A stretch of 51,486 nt of DNA. Origin: Archaeoglobaceae archaeon (lineage in GTDB: Archaea; Halobacteriota; Archaeoglobi; Archaeoglobales; Archaeoglobaceae). Below are positions 1 to 51,486 of this stretch, piece after piece. The first letter of the stretch is position 1. The number at the start of each line of letters is the position of its first letter. The stretch is taken from positions 1 to 51,486 of the forward strand of contig JALWDS010000005.1 in assembly GCA_027036775.1 (NCBI GenBank). Direction: 5' to 3'. A program made the position numbers and the translations under genes. The notes below the pieces were generated by a model. The model ran no database searches. It was given only the letters and a program-made list of their open reading frames with translations, and was not told where the DNA came from.

Positions 1-22
1 CCACATCAACAAAAATAGAAAG

Positions 23-33
23 GCATATATATG
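23..33 (+). promoter_or_regulatory. TATA box of the sat-apr operon
   Basis: GCATATATATG lies about 55 bases before the sat start codon, so transcription would begin near 50-55 and leave a short leader. That leader ends in a strong Shine-Dalgarno stretch (GGGGGTGA, about 68-75) just before ATG 81. Inferred from base composition and spacing only. Confidence 0.6.
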
Positions 34-80
34 TTGCCGTTAAAGACGGTATCGGATACGGAGTTAAAGGGGGTGAACGC

Positions 81-1451
81 ATGCCGAAATTTAAGATGCC
101 TCCGCCACATGGTGGCAAACTCGTAGAAAGGGTCGTGGAAAAGAAAGAGGTTGCGGAAAAAATGGCTGCAGGTGCAATAGAATACGAGCTCAAACCGACT
201 GTAGATCCAAAGGGTGTCCCAATAAGGCACGTTTACAGAGAGATCATCTCAGTCTGCTACGGTTTCTTCAGCCCAGTCGAGGGTTCGATGACCTCAACGG
301 ACTTGGAGAGGGTTTTAAAGGAGAGGAGGCTTGACAACGAATGGGTATTCCCATACCCGATTCTCTTCGACATAAGCGACGAAGACTTGAAGGCTTTGAA
401 CGTTAGCGAAGGTGACAGGCTATTGTTGAAGCTTAAGGGACAGCCCTTCGCCGTAATGGACGTTGAGGAAATCTACAAGATCGATCCCAAAGACGTTGCT
501 ACGAGAACCTTTGGAACTCCAGAGAACAATCCGGAAGTCGTAAGACAACCCTTCGACGAGAAGCATCCGGGTTGGATGATATACAGATGCATGCATCCAA
601 ACGTGATAGCTGGAAAGTGGACCATAATAAACCCGCCGAAGTTCAGAGAACCTTACGACAGATTCTGGTTCCCACCGAGAAAGTGCAGAGAGGTTATAAA
701 GAACGAGAAGAAGTGGAGAACCGTAATAGCACACCAGACGAGAAACGTTCCTCACACAGGTCACGAGATGCTTATGAAGTGTGCCGCCTACACTGGAGAT
801 ATAGAGCCTTGCCACGGAATACTGGTAAACGCTATAATAGGAGCTAAGAGGAAGGGTGACTATCCGAACGAGGCGATCTTGGAGGGGCATGAGGCCGTCA
901 ACAAGTATGGATACATCAAGCCTTCAAGACACATGGTCACCTTCACCCTCTGGGACATGAGATACGGGAATCCAATCGAATCACTCCTGCACGGTATAAT
1001 CAGGCAGAACATGGGATGCACACATCACATGTTCGGAAGGGATCACGCTGCAGTTGGTGAATACTACGACAAGTTCGCAACTCAGATACTCTGGAGTGAG
1101 GGAATCCCAAGCTTTGGATTTGAGGCACCACCGAACGAAGTGGACTACGGCCTGAAGATAATACCGCAGAACATGGCTGAGTTCTGGTATTGCCCGATAT
1201 GTGGAGAAATAGCTTACAGCGAGAACTGTGGCCACACGGATGCAAAGCAGAAGTTCAGTGGATCATTCCTCAGAGGAATGGTTGCGGAAGGTGTTATGCC
1301 TCCAAAGGTCGTCATGAGGCCGGAGGTTTACAAAGCCATAGTGAAGTGGTGGAAGGTCTTCAACTACCCGTTCGTGAACAACAAATACTTGGAATACATA
1401 AACAAGGAGCTTGAAGTTGATTTAGAGCCGATGGAGATACCTAAGGCGTGA
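81..1451 (+). CDS. sat: Sulfate adenylyltransferase (ATP sulfurylase)
   Basis: Cytoplasmic enzyme that activates sulfate with ATP to give adenosine 5'-phosphosulfate (APS) and pyrophosphate, the first step of dissimilatory sulfate reduction. The 456-residue protein has the family signatures HQTRNVPHTGHE (about 218-230, the QXRN and HXGH nucleotide-binding motifs) and, near the C-terminus, CPICGEIAYSENCGH (about 371-385), the cysteine/histidine cluster that binds zinc in ATP sulfurylases of this type. Length matches the Archaeoglobus enzyme. ATG 81 is preceded by GGGGGTGA. It is the first gene of a + strand operon with orf2, aprB and aprA, the order known from A. fulgidus. Confidence 0.97.
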   Translation: MPKFKMPPPHGGKLVERVVEKKEVAEKMAAGAIEYELKPTVDPKGVPIRHVYREIISVCYGFFSPVEGSMTSTDLERVLKERRLDNEWVFPYPILFDISDEDLKALNVSEGDRLLLKLKGQPFAVMDVEEIYKIDPKDVATRTFGTPENNPEVVRQPFDEKHPGWMIYRCMHPNVIAGKWTIINPPKFREPYDRFWFPPRKCREVIKNEKKWRTVIAHQTRNVPHTGHEMLMKCAAYTGDIEPCHGILVNAIIGAKRKGDYPNEAILEGHEAVNKYGYIKPSRHMVTFTLWDMRYGNPIESLLHGIIRQNMGCTHHMFGRDHAAVGEYYDKFATQILWSEGIPSFGFEAPPNEVDYGLKIIPQNMAEFWYCPICGEIAYSENCGHTDAKQKFSGSFLRGMVAEGVMPPKVVMRPEVYKAIVKWWKVFNYPFVNNKYLEYINKELEVDLEPMEIPKA

Positions 1452-1461
1452 GGTGGTTGAA

Positions 1462-1809
1462 ATGCCACACTACATAGGTATTATTTTGGACGATAAGAGA
1501 TACGAACAGATAAAGGGGACCGAGCTTGAGAACAAGATACAGTACATCTTCGGTGGAACTTTAAAGATGCTCGTAGTCGAGGTTCCAGAGGACAAGAGCG
1601 AAAAGATTCTCAAGGCCTTCGATAGAGCGAGGATTGACTCGAGAGGATTCATAGAGGACTTGCCAGTTGCCTTCAAGAGAGCACTGTTCGAGGAGATAGC
1701 AAAGGCCAAGTCTCTGGACGTAATAGACAAGGTTCTCGAGAGACTGCCAGAAATTCAGGAGTTGGCCAAAAAAGAAGAGGAATATATACCTCCTCCAGAG
1801 ATCGAATAA
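1462..1809 (+). CDS. Conserved small protein between sat and aprB (orf2)
   Basis: A 115-residue protein lying 10 bases after sat. ATG 1462 is preferred over GTG 1453 because GAGGTGG sits at the right distance before it, and the same RBS precedes aprB and aprA. The N-terminal half looks like a small alpha/beta fold (HYIGIILDD, then MLVVEVPED); the C-terminal half is helical and charged and ends in a Glu/Pro tail. No catalytic motif or membrane segment is seen. A homologous reading frame occupies the same place in the A. fulgidus sat-apr operon, so a role linked to Sat or APS reductase is likely, but the function is not known. Confidence 0.85.
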   Translation: MPHYIGIILDDKRYEQIKGTELENKIQYIFGGTLKMLVVEVPEDKSEKILKAFDRARIDSRGFIEDLPVAFKRALFEEIAKAKSLDVIDKVLERLPEIQELAKKEEEYIPPPEIE

Positions 1810-1892
1810 AATCGTAAAATTTTTAAATTTTTTTGGGTATGAGGGGTCGGAAAGTCTGGAATTTGAAAATTTTGAAAGTGGAGGTGGTTTGA
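1810..1892 (+). other. T-rich spacer between orf2 and aprB
   Basis: The 83-base gap holds a run AAAATTTTTAAATTTTTTT around 1816-1835 and then the aprB ribosome-binding site. The T-rich run could attenuate transcription, separating sat-orf2 from aprBA, or the TTTAAA within it could serve as an internal TATA element. Sequence alone does not decide. Confidence 0.35.
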
Positions 1893-2345
1893 ATGCCAAG
1901 TTACGTAAACCCGGACAAGTGTGACGGTTGTAAGGCTTTGGAGAGAACCGCATGCCAATACATCTGCCCCAACGACCTAATGGTTTTGGACAAGGAGCAG
2001 ATGAAAGCATACAACCAGGAGCCAGACATGTGCTGGGAGTGCTACAGCTGTGTCAAAATCTGCCCGCAGGGTGCAATTGACATGAGAGGTTACGTAGACT
2101 TCGTTCCGTTGGGTGCACAGTGTGTGCCAATGAGAGGTACTGATGCAATTATGTGGACTATCAAGTTCAGAAACGGTAAGATACTGAGGTTCAAGTTCCC
2201 AATCAGAACAACACCATGGGGTTCGATCCAGCCCTTCGAGGGATTCCCAGAGCCGAAGGTTGAGGATTTGAAGAACGAGCTGTTGGCTGGTGAGCCTCAG
2301 ATTCTCGACATGGATAAGTTGCCCGAGGTTAAGAAGAAGGCGTAA
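1893..2345 (+). CDS. aprB: APS reductase, beta (iron-sulfur) subunit
   Basis: Electron-transfer subunit of adenylylsulfate reductase, which reduces APS to sulfite and AMP. The 150-residue protein has two ferredoxin-like cysteine sets: the first with CDGC and, after the insertion typical of AprB, CQYIC (residues about 10-31); the second is CWECYSCVKICP (about 47-58). These bind two [4Fe-4S] clusters. The C-terminal part lacks cysteine motifs beyond a single Cys and corresponds to the tail that wraps around AprA in known structures. It lies 16 bases before aprA, and its RBS, GGAGGTGGTTTGA, is nearly identical to that of aprA. Confidence 0.97.
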   Translation: MPSYVNPDKCDGCKALERTACQYICPNDLMVLDKEQMKAYNQEPDMCWECYSCVKICPQGAIDMRGYVDFVPLGAQCVPMRGTDAIMWTIKFRNGKILRFKFPIRTTPWGSIQPFEGFPEPKVEDLKNELLAGEPQILDMDKLPEVKKKA

Positions 2346-2361
2346 TCTGGGGGTGGTTTGA

Positions 2362-4302
2362 ATGGCGGTTGAGGTGTATAAGAATATAGAAACTTATAAG
2401 CCAGAGGATGTAGAGGATGTTACAGTAGAGACGGACATATTGATCATCGGCGGTGGATTCTCGGGCTGTGGTGCTGCATACGAGGCAGCGTACTGGGCCA
2501 AGGCTGCTGGTTTGAAAGTTACCTTGGTTGAGAAGGCGGCAATCGAGAGGAGCGGTGCTGTCGCTCAGGGTCTGTCAGCTATCAACACATACCTCGGTCT
2601 ATCAGGCAGAGCACAGCAGGTCGGTGACAAGCCGAACACGATCGAGGACTACGTTAGATACGTTACGCTCGACATGATGGGTATCGCAAGAGAAGACTTG
2701 GTAGCGGACTACGCAAGACACGTAGATGGAACGGTTCACCTCTTCGAGAAGTGGGGATTACCAATCTGGAAGGACGAGAACGGTAAGTACGTCAGAGAGG
2801 GTAGATGGCAGGTCATGATTCACGGTGAGTCCTACAAGCCGATAATAGCTGAAGCTGCAAAGATGGCTTTGGGTGAGGAGAACATAATCGAGAGGGTTTT
2901 CGTCACACACCTACTGCTCGACAAGAACGACCCACAAAGGGTTGCCGGTGCCGTTGGATTTAGTGTGAGAGAGCCGAAGTTCTACATATTTAAGGCCAAG
3001 GCCGTAATACTGGCCACTGGAGGTGCGACCCTACTGTTCAGACCGAGAAGCACGGGAGAGGGTATGGGTAGAATATGGTACGCGGTGTTCAACACTGGTA
3101 GCGGTTACGCAATGGCCATCGAGGCTGGTGCACACACGTGCCAGATGGAGCACAGATTCATACCAGCAAGATTCAAGGACGGTTACGGTCCAGTCGGTGC
3201 ATGGTTCCTGCTGTTCAAGTCAGTGGCTACGAACGCATACGACGAGGTTTACATCGAGAAGAAGGAGACGATAGCCAAATACAAGCCATACGCAGATGCG
3301 GTCCCAACGCCAACGCCATTGAGAAACCACCAGATGCTTGAAGAACTCGTAAACGGTAGGGGACCGATACTCATGAGGACGGAGTGGGCCATCAAGAAGT
3401 TGCAGGAGGAGGGTAAGGACCTCAAGAAGCTCATAGAGGAAGCATGGGAGGACTTCCTTGACATGACAGTTTCACAGGCACTGCTCTGGGCTGCCTTGAA
3501 CATCGAGCCAGAGAAGGTTCCATCCGAGATCATGACCGCAGAGCCATACATGATGGGTTCACACTCGGGCTGTGCTGGTCTCTGGGTATGTGGGCCAGAG
3601 GACCTGATGCCAGAGGAATACAAGAAGCTCTTCCCGTTCTGCTACAACAGAATGACGACTATCAAGGGTCTGTTCGCCGTTGGAGACTGCAGTGGTGCTA
3701 ACCCGCACAAGTTCTCAAGCGGTTCGTTCACAGAAGGAAGAATCGCAGGTAAGGCTGCGGTAAGATACATCGTAGAACAACAGCCGAACCCGGAGATCGA
3801 TGAGGCTAAGGTTCAGGAGTTGAAGAAGAAGATATTCCAGCCGATGGTAACATACGAGCAGTTCAAGAACGCGTCAACGAGAGAAGATGTTAACCCGAAC
3901 TACCTCTTCCCCAAGCAGGCACTCTGGAGACTACAGAAGATAATGGACGAATACGCAGCTGGTGCAACAATGTGGTACAGAACTAACGAGAGAATGCTCA
4001 AGATCGCATTGGAGAGGTTGCAGATGCTCAAGGAGGACATGGAGAAGCTTGCAGCAAGGAACCTCCACGAGCTAATGAGGTGCTGGGAGATGTGGCACAG
4101 AGTCATCGTAGCTGAGGCACACGTCCAGCACATGCTCTTCAGACAAGAGACAAGATGGCCCGGCTACTACTACAGGATGGACTACCCGGACATAGACGAC
4201 GAGAACTGGAAGTGCTTCGTAGTTGGCAGGAGGAACCCAGAGACTGGCGAGTGGGAGTTGCAGAAGGTTCCATACATACAGATCGTCGACTGGCAACTCT
4301 AA
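2362..4302 (+). CDS. aprA: APS reductase, alpha (FAD) subunit
   Basis: Catalytic subunit of APS reductase: it binds FAD and APS and releases sulfite and AMP in the cytoplasm. The 646-residue length is normal for AprA. A dinucleotide-binding motif near residues 26-50 (DILIIGGGFSGCGAA) marks the FAD domain of the fumarate reductase/AprA family, and the second FAD-contact region ends in TIKGLFAVGDCSG (about 432-444), as in that family. The start is fixed by GGGGGTGGTTTGA before ATG 2362. Codon choice is strongly uniform, which suggests high expression. A T-run follows the stop codon. Confidence 0.97.
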   Translation: MAVEVYKNIETYKPEDVEDVTVETDILIIGGGFSGCGAAYEAAYWAKAAGLKVTLVEKAAIERSGAVAQGLSAINTYLGLSGRAQQVGDKPNTIEDYVRYVTLDMMGIAREDLVADYARHVDGTVHLFEKWGLPIWKDENGKYVREGRWQVMIHGESYKPIIAEAAKMALGEENIIERVFVTHLLLDKNDPQRVAGAVGFSVREPKFYIFKAKAVILATGGATLLFRPRSTGEGMGRIWYAVFNTGSGYAMAIEAGAHTCQMEHRFIPARFKDGYGPVGAWFLLFKSVATNAYDEVYIEKKETIAKYKPYADAVPTPTPLRNHQMLEELVNGRGPILMRTEWAIKKLQEEGKDLKKLIEEAWEDFLDMTVSQALLWAALNIEPEKVPSEIMTAEPYMMGSHSGCAGLWVCGPEDLMPEEYKKLFPFCYNRMTTIKGLFAVGDCSGANPHKFSSGSFTEGRIAGKAAVRYIVEQQPNPEIDEAKVQELKKKIFQPMVTYEQFKNASTREDVNPNYLFPKQALWRLQKIMDEYAAGATMWYRTNERMLKIALERLQMLKEDMEKLAARNLHELMRCWEMWHRVIVAEAHVQHMLFRQETRWPGYYYRMDYPDIDDENWKCFVVGRRNPETGEWELQKVPYIQIVDWQL

Positions 4303-4320
4303 ACTTTTTTATTTTTGCTT
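4303..4320 (+). terminator. T-rich terminator after aprA
   Basis: Directly after the aprA stop the sequence reads ACTTTTTTTATTTTTGC with no hairpin, the usual intrinsic termination signal in euryarchaea. It would end the sat-aprBA transcript before the qmo promoter. Confidence 0.6.
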
Positions 4321-4355
4321 CTCCACCTCTTTTCTGCAAATAATAAATAGTAATT

Positions 4356-4364
4356 CTTTTAAAC
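4356..4364 (+). promoter_or_regulatory. Candidate TATA box of the qmo operon
   Basis: CTTTTAAAC lies about 45 bases before the qmoA ATG, downstream of the aprA terminator. A start about 25 bases further on would leave a leader of about 20 bases containing the RBS GAGAGGGG (around 4393-4400). Positional inference. Confidence 0.4.
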
Positions 4365-4405
4365 TACCATGCCAACCAGCTTAGAGCTTGTAGAGAGGGG
4401 TTAGT

Positions 4406-5632
4406 ATGAACGTCGACATCTTGGTTATCGGTGGTGGTGTTTCTGGCTTAACTGCAGCGGTGGAGGCAGCCGAAACCGGATACAGCGTGGCTCTTGTGGA
4501 GAAAAACCCCTACTTGGGGGGTAGGGTAACCCAGCTGACGAAATACTTCCCAAAGATGTGTCCACCGTACTGCGGATTGGAAATATTCTTAAAGAGATTG
4601 AAGAACTGCGAAAATCTGAAGGTTCTAACCAACGCAAGGGTTAAGAGGGTTGAAGGTGTTGCAGGGAACTTCAACGTCTTCGTAGAGGTGACACCGAGGT
4701 TCGTCAACGAGAACTGCACCGCATGCGGGGAATGCGAGAAGGTCTGTCCAATGGAGAGGTCAAACGACTTCAACTTCGGAATGGATAAAACGAAAGCCAT
4801 ATACCTCCCTCACGAGATGGCGTATCCTCCGATATACGTGATAGATCCAAATGCATGCAACAAGTGCGGGGAGTGCGTTAAGGTCTGCAGATACGACGCC
4901 ATAAACTTGGACGAACAACCGCAGGAGATCACGATAAACGCAAAGGCGATAATTGTAGCAACCGGTTGGAATCCCTACGACGCGACGAAGCTTGAAACTT
5001 TGGGCTTTGGAGTCTATCCCAACGTGATAACCAACATGATGATGGAGAGGATGGTCTCTCCAAACGGTCCTACCAATGGAAAAATCGTGAGACCTTCCGA
5101 TGGGAAAGAGCCTAAGGTGGTTGCGTTTGCTCAGTGTGCTGGTTCAAGAGACGAAAACCATCTGCCCTACTGCTCAGCCATTTGCTGTTTGGCGAGTATG
5201 AAGCACGCCCTATACATCAGAGAACAGATACCGGACTCAAAGGTTTACGTATTCTACATAGATAGGAGGGCCTACGGAAGGTATGAGGACTTCTTCAAGA
5301 AGGTAGATCAGGATGAGAACGTCGTTTTCATCAGGGGCAAGGTTGCAAAGGTCGAAGAGGGTAGTAACGGAAACTTGATCGTTCACGCCGAGGATACAGA
5401 AACTGGTAGGAAGGTTCAGATGGAGGTTGAGTTGTTGGTCTTGGCAACTGGAATGCAACCAACAACCGCTTTGGAGAAGATAGAGGGATTGGAATACGAC
5501 GACTATGGATTCGTAGTCGAAAGGGAGGGGATAATACCGTGTGGAGTTGCAAGGATGCCAGCTGACGTTGCATCGAGCAATAGAGACGCTACTGGAGCGG
5601 TAATTAAGGCTATCCAAGTCGTTAGGGGGTGA
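4406..5632 (+). CDS. qmoA: Quinone-interacting oxidoreductase subunit A
   Basis: HdrA-like flavoprotein of the QmoABC complex, which carries electrons from menaquinol to APS reductase at the cytoplasmic face. The 408-residue protein opens with an FAD-binding motif (DILVIGGGVSGLTAA, residues 4-18) and has an embedded ferredoxin-like region with CTACGECEKVCP (about 105-116) and CNKCGECVKVCR (about 151-162). A second nucleotide-binding stretch follows near residue 178 (AIIVATGWNPYDATK). It ends 5 bases before qmoB, which is a longer relative of the same flavoprotein family. Confidence 0.94.
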   Translation: MNVDILVIGGGVSGLTAAVEAAETGYSVALVEKNPYLGGRVTQLTKYFPKMCPPYCGLEIFLKRLKNCENLKVLTNARVKRVEGVAGNFNVFVEVTPRFVNENCTACGECEKVCPMERSNDFNFGMDKTKAIYLPHEMAYPPIYVIDPNACNKCGECVKVCRYDAINLDEQPQEITINAKAIIVATGWNPYDATKLETLGFGVYPNVITNMMMERMVSPNGPTNGKIVRPSDGKEPKVVAFAQCAGSRDENHLPYCSAICCLASMKHALYIREQIPDSKVYVFYIDRRAYGRYEDFFKKVDQDENVVFIRGKVAKVEEGSNGNLIVHAEDTETGRKVQMEVELLVLATGMQPTTALEKIEGLEYDDYGFVVEREGIIPCGVARMPADVASSNRDATGAVIKAIQVVRG

Positions 5633-5637
5633 TTTAA

Positions 5638-7860
5638 ATGGAGAAGAATTTGGGTGTTTACATCTGCACGGGTTGTGGTATAGACAAGCTCGACATCGAG
5701 AAGATCAAGGGTGTTGTCGAAAACGAGTTTAAGATCACTCCAAAGGTTCACCAAGCTCTGTGTAGCAGAGACGGGGTGGAGCTCATTAAGAAGGACATCG
5801 AAGGTGGAGTTAACGCTGTTGTCATCTGTGCCTGTTCTCCAAGGGTTAAGCAGGACGTTTTCAACTTCGGCAAGGATGTGATAACGGTCAGGGTCAACTT
5901 GAGAGAGGATGTCGTGTGGAGTCACGATATCGACGAGCACGCTCAAGAGTTGGCCGAGGATTACGTTAGAATGGGTATAGTTCAAGCTCAAAAGACGGAA
6001 CTGCCAGAGCCATATATTGAGGAAACATCAAAAGACATACTGGTTGTCGGAGGAGGAGTTACAGGTTTGACTGCAGCTTTAGAGTGTGCGAAGGCTGGCT
6101 ACAAGGTTTACCTCGTTGAAAAGGAGAACGAATTGGGTGGATGGGTGAAGAAGTTCAAGAGCATACTCCCGGGCAAGTTCCCGTATAGAGAGCCTGTCGA
6201 TGCAGAATCCTACATAAACGAGAAGGTTAAGGAGGTAACGAACAACGAAAACATAACGGTCTATACGTCAACGAGGATAAAATCGATCTCGGGACAACCC
6301 GGAATGTTCAACGTCGTTGTGGATAGGGAGGGTAACGAAGAGACCTTTAAAGTGGGTGCCATAATAGTTGCAACTGGATGGAAGCCATACGATGCAACCA
6401 AGCTTTCGCACTTGGGTTACGGTTTGGACGGGGTCGTTACCAACATAGAGCTCGAACGTATGTTGAAAGATGGAAAGCTTGAGTTCAACGGAAGGAAGGT
6501 GAAGGATGTCGCTTTTATACTCTGTGCTGGACAGAGGGACGAAAACCACATACCTTACTGCTCCACCGTTTGTTGTCTAACGTCTCTAAGGCAGGCTTTG
6601 AACATAAGAGAGCTAAACAAAGACTCGAACGTTTACGTGTTCTACAAGGACTTGAGGACGGTCGGAATATACGAGGACTTCTACAAATACGCCCAGCAGG
6701 ACGAGGGGATATACCTCACCAAAGCTGAGATAAAGAGCATAAAGCAGAACGGAGACAAGATAAGGGTCGAAGTTACAAACACCCTGTTGGGCGAGGATAT
6801 AGCGGTCGATGTGGACATGGTCGTCCTTGTTACGGGAATGCTCTCATCGATGTATGGGCTCTACACGGTCAAGGAGGAGTATCCAGATGAGGGAGAACCA
6901 CCCTATTCGCACATAAAACCAGCTGTCCCGAAGGAGATCGCTTTTGAGAACAGAGACAAGGAGTGGATTTTGAACCTGCAGTACAGACAGGGCCCAGAAC
7001 TTCCAACTTTGAAGTATGCGTTCCCGGATTCTCACTACATATGCTTCCCCTACGAGAGTAGGAGGACCGGAATTTATCCTGCGGGTTGCGTAAGGGCTCC
7101 GATGACCGTGAGGGACTGCGAATTGGATGCGAGAGGTGCAGCTTTGAAGGCCATTCAGACCGTAGAGTTGGTTGCCAAGGGTGCGACGATATTCCCGAGA
7201 ACTGGCGATATAGACTACCCGCAGTTCTTCCTGCAGAGGTGCACTCAGTGTAAGAGGTGCACCGAAGAATGTCCGTTCGGAGCTTTGGATGAGGACGAAA
7301 AGGGAACGCCACAACCCAATCCGCTTAGATGTAGGAGATGCGGTATCTGCTTCGGTGCTTGTCCAGAGAAGATAATATCGTTCAAGCAGTACAGCGTTGA
7401 CATGATATCCTCGATGATAAAGGCAATGTCAGTTCCAAGCGACGAGGGCAAGCTGAGAATACTCGTCTTCGCATGCGAGAACGACGCCTATCCTGCAATA
7501 GACATGGCTGCGAAGAACGGATTGAAGTTCAGTCCGCTCGTCAGAATAATACCCGTTAGGTGTTTGGGTAGTGTAAACGTCGTTTTCATAGCTGACGCAA
7601 TGTCTAAAGGTGTTGACGGTGTTCTAATGCTCGGATGCAAGTTCGGAGAAGATTATCAGTGCCACTTCATAAGAGGTTCCGAATTGGCAAACAGAAGGAT
7701 GGAGAATGTCAAGGAAACTTTGAACAGGCTCTTCATTGAGCCTGAGAGGGTTAAGATTGAGCAGGTTGAGATATCCGACTGGGAGAGGATACCGGAGATA
7801 ATAAACGGGTTCGTTGAGGAGATAAAGAAGATCGGACCCAACCCATACAAGGGCTTCTAA
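5638..7860 (+). CDS. qmoB: Quinone-interacting oxidoreductase subunit B
   Basis: Second HdrA-like flavoprotein of Qmo, 740 residues. A short N-terminal region (about 1-130, with CTGCG at 11-15) is followed by an FAD domain (DILVVGGGVTGLTAA, about 129-143), then a dicluster ferredoxin region (CTQCKRCTEECP and CRRCGICFGACP, about 535-580), and finally an MvhD/FlpD-type domain (about 600-725) that binds a [2Fe-2S] cluster in hydrogenase-linked Hdr complexes. The combination of HdrA and MvhD parts is diagnostic for QmoB. The related regions in qmoA and qmoB (CAGSRDENHLPYC and CAGQRDENHIPYC) show that the two genes arose by duplication. Confidence 0.95.
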   Translation: MEKNLGVYICTGCGIDKLDIEKIKGVVENEFKITPKVHQALCSRDGVELIKKDIEGGVNAVVICACSPRVKQDVFNFGKDVITVRVNLREDVVWSHDIDEHAQELAEDYVRMGIVQAQKTELPEPYIEETSKDILVVGGGVTGLTAALECAKAGYKVYLVEKENELGGWVKKFKSILPGKFPYREPVDAESYINEKVKEVTNNENITVYTSTRIKSISGQPGMFNVVVDREGNEETFKVGAIIVATGWKPYDATKLSHLGYGLDGVVTNIELERMLKDGKLEFNGRKVKDVAFILCAGQRDENHIPYCSTVCCLTSLRQALNIRELNKDSNVYVFYKDLRTVGIYEDFYKYAQQDEGIYLTKAEIKSIKQNGDKIRVEVTNTLLGEDIAVDVDMVVLVTGMLSSMYGLYTVKEEYPDEGEPPYSHIKPAVPKEIAFENRDKEWILNLQYRQGPELPTLKYAFPDSHYICFPYESRRTGIYPAGCVRAPMTVRDCELDARGAALKAIQTVELVAKGATIFPRTGDIDYPQFFLQRCTQCKRCTEECPFGALDEDEKGTPQPNPLRCRRCGICFGACPEKIISFKQYSVDMISSMIKAMSVPSDEGKLRILVFACENDAYPAIDMAAKNGLKFSPLVRIIPVRCLGSVNVVFIADAMSKGVDGVLMLGCKFGEDYQCHFIRGSELANRRMENVKETLNRLFIEPERVKIEQVEISDWERIPEIINGFVEEIKKIGPNPYKGF

Positions 7861-7886
7861 CCTTTTTATTTTAAGGGGGTGAGCGT
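7861..7886 (+). other. T-run and strong RBS between qmoB and qmoC
   Basis: CCTTTTTATTTTAA is followed at once by GGGGGTGA, 4 bases before the qmoC ATG. The T-run could reduce read-through into qmoC; the RBS would favour strong translation of what passes. Weak evidence for either effect. Confidence 0.3.
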
Positions 7887-9161
7887 ATGGGTGGTGTGAA
7901 TGTCGATCCGAACTTTGCGAGGGAGATAATAGCTTTGGGCGGGAAGGATTTGAGGAAGTGCATGCAGTGTGCGAACTGCAGTGTCGTATGTCCCTTAAGC
8001 CCGGAAGACGATCCTTTTCCAAGGAAGGAGATGATCTGGGCTGGTTGGGGTTTGAAGGAGAGGCTTCTGAAAGACCCGAACGTCTGGCTTTGCTACAACT
8101 GTGCGGACTGCTCAGCTTACTGCCCAAGGGATGCAAAACCCGGACAGGTTATGAACGCAATTAGGGCGAGAGTTATATCGGAGTTTGCATGGCCCAAGTT
8201 CGTAGGGAAGGTCTTAAACAGGTCGTGGGGATTTCCGATATTCGTCATAATAGTCCCAGCAATAGTCTTACTATCACTAATATACTGGGCGAATCCCGGA
8301 ATATTCGCTGGCCAGTTGCCGAGTGGAACGATAGAGACGAGCAAGCTGATAAGCACGACAAACGTTGAAATTGCCGGTTTCATCTTGGGTGGATTCGCCC
8401 TTCTCATCGGTCTCATAGGGATGTGGAGATACTGGTTGGCCATAACCGATGGAGGCGGAATGGAGTTTACGGTGAAACCGCTTGAGAACGCGGAGCTTGA
8501 GATAAAAGGAAAACCCGGATTCATGGGTCTCTACTTCTTTGAAGCGTTCTTCTTCGTTTTGAGAGACATACTTTATCACAACTGGTTCAAGATATGTGAA
8601 GCCAACAAGCCGAGATTTCCAGCGCACCTCCTGATATTCTACGGTTTCATCGGTGCTGCGATAGCGACCTTAGGTGCGATACTCGGATTGGGTCACATAC
8701 TCGAATTCAGGTTGCCGATAAGCTTGGGCTACTACCCATTACCGTGGCCTTGGGAACTTCTATACGCTAAGGAGATCGATCCGATGTTTCTAATTGCCTC
8801 AGGATTCAAGCTGATCGGAATACTCGCGGGTTTGGCTATAATACTTGGAAGCGGAGTTGCTATATGGAACAGGCTATTCAACAAGAAAACGAAGGAGTTC
8901 GGTAGCTACTACGACTGGTTCTTCCTTCTAGTTGTGTTCTTCGTCGGCGTGACGGGATACGGTGTCATAATAGCGAGAGCGTTGGAGAGCACGGCAACCT
9001 ACTGGATATACCTCGTGCACCTCTACTTCGTCTTCATGCTGTTGGTTTACGCACCGTATTCGAAGTTCGCACACATGCTCTACAGGACGGTTGCAATGAT
9101 ATACGCTTGGACGAGGGATAGGTATCCGAAAACTCCAAAATACTTCTGGGAAGCTTGGTAA
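7887..9161 (+). CDS. qmoC: Quinone-interacting oxidoreductase, membrane subunit C
   Basis: Membrane anchor of Qmo, a natural fusion of an HdrC-like ferredoxin part and an HdrE-like cytochrome b part. N-terminal cysteines CMQCANCSVVCP (about 28-39) and CYNCADCSAYCP (about 70-81) bind two [4Fe-4S] clusters. From about residue 110 several hydrophobic helices follow (for example FPIFVIIVPAIVLLSLIYW split over about 115-135, and helices around 250-290, 310-330 and 345-390). Histidines in the membrane part (HLLIFYG, GLGHIL, VHLYFVFMLL) are candidate heme b ligands. It would take electrons from menaquinol and pass them to QmoAB. It ends in a T-rich convergent gap. Confidence 0.94.
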   Translation: MGGVNVDPNFAREIIALGGKDLRKCMQCANCSVVCPLSPEDDPFPRKEMIWAGWGLKERLLKDPNVWLCYNCADCSAYCPRDAKPGQVMNAIRARVISEFAWPKFVGKVLNRSWGFPIFVIIVPAIVLLSLIYWANPGIFAGQLPSGTIETSKLISTTNVEIAGFILGGFALLIGLIGMWRYWLAITDGGGMEFTVKPLENAELEIKGKPGFMGLYFFEAFFFVLRDILYHNWFKICEANKPRFPAHLLIFYGFIGAAIATLGAILGLGHILEFRLPISLGYYPLPWPWELLYAKEIDPMFLIASGFKLIGILAGLAIILGSGVAIWNRLFNKKTKEFGSYYDWFFLLVVFFVGVTGYGVIIARALESTATYWIYLVHLYFVFMLLVYAPYSKFAHMLYRTVAMIYAWTRDRYPKTPKYFWEAW

Positions 9162-9189
9162 TTTTTTAATTTTTTAATTCAATTTTCAA
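9162..9189. terminator. Bidirectional AT-rich terminator
   Basis: The 28-base gap between convergent qmoC and the KaiC-like gene is made almost only of A/T, with T-runs on both strands (ATTTTTTAATTTTTTAATTC). It would stop transcription from both sides. It is the only convergent junction in the window with real space between the genes. Confidence 0.6.
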
Positions 9190-9930
9190 TTAAAATCCGG
9201 GTATAGCCTCTTCGGCGTAAACCACTATGCCCTTGTCCGTTATGTCGAAGGGATGTATCTTGTAGCTGTGCTTCGTTCCCCTCATCTTAACTATTTCAAG
9301 CGTTCTAATTCTGACGTTTCCGCTCCTCTCAAACCTCAAAACTATAGCTCCTTCGGTGACGAAGTTTTCGACGCCGAATCGAGATATGGCCGGTGAACCC
9401 TCAACTATCTCGCACGTCAGTAGACTCGTTAGACCGAGAATTTCGAAAGTCGTTGACATCTTTAAAAGCTCTATCCTGAACTTGGAAACGTCGTTTATCA
9501 TAAAGCCTATCGCGGTAGTTGAGTCGACGACGCACCTCTTTGCATTTATCTCGTCCTGAATGGATATGACCTGATCCAAAAGGGAGCGGGTGTCGAACGG
9601 CCTTATGTCAACGTATTTCTCGTCGCTCGGCAATCCTATTTTTGTCGAAGTGGCATCCACCAAAGCGATCATGTTCTCGTCTTCAAGCTTCTCTAAATCC
9701 CAATCGAATGTTGAGGCGTATTCCCTTATGTTCTGAGGTCTCTCCTCCGTTGCAATGAATATCCCAGGTTCGTTGTATTCCAAAGCTCCGTTGACTATGA
9801 ACTGAAGAGCGAATATGGTTTTTCCCGTTCCCGACGTTCCAGATATGAGGTAGGATTTGTCCCTAATGAAACCCCCCTCGCAGAGCCCGTCGAATCCGGG
9901 TATCCCAGAAGGGCACCTCTCCAGTTTCAT
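9190..9930 (-). CDS. KaiC-like RecA-superfamily ATPase, single domain
   Basis: A 246-residue P-loop protein of the KaiC/GvpD class. Walker A is GTSGTGKT (31-38); Walker B lies near residues 131-138 (RCVVDSTTA). The opening CPSGIPGFDGLCEGGF is the typical KaiC N-terminal signature. There is only one ATPase domain, unlike cyanobacterial KaiC with two, and no attached sensor or DNA-binding domain. Such proteins are common in archaea and are mostly uncharacterised; roles in signalling or in control of motility have been proposed for related ones. Its TATA (9953-9962 on this strand) lies about 27 bases before the ATG, so the transcript is probably leaderless. Confidence 0.85.
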   Translation of the reverse strand: MKLERCPSGIPGFDGLCEGGFIRDKSYLISGTSGTGKTIFALQFIVNGALEYNEPGIFIATEERPQNIREYASTFDWDLEKLEDENMIALVDATSTKIGLPSDEKYVDIRPFDTRSLLDQVISIQDEINAKRCVVDSTTAIGFMINDVSKFRIELLKMSTTFEILGLTSLLTCEIVEGSPAISRFGVENFVTEGAIVLRFERSGNVRIRTLEIVKMRGTKHSYKIHPFDITDKGIVVYAEEAIPGF

Positions 9931-9952
9931 CGGATGATGTTCGAGTATAATT

Positions 9953-9993
9953 AATATATAAGTTTTGCTAATAAATCGATAAGTTAAAATAAC
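9953..9993. promoter_or_regulatory. Divergent promoters of the KaiC-like gene and fbp
   Basis: Two separate TATA-like stretches lie back to back: CTTATATATT read leftwards (9953-9962), about 27 bases from ATG 9930, and TTAAAATA read rightwards (9984-9991), about 25 bases from ATG 10013. Both spacings predict leaderless or nearly leaderless mRNAs. Confidence 0.5.
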
Positions 9994-10012
9994 TTGAATC
10001 CTAAAATAATGT

Positions 10013-11128
10013 ATGGGCGAAAAAATTACGGTTAGCGTTATAAAAGCCGACGTTGGTAGCGTGGCTGGACACAGCGTCGTTTACGACGAGATAAAGGCTC
10101 TTGCGGAGAAGAAGCTGAGCGAAGCGAAGGAGAAAGGAGTAATAATCGATTTTAGAGTCTTCAACGCTGGAGACGACTTGGAGTTGGTAATGACGCACAG
10201 AAAGGGAGTTGATAGCGAGGAAATTCACGGATTGGCATGGGAAACTTTCAAAGCTTGTGCCGAAAGAGCTAAAGAGTTAAAGCTTTACGCAGCTGGACAA
10301 GATTTACTCAAGGAGGCTTTTTCGGGCAACGTCAGGGGTTTAGGTCCAGGTGTGGCTGAGATGGAATTCACGGAAAGACCTGCGGAGCCGATAGTAGTCT
10401 TCATGATGGACAAAACCGAGCCCGGGGCCTTCAACCTACCGATATTCAGGATGTTCGCAGACCCATTCAACACCGCCGGATTGGTCATAGACCCTTCAAT
10501 GCACGAGGGATTCAGATTTGAGATATGGGACATAATGGAGCACAAGAGAGTCTTAATGAGCACACCCGAGGAGATGTACGACATACTGGCCCTGATAGGT
10601 AGTAAGGGTAGATACGTTATAAAGAGGGTGTATCCTAAGGAAAACGGCAAACTGCCAGCTGACGAGCCTGTTGCGGTCATAAGCACGGAAAAGCTCTTCC
10701 AAATAGCCCACAAGTATGTTGGTAAGGACGATCCCGTTGCAATCGTTAGAGCTCAGTCTGGTTTACCTGCTGTAGGTGAAGTTCTCGAGGCCTTTGCATT
10801 CCCTCATTTGGTAAGCGGATGGATGAGAGGTAGCCACAACGGTCCTCTTATGCCCGTTCCTTTCAGATACAGCAAGTGCACAAGATTTGACGGCCCGCCA
10901 AGGGTTATAGCTGCGGGATTCCAGCTCTGCAACGGTAGGTTAATAGGACCTGTGGACATGTTCGACGATCCCGCTTTCGACTACACTAGACAAAAGGCCA
11001 TGGAGATTTGCGACTACATGAGAAGACACGGCCCGTTCGAGCCTCACAGATTGCCACACGAGGAGATGGAATACACAACTCTGCCAAAGGTCCTCGAAAA
11101 GCTTGCAAACAGGTTCGAGAAGATTTAA
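10013..11128 (+). CDS. fbp: Bifunctional fructose-1,6-bisphosphate aldolase/phosphatase
   Basis: Archaeal-type (class V) FBPA/P, 371 residues, the single enzyme that both condenses triose phosphates to fructose 1,6-bisphosphate and dephosphorylates it, making gluconeogenesis one-way. The N-terminus (ITVSVIKADVGSVAGH, with the aspartate and histidine that bind magnesium) and the C-terminal region (YTTLPKVLEKLANRF) are the family signatures. Length agrees with thermophilic archaeal homologues. It partners functionally with the phosphoglucose isomerase at 25206-25922. Its stop codon overlaps that of the convergent DUF371 gene by 3 bases. Confidence 0.95.
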   Translation: MGEKITVSVIKADVGSVAGHSVVYDEIKALAEKKLSEAKEKGVIIDFRVFNAGDDLELVMTHRKGVDSEEIHGLAWETFKACAERAKELKLYAAGQDLLKEAFSGNVRGLGPGVAEMEFTERPAEPIVVFMMDKTEPGAFNLPIFRMFADPFNTAGLVIDPSMHEGFRFEIWDIMEHKRVLMSTPEEMYDILALIGSKGRYVIKRVYPKENGKLPADEPVAVISTEKLFQIAHKYVGKDDPVAIVRAQSGLPAVGEVLEAFAFPHLVSGWMRGSHNGPLMPVPFRYSKCTRFDGPPRVIAAGFQLCNGRLIGPVDMFDDPAFDYTRQKAMEICDYMRRHGPFEPHRLPHEEMEYTTLPKVLEKLANRFEKI

Positions 11129-11541
11129 ATTTTTTCAATTATCAAAATTAGCTCAGTTTTTTCGTCCTTCAATAGCTCAACAATCTCCCTGTCTATATCT
11201 CTCGCGGATTTGTTCGACCTTATCGCAAGGGTTCTGTCGCAAACGTAATCGCTCTTCCTTATCACCACGTCCCTCTCGTGCTTAAATGTCAGTTTGGAGC
11301 TTCCAAAAGCTATCAGTTCGTCTTTGAGACCGTAGTCTGGCAGAACTATCTCAACCCTAATGGCTCTACCAGATTTCAGCCACCTCTTCAAATCCTCATT
11401 CAAATCCGCAACGGATTTATCCGCTCCAACTCCTATTATGCAGTCCCCTCTCGGAGTTAGCTCTCTATCCTTGGTCACTTCAAGCGTAGTCCTGTGAGTC
11501 GCCCTTACGTTTGGATGACCTCTTGCCCTTATCACCTCCAC
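11125..11541 (-). CDS. DUF371 family protein
   Basis: A 138-residue archaeal protein of unknown function, recognised by its conserved opening RARGHPNVRATHRTTLEVTKD and the following LTPRGDCIIGVGADKS. It seems to be soluble, with no cysteine cluster or membrane segment. The conserved part begins within a few residues of ATG 11541, so this start is well supported even though it puts the gene 62 bases inside the end of priL. Linked to priL and pcn in one leftward transcription unit, which hints at a role near DNA replication, but only by position. Confidence 0.85.
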   Translation of the reverse strand: MEVIRARGHPNVRATHRTTLEVTKDRELTPRGDCIIGVGADKSVADLNEDLKRWLKSGRAIRVEIVLPDYGLKDELIAFGSSKLTFKHERDVVIRKSDYVCDRTLAIRSNKSARDIDREIVELLKDEKTELILIIEKI

Positions 11542-12547
11542 TCAAACACCTCCTGTAGAACTTTATTGGATGATCCACTTCGCAACTCCAAACGCACAAA
11601 CCCCAACTCTTCATGGTTTCGCAACTCGGTGCTACGTATCTCTCACCTTTCCCCCTCAAACCCGCTATGTGTTCGACCTGATACCTCGTCTTATCCTCGT
11701 CGAAGTCTGGAGCGTTTCTAAAAACGTCAACTACATTCTCAACGTCGTAACCGATGTTTATGAGGAAGGACGCTATTGCAAATCTACCAGTGTGCGGGAC
11801 GTTTTTACCTTCGTTCAAATCGCTCAGAATTGATTTCATGCACTCTGGAAAGCATTCAACCTTTAAAGGTAACCTTTCGAGTTCTTTCCTCTTGAAATCG
11901 ACTTTCAACCTAACGTTCAAGTTGATTTGAACCTTTTCCATTAAAATCTCCTTGATAACCTTCTCCATCAACCTCACGAATTCGTTTCTACTTAGATCGA
12001 CGTATCCTTTACTCAAAAATCTGTTTACAAGCTTCCAATCGTCCGACTTCATTCTGACCGCGTATTTAAGGTAATCCGCAACGTGAATTGAAAATCCTTC
12101 GTGATTCAATCCGAAATCGTCTGCCATGAAGAGTATGAAGTCGTCGCACTCCTTCAAAATTAAATCCCTATAGAGCCTCGCCAGTTTTACCGCAAATCTC
12201 CTCCTCAAGAATTCGTCCAAATTCGAAACCACAACTTTACACCTCAACCAGTTTAGAACCGCCTTCTTAGCCCTGCTCAACTTGAGATGGTATTCCGCAC
12301 TTGAAATGTTGTAACTGCATCCCTCGTAACCTTCGCACTCCTCTCTTATCCCGCAGTTCGAGCAGAGGAAATCGATAGGTTTGAAGTCGAATTCGACCTT
12401 ATCCTCCAAAACCTTTTCAACGAAATCCCTTGCCTTCTCGACGTTCGAGAGAACTTCATCTTTGGAAAACTTGAAGAGCTTTGATCCGATCTTCAAAAAG
12501 GGATAACGCTCCAAATACGGTAAAATTGGTAAAAAGGGTCTCCTCAT
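11480..12547 (-). CDS. priL: DNA primase large subunit
   Basis: Regulatory, iron-sulfur subunit of the archaeal/eukaryotic primase, which together with PriS makes primers at the replication fork. In the 355-residue protein the conserved C-terminal domain includes FPECMKS, the HTGRFAIASFLINIGY region, and PSCETMKSWGLC followed by further cysteines, which together ligate a [4Fe-4S] cluster. There is an extra cysteine set near the N-terminus (C62, C65, C71, C77). The last about 20 residues (CLSGGDKGKRSSKRKG...) are basic and overlap the DUF371 gene. The start overlaps the end of pcn by 4 bases (ATGA), so the two are probably translationally coupled. Confidence 0.92.
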   Translation of the reverse strand: MRRPFLPILPYLERYPFLKIGSKLFKFSKDEVLSNVEKARDFVEKVLEDKVEFDFKPIDFLCSNCGIREECEGYEGCSYNISSAEYHLKLSRAKKAVLNWLRCKVVVSNLDEFLRRRFAVKLARLYRDLILKECDDFILFMADDFGLNHEGFSIHVADYLKYAVRMKSDDWKLVNRFLSKGYVDLSRNEFVRLMEKVIKEILMEKVQINLNVRLKVDFKRKELERLPLKVECFPECMKSILSDLNEGKNVPHTGRFAIASFLINIGYDVENVVDVFRNAPDFDEDKTRYQVEHIAGLRGKGERYVAPSCETMKSWGLCVWSCEVDHPIKFYRRCLSGGDKGKRSSKRKGDSQDYA

Positions 12548-13281
12548 TCCGCTTCGATTCTCGGGGCGAGTATGTATTCAACCTTCAACTTTCCGTCCGC
12601 AACGTCGAAGACCAACCTAACCGGATAATCGTCGCCCAGATGTATCGTCAGTATGTCTCCACTCCCAGCTATCTTAACGAACTCCTTCAGATACTCTATG
12701 CTAAACATGGACCTCGCCTTCTCTCTGTTGAACTCTATGAGCTCCATCTCACCCATGTGGAAAACTATTCTGTCGATGTCTCCCTTAGCTTCTATGTAGA
12801 ATCCCGTTTCGTCCGTTCTGAATACGACGTGATCCGCAATCTTATCAGCAGCTTGTATCGCCTTCTTGAACTCTCCAGCATCCAAAACGACTTTAGCAGG
12901 CAGTTCCAACTCGGGAATCTTCGGCTCTTTTCTTATGGCTGAGGGGTCTATCAGAGCGACGCTGTATTCAACGCTACCGAACTTTATCTTAAGCATGCTC
13001 TCGTCTTCAACCTTAAGTTCAACGAGCTCCTTCTTCTTAACAGTCTTCAGAATGTCGTTCACCCTGTTAACGTCCACTCCTATCGTCTTCTCCTCTTCGA
13101 CCGTGTAAACGTCGAAAGACTCTCTCGGTATGTCAACTATGACCATCGCGACGTTTGCAGGATCGACCGCCCTTGAGTGTAATCCCTCCTCTTTGAAGTG
13201 AAACCTCGCCTCGCTAACCAGAGCTACAATTGCCTTTACCGCTGTTTTTATCACTTCACCATTTATTATTGCGTTTATCAT
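12544..13281 (-). CDS. pcn: DNA polymerase sliding clamp (PCNA)
   Basis: Trimeric ring that tethers DNA polymerase, ligase and FEN1 to DNA. The 245-residue protein has the standard two-domain PCNA layout: N-terminal KTAVKAIVALVSEARFHF and the SRAVDPANVAMVIVDIP block, an interdomain region with the acidic loop, and a C-terminal IHLGDDYPVRLVFDVADGKLKVEYILAPRIE. Length is normal. It heads a cluster with priL and the DUF371 gene. Upstream, TTTAAATTTTG around 13290-13302 on this strand is a plausible TATA element, so the clamp may have its own promoter after the small winged-helix gene. Confidence 0.96.
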   Translation of the reverse strand: MINAIINGEVIKTAVKAIVALVSEARFHFKEEGLHSRAVDPANVAMVIVDIPRESFDVYTVEEEKTIGVDVNRVNDILKTVKKKELVELKVEDESMLKIKFGSVEYSVALIDPSAIRKEPKIPELELPAKVVLDAGEFKKAIQAADKIADHVVFRTDETGFYIEAKGDIDRIVFHMGEMELIEFNREKARSMFSIEYLKEFVKIAGSGDILTIHLGDDYPVRLVFDVADGKLKVEYILAPRIEAE

Positions 13282-13314
13282 GCTTTAAATTAGATGACAA
13301 AATTTAAAGCTTTT

Positions 13315-13509
13315 CTAAACCCACCATATCCATATTCCGTTTGCAACCTCTATCTTCCTCCCCTTGATTTTTCCCTCTATCGCAAGCTTTTGCAACCTCC
13401 TCAAAACGACCCTCCTATCCGCACCCACCTTTTCCGCAATCTCGGAGGTTACGAGAGGAACGCCCTCCCTCTTCAAAACGTCGAGTATCTTCGATTCGAG
13501 ATCGTTCAT
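13315..13509 (-). CDS. Small winged-helix DNA-binding protein
   Basis: A 64-residue protein that is little more than one winged helix-turn-helix domain: helix 1 (LESKILDVLKREG), helix-turn-helix (TSEIAEKVGADRRVVLRRLQKLAIEGKI) and a short wing ending in an aromatic tail (WIWWV). It lies 33 bases upstream of pcn in the same direction. It could be a local regulator, but its target cannot be read from the sequence. Alternative: a small nucleoid or repair-associated winged-helix protein. Confidence 0.75.
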   Translation of the reverse strand: MNDLESKILDVLKREGVPLVTSEIAEKVGADRRVVLRRLQKLAIEGKIKGRKIEVANGIWIWWV

Positions 13510-13558
13510 GCTAAAAATTGCGGTTTGAAAAATAAAAGAATTTCGATAACGTCATCGA

Positions 13559-14401
13559 TTACGTGGTTAAGAGGAATGTCAACAACATCACCGAGCTTAT
13601 TACAGCATTGACCTTGAAGAACGCAGTTCCTATATCACCCCTCCTTGCGGAGGCGTGCTCGTATGCTATCAACACCGCTATTACCGCCAAACCTATCACG
13701 GTGTATGGACTCCACAGTATGGCGGAAACGGAGATTAAGGAGAGAAATAGGATGTGGTTCAAGAGTGAAAGGTTGAATGCAAAGTTCAAACCGAAGCAGG
13801 CCCCTACGGAATGCAAACCGTATCTCCTATCGAAATCGACATCCTGCAATGCGTATATTATGTCGAATCCAGCAACCCAAAATATCACAGCCAAAGAAAC
13901 CAAAAACACAACCGGATCCAAGTTCAGGGAGTTCTTTACGGCAATCCATCCTCCCAGAGGAGCTAAGGAGAGCGTTAAGCCTAAGACGTAGTGGCAGAGA
14001 CAGGTGTATCTCTTTAGGTATGGGTAGATGTAGGCTATCAAAACAGGTATGGGTGAGAGCTTAAAGACTGTTTCGTTTATGAGGTATGCGGAAACTAAAT
14101 ATACGATTAGTGATACAGCCAATATCGCGTAAGCTTCTTTAAGGCTCATCCTGCCTGAGGGGAGATGTCTTTTGGCGGTTCTCGGATTTAGAGCATCTAT
14201 ATGCCTGTCTATTATTCTGTTGAGGGTCATTGCAACTGTTCTCATTCCGGTAAAGGCGAGAGCTATGAGTAAGAACAACCTTAAACCGAACCAACCCCTC
14301 TGTGCAATCCAAGCACCCAAATAGGCGAAGGGCAAAGCGAACAGTGTGTGTTCGATCTTTACGAATTCAGCGTAATCTTTGACTTTACTCAAAAGCGACA
14401 T
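13559..14401 (-). CDS. UbiA-family polyprenyltransferase, probably menaquinone pathway
   Basis: Integral membrane prenyltransferase, 280 residues, about eight to nine hydrophobic helices. It shows both aspartate-rich UbiA motifs: NRIIDRHIDALNPRT (about 62-76) and DVDFDRRYG (about 185-193). The NRIIDRxxDxxNPRT form resembles the 4-hydroxybenzoate/MqnP group that prenylates an aromatic acid, rather than the digeranylgeranyl-glyceryl phosphate synthase used for lipids. With mqnD also in the window, attachment of the isoprenoid tail to the menaquinone precursor is the best guess. It overlaps the upstream HAD gene by 17 bases. Confidence 0.85.
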   Translation of the reverse strand: MSLLSKVKDYAEFVKIEHTLFALPFAYLGAWIAQRGWFGLRLFLLIALAFTGMRTVAMTLNRIIDRHIDALNPRTAKRHLPSGRMSLKEAYAILAVSLIVYLVSAYLINETVFKLSPIPVLIAYIYPYLKRYTCLCHYVLGLTLSLAPLGGWIAVKNSLNLDPVVFLVSLAVIFWVAGFDIIYALQDVDFDRRYGLHSVGACFGLNFAFNLSLLNHILFLSLISVSAILWSPYTVIGLAVIAVLIAYEHASARRGDIGTAFFKVNAVISSVMLLTFLLTT

Positions 14402-14930
14402 AGCTCAATAGCTCTTTTAGATTTCTCAAATTTATGTCTGCCTTGGAGCTGTTTCCCAGCAAAGCGGTCTTAATTCCCGCATTTTTTCCAGTTAAAACGT
14501 CGAACTCGTGGTCTCCAACGATTAGACAGTCTCTTCTGTCAAATCCCCTTTCCTCAATTATTCTCACTACGTGATAAGGAGACGGTTTGCAGTGTCCCAT
14601 TTCCCTCGTCACGATTTCGTCGAATTTCAATTTAAATCTCCTGCAAACGATCTTTACGGAATCGAAGCAGTTTCTCGTTATCAAAACACGAACAACACCT
14701 AAACTTTCAAGATAATTTAGAACGAAATCTGCGTAGGGCATCAACTTGGCATTTTTCGCATGCTCCACTTCGAAGTTCTTCAGAATTCTGAGCTTCTCCT
14801 CATCGCCCCATATACTCTCAAGGATTGGACCGTTAACTCCCAAAAGTGATCGAACTCTGTTGAAATCCATCGATTCTACTATCGTTCCGTCCAAATCGAA
14901 GAAAACGAGCTTAGGAAACGTAACTCTCAT
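14385..14930 (-). CDS. HAD-superfamily hydrolase
   Basis: A 181-residue haloacid dehalogenase-type phosphatase, small cap (subfamily I). Motif I is FFDLDGTIVES near residue 10, motif II includes VLITRN (about 84-89), the motif III lysine lies in GHCKPSPYHV, and motif IV is DCLIVGDHEFDVLTGKNAG. The layout resembles phosphoglycolate phosphatase or PpaX-like enzymes; the substrate is not readable. ATG 14930 is preferred to TTG 14939. It overlaps both neighbours, which points to one transcript. Confidence 0.85.
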   Translation of the reverse strand: MRVTFPKLVFFDLDGTIVESMDFNRVRSLLGVNGPILESIWGDEEKLRILKNFEVEHAKNAKLMPYADFVLNYLESLGVVRVLITRNCFDSVKIVCRRFKLKFDEIVTREMGHCKPSPYHVVRIIEERGFDRRDCLIVGDHEFDVLTGKNAGIKTALLGNSSKADINLRNLKELLSYVAFE

Positions 14931-15177
14931 CTTCCTCAAAACCGTAGGCTATGTCCTGTAGCATCTTGCTTGCCAAACCCAAGAGGAGTTTGTCCTCCTC
15001 GACGAGCTCCCTTATTATCATCAAGGCTGTCGCCTCTCTCAACTCGTGACTCTTGAGGTTCTCAAGCAGTTTGAACAGCCTGTTTGAAAGTCTGTAAATT
15101 TCGGCCAACTTCTCCTCGTCCTCTCCGTCTATGTCTTCGAAATCTTCCTCAATCATCATGTCCTCGATATCTTCCAT
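14911..15177 (-). CDS. Small acidic helical protein, unknown function
   Basis: An 88-residue protein. The first about 22 residues are almost all Asp, Glu, Ile and Met (EDIEDMMIEEDFEDIDGEDEE split after 20), followed by a helical region rich in Leu, Glu and Lys. No cysteine, membrane or enzyme motif. The coding potential is supported by the 20-base overlap with the downstream HAD gene on the same strand. Family not recognised. Confidence 0.65.
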   Translation of the reverse strand: MEDIEDMMIEEDFEDIDGEDEEKLAEIYRLSNRLFKLLENLKSHELREATALMIIRELVEEDKLLLGLASKMLQDIAYGFEEDESYVS

Positions 15178-15223
15178 GCACCTAAATTTAAAATTCAGTT
15201 TTAAACCTTTTGGTATCGAAAGT

Positions 15224-15234
15224 GTTTTAATATG
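15224..15234 (+). promoter_or_regulatory. TATA box of tRNA-Thr
   Basis: GTTTTAATATG ends about 20 bases before the mature 5' end of the tRNA, the spacing expected if transcription starts at or just before the tRNA. Confidence 0.5.
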
Positions 15235-15254
15235 TGCGTGCTATTAGACTTCGA

Positions 15255-15327
15255 GCCACGGTAGCTCAGCTGGCAGAGCGTTGCCTTGGTAAGGCAAAGG
15301 TCCCGGGTTCAAATCCCGGCCGTGGCT
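15255..15327 (+). tRNA. tRNA-Thr (GGT)
   Basis: Full cloverleaf of 73 nt. Acceptor GCCACGG pairs with CCGTGGC, the D arm is GCTCAGCTGGCAGAGC, the anticodon stem TTGCC/GGCAA encloses a loop TTGGTAA with anticodon GGT, and the T arm is CCGGGTTCAAATCCCGG. Discriminator base T, typical of archaeal tRNA-Thr. No CCA is encoded and there is no intron. Confidence 0.96.
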
Positions 15328-15726
15328 TAACTCCTTACATTCAACTCGTTCGCAAACCTTTGAGGGAATGGTATCTCTACACCGTTTCTCTCAAGTCCAC
15401 CTTTGTCTTCCAAAGCAACTCTCCCCCAAGTTGCGAAAACATCAGGTTTTGGTTCCCTAAGAACGAAGGGCTCTCTATTTAAAACACCCTTGATTTCGCC
15501 TTATCCGCATCGTCGCCGTAACTTACGGCGTATTCCATCCACCTCGCAACGTTCGAAACCAAATAACGGAGGTAAACGTCTTCTCGTCTGATTTGCGAAA
15601 CCTATGACTATTCACGATGATTTCAAGCTGATCTCTCCTTGTCCTGTCAGATGGAGCCCTCCTCAAATTTGTCGCAACCACCTTTGCAAGTATTACCGAA
15701 GCTATCATAAATGAGACTATTAACAT
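15327..15726 (-). pseudogene. Decayed MscS-family mechanosensitive channel
   Basis: Read leftwards, three pieces in shifting frames resemble an MscS channel. From ATG 15726: a membrane helix and basic linker (VILAKVVATNLRRAPSDRTRRDQLEIIV). Then in a second frame, ending at TAA 15479-15481: VARWMEYAVSYGDDADKAK, the conserved beta-domain stretch. Then in a third frame, ending at TAA 15327-15329: LREPKPDVFATWG and NGVEIPFPQRF, the hallmark MscS C-terminus. The whole is about 400 bases, against over 800 for an intact gene, so the pore helices and much of the cytoplasmic part are missing. The last stop codon overlaps the discriminator base of tRNA-Thr. Not functional as read. Confidence 0.75.
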
Positions 15727-15771
15727 CTCCCAAGGGATACTCGCCGAACACCGTCGCTTTAATTTCTCGAG

Positions 15772-16968
15772 ATGAAAAATCTTTTGATCGACAACGTAAT
15801 AAACCTTTTAAAAATTTCGAGATGGATGAGACCTAAGTTGGAGGGAAGTGCTTGGAAGGTAACCTTTCCGGCTTTGGTTTTCTGCTTACTCCTCGATTTC
15901 GTTGGAGGAACTTTTCTCGGTGCCTACTTCGATAAGATAATGGTTAGTTATCCCATAATTCTTGTGGTTCTACCTGGAGTGATGGGTTTGAGGGGTAACA
16001 TATACGGTGCCTTGGCTTCGAGGTTCACGACCGCCCTCTTTCTGGGTGAGATGAAGCCGAGTTTAAGGGAGAGGATAGTTCATCAGGGAGTGGTTCTTGG
16101 AATCGTGCTTACCTATCTCGTATTGATCGTGCTTTGGGTAGTCGGTTTTTTTAAAGTGAAGAAGAACGCTTTGGACGTTCTTTTGATACTTTCCGCCTCA
16201 ACTATATTTGTGAGTATCCTTTTGAGCTACGCCACCGCAATGGTATCCGTGCTTCCCTTTAAAAAGGGTTTGGATCCAGATGCCGTTGCGTCTCCGGTAA
16301 TAACATCCGTGGCGGACATACTGACGATACCGTGTATGATCATGTTCATCTTACTGTTCGAACGTTACAACTGCGCTTTTAGGGTGATCTTAATAACTCT
16401 GGTCGCAATCTTCGTAATTTTGCTTTTAAAGTTCGGTATAGAGAGGAGGGTTCTATTTCAACTTTTACCCGTTTTGATGGTTTTGTCTCTCATTGAAAGC
16501 GTTTCCGGTAGCCTGCTTGAGGGTTACAGCGAGATTATTCATAGGGCTTTCATATTCAGCGTGATATATCCAGCAATACTCGACAGCTTAGGTAACTACG
16601 GATGCGTAATCGGATCTAAAACTTCGACGAGGTTGCACTTGGGTGAGATAGAGAGGTTTTTGGACTACAGAACCTTGAAAGACATAGCATCTCTGACGAC
16701 TACCTCCCTTCCCCTTTGCCTGATAATGTATTTTCTGGGTTACGTTGTATCCTTAAATTTGGGTAAGGCTGTAGGTATTTACTACATCTTCTTCGCCCTC
16801 TACCCGATGTTTGCGTTTGTCGTCATGTTCTTGGGATACTCTTTGGCGTTTCTCTCATACAAGTTCGGACTTGATCCCGATAACGTTACAGTCCCCTCAA
16901 TAACCACGTTGGCAGATCTGATAGGAACAGCTTTCACAATTTTTGTTTCTATGGTAAAGGTTTTATGA
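15772..16968 (+). CDS. MgtE/SLC41-type divalent cation transporter
   Basis: A 398-residue membrane protein made of two repeated MgtE integral domains. Each begins with a conserved loop: PGVMGLRGNIYGALASRFTT (about 69-88) and, in the second half, DSLGNYGCVIGSKTSTRLHLG (about 277-297); each ends with a conserved Pro/Asp stretch (LDPDAVASPVITSVADI and LDPDNVTVPSITTLADL). It lacks the cytosolic N and CBS domains of bacterial MgtE, as is usual for archaeal two-repeat versions. Probably moves magnesium or another divalent cation; direction and gating are not readable. Confidence 0.88.
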   Translation: MKNLLIDNVINLLKISRWMRPKLEGSAWKVTFPALVFCLLLDFVGGTFLGAYFDKIMVSYPIILVVLPGVMGLRGNIYGALASRFTTALFLGEMKPSLRERIVHQGVVLGIVLTYLVLIVLWVVGFFKVKKNALDVLLILSASTIFVSILLSYATAMVSVLPFKKGLDPDAVASPVITSVADILTIPCMIMFILLFERYNCAFRVILITLVAIFVILLLKFGIERRVLFQLLPVLMVLSLIESVSGSLLEGYSEIIHRAFIFSVIYPAILDSLGNYGCVIGSKTSTRLHLGEIERFLDYRTLKDIASLTTTSLPLCLIMYFLGYVVSLNLGKAVGIYYIFFALYPMFAFVVMFLGYSLAFLSYKFGLDPDNVTVPSITTLADLIGTAFTIFVSMVKVL

Positions 16969-16988
16969 AATAGGTTCAAGGCCGAAAC

Positions 16989-17156
16989 ATGAAAGTGGAG
17001 CTCTACGTCGATGGGAAGAGGATACCCCTCAACAAGTTCGTTCAGTCGATATTGAGGGATGTAAACTTGGCGATGATTTCGAACTTGAAGGGTGTTGAAG
17101 GATGGAAGGTCGTGGAGGTAAGGATAGAAAGGTCTTCGGAAAGCTCAGAAAAGTAG
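16989..17156 (+). CDS. Small conserved-looking protein upstream of hisC
   Basis: A 55-residue protein: MKVELYVDGKRIPLNKFVQS at the start, a helical middle (ILRDVNLAMISNLKGV) and a beta-like end (WKVVEVRIER). ATG 16989 follows the transporter stop by 20 bases. The amphipathic pattern and the regular beta-helix-beta reading support real coding. It overlaps the hisC start by 55 bases in another frame, suggesting coupled translation. I believe similar short proteins occur in other euryarchaea, but cannot confirm; function unknown. Confidence 0.7.
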   Translation: MKVELYVDGKRIPLNKFVQSILRDVNLAMISNLKGVEGWKVVEVRIERSSESSEK

Positions 17157-18199
17157 AGGTAGTTGAATACAAGTCTGGTTTGAGCGTTGAAGAGGTTGAA
17201 AGAAGATACGGTGTTAAGGCGGTAAAGCTGGCATCGAACGAAAATCCCTACGGTCCGACTCCAAGGGTTTACGACGTCCTGAAAAAATTTAGGAGTTTCA
17301 ACACCTATCCGAAGGAGTTGCCAGAGTTGAAAACAGCCATTGCGGATTACTTGGGTGTTGAAGAGAACAGAATAGTTCTGGGTTGTGGCAGTGATGGTGT
17401 GATGGAATCCGTTTTCAAGATGTTCGTCGATAGGGGGGATGAAGTTGTAATCCCAATCCCCACCTTCTCTTACTACCACACGCTCGCAAGCGTTTACTCC
17501 GCCAAGGTCGTGAACGTTGAAAGGAGGGAAGATTACTCTCTGAACGTCGAAGGGATTTTAAATGCTGTAAGCGATAAGACGAAGCTCGTAATAATCTGCT
17601 CCCCTAACAATCCCACGGGAAACGCTGAGAGGGTGGAGGATGTCAAAGCAATAGTTGAGAGCGTCGATTGTCCAGTTTTCATCGACGAAGCTTACGCGGA
17701 ATTTTCCGATTGGAACATGCTCAGCCTTTTGGATTACGAAAACGTGATAGTATCGAGAACTTTTTCAAAAGCCTTCGGTCTTGCAAACCTTAGAGTTGGT
17801 TACGGCGTTATGCACGAAGACCTCGTAAGGTATTACAAGTCTGTAACTCCCCCTTTTCCAGTCTCAACTCTGGCTCAGCTCTGTGCCTTGGAATGTTTAA
17901 GGGATTTGGACTACATGCTGAAATGCGTTAAAACGATAAAATCTGAGAGGGAGAGGATTTACAGAGAGTTAAAACGTAGGGATATAGAGGTTTACAAATC
18001 TCAGGCGAACTTCCTCTTCATGAAATCTCCCATAAAGGCTGGAGAGTTCGTTGAGGAACTTGTAAAGAGGGGGGTGATCGTTAGGGACTGCTCGAACTTT
18101 TTGGGATGCGATGATTACAGCGTTAGGGTTAGCGTTGGAAAGCCAGATGAAAACAACGCATTTCTAAGGGCTTTGGACGATCTCCTTTCAAACCTTTAG
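17102..18199 (+). CDS. hisC: Histidinol-phosphate aminotransferase
   Basis: PLP-dependent class I/II aminotransferase that converts imidazole-acetol phosphate to histidinol phosphate. 365 residues. Seen: substrate motif LASNENPYGPTPRV (about 39-52), the cofactor-phosphate region near GCGSDGVMESVF, the conserved SPNNPTGN (about 162-169), DEAYAEFSD, and the PLP lysine in SRTFSKAFGLANLRVGYG (about 216-233). ATG 17102 is the only usable start and gives an N-terminus of normal length. No other his genes lie nearby. Confidence 0.93.
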   Translation: MEGRGGKDRKVFGKLRKVEVVEYKSGLSVEEVERRYGVKAVKLASNENPYGPTPRVYDVLKKFRSFNTYPKELPELKTAIADYLGVEENRIVLGCGSDGVMESVFKMFVDRGDEVVIPIPTFSYYHTLASVYSAKVVNVERREDYSLNVEGILNAVSDKTKLVIICSPNNPTGNAERVEDVKAIVESVDCPVFIDEAYAEFSDWNMLSLLDYENVIVSRTFSKAFGLANLRVGYGVMHEDLVRYYKSVTPPFPVSTLAQLCALECLRDLDYMLKCVKTIKSERERIYRELKRRDIEVYKSQANFLFMKSPIKAGEFVEELVKRGVIVRDCSNFLGCDDYSVRVSVGKPDENNAFLRALDDLLSNL

Positions 18200-18688
18200 A
18201 ACTCCTTCCCCTTCACAGACATACCTCTTAAATCCTTCATCGATTTCGAAGGATACGGTGTAGTATATCGAAGCGTTTCTCGATATAAGGAACTCAAGGG
18301 TTACAGTTCCTCTACCTTGTAAACCCAAATCTCTCGCATAGAAAACGCTTGAAAGTCCGTCCTTGGATTGATGAAATTCGAAGGTATTCCAATCTCCATA
18401 AGGGGTGAGGAGGTATATTTCGGAAGTGTTGTCGGGCGTAATTTTCAACTTCAACGTTTTGACGAACGTGTTTTCGTCGTGAGATAAACAAAACCTCAAC
18501 TTCCTACCTTGAACTTCAACGGACAACGTTGCAATCAATCTTCCATCTTCGTAGAAGTAAAGATTTTGATTTTTCCCGTTCTTTTCAATTTTGTAAGTTA
18601 GCTCAACTGGTTTTGTTACGAAATACAGGGTTAGAATGCACAAACATGCAACAGCTATTCCTACCACGACGTATATCCTTCTGTCCAT
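18188..18688 (-). CDS. Membrane-anchored extracytoplasmic protein, unknown function
   Basis: A 166-residue protein with one N-terminal hydrophobic segment (YVVVGIAVACLCILTLYFVT, residues 6-25) and a beta-rich remainder of alternating hydrophobic residues, which fits an outward-facing beta-sandwich domain. The cysteine in the hydrophobic segment is not in a clear lipobox. GAGGTG precedes ATG 18688 at good spacing, 9 bases after the ribose-bisphosphate isomerase gene, so it closes that operon. No family recognised. Confidence 0.7.
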   Translation of the reverse strand: MDRRIYVVVGIAVACLCILTLYFVTKPVELTYKIEKNGKNQNLYFYEDGRLIATLSVEVQGRKLRFCLSHDENTFVKTLKLKITPDNTSEIYLLTPYGDWNTFEFHQSKDGLSSVFYARDLGLQGRGTVTLEFLISRNASIYYTVSFEIDEGFKRYVCEGEGVLKV

Positions 18689-18697
18689 GCGAACACC

Positions 18698-19642
18698 TCA
18701 GTCAAAATGCTTTGCGGAAACCTTCAGCTCTCCCATCTCCAAACCGTATCCCAACCTCTCTCTAATCACTACGTAGGCCATCTCTGGAGGTATTGCCCCT
18801 ATTTCGGTAACTATCAAGTCTATGTAGTCCCTTGGAGTTACGTCGAATGCAGGATTTCTAACCTTAACGCCCAAACTTATTATCTCCTCCGGAGCTACCT
18901 CTCTCGCATCTCTCTCCTCTATAACAACGAGCTCTCCGAAGAGGGTTTTTGGACTGAACTTGTAGGTTTCAGCACAGACCATAAAGGGAACCCTCGCCTC
19001 CTTCGCACACAAGGCTATTTGGGAAGTTCCAATTTTGTTAACCAGAGCACCGTTTGCGGTTATAGTATCCGCACCAACTACAACGCAATCGACATCCTTC
19101 ATGAAGTATCTTACAGCGGAATCAACTATTAGGGTAGTGGGTATTCCCTCCCTCACCAACTCCTTGACCGTCAAATGCCCCTGATACCTCGGACGGGATT
19201 CGGTAGCTATGACCTCAATACTCTTACCCTGCCTGAAGGCTGTTTTTATAACCGACAGAGCGGTTGAGGAGTTGCAGTGCGTTAAAATGGTCCAGCCGTC
19301 CTTTATCCTCTTTGCCCCTATCTCCCCAATTTTACGCTTTGCGGTATCAACCCATTTTATGAACTCCTCCGCCCTCCTTATAGCATCCCTCCTCTTCTCC
19401 TCATCGCTTTCCCCTTTATACATCATGATGTAATTTACCGCATTGAAGAGGCTCACAGCTGTTGGTCTGGTGTTCATCAAAATCTCACTCGCTCTCCTCA
19501 TGTTCTCATCGAATCTATCCTCTACGGTTTTCGCAAATTCCCTTAGAGTTTCGGCAACGAACCTCGCAATTCTACTCGCACCTCTAACCTCCATGTTTAC
19601 TATCTTCTTAGCTGACTCTTCCACAAGCTTGAAGTTCGCCAT
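18698..19642 (-). CDS. Ribose-1,5-bisphosphate isomerase
   Basis: eIF2B-alpha/beta/delta-like enzyme, 314 residues, that converts ribose 1,5-bisphosphate to ribulose 1,5-bisphosphate, the substrate of archaeal type III RubisCO in AMP salvage. Typical stretches: MEVRGASRIARF, NTRPTAVSLFNAVNYIM, ILTHCNSSTALSVI, and VGADTITANGALVNKIGT with the DxxxxNG core. ATG 19642 is chosen over TTG 19654 since GGGTGA lies just before it. Alternative: a translation initiation factor 2B-related protein or methylthioribose-1-phosphate isomerase; the ESRPRYQGHLTVKEL stretch favours the ribose-bisphosphate enzyme. Confidence 0.85.
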   Translation of the reverse strand: MANFKLVEESAKKIVNMEVRGASRIARFVAETLREFAKTVEDRFDENMRRASEILMNTRPTAVSLFNAVNYIMMYKGESDEEKRRDAIRRAEEFIKWVDTAKRKIGEIGAKRIKDGWTILTHCNSSTALSVIKTAFRQGKSIEVIATESRPRYQGHLTVKELVREGIPTTLIVDSAVRYFMKDVDCVVVGADTITANGALVNKIGTSQIALCAKEARVPFMVCAETYKFSPKTLFGELVVIEERDAREVAPEEIISLGVKVRNPAFDVTPRDYIDLIVTEIGAIPPEMAYVVIRERLGYGLEMGELKVSAKHFD

Positions 19643-19646
19643 CTTA

Positions 19647-21056
19647 TCACCCAAACTCCAAACACCTCTTTATGGCGATGGGTATCTTCTCAATTAATTC
19701 AACTGCGGTGAAGTTGTAACCCATCTCCTCACAGCAAATGTCTCCAGCCAAACCGTTCACGAAAGCTCCAGCACTCGCACTCCAGAAAGCATCGTTCAAG
19801 GCAAAGAATGCCCCAACAATCCCAGCCAAAACGTCTCCAGTTCCGCCTACGGTCATACCGACATTTCCTGTCCTGTTGAACCTGACCCTCTCTCCATCCG
19901 TAATCACATCCTCCTTCCCCTTGAGCAAGATAACCGAATTGGTTTCCCTCGCAACCCTCATAGCTTTATCGACGCTCACATCACCAAAGACCCTCTTAAA
20001 TTCGCCAGCGTGGGGTGTCATTACGCATTCGACATCCTCTGGAACGTTTTTCGTAATGGCTGAAGCATCCAAAACTACTTTTCTAACGTTTTCAAGCTTG
20101 AGGAACTCTTCAACGAAGTCCGTGAATTCATCACTACTTTCCACACCCATTCCCACGATTGCCACGTGATGCCTCTTCATCATTTCGTTTAAGCCATCCA
20201 AATCCTTCAAATTCAACTCCCTCACTATTAAATTCGGTGAAAAGCTCGCCACAACGTTCTTTATCTCCTTCGGAACTAAAGTTGTCACCAAATCCGCTCC
20301 AGCCTTGTAGCATGCCAAAGAAGTTAACGCGACAGCTCCGGTGTAACCTATTCCCCCTATAACCGCAATTCTCCCGTGCACCCCCTTGTGTCCATCAAAC
20401 CTCTTGTAAACCTTTTTAACATCTCCTACACCCGTTAACCTCTCAAACTCGCTTGGAATTCCTATGTCCTTCACAACGAGCTCTCCAACAACCTCCTTAG
20501 CTTTCAACAAACCCGGTTTCGGTTTGTGGAACGTTACGGTTAAGTCAGCCTTAACGCACTCCTTATACACTCCAGTATCTGGATTCAGTCCAGTTGGAAC
20601 ATCAACCGCAACTTTGTAGGCTTTCGAATCGTTTATGATTTGAACGGCCTTGGCAAACAAACCCCCCAGCTTGCCTCTAACTCCGGTTCCCAAGATTCCA
20701 TCTATTACGACATCGGCCTCAAACTCTGGTATCTCATCCCTAACCTCGTGGATTTCGTATCCAGCCTTCTTCAAAATCTCGAAGTTTCTCCTTGCGATTT
20801 CGGTCTTTATATCCCTCTCCCTACCGAGCAGAAACACCTTTACGTTAAAGTTCTTCAAAAACCTCGCACAAACGAATGCATCTCCGCCGTTGTTTCCCAA
20901 GCCAGCGAATATCACAACGTTGCAGGGTTCAAACCTCTTCAATATCTCTTCGGCCAATCCCCTTCCGGCGTTTTCCATGAGCTGTAGCCTTGATAAGCCG
21001 TGATACTCACAGTTTACATCTAAAACTGCCATCTCTTCACTTGTGATGGTATCCAT
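19647..21056 (-). CDS. nnr: Bifunctional NAD(P)H-hydrate epimerase / ADP-dependent dehydratase
   Basis: Two-domain repair enzyme for damaged NAD(P)H hydrates, 469 residues. The N-terminal half is the YjeF-type epimerase (LMENAGRGLAEEIL, then VVIFAGLGNNGGDAFVCARF, about 24-66). The C-terminal half, from about residue 220, is the ribokinase-like dehydratase, with IAVIGGIGYTGAVALTS, MTPHAGEFKRVF and GNVGMTVGGTGDVLAGIVGA, the catalytic aspartate in GTGD. Useful at high temperature, where hydration of NADH is fast. Runs into the ribose-bisphosphate isomerase gene with no gap. Confidence 0.93.
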   Translation of the reverse strand: MDTITSEEMAVLDVNCEYHGLSRLQLMENAGRGLAEEILKRFEPCNVVIFAGLGNNGGDAFVCARFLKNFNVKVFLLGRERDIKTEIARRNFEILKKAGYEIHEVRDEIPEFEADVVIDGILGTGVRGKLGGLFAKAVQIINDSKAYKVAVDVPTGLNPDTGVYKECVKADLTVTFHKPKPGLLKAKEVVGELVVKDIGIPSEFERLTGVGDVKKVYKRFDGHKGVHGRIAVIGGIGYTGAVALTSLACYKAGADLVTTLVPKEIKNVVASFSPNLIVRELNLKDLDGLNEMMKRHHVAIVGMGVESSDEFTDFVEEFLKLENVRKVVLDASAITKNVPEDVECVMTPHAGEFKRVFGDVSVDKAMRVARETNSVILLKGKEDVITDGERVRFNRTGNVGMTVGGTGDVLAGIVGAFFALNDAFWSASAGAFVNGLAGDICCEEMGYNFTAVELIEKIPIAIKRCLEFG

Positions 21057-21076
21057 GATTTTAACATGGCGATCAT

Positions 21077-21085
21077 CTTTAAAAA
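21077..21085. promoter_or_regulatory. Shared TATA box of nnr and the OB-fold gene
   Basis: CTTTAAAAA is the only TATA-like element in the 47-base gap between divergent ATG 21056 and ATG 21104. Its centre is 25 bases from one start and 23 from the other, so it could place the transcription starts at both start codons. Confidence 0.5.
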
Positions 21086-21103
21086 CGTTGACGAAATTGA
21101 ACT

Positions 21104-21853
21104 ATGGACGACGTAGTCGAGCACTTCAGAGGTTTGGTTGATGACGAAACTCTTGAGCTTCTCTCCAGATATGCCAGAGGTGAGAATGTTGATGTCGGAA
21201 GGAGACTTTCTGGCGTGGTCGTTGGAGTTGGAGATAGTCTGAAGGTTATGTGTAGTGAAGGGCTGATTGAAGTTCCCTTGAAGTGCTCCTTCGGATTCAA
21301 GCTTGGAGACGTTGTTAGGATTAGGTCGGACGTGATAAGGAGTGAAAGGGACTTCGAAGTCGTTGGTAACGTTTCGAAAATTATCGAAGGAGTTTTTCTC
21401 GGTAGGAACGGGTCGAGGTTCGCTTTGAGCGTGGGAAGGTCTGTTTCCATCTGCATCGGAGACGTTAAATGCGAGAGGGGTGACTTGTTGAGGATCAACG
21501 GATTCAAATTGGAAAATCACTTTTACGTTTTGAGATACGAGGTTTTGGGAAAGGGGAACGTTGGAGACGTTTGGGACGGGATAGGAGACTTAAAGCCTTT
21601 AAGGATCGTCAACTTGAAGGGTAGGGTAAGCGGGCTTTTCGGGGAGAGATTTAAGAGGGAGAAGATCGCTGTTATATACCTATCCGACGAAAGCGGTAGG
21701 ATTAGGGTCGTTCTTGTGGGTGAAAATGCGAGTTTGTATAGATATTTGGATGTTGGAGATTGGGTTGAAATTTACGAGGGATACACGAGGATAGGATACG
21801 ACGGGGAAATGGAGGTTTTGTGTGAAGATGGCTTGGCGATAAAAGTTTTTTAA
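21104..21853 (+). CDS. RPA-like OB-fold protein
   Basis: A 249-residue protein that resembles archaeal replication protein A pieces. A short helical head (VVEHFRGLVDDETLELLSRY) is followed by OB-like beta segments, and from about residue 163 by the clearest OB fold: LKPLRIVNLKGRVSGLFGE, then IAVIYLSDESGRIRVVLVGE and LDVGDWVEIYEGYTRIGYDG. The tryptophan usual in the VVLW position is a valine here. No zinc finger. It may bind single-stranded DNA or RNA as an accessory RPA. It starts only 48 bases from divergent nnr. Confidence 0.65.
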   Translation: MDDVVEHFRGLVDDETLELLSRYARGENVDVGRRLSGVVVGVGDSLKVMCSEGLIEVPLKCSFGFKLGDVVRIRSDVIRSERDFEVVGNVSKIIEGVFLGRNGSRFALSVGRSVSICIGDVKCERGDLLRINGFKLENHFYVLRYEVLGKGNVGDVWDGIGDLKPLRIVNLKGRVSGLFGERFKREKIAVIYLSDESGRIRVVLVGENASLYRYLDVGDWVEIYEGYTRIGYDGEMEVLCEDGLAIKVF

Positions 21854-21873
21854 TTGCGGATGATCTTGAATTC

Positions 21874-22281
21874 ATGGAACAGAAGCAGATTGTTTACATA
21901 GGGCCAGTGATGCTTGACGAGCCTGAGAAGTTCAGTTTGGACGAGTTCGTTAGACAGGCGATAGCTTTAGAGGCTGAGAGGCTGTTCTACTCAAACGGCA
22001 GGCTGTTTTTGATAGATTACGAAACTCTGCACGGTATAATTGACGGCAAATTCGCGATAGTGGAGTTGATAACCTACGCCTCGTTTTGCGAGGTTGGAGA
22101 TTTCAAGAACTGGGTTCTCTACTACGGTAACGACGATGTGGTGGAATACGTCGATAGGATAAGGGACATAAGGGGTGATATGACGATAATACCAGTCTTG
22201 AGGACCAACGACAGATTCATAAGGAAGGTGGAGGAATACATAAACGCTGGAAAGTTTAAGAGCTTTGCTGATCAGCCGTAG
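21874..22281 (+). CDS. Unknown soluble protein, 135 residues
   Basis: Mixed alpha/beta protein without membrane segments, cysteine pairs in a metal-binding spacing or known motifs; main landmarks are IVYIGPVMLDEPEKFSLDEF at the start and IRGDMTIIPVLRTNDRFIRK near the end. It follows the OB-fold gene by 20 bases. TTTTTTAATT around 21847-21856 could be its TATA. Its end overlaps the DUF190 gene by 10 bases. Not recognised. Confidence 0.65.
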   Translation: MEQKQIVYIGPVMLDEPEKFSLDEFVRQAIALEAERLFYSNGRLFLIDYETLHGIIDGKFAIVELITYASFCEVGDFKNWVLYYGNDDVVEYVDRIRDIRGDMTIIPVLRTNDRFIRKVEEYINAGKFKSFADQP

Positions 22282-22589
22282 AACAAAACCCTAACTTCCT
22301 GCTCCAAAACCAACCCCCTCTCAACCATTTCAAGAATCTTCGGCTTAACCCTCTCTATCTTCTCCCTCTCGTCAACTATCTCTATGACGACCGGTAAATC
22401 CGTTGACAGTCTGAGTATCGATGGGGTTCTCAAAACGCTCTCCTTTCCGAAGCCAATCAAACCTCTGAGAACTGTTGCACCGGCCAAACCGTTCTCCTTG
22501 ACGAGTTCAACTATCGCCCTGTATAACGGTTTCCCCTTCCACCTATCGTTCTCACCGACGTATATCCTAAGGAGAACCGGATTTTTCAT
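22272..22589 (-). CDS. DUF190 protein, fluoride-exporter partner
   Basis: A 105-residue protein of the DUF190 family, a PII-like small alpha/beta fold (LLRIYVGENDRWKGKPLYRA, then GLAGATVLRGLIGFG and LPVVIEIVDEREKIE). Such genes commonly sit beside crcB/fluC. ATG 22589 is chosen because its ATGA overlaps the fluC stop, a standard coupling arrangement; an upstream in-frame ATG at 22601 would overlap more. A regulatory role on the channel is plausible but not shown. Confidence 0.85.
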   Translation of the reverse strand: MKNPVLLRIYVGENDRWKGKPLYRAIVELVKENGLAGATVLRGLIGFGKESVLRTPSILRLSTDLPVVIEIVDEREKIERVKPKILEMVERGLVLEQEVRVLFYG

Positions 22590-22969
22590 GCCCTTCTCCA
22601 TACCGCTATCGCTACTGCTCTACCTAAAAACACAGCGATTATCGTCAGGGTCAGGGTTAGTGTTACGTTTAGGATAAAAGACTTAACCTCTCCGTGTTCG
22701 AGCAACTTGAAAGACTCGTAGCTGAAAGTTGACATCGTGGTAAAGGCACCTAAAAATCCAACGGTTAAAAATATCCTCGTTTCGTCGCTGAAAAGACCTA
22801 AGAACTCCGTAAAATACATTATCAAGCTAAGCAGAAAGCTACCGAGGACGTTGACGAAGAGGGTTCCAACTGGGAATGTGAAACCGTCCTGAACCAATCC
22901 AGAGACGACGTATCTCGCTACCGCACCTAAGAATCCACCCAAACCTACTATCAAAACATCCCTAAGCAT
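22586..22969 (-). CDS. crcB: Fluoride ion channel/exporter CrcB (Fluc)
   Basis: A 127-residue, four-helix membrane protein that dimerises to expel fluoride. Conserved signatures: VGLGGFLGAVARYVVSG (near the N-terminus), PVGTLFVNVLGSFLLS with the pore asparagine, and VGFLGAFTTMSTFSYES (about 93-109 of the longer reading). ATG 22969 is favoured over GTG 22978. It overlaps the upstream prenyltransferase-repeat gene by 19 bases and is coupled to the DUF190 gene. No fluoride riboswitch is visible, since no free leader exists. Confidence 0.92.
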   Translation of the reverse strand: MLRDVLIVGLGGFLGAVARYVVSGLVQDGFTFPVGTLFVNVLGSFLLSLIMYFTEFLGLFSDETRIFLTVGFLGAFTTMSTFSYESFKLLEHGEVKSFILNVTLTLTLTIIAVFLGRAVAIAVWRRA

Positions 22970-23751
22970 TTCAGACACTCCACAGCGTAGTAGCTGAACT
23001 CAAGGGTTGAAACCCCTAAATAAATGCTTCTCCTGAATCCCCCATCCCTATTCTGAAGGCTCAATACGAACTCCAGAGTAACCTCATCTCTGCAATCCTT
23101 TTTGCACGTTCTCAAGATGGAGAGGGCGTAATACGTATCCTCCAAGTATGGCGGGTAGGAGTTTGGTTTCTTGGAGAATCCTCCGTTACATTTGTGCTTC
23201 ATGACAAAAGTCACCAGTCCGTCGTAGCAATCGACAACGCTTGAAGCGTAAAAAGTGTCCTTTAAGTTTGGCGAACTCACGCCGAAACCTTCGCCCCTCT
23301 TGAACCTCAACACGAACTCAACGACATCTTTCGGAATTTTTAATCCCAAGACCTTGAGAGATTCAGACAAAGAGTAGATGTCCTTTAGAACGTTGGGTAG
23401 GTCGAATTGGTAAGTTGCGGTAATACCTCCACTTTCGAGTTTCGTTTGAGGTATCTTCGTTAAACTTCTTATCTTGTTCAGTATCCATTCTCCGTAGTCC
23501 TTTGGGAGTTCGACTTCGAGGACTTCGAGAGTTTTGAAAACGTAGAATACGGGATAAATCTCCCTTCTGAGGTTCTTCTCGAGAAAATCCATTAGGTTTT
23601 CTCTTCTCGGAATTTCGCATCCTATCGTTTTGAGTATAGACACCGCGTAGAAAGTTTCTGGTAGAGTGGATTCGAGGGGTTTACAGAAACAGAAACCACC
23701 ATCTTTATTCTGCCTCTCAAGAACGAACCTCTTTAACTTTTCAACGTCTAT
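22951..23751 (-). CDS. Prenyltransferase/squalene-oxidase repeat protein with no normal start codon
   Basis: Alpha/alpha-barrel repeat protein. Repeats are marked by QNKDGGFCF, GVSSPNLKDTFYA, NGGFSKKPNS, LEDTYYALSIL and QNRDGGFRRS. The first in-frame GTG is 23643, but the conserved repeat QNKDGGF and a helix (VEKLKRFVLER) lie upstream of it in the same open frame, which is bounded by a stop a few codons before 23751. The only start-like codon there is ATA 23749-23751, which overlaps the previous stop codon (ATAG in place of ATGA) and follows GAGGTGGGA. So it is either ATA-initiated, start-lost, or made in truncated form from GTG 23643. Function unknown; the fold is used by cyclases and protein prenyltransferases. 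Confidence 0.7.
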   Translation of the reverse strand: MDVEKLKRFVLERQNKDGGFCFCKPLESTLPETFYAVSILKTIGCEIPRRENLMDFLEKNLRREIYPVFYVFKTLEVLEVELPKDYGEWILNKIRSLTKIPQTKLESGGITATYQFDLPNVLKDIYSLSESLKVLGLKIPKDVVEFVLRFKRGEGFGVSSPNLKDTFYASSVVDCYDGLVTFVMKHKCNGGFSKKPNSYPPYLEDTYYALSILRTCKKDCRDEVTLEFVLSLQNRDGGFRRSIYLGVSTLEFSYYAVECLKCLGMF

Positions 23752-24023
23752 CTTCCCACCTCTACTTTCCTTCTATCTCTGAATTCGATTTCGAACTCAA
23801 GCTTCTTGGCATCAGCATCGAACTCAACTTCGACCTCGATCGGATCGGTGAATCTGAACTTTATTATCCAATCTTCGGAGGAAACCTCTATCTCACCCTT
23901 TTCGACGTGATCCGCCAAGGCTCGAAGGAATTTGGCAACCTCATCTCTGCTCATGTGCGTTTCGAATTCGAACTCACCGCTCTCTATCAACTTCTTGTCC
24001 CTCCTGCTGATCAGTTCTACCAT
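23748..24023 (-). CDS. Amphi-Trp domain protein
   Basis: A small (91-residue) archaeal protein of the amphi-Trp type: a helical N-terminal part (THMSRDEVAKFLRALADHVEKG) followed by regular amphipathic beta strands with a central Trp (IEVSSEDWIIKFRF) and a strongly acidic/basic strand pair (VEVEFDADAKKLEFEIEFRD). Function not established. ATG 24023 lies 25 bases from the shared TATA centre and has no clear RBS, so a leaderless start is likely; GTG 24029 is an alternative. It is coupled to the prenyltransferase-repeat gene. Confidence 0.8.
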   Translation of the reverse strand: MVELISRRDKKLIESGEFEFETHMSRDEVAKFLRALADHVEKGEIEVSSEDWIIKFRFTDPIEVEVEFDADAKKLEFEIEFRDRRKVEVGR

Positions 24024-24043
24024 GTTCACTTGCAGAGGAAATT

Positions 24044-24053
24044 ACATATAAAA
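24044..24053. promoter_or_regulatory. Shared TATA box of the amphi-Trp and ArsR-type genes
   Basis: ACATATAAAA sits in the 52-base gap between divergent ATG 24023 and ATG 24076, about 25 and 27 bases from the two starts. Read leftwards it is TTTATATGT. Purine-rich BRE-like stretches flank it on both sides (GAGGAAATT read rightwards, AAGAAGT read leftwards). Confidence 0.55.
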
Positions 24054-24075
24054 CTTCTTAGGAAAACTATACTCG

Positions 24076-24348
24076 ATGATCCTCAAAGCCTTGGGGTCGG
24101 AGAAGAGGTTGATGATACTCAAAATTTTGACGAGGGGGGAAAAATGCGTCAGCGAAATAATGAAAGAACTCAGAATGGACGGGAAAACGGCGAAGTATCA
24201 TTTAGACATTCTCGAAAAGGCTGGACTGATCGAAGGCGAATACGTTGGTAGGAGAAGAGTTTACAGACTCGTCAAAGAGATTACGATCGAGATATCCCCT
24301 CCTCCAAAGAGGATTTTTAGAGTTACCGCATCAAAAAAGAATGTCTAA
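24076..24348 (+). CDS. ArsR-type winged-helix transcription regulator
   Basis: A 90-residue regulator with an ArsR/GntR-like winged helix: ILKALGSEKRLMILKILTRG, recognition region CVSEIMKELRMDGKTAKYHLD, then ILEKAGLIEGEYVGRRRVYRL as the wing. There is one cysteine only, so it is not a classic metal sensor. It may regulate the divergent amphi-Trp/crcB cluster with which it shares a promoter region; inference by position. It overlaps the convergent mqnD gene by 18 bases. Confidence 0.85.
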   Translation: MILKALGSEKRLMILKILTRGEKCVSEIMKELRMDGKTAKYHLDILEKAGLIEGEYVGRRRVYRLVKEITIEISPPPKRIFRVTASKKNV

Positions 24349-25137
24349 CTTCGGCTTTTTCAGAATTCCATTTTCTTCGGCAATCTCGAACAGAGTTTCG
24401 ATTGCCCTCACGACTTTCTTCGGCATTTCGTATGTGTATTCGTTCACATACATCAGAGCGAACTTCTTTACAAGCTCCCTACTCATTCCTCTCGAATATC
24501 TCATAGCATAATCGACAGCCTCATCCACGTGATCCAAAGCGTATCTTATGCTCTCCCTCATAGCCCTCAAGAACTCCCTCTGTTTTTCCTCCTCGATATC
24601 GCGTCTTATAACGTTGACTCCCAAGGGCAGAGGTAAGGACGTTAGATCGTTCCAAAACTCCCAGAGGTCTAAGACCTTTACCAAACCGTGAGTTTCGTAG
24701 GTTATCTGGCCTTCGTGTATCAACAGGCCAGCATCCACCTTCCCAGACTTCACAGCATCTATTACCTCGTCGAACCTCATCTCAATCGGTTTGAAATCTT
24801 TTAAAGCCATCTTTAAGAGCAGGTTTGCGGTGGTGTATCTTCCCGGGATGGCTATCCTTCTACCCTCAAGACTCATCTCTTCTCTTGCAACGACTATAGG
24901 GCCGTATCCTTCACCGACGCTCGCACCAGACGATAGTATTCTATACCTATCGTCGAGGTAAGCGTAGGCGTGCAGTGACAAAGCGGTTACATCCAACTTA
25001 CCCTCGAAGGCCATCCTGTTCAAAGTTTCTATGTCCTCTATGAGGTGGTCTATCTTCAAATTCGTCTCGATTTTTCCCTCAACCATGGCGTAGAACATGA
25101 AAGCATCATCTGCATCTGGTGTGTGTGCAACTATCAT
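24331..25137 (-). CDS. mqnD: 1,4-dihydroxy-6-naphthoate synthase (menaquinone, futalosine route)
   Basis: Periplasmic-binding-protein-like enzyme, 268 residues, that turns cyclic dehypoxanthine futalosine into 1,4-dihydroxy-6-naphthoate. The opening HTPDADDAFMFYAMVEGKI and the IAIPGRYTTANLLLKMAL stretch (about 98-115) are family signatures, as is LLIHEGQITYETHGL (about 137-151). The close relative MqnA (chorismate dehydratase) is the alternative; the PGRYTTANLLL motif favours MqnD. Menaquinone is the electron donor of the Qmo complex at 4406-9161. Confidence 0.82.
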   Translation of the reverse strand: MIVAHTPDADDAFMFYAMVEGKIETNLKIDHLIEDIETLNRMAFEGKLDVTALSLHAYAYLDDRYRILSSGASVGEGYGPIVVAREEMSLEGRRIAIPGRYTTANLLLKMALKDFKPIEMRFDEVIDAVKSGKVDAGLLIHEGQITYETHGLVKVLDLWEFWNDLTSLPLPLGVNVIRRDIEEEKQREFLRAMRESIRYALDHVDEAVDYAMRYSRGMSRELVKKFALMYVNEYTYEMPKKVVRAIETLFEIAEENGILKKPKLDILF

Positions 25138-25164
25138 GAAGATGGATTTCGCTCGTTGTATAAA

Positions 25165-25187
25165 CGTTTGTCGTTAGTCTTATAATT
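25165..25187. promoter_or_regulatory. Divergent promoters of mqnD and pgiA
   Basis: Two distinct TATA-like elements: GTTTATACA read leftwards (about 25165-25173), roughly 30 bases from ATG 25137, and CTTATAATT read rightwards (about 25179-25187), roughly 24 bases from ATG 25206. Both suggest short or absent leaders. Confidence 0.45.
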
Positions 25188-25205
25188 GAGCTTGTAACTT
25201 GGGTT

Positions 25206-25922
25206 ATGGAAATCGAGGTAGGGGGGAGGAGGTTTAAGGCCGAAGTTAGGTGGGCTTTCGACCTGAAACCCGTTCTGGCTTATCCGGAGGAGTTGAAAGA
25301 AAACTTCCCGGCCTACTACATGTTTAGAGACGTTTACTACAGCAAAGGGGATCACGAAAGGATAAGGGATCACGGTCTGAGATACGACATAACCGTAATT
25401 CCTCCCGCAAAAATCGGAAAGGAGTTCGTAAAGACCTTCGGACATTACCATCCCATAGCGGAAAAGAACATGAGCTACACCGAAATATACGAGGTTTTGA
25501 GGGGGGAAGCGATCTACCTCCTTCAGAGGGAGGAAAACGGTAGAATTGTTGACGTCGTAGCTGTCAAGGCTTTCGAAGGTGATAAGGTAATAGTCCCGCC
25601 AAACTACGGTCACGTAACGATAAATCCATCGAACAAAGAACTTTGGATGTCCAATTGGGTTTACAGGCACTTCAAATCGAACTACGAACCTTACAGGATT
25701 AGGAGAGGAGCATGCTACTATTACACGGAAGACGGATGGATCAAAAATCCGAACTACGGTGAAGTTCCAGATTTGAGGTTCGTCAAACCTAAAATCCCTA
25801 AAGGTTTGGGGTTGAGAAAAAACGAGGAGATGTATAAGCTCGTCAAGGATTTGGATAGGCTCGAATTCCTCTACAGGCCTTCCAAGTATGTGGACATGTT
25901 CGAGGAGATACTAAAAGGTTAA
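25206..25922 (+). CDS. pgiA: Cupin-type phosphoglucose isomerase
   Basis: Archaeal metal-dependent PGI that interconverts glucose 6-phosphate and fructose 6-phosphate. In the 238-residue protein, the cupin metal motif is FGHYHPIAEKNMSYTEIYEVLRGEA (split near residues 80-103), with two His and a Glu, and the second cupin motif is VIVPPNYGHVTINPSN (about 127-142) with the third His. It is longer than the roughly 190-residue A. fulgidus enzyme, by a C-terminal extension after about residue 190. Fits with fbp in sugar phosphate synthesis. Confidence 0.92.
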   Translation: MEIEVGGRRFKAEVRWAFDLKPVLAYPEELKENFPAYYMFRDVYYSKGDHERIRDHGLRYDITVIPPAKIGKEFVKTFGHYHPIAEKNMSYTEIYEVLRGEAIYLLQREENGRIVDVVAVKAFEGDKVIVPPNYGHVTINPSNKELWMSNWVYRHFKSNYEPYRIRRGACYYYTEDGWIKNPNYGEVPDLRFVKPKIPKGLGLRKNEEMYKLVKDLDRLEFLYRPSKYVDMFEEILKG

Positions 25923-25956
25923 ATACTTATGAAGGTCAAGTTCGTTGGGTGATACG

Positions 25957-26250
25957 ATGGGCTGGAAGTCTCACGGCTTCAGATTCAAATCGGGGAGGAA
26001 GTTGAGGAAGAAGATCAGAGAGAAGGGGATTAAGATAAGTAGGGCTTTGCAGACCTTTGAGGTTGGAGATAGAGTGCATATAGATATCGATCCCGCGGTT
26101 CACAAGGGTATGCCCCACCCAAGGTTTCAGGGTAGGACGGGTGTTGTTGTAGGTCAGAGAGGAAGGGCCTACCTCGTTAGGGTTAGAGACGGCAACTCCT
26201 ACAAAATCCTCTTCGTAAGACCCGAACACCTCAAACCTCAGAAATCTTAA
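25957..26250 (+). CDS. rpl21e: Ribosomal protein L21e
   Basis: Large-subunit ribosomal protein found in archaea and eukaryotes; 97 residues from ATG 25957, chosen over TTG 25945 because GGGTGA lies just upstream. Signatures: SHGFRFKSGRKLRKKIREKG, then FEVGDRVHIDIDPAVHKGMPHPRFQGRTG and the basic KILFVRPEHLKPQ end. First of the conserved euryarchaeal set rpl21e-rpoF-DUF655. Confidence 0.96.
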   Translation: MGWKSHGFRFKSGRKLRKKIREKGIKISRALQTFEVGDRVHIDIDPAVHKGMPHPRFQGRTGVVVGQRGRAYLVRVRDGNSYKILFVRPEHLKPQKS

Positions 26251-26269
26251 CTTTTTTGGAGGTGTTTTT

Positions 26270-26617
26270 ATGTTTAAAGAGGTTAAAGAGTTTGACTACA
26301 TCACAATAGCTGAAGCTAAAGAGTTGATGGAGGAGATAGCCGAAAAAAGGCAGAAGAGGGCGGAATTGCTCTTCGAAACGAGGAGGGCATTGAAACACTT
26401 GAGGACGTTTGCAAGGTTACCCGCTGAGAAGGCGAAAGAGCTTGTGGAGGAGCTTTTGAAGTTGCCTCAGGTTCCAAACAAGGAGATAGCGGTGAAGTTG
26501 GCCGACATAATGCCGAGGATTCCAGACGAGGTTAGGCTGATATACGCCAAGGAGAAGACTTCTCTAAATCCGGACGAGATAGAGCAGATTTTAGATGTCA
26601 TCAACAAGTATAGGTGA
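26270..26617 (+). CDS. rpoF: RNA polymerase subunit F (Rpb4 homologue)
   Basis: Stalk subunit of the archaeal RNA polymerase, which pairs with RpoE (Rpb7) and helps in initiation and RNA binding. 115 residues, mostly helical. Seen: FDYITIAEAKELMEEIAEKR at the start, TRRALKHLRTFARLPAEKAKELVEELLKL in the middle, and the HRDC-like end LNPDEIEQILDVINKYR. GGAGGTG precedes ATG 26270. Confidence 0.94.
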   Translation: MFKEVKEFDYITIAEAKELMEEIAEKRQKRAELLFETRRALKHLRTFARLPAEKAKELVEELLKLPQVPNKEIAVKLADIMPRIPDEVRLIYAKEKTSLNPDEIEQILDVINKYR

Positions 26618-26621
26618 TGAA

Positions 26622-27197
26622 ATGAGAAAAAGGAAGATGGATAAGGAAAAGCTTGAGGATTACGCTTACGTTCTCGACTTCCTACCATACGGTCATCCAG
26701 ACGATAAAAGGCCTATACACAAGAGGGAACCTTTGGCTCACGTCGTTGGTGAGAAGTTCTTTACACTCTTGGAGGTTAGTGTGAAGAAAGATAAAAATCC
26801 CCTCGTAGGTGATAAAGTTTACATAGGAAAGGAGTTGGACAAGAGGGATGTTGTGAACAAGATAAAGAGGAGGCTCAGATACGAGGATCTGACTGCAACC
26901 GCAAAGTCTGAGTTGCCCTACGTTTTGGAACAAATCGTTAAGGAACAGGAGGAGAGGTTTGTTGAATTCTTCAACAAATCCGAGTCAATAACGACGAAGT
27001 TACATCAGCTCGAGCTTTTACCCGGTATAGGTAAGAAGACGATGTGGACGATAATAGATGAGAGGAAGAGAGAGCCTTTCAAGAGTTTTGAGGACATAGC
27101 AAAGAGGGTTAAGATAGATCCGATTAAGTGCATCGTCCAAAGAATCATACACGAGTTGCAAAATCCAGACACTAAATACAAGCTCTTCACGATTTAA
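26622..27197 (+). CDS. DUF655 protein with helix-hairpin-helix
   Basis: A 191-residue archaeal protein: an N-terminal OB-like part (YAYVLDFLPYGHPDDKRPIHKREPLAHVVGE) and a C-terminal helix-hairpin-helix (LHQLELLPGIGKKTMWTIIDERK), a non-specific DNA or RNA backbone-binding unit. ATG 26622 follows GGTGATGAA and is preferred to ATG 26595, which lies inside rpoF. Homologues are found between rpoF and ksgA in many euryarchaea; here the next gene is convergent, so ksgA is not adjacent. A role in RNA or ribosome work is likely from context only. Confidence 0.9.
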   Translation: MRKRKMDKEKLEDYAYVLDFLPYGHPDDKRPIHKREPLAHVVGEKFFTLLEVSVKKDKNPLVGDKVYIGKELDKRDVVNKIKRRLRYEDLTATAKSELPYVLEQIVKEQEERFVEFFNKSESITTKLHQLELLPGIGKKTMWTIIDERKREPFKSFEDIAKRVKIDPIKCIVQRIIHELQNPDTKYKLFTI

Positions 27198-28324
27198 GTT
27201 ACTATTTCAGGCAATCTCCCATCTTCTAAAGCCCTTTTGATCTCCATCATCGTTAAGTCGAGTGGGTCTTCAATTCTCACCCCGTGCTTCAGGCTGAGGT
27301 TTCTCATCTCTGGCGATGTTGGACCTATGCAGGGATCGCCCGGAACCCTCATCGAAACGTCAAAGACGACGAACTCAAGCTTAGTGTCGTCCTCTGGCGA
27401 ATAGGCTATGGCACCTTGCAAACCGAACAGGCCTATGATACCGGGCGGATACTCCTTCTCGCAAATCCTTATGAACTTCTCCGCAGTCTCGTAAACCATG
27501 TCCTGCTTGCTTTCCCTCATCGTAACTCCGAAGTGTCCTATCTCCTCGTTTTTAACCGGAACGTTTATCTTCAACTGATCCCTCGCCGGTAAGTTTAGAA
27601 ATCCTTGAAGGTTCACCTGCCTTCTATCGCTGAAACCCACGAAGTCGAAATCACCGAAAACATCCTTCAGAGCGTAGCTGTGGAAGTTCGCGTTGAACCT
27701 CGCTCCCAAAACGTATTCCTCTATCCTCGCATTCTTTAAACCCTCTTCGTCTATAACTCCAGCTTTTATCAGTTCTTCAGCCTGTCTGTAGTAGTCCTCT
27801 GGAGAAATTGCGTAGAAGAACGCTCTCTCCAACGGATTCTTTGCCTGCTGAACCTTCACAACGACCAACCTATCTATCTCCTCTGGCGACTTAAACTCCT
27901 TTGGAATTCTGATTCCAGCCTTTTTGAGCAGATAGTATTGACCTCTCTCGTAGTTTCTCTCTTCGGCCCTTAAGAGGTATCTGTTACCGTATATCGGGAC
28001 TTCGAATTCGTTTTCTATTGCATCGTAACCCACATAGACTGCGAAACTTCTATTGGGTATGAATATCGTGTTCAGCTCCCTCAACCTCTCCTGAACTTCC
28101 TCGTTGACCATGTCCTTGAACCTATCCAAAATTATGAATTCGTCGTATAGCCAGCGGTTGAACTTAGTGTAGAGCTTGTCTCTCCCCCTCTGAACTATCA
28201 CGACCGTCTTAAAGCCCCAAGCCTTTGCGGACATTCCTATCTCCTTTGCCGAATGAGATCCGAATATGCCGATCGTCACGTTTCTGTAATCCTCAACCAA
28301 CTTCCTGACTCTATCCGTTATCAT
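27194..28324 (-). CDS. PurP-family ATP-grasp ligase, divergent paralogue
   Basis: A 376-residue ATP-grasp protein related to formaminoimidazole-carboxamide ribonucleotide synthetase (PurP). It keeps the family frame: TIGIFGSHSAKEIGMSAKAWGF, NTIFIPNRSFAVYVGYDAIEN, EYVLGARFNANFHSYAL and FVVFDVSMRVPGDP. But it departs from the second copy at 38328-39386: the usual GTLGSHS is GIFGSHS, the PHGSF loop is PNRSF, and the GGKGYF loop is missing here (VVKVQQAKNPLERAFFYA). It may use another substrate. It is coupled to the upstream PhoU-type gene by an ATGA overlap and overlaps DUF655 by 4 bases. Confidence 0.85.
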   Translation of the reverse strand: MITDRVRKLVEDYRNVTIGIFGSHSAKEIGMSAKAWGFKTVVIVQRGRDKLYTKFNRWLYDEFIILDRFKDMVNEEVQERLRELNTIFIPNRSFAVYVGYDAIENEFEVPIYGNRYLLRAEERNYERGQYYLLKKAGIRIPKEFKSPEEIDRLVVVKVQQAKNPLERAFFYAISPEDYYRQAEELIKAGVIDEEGLKNARIEEYVLGARFNANFHSYALKDVFGDFDFVGFSDRRQVNLQGFLNLPARDQLKINVPVKNEEIGHFGVTMRESKQDMVYETAEKFIRICEKEYPPGIIGLFGLQGAIAYSPEDDTKLEFVVFDVSMRVPGDPCIGPTSPEMRNLSLKHGVRIEDPLDLTMMEIKRALEDGRLPEIVT

Positions 28325-29244
28325 AACATCACATCCCTACACACCGCTGTATTAAAAGACATCTCCCCCATCGACTTTATACATCTGCAAACCTCTAAGA
28401 GGGGACTGACCTCACAGTATCTGTTCCTTACGGGGCAGTTTTTCGGATAGCATAGGGAAAGTATCTGATTCTCCACGTTGTTGGCCATCTCAATCAGATT
28501 TATACTCATGAAGCTATCCCTCTTGAAGTAAGAATCTACCGCAATTTCGAACAGCCTCTTCAAGTTCTTCAGAGTCTCTAAAAACTCCCGACAGATGCAG
28601 AAGCTCGTAGCCATATCGTAGAGCGAGTCCGCAATCTCTTCAAGTAGCTTGACGAATGATCGAGATTCAACGCTCGTAAACAGCTCGCTCGTGTTGGAAT
28701 ACTCGAAAACCTTTTTGTATATCATTCTGAGGGATAGTATGTAGAACTTATCGGCCTCCTCCTCGAGTTTCTCGATGTAGTTGAAGAGTTCTCTTGTATT
28801 TACAAACCTTTCAACGCATTCAAACATCTCCACAACGATCTGGCACAAACGCTTTACCGCCTTTTCGACATCGAAAGATGTCGTCAGGCATTTCAAAACC
28901 ATCTTATCCGAATCGACGTCAACTATCTCCATTCCGACGAGGTTCTTGATGCTATCCTTTATCTTATCCTTCAAATTCGTGTCAACGTTTTCAACTACTA
29001 TCTCGTCCGATCCCTGTATGTAGAGGCTGTAGAAGAGTCGCTTTATGAATTCGTCACCCACCCTCGGTAGCCTGACTTTCACAACTTTACTCTTTGAGTT
29101 GTTGGGCATTATCCTTAGATGATCGTCAAACTCGATAAGAATCAGTTCGTCTCCCCTCTTTAAATTGTTTCTTTTGATCCAGCTCTTCGGTAGGCTTATC
29201 ATGTAACTCGAACCGCCGACGATCTGAAGTCTCCTCCTTTCCAT
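28321..29244 (-). CDS. AbrB-PhoU domain regulator
   Basis: A 307-residue protein that joins an AbrB/SpoVT-type DNA-binding domain (RRRLQIVGGSSYMISLPKSW, then NNLKRGDELILIEFDDHLRI) to a PhoU-like helical domain from about residue 110. Proteins of this layout in archaea are annotated as phosphate uptake regulators. Late cysteines (CYPKNCPVRNRYC, CRCIKS) add a possible metal site. A perfect palindrome lies just before its start. It shares a transcript with the PurP paralogue, not with phosphate transporter genes, so its signal may not be phosphate. Confidence 0.8.
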   Translation of the reverse strand: MERRRLQIVGGSSYMISLPKSWIKRNNLKRGDELILIEFDDHLRIMPNNSKSKVVKVRLPRVGDEFIKRLFYSLYIQGSDEIVVENVDTNLKDKIKDSIKNLVGMEIVDVDSDKMVLKCLTTSFDVEKAVKRLCQIVVEMFECVERFVNTRELFNYIEKLEEEADKFYILSLRMIYKKVFEYSNTSELFTSVESRSFVKLLEEIADSLYDMATSFCICREFLETLKNLKRLFEIAVDSYFKRDSFMSINLIEMANNVENQILSLCYPKNCPVRNRYCEVSPLLEVCRCIKSMGEMSFNTAVCRDVML

Positions 29245-29247
29245 GTC

Positions 29248-29257
29248 AATACGTATT
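29248..29257. promoter_or_regulatory. Palindrome AATACGTATT at the AbrB-PhoU gene start
   Basis: A perfect 10-base palindrome lies 4 bases before ATG 29244, downstream of a TATA-like GTATGTATG read leftwards (about 29258-29267). That places it over the transcription start, a good position for a repressor site, possibly for the gene's own AbrB domain. Confidence 0.35.
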
Positions 29258-29280
29258 CATACATACCTTAAGCCTTTTGC

Positions 29281-29919
29281 TCACCTCAGCCTTTTCTTCA
29301 GTATCCTCTTGGAGTTTTCGAAGACCGAATCGACTTTTTCAACGCCCGCTCCGATCAAAATCTTTCTCGCCATCTCAACGCTGACGAAGTCACTTGGAGT
29401 ATGAGCGTCGTTGTTTAAAACCAGATCGCATCCTACCTCATCGGCGATCCTTGCAACGTGGCCGTTGGTTAAGCAGTGCCCTTTTCTCGTCGTTATTTCA
29501 AGGTAAACTCCGTTTTCCCTTGCAAGTTCGGCCGTTTTTAAATCTAATATCCCCGGATGGGCCAAGATGTCTATCTCCTCCTGAACCGCATGATAGTTCG
29601 TTCCCTCCTTGACTGGCTCTACTATCGTTTCCCCGTGAACGATTACTATTTCCGCCCCCTCCTTCCAAGCGAGTTCCACAGCTTTACCTATCAACTTGGG
29701 TGGGACGTGCGTTATTTCAACGCCGAACAGCATCGGTATCTCGTAGTCGTCTCTAAAATCCTTCAGCCTTTCGAGTTCTTTTAGTATTACGGGTATGTTG
29801 GAAAAGTCTGCGTGATCTGTAACTGCAACACCCTCGTAACCCAATTCCGCACACCTCCTGACTATTTCGGAGGGTATGAGTTCACCATCGCTAAACACAG
29901 AATGGACATGGAGGTCCAT
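29281..29919 (-). CDS. PHP-domain phosphoesterase, histidinol-phosphatase-like
   Basis: Metal-dependent phosphoesterase of the PHP family, 212 residues from ATG 29919 (ATG 29922 is one codon earlier; AAGGA lies just upstream). Motif I is DLHVHSVFSDGE (residues 2-13); others are GVAVTDHADF, VIVHGETIVEP, DILAHPGILD, and the C-terminal VLNNDAHTPSDF with Asp-His. These give the metal-binding His/Asp set. Histidinol phosphatase is possible, which would complement hisC, but other phosphatases share the fold. Confidence 0.85.
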   Translation of the reverse strand: MDLHVHSVFSDGELIPSEIVRRCAELGYEGVAVTDHADFSNIPVILKELERLKDFRDDYEIPMLFGVEITHVPPKLIGKAVELAWKEGAEIVIVHGETIVEPVKEGTNYHAVQEEIDILAHPGILDLKTAELARENGVYLEITTRKGHCLTNGHVARIADEVGCDLVLNNDAHTPSDFVSVEMARKILIGAGVEKVDSVFENSKRILKKRLR

Positions 29920-29974
29920 CATGTCCTTACATCCTAAACGAGGTTTTTTGTATCTAACGTAACTTGCACGAAAA

Positions 29975-29986
29975 CGTTTATATATC
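29975..29986. promoter_or_regulatory. TATA-like element upstream of the PHP gene and rRNA operon
   Basis: CGTTTATATATC is a strong TATA candidate in either direction. Read rightwards it would give an upstream rRNA promoter near 30010; read leftwards it would start a PHP-gene transcript near 29950. Confidence 0.4.
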
Positions 29987-30032
29987 CTATCGATGTAAAA
30001 AGAGAACACGTCCGTGAGAGGTCAAGCACAAG

Positions 30033-30041
30033 CCTTATAAA
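30033..30041 (+). promoter_or_regulatory. Probable main rRNA promoter TATA box
   Basis: CCTTATAAA with purine-rich sequence before it predicts a start near 30060, a few bases before the first stem of the leader (30067). It is about 170 bases before mature 16S. Confidence 0.55.
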
Positions 30042-30066
30042 CATATGAGGTGTAAAGACAATAGTA

Positions 30067-30135
30067 ACCGCGGGTCCGGCAAGGACCCCGACAGGGCGTA
30101 AGCCCGGGATGGGGGGTAGAGTTCCCACCCGCGGT
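30067..30135 (+). other. Structured rRNA leader element
   Basis: ACCGCGGGT (30067-30075) pairs perfectly with ACCCGCGGT (30127-30135). Inside are smaller hairpins: GGTCC-GGCAA-GGACC (overlapping the outer arm) and GGGC-GTAA-GCCC with a GNRA loop (about 30094-30105). A separate hairpin follows, GGGCGTGC with GCACGCCC (about 30148-30169). The alternative pairings could switch. It is outside the processing stem, so it would be released as a separate RNA when pre-16S is cut out. Confidence 0.55.
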
Positions 30136-30171
30136 ATAAGTGGTGAGGGCGTGCAAAGGCGCACGCCCAAG

Positions 30172-30204
30172 ATGGGCTTGCCAGCAGGGCAAACCGGTGG
30201 GCGT
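30172..30204 (+). other. 5' arm of the pre-16S bulge-helix-bulge stem
   Basis: The 15 bases at 30172-30186 pair with 31771-31785, GGGC (30187-30190) with GCCC (31764-31767), and the 11 bases at 30194-30204 with 31753-31763. The unpaired AAA (30191-30193) on this side and AAT (31768-31770) on the other give the exact 3-base bulge, 4-bp helix, 3-base bulge cut by archaeal splicing endonuclease. Cutting and ligation would yield circular pre-16S. Confidence 0.93.
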
Positions 30205-30234
30205 TGGGACGTATTCACCGTCCCTCCCCCGCCA

Positions 30235-31744
<1,510 letters not shown>

Positions 31745-31752
31745 AACGGAGC

Positions 31753-31785
31753 ACGCCCACCGGGCCCAATTGCTGGCAAGCCCAT
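31753..31785 (+). other. 3' arm of the pre-16S bulge-helix-bulge stem
   Basis: Partner of 30172-30204. Its outer end is immediately followed by the first base of tRNA-Ala, so RNase P cutting and splicing endonuclease cutting act only about 17 bases apart. Confidence 0.93.
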
Positions 31786-31859
31786 GGGCTCGTAGCTCAG
31801 CCTGGTAGAGCGCCGCCTTTGCAAGGCGGAGGCCTCGGGTTCAAATCCCGACGAGTCCA
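31786..31859 (+). tRNA. tRNA-Ala (TGC) in the 16S-23S spacer
   Basis: Cloverleaf of 74 nt: acceptor GGGCTCG with CGAGTCC contains the G3-U70 wobble pair that marks alanine tRNAs; the anticodon loop TTTGCAA gives TGC; the T arm is CTCGGGTTCAAATCCCGA. No CCA is encoded. A spacer tRNA-Ala is usual in euryarchaeal rRNA operons. Confidence 0.97.
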
Positions 31860-31928
31860 TTTATTACATGCACCCGGCGATGAAAGTCGTCGGGGAAGGG
31901 TTGATGCCCCTATATGGGGCAAGTGAAA

Positions 31929-31964
31929 CCGTGTAGAGGTCGTCCCCAGATGCAGACTGGGACC

Positions 31965-31971
<7 letters not shown>
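31929..31971 (+). other. 5' arm of the pre-23S bulge-helix-bulge stem
   Basis: The 21 bases at 31929-31949 pair with 34957-34977, ATGC (31950-31953) with GCAT (34950-34953), and the 15 bases at 31957-31971 with 34935-34949. The bulges are AGA on this strand and AAA on the other. It is again a perfect bulge-helix-bulge. Confidence 0.93.
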
Positions 31972-34934
<2,963 letters not shown>

Positions 34935-34941
<7 letters not shown>

Positions 34942-34977
34942 GGTCCCAGGCATAAACTGGGGACGACCTCTACACGG
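34935..34977 (+). other. 3' arm of the pre-23S bulge-helix-bulge stem
   Basis: Partner of 31929-31971. It ends only about 5 bases before the hypF TATA box, and no T-run terminator separates them. Confidence 0.93.
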
Positions 34978-34982
34978 TTAAC

Positions 34983-34993
34983 TCTTTATAATC
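34983..34993 (+). promoter_or_regulatory. TATA box of hypF
   Basis: TCTTTATAATC lies about 24 bases before GTG 35012, which predicts a leaderless hypF mRNA. It sits directly after the pre-23S processing stem. Confidence 0.5.
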
Positions 34994-35011
34994 CAAATAC
35001 CAACTGTTCTT

Positions 35012-37273
35012 GTGTATCGTATCGTAGTTAGAGGAGTTGTGCAGGGTGTGGGATTTAGACCGTTCGTTTACAGACTTGCCAAATCCATGAATTTGAGAGG
35101 TTACGTAAAGAACACTGGAACTGGAACTGTTGAAATCGTAATCGATAGAGATGTTGAAGAATTCGTAAAGCGTTTGAAGGAGGAGAAACCGCCTATATCC
35201 GAAATTTACGATGTAAACGTGGAGGAAATTCCCGATTTGCCGTTGAAAGATTTTGTGATCGAAAAGAGTGGAGGGAAGAAGGGGGGTTTGTCTCTCCCAC
35301 CACCAGACGTTGCGGTTTGCAAATCCTGCCTTAAGGAGCTATTTGATCCTAAGGATAGACGTTACCTCTACCCCTTCATTTCGTGCACCGACTGCGGTCC
35401 ACGTTTTTCAGTTGCAATAAAACTTCCATACGATAGGGAGAACACAACCTTTAAAGATTTCCCATTGTGCGATGAATGTAGTAGGGAGTATTGGGATGTT
35501 TTAGATAGGAGATACTACGCTCAGTCAATAGCATGTCCCAAATGCGGGCCACACTACGAGTTGATACTTGACGGTGAGGTTGTCAGAGGTCTAAAAGCGA
35601 TAGAGGTTACCGCCAAGTTGATAGACGACGGTAAGATCGTCGCAATAAAGGGGATAGGTGGGTATCACATCGCATGTAAAACCGACGACGATATCGTTTT
35701 CAAGCTTAGGGATAAGTTGGGCAGACCACAGCAACCCTTCGCAATAATGGCGAGGAATTTGGATGTCGTTAAGGAAGTAGCTCATGTTAGTGAAAGGGAA
35801 GAAAAGGAGATGTTGAGCTACATAAGACCGATCACAATACTCAAAAAGAAAAACGCCGACGACTTCTTTGCTGTCTCACCTCATTTGAACACGATTGGAG
35901 TTATGCTACCCTACTCCCCTCTGCACTACATCCTCTTCAACTACTTGAAATCGGACTTCATTGTGATGACCTCTGCAAACAAACCTGGAGAGCCTATGTT
36001 CATAGACGATGGAGTTTTCAGCTTGGAGCTCGATGCCTACTTAAGGCACAACCTTCAGATATTCAACAGGGTCGATGACTCGGTTGTAAAGTTCGTAGGT
36101 AATAGAAGATTGATAATAAGGAGGTCGAGGGGATTCGTTCCCAAGGTCATAGATGTTGGAGAGTGCTTGGATGGAATTGCCGTTGGGGCTGAACTCTACA
36201 ATTCGATAACTGTTGTGAAGGATGGAAAGGCCATAGTCTCTCAATACATAGGGAACACCTCCAACTTCAAAACTTTCAACGAGTTCTTCAAAAGGGCCGT
36301 CAACTTCTTCATGAACTTCGTCAACTTAAAACCCAAGTTCATAGCGTGCGATTTGCATCCCCTTTACAACACCACCAACTTCGCGGAAAAGCTGTCCAAA
36401 AGGTTAGGTGTCCCAATATACAAGGTTCAGCATCACTTCGCTCACGCTATGTCTGTGATGGCTGAAAGGGGATTGAACAAGGCGATAGCTATCACAATTG
36501 ACGGAGTCGGTTACGGATTTGATGGGACTATTTGGGGTGGCGAAATCCTACTCTTAGACTTTGAAAACAACGTATTCAAAAGGGTTGGAAGGCTTGAAAG
36601 GTTCAGATTGATAGGTGGCGATTTAGCGACAAGGTATCCCTTGAGAGTTCTGTTTTCAATACTTCACAAAGCCAAAAGAACAGATCTGCTTGAAGGCTAC
36701 GAAAGATTTCTGCTTAAAGGCGAAAGTTTTGATCTCTTTGAAAAGATTCACGATAAAGGTGTTATCACAACTTCGATGGGTAGGGTTTTAGATGCAATTT
36801 CCGCAATGCTGAAGATTTGCTTTGAGAGAACTTACGAAGGAGAGCCAGCAATGAAGCTTGAGAGCGTAGTTGAACCTTACGAGTGCGATGTAAAGCCTGA
36901 GATAGATGTCGTCAGAGAGGATAGCGTGTATTCTTCTCCCTACATTAAAGAGGATTTTGAAGTCAAATCGGGTGAAGTTAAGGTTGTAAGATTCTCCAAA
37001 TTCGTTGCAAGTTGCATGGAGGAGTTTTTAGAGGGTGAAAGCAAAGGTAAAATCGCCTTTAAAGTAATAAGCTATTTCGCAAAAGCGTTCGCTGAAATCG
37101 TAAGGGATTACGATCTACCCGTAATTGCGAGTGGTGGTGTGTGCTTCAACTCCTACTTGATACCACTAATAGAAAAACATGTTAAAGTGCACGTCAACGA
37201 AAAGGTTGCCTGCGGAGACAACGGGATAAGTTTCGGTCAGGCTTACGTGGGTAAGTTCATCGGAAACGTTTAA
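35012..37273 (+). CDS. hypF: Carbamoyltransferase HypF
   Basis: Maturation factor for [NiFe] hydrogenases: it makes the carbamoyl group that HypE turns into the cyanide ligand of iron. 753 residues, normal length. Domains in order: acylphosphatase (VRGVVQGVGFRPFVYRLA, 7-24), two C4 zinc fingers (CKSCLKELF and CTDCGPRF; CDECSREYW and CPKCGPHY; about 103-190), a YrdC-like domain (about 195-375) and a Kae1-like domain with HHFAHAMSVMAERG and an ITIDGVGYGFDGTIWGGE stretch. The GTG start has no RBS and follows a TATA at leaderless spacing. hypE follows by 23 bases. Confidence 0.96.
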   Translation: MYRIVVRGVVQGVGFRPFVYRLAKSMNLRGYVKNTGTGTVEIVIDRDVEEFVKRLKEEKPPISEIYDVNVEEIPDLPLKDFVIEKSGGKKGGLSLPPPDVAVCKSCLKELFDPKDRRYLYPFISCTDCGPRFSVAIKLPYDRENTTFKDFPLCDECSREYWDVLDRRYYAQSIACPKCGPHYELILDGEVVRGLKAIEVTAKLIDDGKIVAIKGIGGYHIACKTDDDIVFKLRDKLGRPQQPFAIMARNLDVVKEVAHVSEREEKEMLSYIRPITILKKKNADDFFAVSPHLNTIGVMLPYSPLHYILFNYLKSDFIVMTSANKPGEPMFIDDGVFSLELDAYLRHNLQIFNRVDDSVVKFVGNRRLIIRRSRGFVPKVIDVGECLDGIAVGAELYNSITVVKDGKAIVSQYIGNTSNFKTFNEFFKRAVNFFMNFVNLKPKFIACDLHPLYNTTNFAEKLSKRLGVPIYKVQHHFAHAMSVMAERGLNKAIAITIDGVGYGFDGTIWGGEILLLDFENNVFKRVGRLERFRLIGGDLATRYPLRVLFSILHKAKRTDLLEGYERFLLKGESFDLFEKIHDKGVITTSMGRVLDAISAMLKICFERTYEGEPAMKLESVVEPYECDVKPEIDVVREDSVYSSPYIKEDFEVKSGEVKVVRFSKFVASCMEEFLEGESKGKIAFKVISYFAKAFAEIVRDYDLPVIASGGVCFNSYLIPLIEKHVKVHVNEKVACGDNGISFGQAYVGKFIGNV

Positions 37274-37296
37274 ACACGTAGCAACCATTTATCAAC

Positions 37297-38331
37297 ATGA
37301 TAATAAGAAGGGAGGATGGGGCTGGCGGTAAATACATGGCGGAATTCTTGAAAAAGCACATAATCTCAAGATTTGGCGATCATAGGGTTGGAGAGATCGC
37401 TTTAAAGGATATGGACGACTCCTCCGACTTTGACAGCTACGTCTTCACAACAGATTCATACGTGGTTTCACCCCCAATATTCAGAGGGGGGAGTATAGGA
37501 AGTTTGGCGATTTGTGGAACGTCGAACGATTTAGCCGTAATGGGTGCAAAACCCTACATAGTTTCCCTCTCATTGATAATTCAGGAGGGCTTTAAAGTTA
37601 AAGACTTCGATAGGATTATGAAAGATGTAGAGGAATGGGTTGAAAAGGTCGATTTGAAGCTCATAACTGGAGACACCAAAGTCGTTTCATCGAACGTCGA
37701 TATAATAATCAACACGTCTGGAATAGGGGTGAGAAATCAGGCTTTGGAGAACAACTTGGCTGTCGTTAGGGAGTATAGGAATTACCCATACAATTGGATT
37801 AGGGATTGCGGTTTGAGAGAGGGAGACGTCATCATAGTTAGTGGAAACATTGCAGATCATGCAGTAGCGATTATGCTCTCAAGGGAGTTCGAATTCGACA
37901 TTGACGTTCAATCGGACGTTTATCCAGTTTGGTTGTTCGTTAAAGAAGCTTTGGAGGTTGGGGGGATAACTGCAATGAAAGACCCCACGAGAGGTGGTCT
38001 GGCAAACGCTTTAAATGAAATGGCCGAGAAGAGCGGAGTTGGGATATTCATTGAGGAGGAGAAGATACCTATAAGGGAGGATGTTAAGGGATTCTGTGAG
38101 GTTTTGGGCTTAGACCCTTTGAGCATGGCAAACGAGGGGAAAGTAGTGATGGGCGTAGTTGAAGATTTGGCTGAAGACGTTTTAAAAGCCTTGCACAGAG
38201 CGGGTCAGAAGGATGCGGAGATAATAGGTTACGCAACGAAGGAGTTTGAAGAAGTGGTTGTGGAAACTGAAATTGGAACGAGGAAAGTTTTACCTCCACC
38301 TGTAGCAGATCCCATTCCGAGGGTTTGCTAA
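37297..38331 (+). CDS. hypE: Hydrogenase maturation protein HypE
   Basis: PurM-like ATPase, 344 residues, that dehydrates the thiocarbamoyl group on its own C-terminal cysteine to thiocyanate. The C-terminus, DPIPRVC, has the essential cysteine as the last residue. Other signatures: EDGAGGKYMAEFL at the start, the ATP-binding FTTDSYVVSPPIFRGGSIG region, and DPTRGGLANALNEMA. Together with hypF it supplies the CN ligands; the other hyp genes and the hydrogenase are outside the window. Its stop overlaps that of convergent purP by 2 to 4 bases. Confidence 0.96.
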   Translation: MIIRREDGAGGKYMAEFLKKHIISRFGDHRVGEIALKDMDDSSDFDSYVFTTDSYVVSPPIFRGGSIGSLAICGTSNDLAVMGAKPYIVSLSLIIQEGFKVKDFDRIMKDVEEWVEKVDLKLITGDTKVVSSNVDIIINTSGIGVRNQALENNLAVVREYRNYPYNWIRDCGLREGDVIIVSGNIADHAVAIMLSREFEFDIDVQSDVYPVWLFVKEALEVGGITAMKDPTRGGLANALNEMAEKSGVGIFIEEEKIPIREDVKGFCEVLGLDPLSMANEGKVVMGVVEDLAEDVLKALHRAGQKDAEIIGYATKEFEEVVVETEIGTRKVLPPPVADPIPRVC

Positions 38332-39386
38332 TAAACGATTTCTCCCAAAGCGTCCTTCTCTATTGCAACCTTTATCTCCCTTGCAATCCTTCTCCCCATA
38401 TACATGTTTTCCCCCCAGAGGATGTAGGAGTAAGGGGAGTTGGGAATTCCCACATTCGTTCCGGCAACTATTCTCGCGGAAATTTCAAAGACGTGCATTT
38501 CCGCATTGTCATCGAAAACAGCCTCTAAGCAGAAGGGCCCGACTATACCGGGATATGCTATCTCCTTAGAAACTTCAACGACAGCTTTTGCAGACTCCAA
38601 AGCCTTTACAAGCAGGCTCTCCCTTAAAACGATTGGGAAGTTTCCTATGACCGTGTATGTAGGTTGAACTTTGGATTTAATTTGTATCTCCGCTGGAATC
38701 CTTCCAAGTCCATCGACGGGCTCATACCTTCTATCGATGGCAATCAGTTCAATCCTCTCGTTCATTGGGGAGTAGAAGAATGAAAGATAGACGTTTGCTC
38801 CAACTATATACTCCTGAATTTCAACATCTTCCAAAGACTTGACAAAGCCCTCTCTCTTTAACTCCTCAAATTTAGCGTAGAAATCATCCTTGCCAGTGAT
38901 CAGGAAGTAACCCTTCCCCCCCATCGCCCCGTGATACTTTACTATAGCTATTCCCTTTATCTCTTCAGGTTTCAAACTTCTCGGCATCTTCAATCCAGCT
39001 CTCTCAAGCCATTCCCTCTGTTTAGCTCTATCCGTTTCCCAAATCATCAGTTCTCTGTTACCGAAGAAGGGAACCCTTATCCTATCGAGATTCCCGATGT
39101 AAGCGTTGAAAGAGCCGTGTGGAATTAATATTACGTTCTCTTCAATTAACCTCTCTTGCAAACTCTCGTTTAAGAGTTCTTTAAAGTCCGAAACCTCTAT
39201 TATGAAATCCGCAACGTTGAAGCTCTCGTAAATTATTCTCTCCTTGGGTCTGCATATGCAAACAGTCTCAAATCCCTCATCCTTTGCCCCCTTCAGTATG
39301 TTTAAGGCGGAATGACTTCCCAACGTCCCAATCTTTATTTCGTCGAGATCGTAGTCCTTCAATACCTTCAGAATTCTGTTTCTCAT
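38328..39386 (-). CDS. purP: FAICAR synthetase PurP
   Basis: ATP-grasp ligase that uses formate and ATP to formylate AICAR, the archaeal replacement for the folate-dependent step of purine synthesis. 352 residues. The sequence keeps the canonical pattern: IGTLGSHSALNILKGAKDEG, VILIPHGSFNAYIGN, AIVKYHGAMGGKGYFLI, EYIVGANVYLSFFYSPM, and GIVGPFCLEAVF ending in GRRIAREIKVAI. It is closer to the characterised Methanocaldococcus enzyme than the paralogue at 27194-28324. It lies alone between hypE and tRNA-Trp. Confidence 0.94.
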   Translation of the reverse strand: MRNRILKVLKDYDLDEIKIGTLGSHSALNILKGAKDEGFETVCICRPKERIIYESFNVADFIIEVSDFKELLNESLQERLIEENVILIPHGSFNAYIGNLDRIRVPFFGNRELMIWETDRAKQREWLERAGLKMPRSLKPEEIKGIAIVKYHGAMGGKGYFLITGKDDFYAKFEELKREGFVKSLEDVEIQEYIVGANVYLSFFYSPMNERIELIAIDRRYEPVDGLGRIPAEIQIKSKVQPTYTVIGNFPIVLRESLLVKALESAKAVVEVSKEIAYPGIVGPFCLEAVFDDNAEMHVFEISARIVAGTNVGIPNSPYSYILWGENMYMGRRIAREIKVAIEKDALGEIVY

Positions 39387-39433
39387 GGAGGTGCAACCTG
39401 ACTTGCATTATATTAGAGATTCGGTTAAAAAAG

Positions 39434-39568
39434 TGGGGCCGGTGGGATTTGAACCCACGACCAGCGGGTCTCTTCGGTCAGAGCTCCAACGGGTCATCAC
39501 ACCTCAGCAGACCCATTGGTCATCACACCGCTGGAGCCCGCCGCGCTTCCTGGCTACGCCACGACCCC
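39434..39568 (-). tRNA. tRNA-Trp (CCA) with intron
   Basis: Exon 1 is 39531-39568, exon 2 is 39434-39469, and the intron is 39470-39530 (61 nt), inserted after position 37 as usual. Acceptor GGGGTCG pairs with CGGCCCC (one U-G); the anticodon stem is GCGGG/CCCGC; the anticodon is CCA; the T arm is CGTGGGTTCAAATCCCACC split around the loop. Around the splice sites a bulge-helix-bulge can be drawn with 3-base bulges AGC and AGA and a 4-bp helix that has one C-A mismatch. No CCA is encoded. Confidence 0.95.
39470..39530 (-). ncRNA. Box C/D guide RNA within the tRNA-Trp intron
   Basis: Read on the minus strand: box C GTGATGA (39520-39526), box D' CTGA (39504-39507), box C' GTGATGA (39494-39500), box D CTGA (39478-39481). 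The base five before box D pairs with C34 of the anticodon, and the base five before D' pairs with C39. So it should direct 2'-O-methylation of C34 and C39 of its own tRNA, as known for the haloarchaeal tRNA-Trp intron (C34 and U39). Confidence 0.9.
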
Positions 39569-39634
39569 ACTCAACGGTAATTAAACATCTCAAAATATAA
39601 CGCTTACGCTTACGAAACGTATAAAATAAAAGTG

Positions 39635-40114
39635 TTATTCCTCTGGAACCTCTATGAGACCCTCTTCTATCTCCCTTATAACCTCCTTCGGATGCTTTCC
39701 TTCAACGGTCACACCCATAGATACGCACGTTCCGAGAACTTCCTTCACAGCGGACTTGAGTGAATAGCTCAGCATCTGTTTCTTCTTCGTCTTTGCAATT
39801 TTAATAACCTGCTCCATCGTCAAGTTACCTACAACCTCGTGCTTCGGCTTGTGTGCTCCCTTTTCAATCCCAAGTTCCCTCTTTACCAGTGCTGAAACGG
39901 GCGGAACACCCACTTCTATTTCAAAGCTCCTGTCTTCCTTGACTATTATCTTCACAGGAACGGGCAATCCGTCGAACTCCTTTGTGGCCTTGTTTATGGC
40001 ATCCACAACCTGTTTAACGTTCAAACCCAGTGGACCTATCGCTGGCCCCAAAGGTGGACCCGGTGTCGCTTTTCCTCCCGGAACCAAAACCTCAACAACC
40101 TGTGGCATACTCAT
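39635..40114 (-). CDS. rpl11: Ribosomal protein L11
   Basis: Large-subunit stalk-base protein, 159 residues. Seen: [26 protein letters not shown] at the start (split near residues 6-31), the linker, and the rRNA-binding C-terminal domain with [20 protein letters not shown] and [20 protein letters not shown] 40114 overlaps the spt5 stop (ATGA); ATG 40108, two codons later, has the better RBS distance. The usual continuation with rpl1, rpl10 and rpl12 is absent; tRNA-Trp comes next on this strand. Confidence 0.96.
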
Positions 40115-40560
40115 TCACCCCTCTCAATCACCCTAACGTGATCCGCTTTGACCGTTACGGGAATGGGAACTACGGCCTCAACCAACTCCACCGTAATTTC
40201 GTTTTTAGAGGGATCGACCCTCTTAACTATGGCCTGTTCACCCTTGAAAGGTCCAGCTATGATCTCAACTTTGTATCCCTCCTTTATCTGCTCTACCGCC
40301 CTTCTTGGAGTTAGAAAGTGCTCGATCTCTTTGAAAGGTATCTCACCACCTAAAATTCCCCTTGCGTGAGGTATTCCCGTTATCGCCCTTTTGACGTTCT
40401 GAACGTCCTTAGCTTCAACCAAAACGTAACCCCTTATCTCCTTAGGAGCTAATATGGAATAAACTTCCAAATTATACTTCTTCACGGCCAACTCCATCAA
40501 GTTTGCAACTATCCTCTCCTGATTGACCGTCGTCTTTACCGCAAAGAACTTCCCCATCAT
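40111..40560 (-). CDS. spt5: Transcription elongation factor Spt5 (NusG)
   Basis: Universal elongation factor that closes the RNA polymerase cleft with Spt4. 149 residues: an NGN domain (about 1-85, [18 protein letters not shown], then [17 protein letters not shown] and [10 protein letters not shown]) and a C-terminal KOW domain ([22 protein letters not shown]). ATG 40560 overlaps the secE stop by 4 bases (ATGA); ATG 40557 is the alternative. Confidence 0.96.
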
Positions 40561-40733
40561 CTCACCATCTGAGGAACTATCTCCATCAGGACGTAAACGA
40601 CGAAACCTATGAATCCAACTACGAACATGACCGCTATCGATATCTTTGCGGTTTCTATGAACTCTTCCCTATCCGGTTTTCTCGCCATCTTAAGCACGTT
40701 AATGTATTCTCTAATTTTCGCTTGCAAATCCAT
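40557..40733 (-). CDS. secE: Preprotein translocase subunit SecE/Sss1
   Basis: A 58-residue tail-anchored subunit of the Sec channel: an amphipathic N-terminal helix (LQAKIREYINVLKMARKPDR), the conserved EEFIETAKIS stretch, then one membrane helix (IAVMFVVGFIGFVVYVLMEI). Short size is normal for the archaeal protein. It leads secE-spt5-rpl11 with 4-base overlaps. A TATA (rightward reading AATATATAAG, 40752-40761) lies about 25 bases upstream, so the mRNA is probably leaderless. Confidence 0.94.
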   Translation of the reverse strand: MDLQAKIREYINVLKMARKPDREEFIETAKISIAVMFVVGFIGFVVYVLMEIVPQMVR

Positions 40734-40889
40734 GCCCTTCGTAAACCGATCAATATATAAGCGTTGCTTACCATGATATCTTTGAGGATATACTTTAAAA
40801 TTTGCTCAATCTTGATCAATTAGATAATTTCCAGAATGGAAAAAAATATATATAGATGCAATATAGATAGTCTTTATCGGGTGATGGAT
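40734..40889. promoter_or_regulatory. Divergent control region between secE and a winged-helix regulator
   Basis: Leftward TATA at about 40752-40761 serves secE; rightward TATA AATATATATAG (about 40845-40855) serves the regulator gene, whose RBS is GGTGA at 40880-40884. GATCAAT occurs twice (40748-40754 touching the secE TATA, and 40814-40820 within the palindrome TTGATCAA), a candidate operator. Confidence 0.5.
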
Positions 40890-41258
40890 ATGGTAGATGA
40901 GTTGAGCGAGAAGGACGAGAGGATAGTGCAACTGCTGATAGAAGCGGGACTGAACAAGAACATTGCAAGGGTTATAGTTTACCTTTCAAAGGTAGGAGAA
41001 GCTATATCGAGGGATATAGAGAGAGCAGCGAACTTGAGACAGCCAGAGGTAAGCTTGGCCATGAAGGAACTCAAGGAGAAGGGATGGGTTAAGGAGAGGG
41101 AGCTTAAGAAGAAGGGTAAAGGTAGGCCATTAAAGAGCTACAAGCTCACTATGGATTTGAAAGAAATTGCGAAGATGCTCATAGAGAAGAAGAGGGAGGA
41201 AATCAGGAAGATGGAGAAAGACTTGGAAGAACTTGAAAAGTTGGTGGGACTCAAGTAA
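40890..41258 (+). CDS. Winged-helix transcription regulator
   Basis: A 122-residue regulator. The start ATG 40890 is preferred because GGTGA lies 5 bases upstream and the TATA lies before it; an in-frame ATG at 40836 precedes that TATA and cannot be on the same transcript. Winged helix at about residues 5-85: LIEAGLNKNIARVIVYLSKV, SRDIERAANLRQPEVSLAMKEL, then GWVKERELKKKGKGRPLKSY. The C-terminal part is a charged coiled coil (about 90-122), likely for dimerisation. The fold matches the TrmB/MarR-like archaeal regulators. Target unknown; self-control is plausible. Confidence 0.82.
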   Translation: MVDELSEKDERIVQLLIEAGLNKNIARVIVYLSKVGEAISRDIERAANLRQPEVSLAMKELKEKGWVKERELKKKGKGRPLKSYKLTMDLKEIAKMLIEKKREEIRKMEKDLEELEKLVGLK

Positions 41259-41287
41259 ATTTTTAAACAAATTTTTGAACTTCCTCT

Positions 41288-42109
41288 ATGCTCTACTTCG
41301 GCGTAATAGGTCATCCCATATCCCACTCCGCATCACCGGTGATGCACAACGCAGTTTTTAGGACACTCAACATCGACGCCATATACTTGGCGTTCGACGT
41401 GAAACCAGAAAGCTTGAGAGAAGCACTTTTCGGTGCCAAGGCCTTGGGTTTCAAGGGTTTGAACGTAACGATACCGCACAAGGAGGAGATAACCAAATAC
41501 CTAAAGCTCAGGGGTCTGGCTGAGAGGATAAGGGCCGTTAACACCGTTGACGTTCAAAGTCTTGAAGGATACAACACGGATGCCACAGGTGCCCTGAGAA
41601 CTCTCGAAAGTTATAATGTGGATTACAAAGACAAGGTCGTTTTGATAGTCGGAGCTGGGGGCGTTGCAAGGGCGATAGCGTTTGCCTTGGCGGGTAAGTC
41701 CACCCTCATAATAACCAACAGAACTGAGTCGAGAGGTTTGAAGTTGGTTGAAGACGTTAGAGTTTATGGAGATTGCGTGTTTCATCCCTACGACAGGTTG
41801 GAAGAGCTTAGAGGTAAGTTTGACATACTGATAAACTGCACTCCCTTGGGAATGAGGGGATTTGAGAGCAGGTTGCCAGTCCCGGAATCTATCGTAGAAA
41901 ACGTCGTCGTTTTCGATACGGTTTACAATCCAATCGAAACACCACTCATAAAGCTTGCCAAAAAGAGAGATTGTAAGGTGGTTTACGGTTTAGATATGCT
42001 CGTTTATCAAGGGGCTGAGGCTTTCAAAATATGGTTCGGATTCGATCCGCCGATAGAGGTAATGAAAAAAGCGGTGATGGATTTCCTTCAATCTATATCC
42101 ACGTCGTAA
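41288..42109 (+). CDS. aroE: Shikimate dehydrogenase
   Basis: NADPH-dependent reduction of 3-dehydroshikimate to shikimate on the way to chorismate. 273 residues. The substrate site is HPISHSASPVMHNAVF (about 8-23) and NVTIPHKEE with the catalytic lysine (about 60-68); the later NTDATGALRTLE has the catalytic aspartate; the cofactor motif is VLIVGAGGVARAIAFAL (about 118-134). The end VYGLDMLVYQGAEAFKIW is typical. It overlaps the convergent TatD gene by 22 bases. Confidence 0.95.
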   Translation: MLYFGVIGHPISHSASPVMHNAVFRTLNIDAIYLAFDVKPESLREALFGAKALGFKGLNVTIPHKEEITKYLKLRGLAERIRAVNTVDVQSLEGYNTDATGALRTLESYNVDYKDKVVLIVGAGGVARAIAFALAGKSTLIITNRTESRGLKLVEDVRVYGDCVFHPYDRLEELRGKFDILINCTPLGMRGFESRLPVPESIVENVVVFDTVYNPIETPLIKLAKKRDCKVVYGLDMLVYQGAEAFKIWFGFDPPIEVMKKAVMDFLQSISTS

Positions 42110-42915
42110 ACCTTCTCAACGTTTTCTACGCAAATTTTATATATAAATTTTTCATCAAAACCTTTCTCCAAGAGCTCTTTAACCTTCCTTGGAACAGTCT
42201 TTGGCCCTAAAACCGCACCCGGCCTATTTTTATCGTCCAAGTAATCCGTTTCGAGCAAAAACCTATCACCCTGCTTCGCTGCTGTCAAAGCGTAGTCGTT
42301 TAAGCATATAACAGAAGGAAAAATTCCTACCTCTTCGAACTCCTTCACCTTCGGCGGGGAGAAGTGTTTGACCACCTTGTAACGCTTCAAACCGACCTTG
42401 TCGGCCATCTCTGCAATCTCCTTGATCCCCTCGTATGTGTAGGATTCGGTGTGGAGTTGAACGGCACATCCAACGTCCTTCGCAACCTCAAATGCGTGTA
42501 ACAAAACTTCGTTGCTCAAATCCCATATCTCCTTTGAAACCTTGTAGTGTGGCCTTCCAACCTCACCTAAGGCAACAGCTTTCCCCTCTTCTATCAGCCT
42601 TCCAGCCAAATCTATCGCCTTTTTCATTATTTCAGCAGCTCTTTGAACTTTCATTCTACCCCCCAAGAGGGTTATCTCCGCTGGATGAACGCCGATAACC
42701 GCAAAAGCCCTAACTATCTTGTTCGCCTTTTCGACCATACTTATGTGTTTTTTGAACATTTCCAAGTAGTCTTCTGGCTTCGTAGGTTTCAATCCGTAGT
42801 GTTTGCTCAGCAAATTGACCAAAAAGACGTGAGTTCCTCCAGCGTTCTTAAACTGCTCCAAAGCCTTGAACTTGAGGTGGTTGTATAGATGCATGTGGTT
42901 GTCCGTAACATACAT
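42088..42915 (-). CDS. TatD-family metal-dependent hydrolase
   Basis: TIM-barrel amidohydrolase, 275 residues from ATG 42915; the longer reading frame upstream runs into the divergent gene and lacks conserved features. The metal motif NHMHLYNHL comes right at the start (about 6-14), then IGVHPAEITLL, ALGEVGRPHYKV, QLHTESYTYEG, VVKHFSP and LLETDYLDDKNRPG. These are the TatD metal ligands. The family includes DNases and other phosphoesterases; the substrate is not readable. Confidence 0.88.
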   Translation of the reverse strand: MYVTDNHMHLYNHLKFKALEQFKNAGGTHVFLVNLLSKHYGLKPTKPEDYLEMFKKHISMVEKANKIVRAFAVIGVHPAEITLLGGRMKVQRAAEIMKKAIDLAGRLIEEGKAVALGEVGRPHYKVSKEIWDLSNEVLLHAFEVAKDVGCAVQLHTESYTYEGIKEIAEMADKVGLKRYKVVKHFSPPKVKEFEEVGIFPSVICLNDYALTAAKQGDRFLLETDYLDDKNRPGAVLGPKTVPRKVKELLEKGFDEKFIYKICVENVEKVYDVDID

Positions 42916-42987
42916 GGGGGCACTTCGAGTGTCGTAATTTAAAGATACCACCGATGGGTTTTTATTGATAAAAATAAACTTACAGAT

Positions 42988-43629
42988 ATGTGCGAAGTTA
43001 TCGATGAGAGCACGTTGAAGTGCAACGGGGTTGAGATAACTTGGTTGAAGCATGCAGGGTTTAGGATAAAGGGATCCGTTGTCATTTATATAGACCCCTA
43101 CGGTATAAACAGGGAGCTTGAGAAAGCGGATTTGATTTTGATAACTCACGATCACTTCGATCACATGGACTTGAAGTCGATTAGATTGCTTTCAAAGGAA
43201 GACACCGTGATGGTGCACCCGAGCGGGTGTATAGTCGAAGGTTACGAGAGCTGTGGCCTCTCAATAGGAGAGGGCAGGAACGTTAAGGGTATCGAGGTGA
43301 AGGCCGTTCCAGCCTACAACGTGAACAAACCTTATCACAAGAAGGGAGAGGTTGTTGGATACATTTTAAACGTTGACGGCGTTAGGATATACCACGCTGG
43401 AGATACGGACAGAATTCCGGAGATGAAGGGTATAGAGGTTGACGTTGCCCTTTTACCAATCGGTGGAACATATACAATGGACGTTAAGGAGGCTATAGAA
43501 GCCACGAAGGACGTAAAGGCCAAGGTCTTCGTTCCAATGCACTACGGCGAAATAGGTTTGAAAGCGGATCCGTGGGAGTTCAAGAGAGCGGTTAAGAATG
43601 CTGTGATATTGAAACCTCTACTGGGTTGA
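42988..43629 (+). CDS. Metallo-beta-lactamase fold hydrolase
   Basis: A 213-residue soluble MBL-fold protein of the UlaG/UPF0173 type. Motif I is ILITHDHFDHMD (about 50-61); further ligands lie in RIYHAGDTDR and VFVPMHYGE. It starts with a hydrophilic region and has no membrane segment. Such proteins hydrolyse a phosphodiester or lactone, but the substrate is unknown. TATA-like TTTTTATTGATAAA lies before the start. The next gene follows 4 bases later. Confidence 0.87.
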   Translation: MCEVIDESTLKCNGVEITWLKHAGFRIKGSVVIYIDPYGINRELEKADLILITHDHFDHMDLKSIRLLSKEDTVMVHPSGCIVEGYESCGLSIGEGRNVKGIEVKAVPAYNVNKPYHKKGEVVGYILNVDGVRIYHAGDTDRIPEMKGIEVDVALLPIGGTYTMDVKEAIEATKDVKAKVFVPMHYGEIGLKADPWEFKRAVKNAVILKPLLG

Positions 43630-43633
43630 TGAA

Positions 43634-44101
43634 ATGAGCTCTAAGGTGGAACTCCATTCGATTTTGATTATCGGAGCAATTATAATATTACTTTTGGCTT
43701 TTTTAGAAATCTTAGCGGGCACACTCATCTCAATCGGAACCTTTTCCGTATCGGTTTTGTTCGCACTCCTGATAATCCAAGGTTGCCTGAACTCAACTCA
43801 AAGTGGTTTCGTTCTGACGAAGGGTGAGGTTAGGAGGTCTCTGGCAGTATCGATAACTGTCTTTTACATCCTAACCGTTTCAAACTTCATTTCAAGAGGT
43901 TACGCTGTTGACAGAATCTTGGACGGTCTGAACTACGTTGTAATGTCCGTCTTCGGATTCTACTTCGGTTTTAGAGTTCTCGACAACTGGTTAAGGTATA
44001 GATCGCTTAGAGAGGTTTTAACATCGGATAAAATTAAAGATAAAATCGTTGATGAAAACCTTAAGGAAATTGTTTACGAGGTTCTGAACGTTAGAAAATG
44101 A
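43634..44101 (+). CDS. Unknown membrane protein, 155 residues
   Basis: Has two close N-terminal hydrophobic helices (ILIIGAIIILLLAFLEILAG and VSVLFALLIIQG), two more around 70-85 (SLAVSITVFYILTVSNF) and 100-115 (YVVMSVFGFYFGFRVL), then a charged cytoplasmic tail of about 40 residues with a helical coiled pattern (DKIKDKIVDENLKEIVYEVL). It is transcribed with the MBL-fold gene and ends one base before convergent aroC. No family recognised. Confidence 0.75.
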   Translation: MSSKVELHSILIIGAIIILLLAFLEILAGTLISIGTFSVSVLFALLIIQGCLNSTQSGFVLTKGEVRRSLAVSITVFYILTVSNFISRGYAVDRILDGLNYVVMSVFGFYFGFRVLDNWLRYRSLREVLTSDKIKDKIVDENLKEIVYEVLNVRK

Positions 44102-45199
44102 TCATCCCAAGAACCTCGGTATCATACCCTGCATCATCATGCAATCCACAAGAACTATGGCAACCATCGCCTCAAGAACGGGAATTGCCCTTGGAACTAT
44201 GCACGGATCGTGCCTACCCTTAACCACTATCTCGTCCTCAACCATCTCAACCCAGTTGACCGTTCTCTGCGGTTTCGAAATGGACGGTGTTGGTTTTATC
44301 GCGACTCTGATCACTATGTCCTCTCCATTGGATATTCCACCCAATATACCTCCAGCGTTGTTTGTAGCAAACCTAACCTTTCCGTCCCTCAAAACGATTG
44401 GATCGTTGCACTCACTACCTCTCATTTTGGCGACTTTAAACCCGGCACCTATCTCCACACCTTTAACAGCTGGAACGCTCATCAAGGCAAAAGCCAAGTA
44501 GGCGTCGAGCTTTAAAAAGACTGGTTCACCCAAACCGGGAGGAACCCCCCTCGCAACGATCTCCGCAACTCCTCCGACGCTGTCCCCTTCACTCTTAGCC
44601 TTTAAAATCGCATCCTCCATCCTTCTTGCAACATCCTCATCTGGGCACCTAACTGGGTTGGATTCCGCCAATTCGTATATCTCTTTGATGTCGTAATCTT
44701 CCGCTTTGAAATCGCACGAAATTCCAGCGATCTCCCTCGTAAATCCAACGATCTTCACATCAAACCTCTCAAGTATCTTTTTGGCTATAGCTCCGGCCAT
44801 CACCCTCGCGACGGTTTCCCTCCCAGATGCTCTACCACCACCTCTCCAATCCCTGAATCCGAATTTGACCTGATAAGTGTAGTCCGCATGTCCCGGTCTG
44901 AAGAGATGCCTTATCTCCTCGTAGGGTTTCGAGTTTACGTCTTTGTTGTAAACGAGCATGCTTATCGGCGTTCCCAAGGTCTTTCCCTCGAAGACGCCTG
45001 AGAGTATGATAACCTCGTCCCTCTCCCTCCTCGACGTGGAAATGGAGGACTTCGGCTTTCTCCTGTCCACCTCCTTCTGAATATCCTCTTCGCTCAACTC
45101 CAAGCCAGCTGGACAACCGTCAACGACGCAACCTACAGCTTTCCCGTGACTCTCACCCCAAGTCGTAACCCTGAAGAGCACTCCAATCGTGTTACCCAT
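44102..45199 (-). CDS. aroC: Chorismate synthase
   Basis: Makes chorismate from 5-enolpyruvylshikimate 3-phosphate with reduced FMN. The enzyme begins at ATG 45199 ([19 protein letters not shown], or one codon earlier at 45202); the longer frame upstream overlaps truD and is not conserved. 365 residues. Signatures: [49 protein letters not shown] (split near 100-128) and [15 protein letters not shown]. Chorismate feeds aromatic amino acids and, by the futalosine route, menaquinone. Confidence 0.95.
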
Positions 45200-45244
45200 C
45201 ATCGCGTGAATAACGTTAAGAACACTTTTCAAACTTTTCCCATC

Positions 45245-46513
45245 GTGAACGTCGAGGAGTTCGTCGGAGTTAGGTGCTACATCACGAGGTATGAGGGTAT
45301 AAACGGGAGCTTTAAGGAGAACGTTGAGGACTTTTACGTTGAGGAGGTAGCGGATTTGAAAATGGGGGAAGGTGAATGGGTAATCGTGAGGGTCAAAAAG
45401 AGGAACTGGGATACCATGAACTTCGTCAGGGTCCTCTCTAACAAGCTCAGAATAAGCCAAAAGAGGATTAAGTTTGCGGGAACGAAGGATAAAAGGGCCG
45501 TAAGCGTTCAATACTTCTCAATCAGAGTTAAAGATAAGAGCGAAGTTGAGAGGTTGAGGGATATTAAAATCAAGGATGCGGAAATTGAGATCGTTGGATA
45601 CAGCCCTAAACCGATCGAGTTGGGAGAGCTTAGGGGTAACCTGTTTAGGGTGAAGATTAGGAAAGCCAAAAACGTCGAGAACATTCCAAAGATAGAGGAA
45701 GAGCTGATTGCAAGGGGAACTCCAAACTTCTTCGGATTACAGCGTTTCGGTTCCATAAGGTTCGTAACCCACGAAGTTGGTATGTGCATACTCAAGAGGG
45801 ATTACGAAAACGCCTTCTGGATTTACGTTGCAAAGCCGTTCGAAGGTGAAAACGAGGAGGCGAGAAAGGTTAGAGAGATACTTTGGGAGACGAGGGATGT
45901 CAAGTTCGGTTTGAGAGAACTGCCCAAATACCTCAGATACGAGAGAGTTCTCTTGCAGAAGTTGAGAGAGTGTGGAGACGAGAAGAGAGCCCTACTATCT
46001 TTGCCTGACAACCTTAAGATGATGTTCGTCCACGCCTACCAATCATACATATTCAACAACGTTCTTTCCGACAGAATAGAGGAGTTTAAAAGCCTGAAAG
46101 TCGTTGAGAAGGGTGATTGGGTTGATTTCGTCAAATTAAACGAACACTACACGTTTGCCGAGGATTTCGTTAGGGTTCACGACTACAACTACAAGAGGGT
46201 GAAGTTCCTCGTTGAAAGGGGTATGTGCTCTCTGGCCATACCCCTACCGGGTTACGAAACAAAACTGGGGGATGACTGGACTTCCGAAAGGATAAGGCAT
46301 TACTTGGAGAGAGACGGTATAACTTTAAAAGACTTCAAGCACGAGTTTAGGGAGTTCTCCTCTAAGGGTAGCTACAGGGTGGCGGATATGTTGATAGAAC
46401 ACACGAACTTCAAATACGAGTTGAACGAAGATGTTAGATTCAGCTTTTATTTACCCAAGGGTTGTTATGCGACGGTATTGCTTAGGGAGTTTGTAAAAAA
46501 GCCCCTATTCTGA
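45245..46513 (+). CDS. truD: tRNA pseudouridine synthase TruD
   Basis: Makes pseudouridine 13 in tRNA. 422 residues from GTG 45245; the reading frame to the left runs into aroC on the other strand and has no homology to the family. The catalytic block is [19 protein letters not shown] (the aspartate in KDK), and the family shows NFFGLQRFG and [16 protein letters not shown] further on. Its end overlaps the DUF5611 gene by 9 bases. It lies only 45 bases from the divergent aroC start. Confidence 0.93.
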
Positions 46514-46813
46514 TTCAACCTCCTTTTTCATCATCTTCGCCCTCTCCTTTGCTGTGTAACCCGTCAGTTCCTCCAAAAACTTGTTGTAGGTCTTTATAGT
46601 TTGAATTGCAACATCTTCTGGAACGTTGGGATTGGTTTTTGTTTCGACGCATAGCCTCCCGTTCTCAATCCAAACCTTCATAACCTCCATAGCTCCAAAG
46701 CTTGCGAAGTAAAACTTGCCTTCCCTCCTGTAATCCTTAAAGAACTTCTTCAAGAGCTCTTCAAGCCTTTCCTCGCTCGCCTTGTAACCCCTCTTAAACC
46801 TGTACTCTCGCAT
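46505..46813 (-). CDS. DUF5611 family protein
   Basis: A 102-residue archaeal protein of unknown function. Recognised by the basic start MREYRFKRGYKASEERLEEL, a beta sheet region with YFASFGAMEVMKVWIENG and RLCVETKTNP, and the conserved end YNKFLEELTGYTAKERAKMM. Small alpha/beta fold. It shares a TATA box with the divergent PAC2 gene. Confidence 0.85.
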   Translation of the reverse strand: MREYRFKRGYKASEERLEELLKKFFKDYRREGKFYFASFGAMEVMKVWIENGRLCVETKTNPNVPEDVAIQTIKTYNKFLEELTGYTAKERAKMMKKEVESE

Positions 46814-46833
46814 GAAAATCGATCGTTAAAAAC

Positions 46834-46843
46834 CTTATATACT
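46834..46843. promoter_or_regulatory. Shared TATA box of the DUF5611 and PAC2 genes
   Basis: CTTATATACT lies in the middle of the 48-base gap between ATG 46813 and ATG 46862, 25 and 24 bases from them. Read leftwards it is AGTATATAAG. A-rich stretches that could act as BRE lie on both sides (TTAAAAAC rightwards, ACAGAAAG leftwards). Confidence 0.6.
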
Positions 46844-46861
46844 TTCTGTCGGAGTTTACTT

Positions 46862-47578
46862 ATGGAAACCAAGGTTGTAGTTGAGAGGGTTGACGTAAAA
46901 AATCCGATAGTTTTCACGAGCTTTCCCGGAATTGGGCTCGTTGGGACTATTGCGAGCTCGCATTTGATAACCGAGCTGAACTTGGAGTGGATAGGTGTTG
47001 TGGAATCCAAGGACTTGCCTCCCGTAGCTTCTCTGATGGACGGAGTGATACTACCACCCGTGAGGATTTACCAGAGCAGAACGCTCGAATTCGTTTTGAT
47101 ACACTCCGATGTCCCAATATTTCCCCACATAGCATACGAAATGAGCGAGAAGATACTTGACTGGGTCATTGAAATAAACGCCAGGAGGATATACTCTCTT
47201 GCTGGAGTTGCAACATTCGAAGATAAGAAGAGGGTCTTCGGTGCTGCAACTTCTAAGGAACTTTTGGATGAGATAAAGGACTACGTCGAAATATTCAAGA
47301 GCGGAACGATATCGGGTATAGCTGGAAGCATTTTAAACGAGTGCGTTGTTAGGAAATTCCCCGGTTTGGCTTTGCTGGGAGAGACGTTGGGATTCAATCC
47401 CGATCCGAGAGCGTCTGCAGAATTAATAAAGACTTTGAACAAGATTTTCGGATGGAACGTTAGCGTTGAGAAACTGATAAAAGAAGCGGAAGTAATAGAG
47501 GCCCAGATGCAGAAGTTGGCCGAGCAGGCGAGAATGCAGGAGGTTGGTAGAAGGGAGGAGTTGCCCATGTATGGGTGA
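46862..47578 (+). CDS. PAC2-family proteasome assembly chaperone
   Basis: A 238-residue protein of the PAC2/PbaA family (VFTSFPGIGLVGTIASSHLI near 17-36; PPVASLMDGVILPPVRIY; then GTISGIAGSILNECVVRKFPGLALLGETLG). In archaea, PbaA and PbaB help in proteasome assembly or handle unfolded proteins; the family also includes ATP-grasp-linked forms. The C-terminal tail is charged and coiled (EKLIKEAEVIEAQMQKLAEQ). The next gene follows with 4 bases between. Confidence 0.9.
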   Translation: METKVVVERVDVKNPIVFTSFPGIGLVGTIASSHLITELNLEWIGVVESKDLPPVASLMDGVILPPVRIYQSRTLEFVLIHSDVPIFPHIAYEMSEKILDWVIEINARRIYSLAGVATFEDKKRVFGAATSKELLDEIKDYVEIFKSGTISGIAGSILNECVVRKFPGLALLGETLGFNPDPRASAELIKTLNKIFGWNVSVEKLIKEAEVIEAQMQKLAEQARMQEVGRREELPMYG

Positions 47579-47582
47579 GATT

Positions 47583-47972
47583 ATGAGGTGTCTGGTCTTA
47601 ACAGGTATATCGAAGGAGGTTTTGGACGATTTGATAAACAGAAGGATAAGGACGATCGAATTGAGAAGTGCCCACAACATCGCAACCGCTTTAAAAGCTG
47701 AGGTTGGAGACTGCGTTTTTCTAACGAACGCAAAAACGTTCGATGTCGATAGGGGGACCTTGGGGATAATAGCCATAGTGAACGGTAAAGAAGTTTACAC
47801 GCACTCTCTCATGTTTTCGACGCCTACGATGATACAGGAAAGCGAGATGACCGTTGTTAGATTGAAACTTGAAGTTAAAGGGTTTGGAAGGGTTGTTAGG
47901 GTTTACAACACGGACATACTCGACACTACGGAAGCTGACGTGGTTGAGGTGAGCTACTTCGATGCGAGGTAG
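47583..47972 (+). CDS. DUF473 family protein
   Basis: A 129-residue archaeal protein of unknown function. ATG 47583 is favoured because GGGTGAGA lies 3 to 9 bases upstream; earlier ATGs are inside the PAC2 gene. Conserved parts: RCLVLTGISKEVLDDLINR, TIELRSAHNIATALKAEVGD and GDCVFLTNAKTFDVDRGT. The fold looks like a small PUA-like beta barrel (guess). It is coupled to the PAC2 gene and overlaps the convergent gene by 19 bases. Confidence 0.85.
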   Translation: MRCLVLTGISKEVLDDLINRRIRTIELRSAHNIATALKAEVGDCVFLTNAKTFDVDRGTLGIIAIVNGKEVYTHSLMFSTPTMIQESEMTVVRLKLEVKGFGRVVRVYNTDILDTTEADVVEVSYFDAR

Positions 47973-48328
47973 CTTTCCAAAACCATTTTTAAAGCCTCCA
48001 CCTTCTCCTCAAACCTTAAAAATCCGCTGACTATCGCACCTTCAAAGTTCTCCATCGTTGCTATGTCGTAGGCCTGATGCCTGCTCTTCTGAAGCTCCTT
48101 GAGGTTTGTGGGCGTCACGCAAAACACCAAGAACTTGGATTTTAATCCCCTTATCTCCGCTATCATCCTATCTCCCCTCTCATCTCCCAATTCGGAAGTA
48201 AAAAGTAGGAAGTCGTAATTACTCTCATCCAAATCGTCAAAGCTGTCGAATACCTCGGCGTTCGGATACTCCTTCAAGACCTCTTCGACAACATCCCTCA
48301 GGCCGTAAGATATCACGGCAAACCTCAT
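47954..48328 (-). CDS. Unknown soluble protein, 124 residues
   Basis: ATG 48328 is chosen; the longer frame upstream overlaps riboflavin synthase in another frame. It has a Rossmann-like start (RFAVISYGLRDVVEEVLKEY), an acidic stretch (VFDSFDDLDESNYDFLLFTS), a beta strand with SKFLVFCVTPTNLKELQ, and a final helix (EEKVEALKMVLESYL). No catalytic motif. The fold looks like a small response-regulator or nucleotide-binding module, but I do not recognise it. Downstream of ribC in the same direction. Confidence 0.65.
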   Translation of the reverse strand: MRFAVISYGLRDVVEEVLKEYPNAEVFDSFDDLDESNYDFLLFTSELGDERGDRMIAEIRGLKSKFLVFCVTPTNLKELQKSRHQAYDIATMENFEGAIVSGFLRFEEKVEALKMVLESYLASK

Positions 48329-48359
48329 TAAACGGAATTTCCAAAGAATGGATAAAAGC

Positions 48360-49915
<1,556 letters not shown>

Positions 49916-49960
49916 GGGTGAAATTGGATAGTTCTATAAATACGTTTTCCAAGTTTGAAC

Positions 49961-50230
49961 ATGAAACTCCAGCTAACCTTAAAGGACTTCGAAGATTGGT
50001 TGAGGGAGAGAGGATACGACAGGAGGATGGGTAAGGAGAACTTCGAGATGTTTTTGGAAATAGGATTGGCCGGTTTGCTCTTTATGAACAGCACGCTTCT
50101 GATGAGCTACATACTGTCGAATCTGGGATTCCCATCCGAAAGGCTTTCGGAGAAGGTTAGGTTCGAAGTTGGGAAGAGGGTTAGGGAGATAAGAGCTTCT
50201 AAGGATTCACTGGAAATAGCTTTAGACTAA
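49961..50230 (+). CDS. Unknown small helical protein, 89 residues
   Basis: ATG 49961 fits a leaderless start: TATA CTATAAATAC (about 49934-49943) is some 24 bases upstream, and a TTG two codons earlier is less likely. Entirely helical in pattern; a hydrophobic stretch (FLEIGLAGLLFMNSTLLMSY) suggests a membrane-associated or core helix; then KVRFEVGKRVREIRASKDSL is basic. Not recognised. It overlaps the convergent permease gene by 32 bases. Confidence 0.6.
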   Translation: MKLQLTLKDFEDWLRERGYDRRMGKENFEMFLEIGLAGLLFMNSTLLMSYILSNLGFPSERLSEKVRFEVGKRVREIRASKDSLEIALD

Positions 50231-51296
50231 TTAAAGTGACGAAAAGGGTTAGGAGGAAGTATGGTATCGATACCCTGTGAAACTTACCGATCTCTATCTT
50301 TGAAAGTCTGACCGCTATGAAGTTTGCCAGTGACCCAATCACCGAACCCGTTCCTCCCAAATTAACACCCACCGATAGGGGAAGCCATTTGGGGCTGTAA
50401 GGAATAAGCATTACGGTTGTCGGAACGTTGCTGATTATCTGACTCAAAATCGCCGACAAGAGGAAGGTGTTGAACGTATCGGGTTTGAGGATGGCAGACA
50501 GTAAAAATGAAAGCTCTTTGAAATCTATAAAGATCAGTGCAAATACCGCAATTAAAGCCAGATCGAGAGTGTAAATTGCCTCCCTACCGAGAATTGAGAA
50601 TGTTAAAAGGGTCGCGATTAAACCTAAGAACGCGTATCCACATTCTATCAGTCCGACGTTCGCCATGAGCAGAGTTGCGGATGTAATCAACAGAACCTTG
50701 TTTATCTCTATTCCAGGTATTTGGAATGTCTCGAACTCCCTCTTACCGCTCATCAGCCGAATCAAAAGGATCAAGATGAGAATCCAAACGAAAACGTATG
50801 GAAACATCGATCTAACGAAATCGAAAACGGAAACCTTGTATGTTCTCCAAATTATGATGTTCTGCGGGTTTCCAAAGGGAGTTAGAGACGAACCGATGTT
50901 GGATGAGAGTGCTACAACCGTAACTGCCTTCGAAACGTCTATGTCGGAAATCTTGGAGATGGTTAAAACGAGCGGAACAAAAACGAAGACCGCTGAATCG
51001 TTCATTATAACAGCGGAGGACGTAGCGGTAATAAATACGAGAGTGCAGAGAAGTTTGAACTCCGAATTTCCAGAAAAACTCACAATTTTACTTGAAATGT
51101 TCGTTAAAGCTCCCGAAAGTTCGAGACCCCTTGATATTATCAAGAATGAGATTATGGCGGATAGACTCTCGTAATCTACGAGGTTCAAGCTTTTGCGAGG
51201 TAGAGAGGGATCGATTACAGATAGGATTAAGAAGAGCAGGATTAGGAAGGTTAGAAACCACTCCCTCTTTACGAATTCCCGAAGGTTAATCAACAC
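50199..51296 (-). CDS. ArsB/SLC13-type permease
   Basis: A 365-residue membrane protein of the ion transporter (ArsB/NhaD/CitM) superfamily, with about ten helices. The two-fold signature is visible: TSSAVIMNDSAVFVFVPLVL in the first half with SSNIGSSLTPFGNPQNIIIW, and SQIISNVPTTVMLIPYS with GVNLGGTGSVIGSLANFIAV in the second half. It lacks any arsenic operon around it, so arsenite, a dicarboxylate or sodium/proton are all possible substrates. Confidence 0.85.
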   Translation of the reverse strand: MLINLREFVKREWFLTFLILLFLILSVIDPSLPRKSLNLVDYESLSAIISFLIISRGLELSGALTNISSKIVSFSGNSEFKLLCTLVFITATSSAVIMNDSAVFVFVPLVLTISKISDIDVSKAVTVVALSSNIGSSLTPFGNPQNIIIWRTYKVSVFDFVRSMFPYVFVWILILILLIRLMSGKREFETFQIPGIEINKVLLITSATLLMANVGLIECGYAFLGLIATLLTFSILGREAIYTLDLALIAVFALIFIDFKELSFLLSAILKPDTFNTFLLSAILSQIISNVPTTVMLIPYSPKWLPLSVGVNLGGTGSVIGSLANFIAVRLSKIEIGKFHRVSIPYFLLTLFVTLISLKLFPVNP

Positions 51297-51486
51297 GTCT
51301 TCTCACCTCCTCCGTAAGGGGGTAATCTGGGACCACGTTCTTTCCGTCTTCAGACACCTTGACGTGCATTATGATCAACCTGTTCCAAGCGATGGGAACG
51401 ACCCAAACTCCTTCCGCTTCTCTAAATTCAACAGCTTCTATGACGTGAGATTCTCTTAAAACACTCTCCATCCTCTCCTTAACCTC
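51286..51486 (-). CDS. Unknown protein, C-terminal part only
   Basis: The open frame runs off the right edge of the window. Sixty-six codons are seen, ending in PLTEEVRRRVD. An in-frame ATG (51471) follows GGTTAAGGAGAGG, so a full 61-residue protein is also possible. It contains a beta-like segment (VIEAVEFREAEGVWVVPIAW). It overlaps the permease start by 11 bases. Not recognised. Confidence 0.5.
   Translation of the reverse strand, partial: EVKERMESVLRESHVIEAVEFREAEGVWVVPIAWNRLIIMHVKVSEDGKNVVPDYPLTEEVRRRVD

Follow-up and report, generated by a model that had tools for sequence, protein, structure and literature searches.

The 48 bases between the divergent genes for a DUF5611 protein and a PAC2-family protein (46814-46861) are likely, judging from their sequence, to act as one bidirectional promoter. 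We extend the same reading to the gap at 21057-21103, probably to the one at 24024-24075, and to a class of divergent gene pairs across Archaeoglobaceae. In the mechanism proposed here, TBP would bind a near-symmetric TATA box that lies halfway from one ATG to the other, TFB would dock on the BRE of either side and so set the direction, and RNA polymerase would start about 25 bases from the box axis, at or next to the ATG, to give a leaderless mRNA either way. Provided that transcription does start at the ATG, the spacing of the two ATGs would be dictated by the geometry of a single pre-initiation complex and come to about 46-54 bases. Two complexes presumably could not occupy one box at once, and the genes may compete. 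Archaeal TBP is known to bind TATA symmetrically, with the direction set by TFB (PMC6640164), and competition between the two directions has been described in E. coli only when one of them is strongly activated (PMC12825309).

Genomes, gene calling and promoter motif

Coordinates refer to the window, the whole stretch of 51,486 nucleotides that was analyzed, which is part of G000:C5 in a 1.53 Mb Archaeoglobaceae genome (G000). For the PAC2 protein of the window, the closest relatives with a name come from records of Archaeoglobaceae, Archaeoglobus, Geoglobus and Ferroglobus. The window also carries a complete 16S - tRNA-Ala - 23S rRNA operon (30235-34944, + strand), inside which the listed ORFs are spurious, and a tRNA gene missed by ARAGORN (39434-39568, - strand), whose intron matches the C/D box guide RNA sR3 at 39476-39530; this intron-borne guide is consistent with the known archaeal pre-tRNA-Trp intron guide.

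The survey sample comprised 2.27 Mb from five Archaeoglobaceae genomes. Start codons were predicted with a gene caller written for the survey, which used coding statistics and start-codon type and excluded any promoter signal. Divergent pairs were reduced by homology to 313 non-redundant pairs. A further 0.4 Mb from G038, a genome of the same phylum taken from its relatives to be a methanogen, served as control. The position weight matrix for BRE-TATA was trained on co-directional genes only; it has the consensus GAAAAATTTATATAC and a palindromic axis approximately 26 bases from the ATG.

Leaderless promoter profile

In each of the five Archaeoglobaceae genomes, unambiguous starts were preceded by an A-run (BRE) at -34 to -31 relative to the ATG and, at -30 to -23, by a TATA box with its axis near -26. 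The starts of these genomes are leaderless in profile, the distance of the TATA box placing the predicted transcription start at the ATG. The same upstream profile in the G038 control contained no TATA box at -30 to -23 and showed instead a G-rich, Shine-Dalgarno-like signal; its 0.4 Mb held no divergent gap below 56 bases. Two haloarchaeal plasmids of 300 kb each, from a second leaderless group, gave an A+T signal near -28 to -25 and were uninformative as a test of the gap class, since nearly all of their divergent gaps exceeded 75 bases. Additionally, a second conserved signal precedes the ATGs in G000-G015, made up of A at positions -11 and -10 followed by T at about -8 to -6, and in sequence it resembles a promoter-proximal element.

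Shared boxes at three loci of the window

The sequence-only reading had placed one central TATA box in each of three divergent gaps, and this description held: the gaps measure 48, 47 and 52 bases, and the box axes lie 22-30 bases from each ATG (Table 1). The start codons are backed by alignments with homologs. For the DUF5611/PAC2 pair the axis is 24.5 bases from either ATG and the two-sidedness of the box has a shuffle p of 0.02, and for the NAD(P)H-hydrate repair/OB-fold pair the distances are 22.5 and 25.5 bases with a shuffle p of 0.01. Both of these boxes have exactly one axis common to the two directions (starts placed from the ATGs). The Amphi-Trp/ArsR box is the weakest of the three, with two axes 2 bp apart, at 29.5 and 25.5 bases from the ATGs, and a shuffle p of 0.10. 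By this sequence measure, the single loci lie only modestly beyond chance (shuffle p 0.01-0.10), and the weight is carried by the statistics of the class.

Table 1. Genes and promoter boxes at divergent gaps of the window.
Feature	Position	Strand	Details
NAD(P)H-hydrate repair gene	19647..21056	-	ATG 21056; PF01256 + PF03853 (YjeF_N, Carb_kinase domains); residue-1 alignment in most relatives, supporting the start
Shared box, NAD(P)H-hydrate repair/OB-fold	21072..21091		axis 21081.5; + score 4.0, - score 5.9
OB-fold protein gene	21104..21853	+	PF01336
Amphi-Trp domain gene	23748..24023	-	PF20068; G003 alignment from residue 1
Shared box, Amphi-Trp/ArsR	24037..24058		axes 24046.5 and 24048.5; + score 2.1, - score 5.3
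ArsR-type HTH gene	24076..24348	+	PF01022; G003 ortholog aligns from residue 2
aroC/truD gap, crossed promoters	45206..45244		axes 45218.5 (truD), 45229.5 (aroC); offset -11; scores 3.5, 3.5
DUF5611 gene	46505..46813	-	ATG 46813; PF18446, E 9.5e-32; orthologs align from residue 1
Shared BRE-TATA-BRE box, DUF5611/PAC2	46828..46847		axis 46837.5; + score 9.2, - score 3.6
PAC2-family gene	46862..47578	+	ATG 46862; PF09754, E 1.7e-52; ortholog alignments begin at residue 1 or 2
Shared-box candidate	49927..49952		gap 49916-49960 (45 bases); axes 49936.5, 49938.5; + 3.5, - 6.0

The window holds one more candidate for a shared box, and the + strand ORF beside it (49961-50230) gave no match in a Pfam search.

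Conservation of the DUF5611/PAC2 gap

The DUF5611 and PAC2 genes are divergent throughout Archaeoglobaceae and in further lineages. Among 15 orthologous pairs the gap was 48-50 bases in eight and 71-116 bases in four, and in the other three it becomes 48-49 bases if the start is the second of two in-frame ATGs. Further relatives had gaps of 49-50 bases (L012, L017 and L021), and others of about 55 and 58 bases. The boxes differ in their letters and keep their symmetry, as in aaaaggtataatatactttttt (L080), ggaaaaggataaataagctttta (L054) and aaaaaccttatatactttc (window). On these predicted starts, the gap of 48-50 bases appears to be kept in most Archaeoglobaceae lineages despite sequence divergence. 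As for the other two loci, the OB-fold ortholog in G002 again points away from this neighbour, across an inferred gap of about 49 bases, and for the Amphi-Trp/ArsR pair in G003 the inferred gap is about 70 bases, outside the 46-54 class. An Archaeoglobaceae-like PAC2 protein (75% identity) was also encoded on DTXZ01000068.1 (L060), a contig labelled as Aquificales bacterium that is probably misbinned.

Gap-length classes across five genomes

Among the 313 pairs, the number of pairs per base of gap was 3.25 at 36-39 bases, 1.0 at 40-43, 4.1 at 46-54, 1.1 at 55-67 and 2.65 at 68-84, with band edges that were set after the data had been seen. Gaps of 46-54 bases were enriched (37 pairs vs 20-22 expected under a smoothed null, p <0.001) and gaps of 55-67 bases were depleted (14 vs 29 expected, p 0.0004). 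Both effects persisted when the window was left out and, more weakly, when G000 was left out. A narrow band of 47-52 bases was marginally enriched (p 0.02-0.06), and no enrichment of this band was seen without G000. Thus, of the fixed-length bidirectional class of divergent leaderless genes that had been proposed from the window, a class of pairs sharing one two-sided TATA box was recovered in five genomes and replicated without the window or G000, and the fixed length of 47-52 bases gave way to a band of 46-54. Silverman's test for several modes in the histogram gave p ~0.1, and helical phasing or periodicity of the gap lengths was not significant. A likelihood test with the exact predicted shape of shared-box gaps was marginal (p 0.05-0.10), because the real shared gaps are 1-2 bases shorter. 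Pairs whose starts are supported by homologs gave the same gap clusters, with some orthologs counted twice. The gap histogram by itself is suggestive.

Box sharing as a property of the class

The sequence of the boxes provided stronger evidence, and this test is independent of the gap histogram. In gaps of 44-56 bases, the best boxes of the two genes fell on exactly one axis in 16 of 42 pairs, vs 3.5 expected by permutation. The reverse-strand BRE-TATA score on the box axis had a median of 4.3 in the 46-54 gaps and of 1.2 at co-directional promoters (p 8e-11), and it exceeded 3 in 72% of the class vs about 20% of co-directional promoters. When each pair contributed a single value, the difference remained at p 1e-5, and at p 4e-4 without G000. 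No rise in the reverse-strand score was seen in gaps of 36-39 or 68-110 bases. By this raised score, a BRE-like signal flanks the box to left and right as a property of the class, and the two-sidedness of the box is clearly more marked in the 46-54 gaps than in other gap classes.

Crossed and back-to-back promoters

Gaps of 32-39 bases mostly contained two boxes in crossed order, each TATA lying between the other TATA and the start that this other one serves, and both boxes scored above 3 in 63% of these gaps vs 1.6% of shuffled gaps. The aroC/truD pair belongs to this crossed class. It had been described as a gap of 45 bases with a weak central box; with starts at 45202 or 45205 and at 45245, the gap is actually 39-42 bases, and its two boxes, 11 bp apart and crossed, rule it out as a member of the shared-box group. 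The companion claim that gaps of at least 68 bases carry two separate TATA boxes was borne out, as the window gaps of 68, 72 and 82 bases have boxes 22-29 bp apart.

Back-to-back pairs were also seen to pile up at gaps of 68-73 bases (e.g., 25138-25205 and 42916-42987 in the window), with axes 20-23 bp apart, which is the shortest distance without overlap of two BREs.

Over all pairs with two scoring boxes, axis offsets fell at -18 to -10 (14 pairs), at -3 to +2 (21 pairs) and then from +18 upward, with two pairs at -9 to -4 and four at +3 to +17, an avoidance that is partly built in, since badly overlapping motifs cannot both score. The motif-free gap histogram dips at places matching the avoided offsets. 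A sequence-compatibility cost computed from the one-promoter motif had local optima at offsets of 0, about -12 and from 20 up, in agreement with the classes; as a full account it was rejected, since it allows an unfilled offset of about +10 and does not predict the whole histogram. An origin of the crossed class in a -10 region resembling the TATA-BRE of the other promoter was likewise set aside, having produced only a slight local maximum at -12.5. We give an even chance to a packing rule for two pre-initiation complexes at divergent leaderless genes of Archaeoglobaceae, under which the boxes coincide (axes within 3 bp, gaps 46-54), cross (10-18 bp, gaps of about 32-39) or lie back to back, each with its own BRE (at least 18-20 bp, gaps from 68), and avoid the offsets in between. 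If true, crossed boxes would make up a second type of bidirectional promoter with interference.

In G013, contig 1, an identical 1.2 kb segment occurs twice (approximately 54546-55761 and 84748-85963); it carries a divergent pair with a 36-base gap, encoding a small protein and a 323 aa protein, and looks like a recent copy of a mobile element.

Alternative explanations

A near-palindromic TATA box could look two-sided and yet serve one gene only, the other gene starting from a weak or TATA-less promoter or with a leader. Within the motif, the TATA part is indeed palindromic, and about one co-directional promoter in five also scores above 3 on the reverse strand. What makes this explanation unlikely is that no class other than 46-54 has a raised reverse score, which there is seen on both strands and where a second ATG stands at the right distance, and that the share of boxes passing the same threshold there is far above the co-directional one. 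Somewhat less likely still is that there is no spacing class at all, a compact genome having drifted to short gaps and the bands being sampling noise with start-calling error. The outcome of Silverman's test, the lack of periodicity and the post hoc band edges all fit such drift; against it, the enrichment at 46-54 and the depletion at 55-67 survive removal of the window or of G000, the sequence test makes no use of the histogram, and homolog-supported starts repeat the clusters, though with some orthologs counted twice.

It is common for a regulator and its target to form a divergent pair with an operator at its centre. The central palindrome might accordingly be read as an operator of an adjacent regulator, such as the ArsR-type protein encoded at 24076, with its symmetry owed to a dimeric repressor. 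One of the three pairs does encode an ArsR-type HTH protein, and this general pattern lends the idea some appeal; the other two pairs are without a recognisable regulator, and the element common to these unrelated pairs is the general BRE-TATA motif, which leaves the operator explanation highly improbable. One box serving two leaderless genes is the reading that we retain.

Relation to known bidirectional promoters and significance

The promoter mechanism itself is already known from Pyrococcus furiosus, and the loci of the window are further examples. In that archaeon, differential RNA-seq and in vitro transcription revealed BRE-TATA-BRE promoters with opposite start sites 49-50 bp apart, and a single element drove both directions in vitro from starts 49 bp apart (PMC6640164). 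The likeness lies in a single TATA box, flanked by two BREs and placed halfway from one start to the opposite one. The analysis of the motif there, however, centred on antisense by-products at leadered head-to-tail genes and set aside the head-to-head ones, which have a median gap of 117 bp (PMC6640164). In Archaeoglobaceae, by contrast, both outputs are predicted to be leaderless mRNAs, so that the ATG-to-ATG gap itself would be set.

Bidirectional promoters were generalised to bacteria and archaea by Warman et al. 2021, as relayed in PMC10268837 and PMC12825309. According to these papers, they share with the present class a symmetric core element that can be read either way, preferred start distances and, as predicted for the present class, mutual exclusion of polymerases, whereas in bacteria the two directions share the -10 box and opposite starts are 18 bp apart (also 10 and 23 bp). 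In Saccharolobus solfataricus, divergent promoters likewise lie close enough for ChIP-seq signals to merge (PMC8448881), but the available portion of that paper describes neither a shared box nor a gap class. New, possibly, are the imprint on gene spacing and the crossed-promoter class (gaps 32-39); neither the crossed class nor a spacing imprint on leaderless pairs was found in the literature searched, a body that took in few subscription journals.

If the proposed reading is true, promoter sharing in a leaderless archaeon could be told from how far apart two start codons lie, with no need for RNA data and in many genomes. It would single out the gene pairs that have to compete for one TBP/TFB complex, and would offer a simple test of the packing limit for two archaeal initiation complexes. 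The DUF5611/PAC2 pair, whose genes stay together throughout the order, offers an immediate test case.
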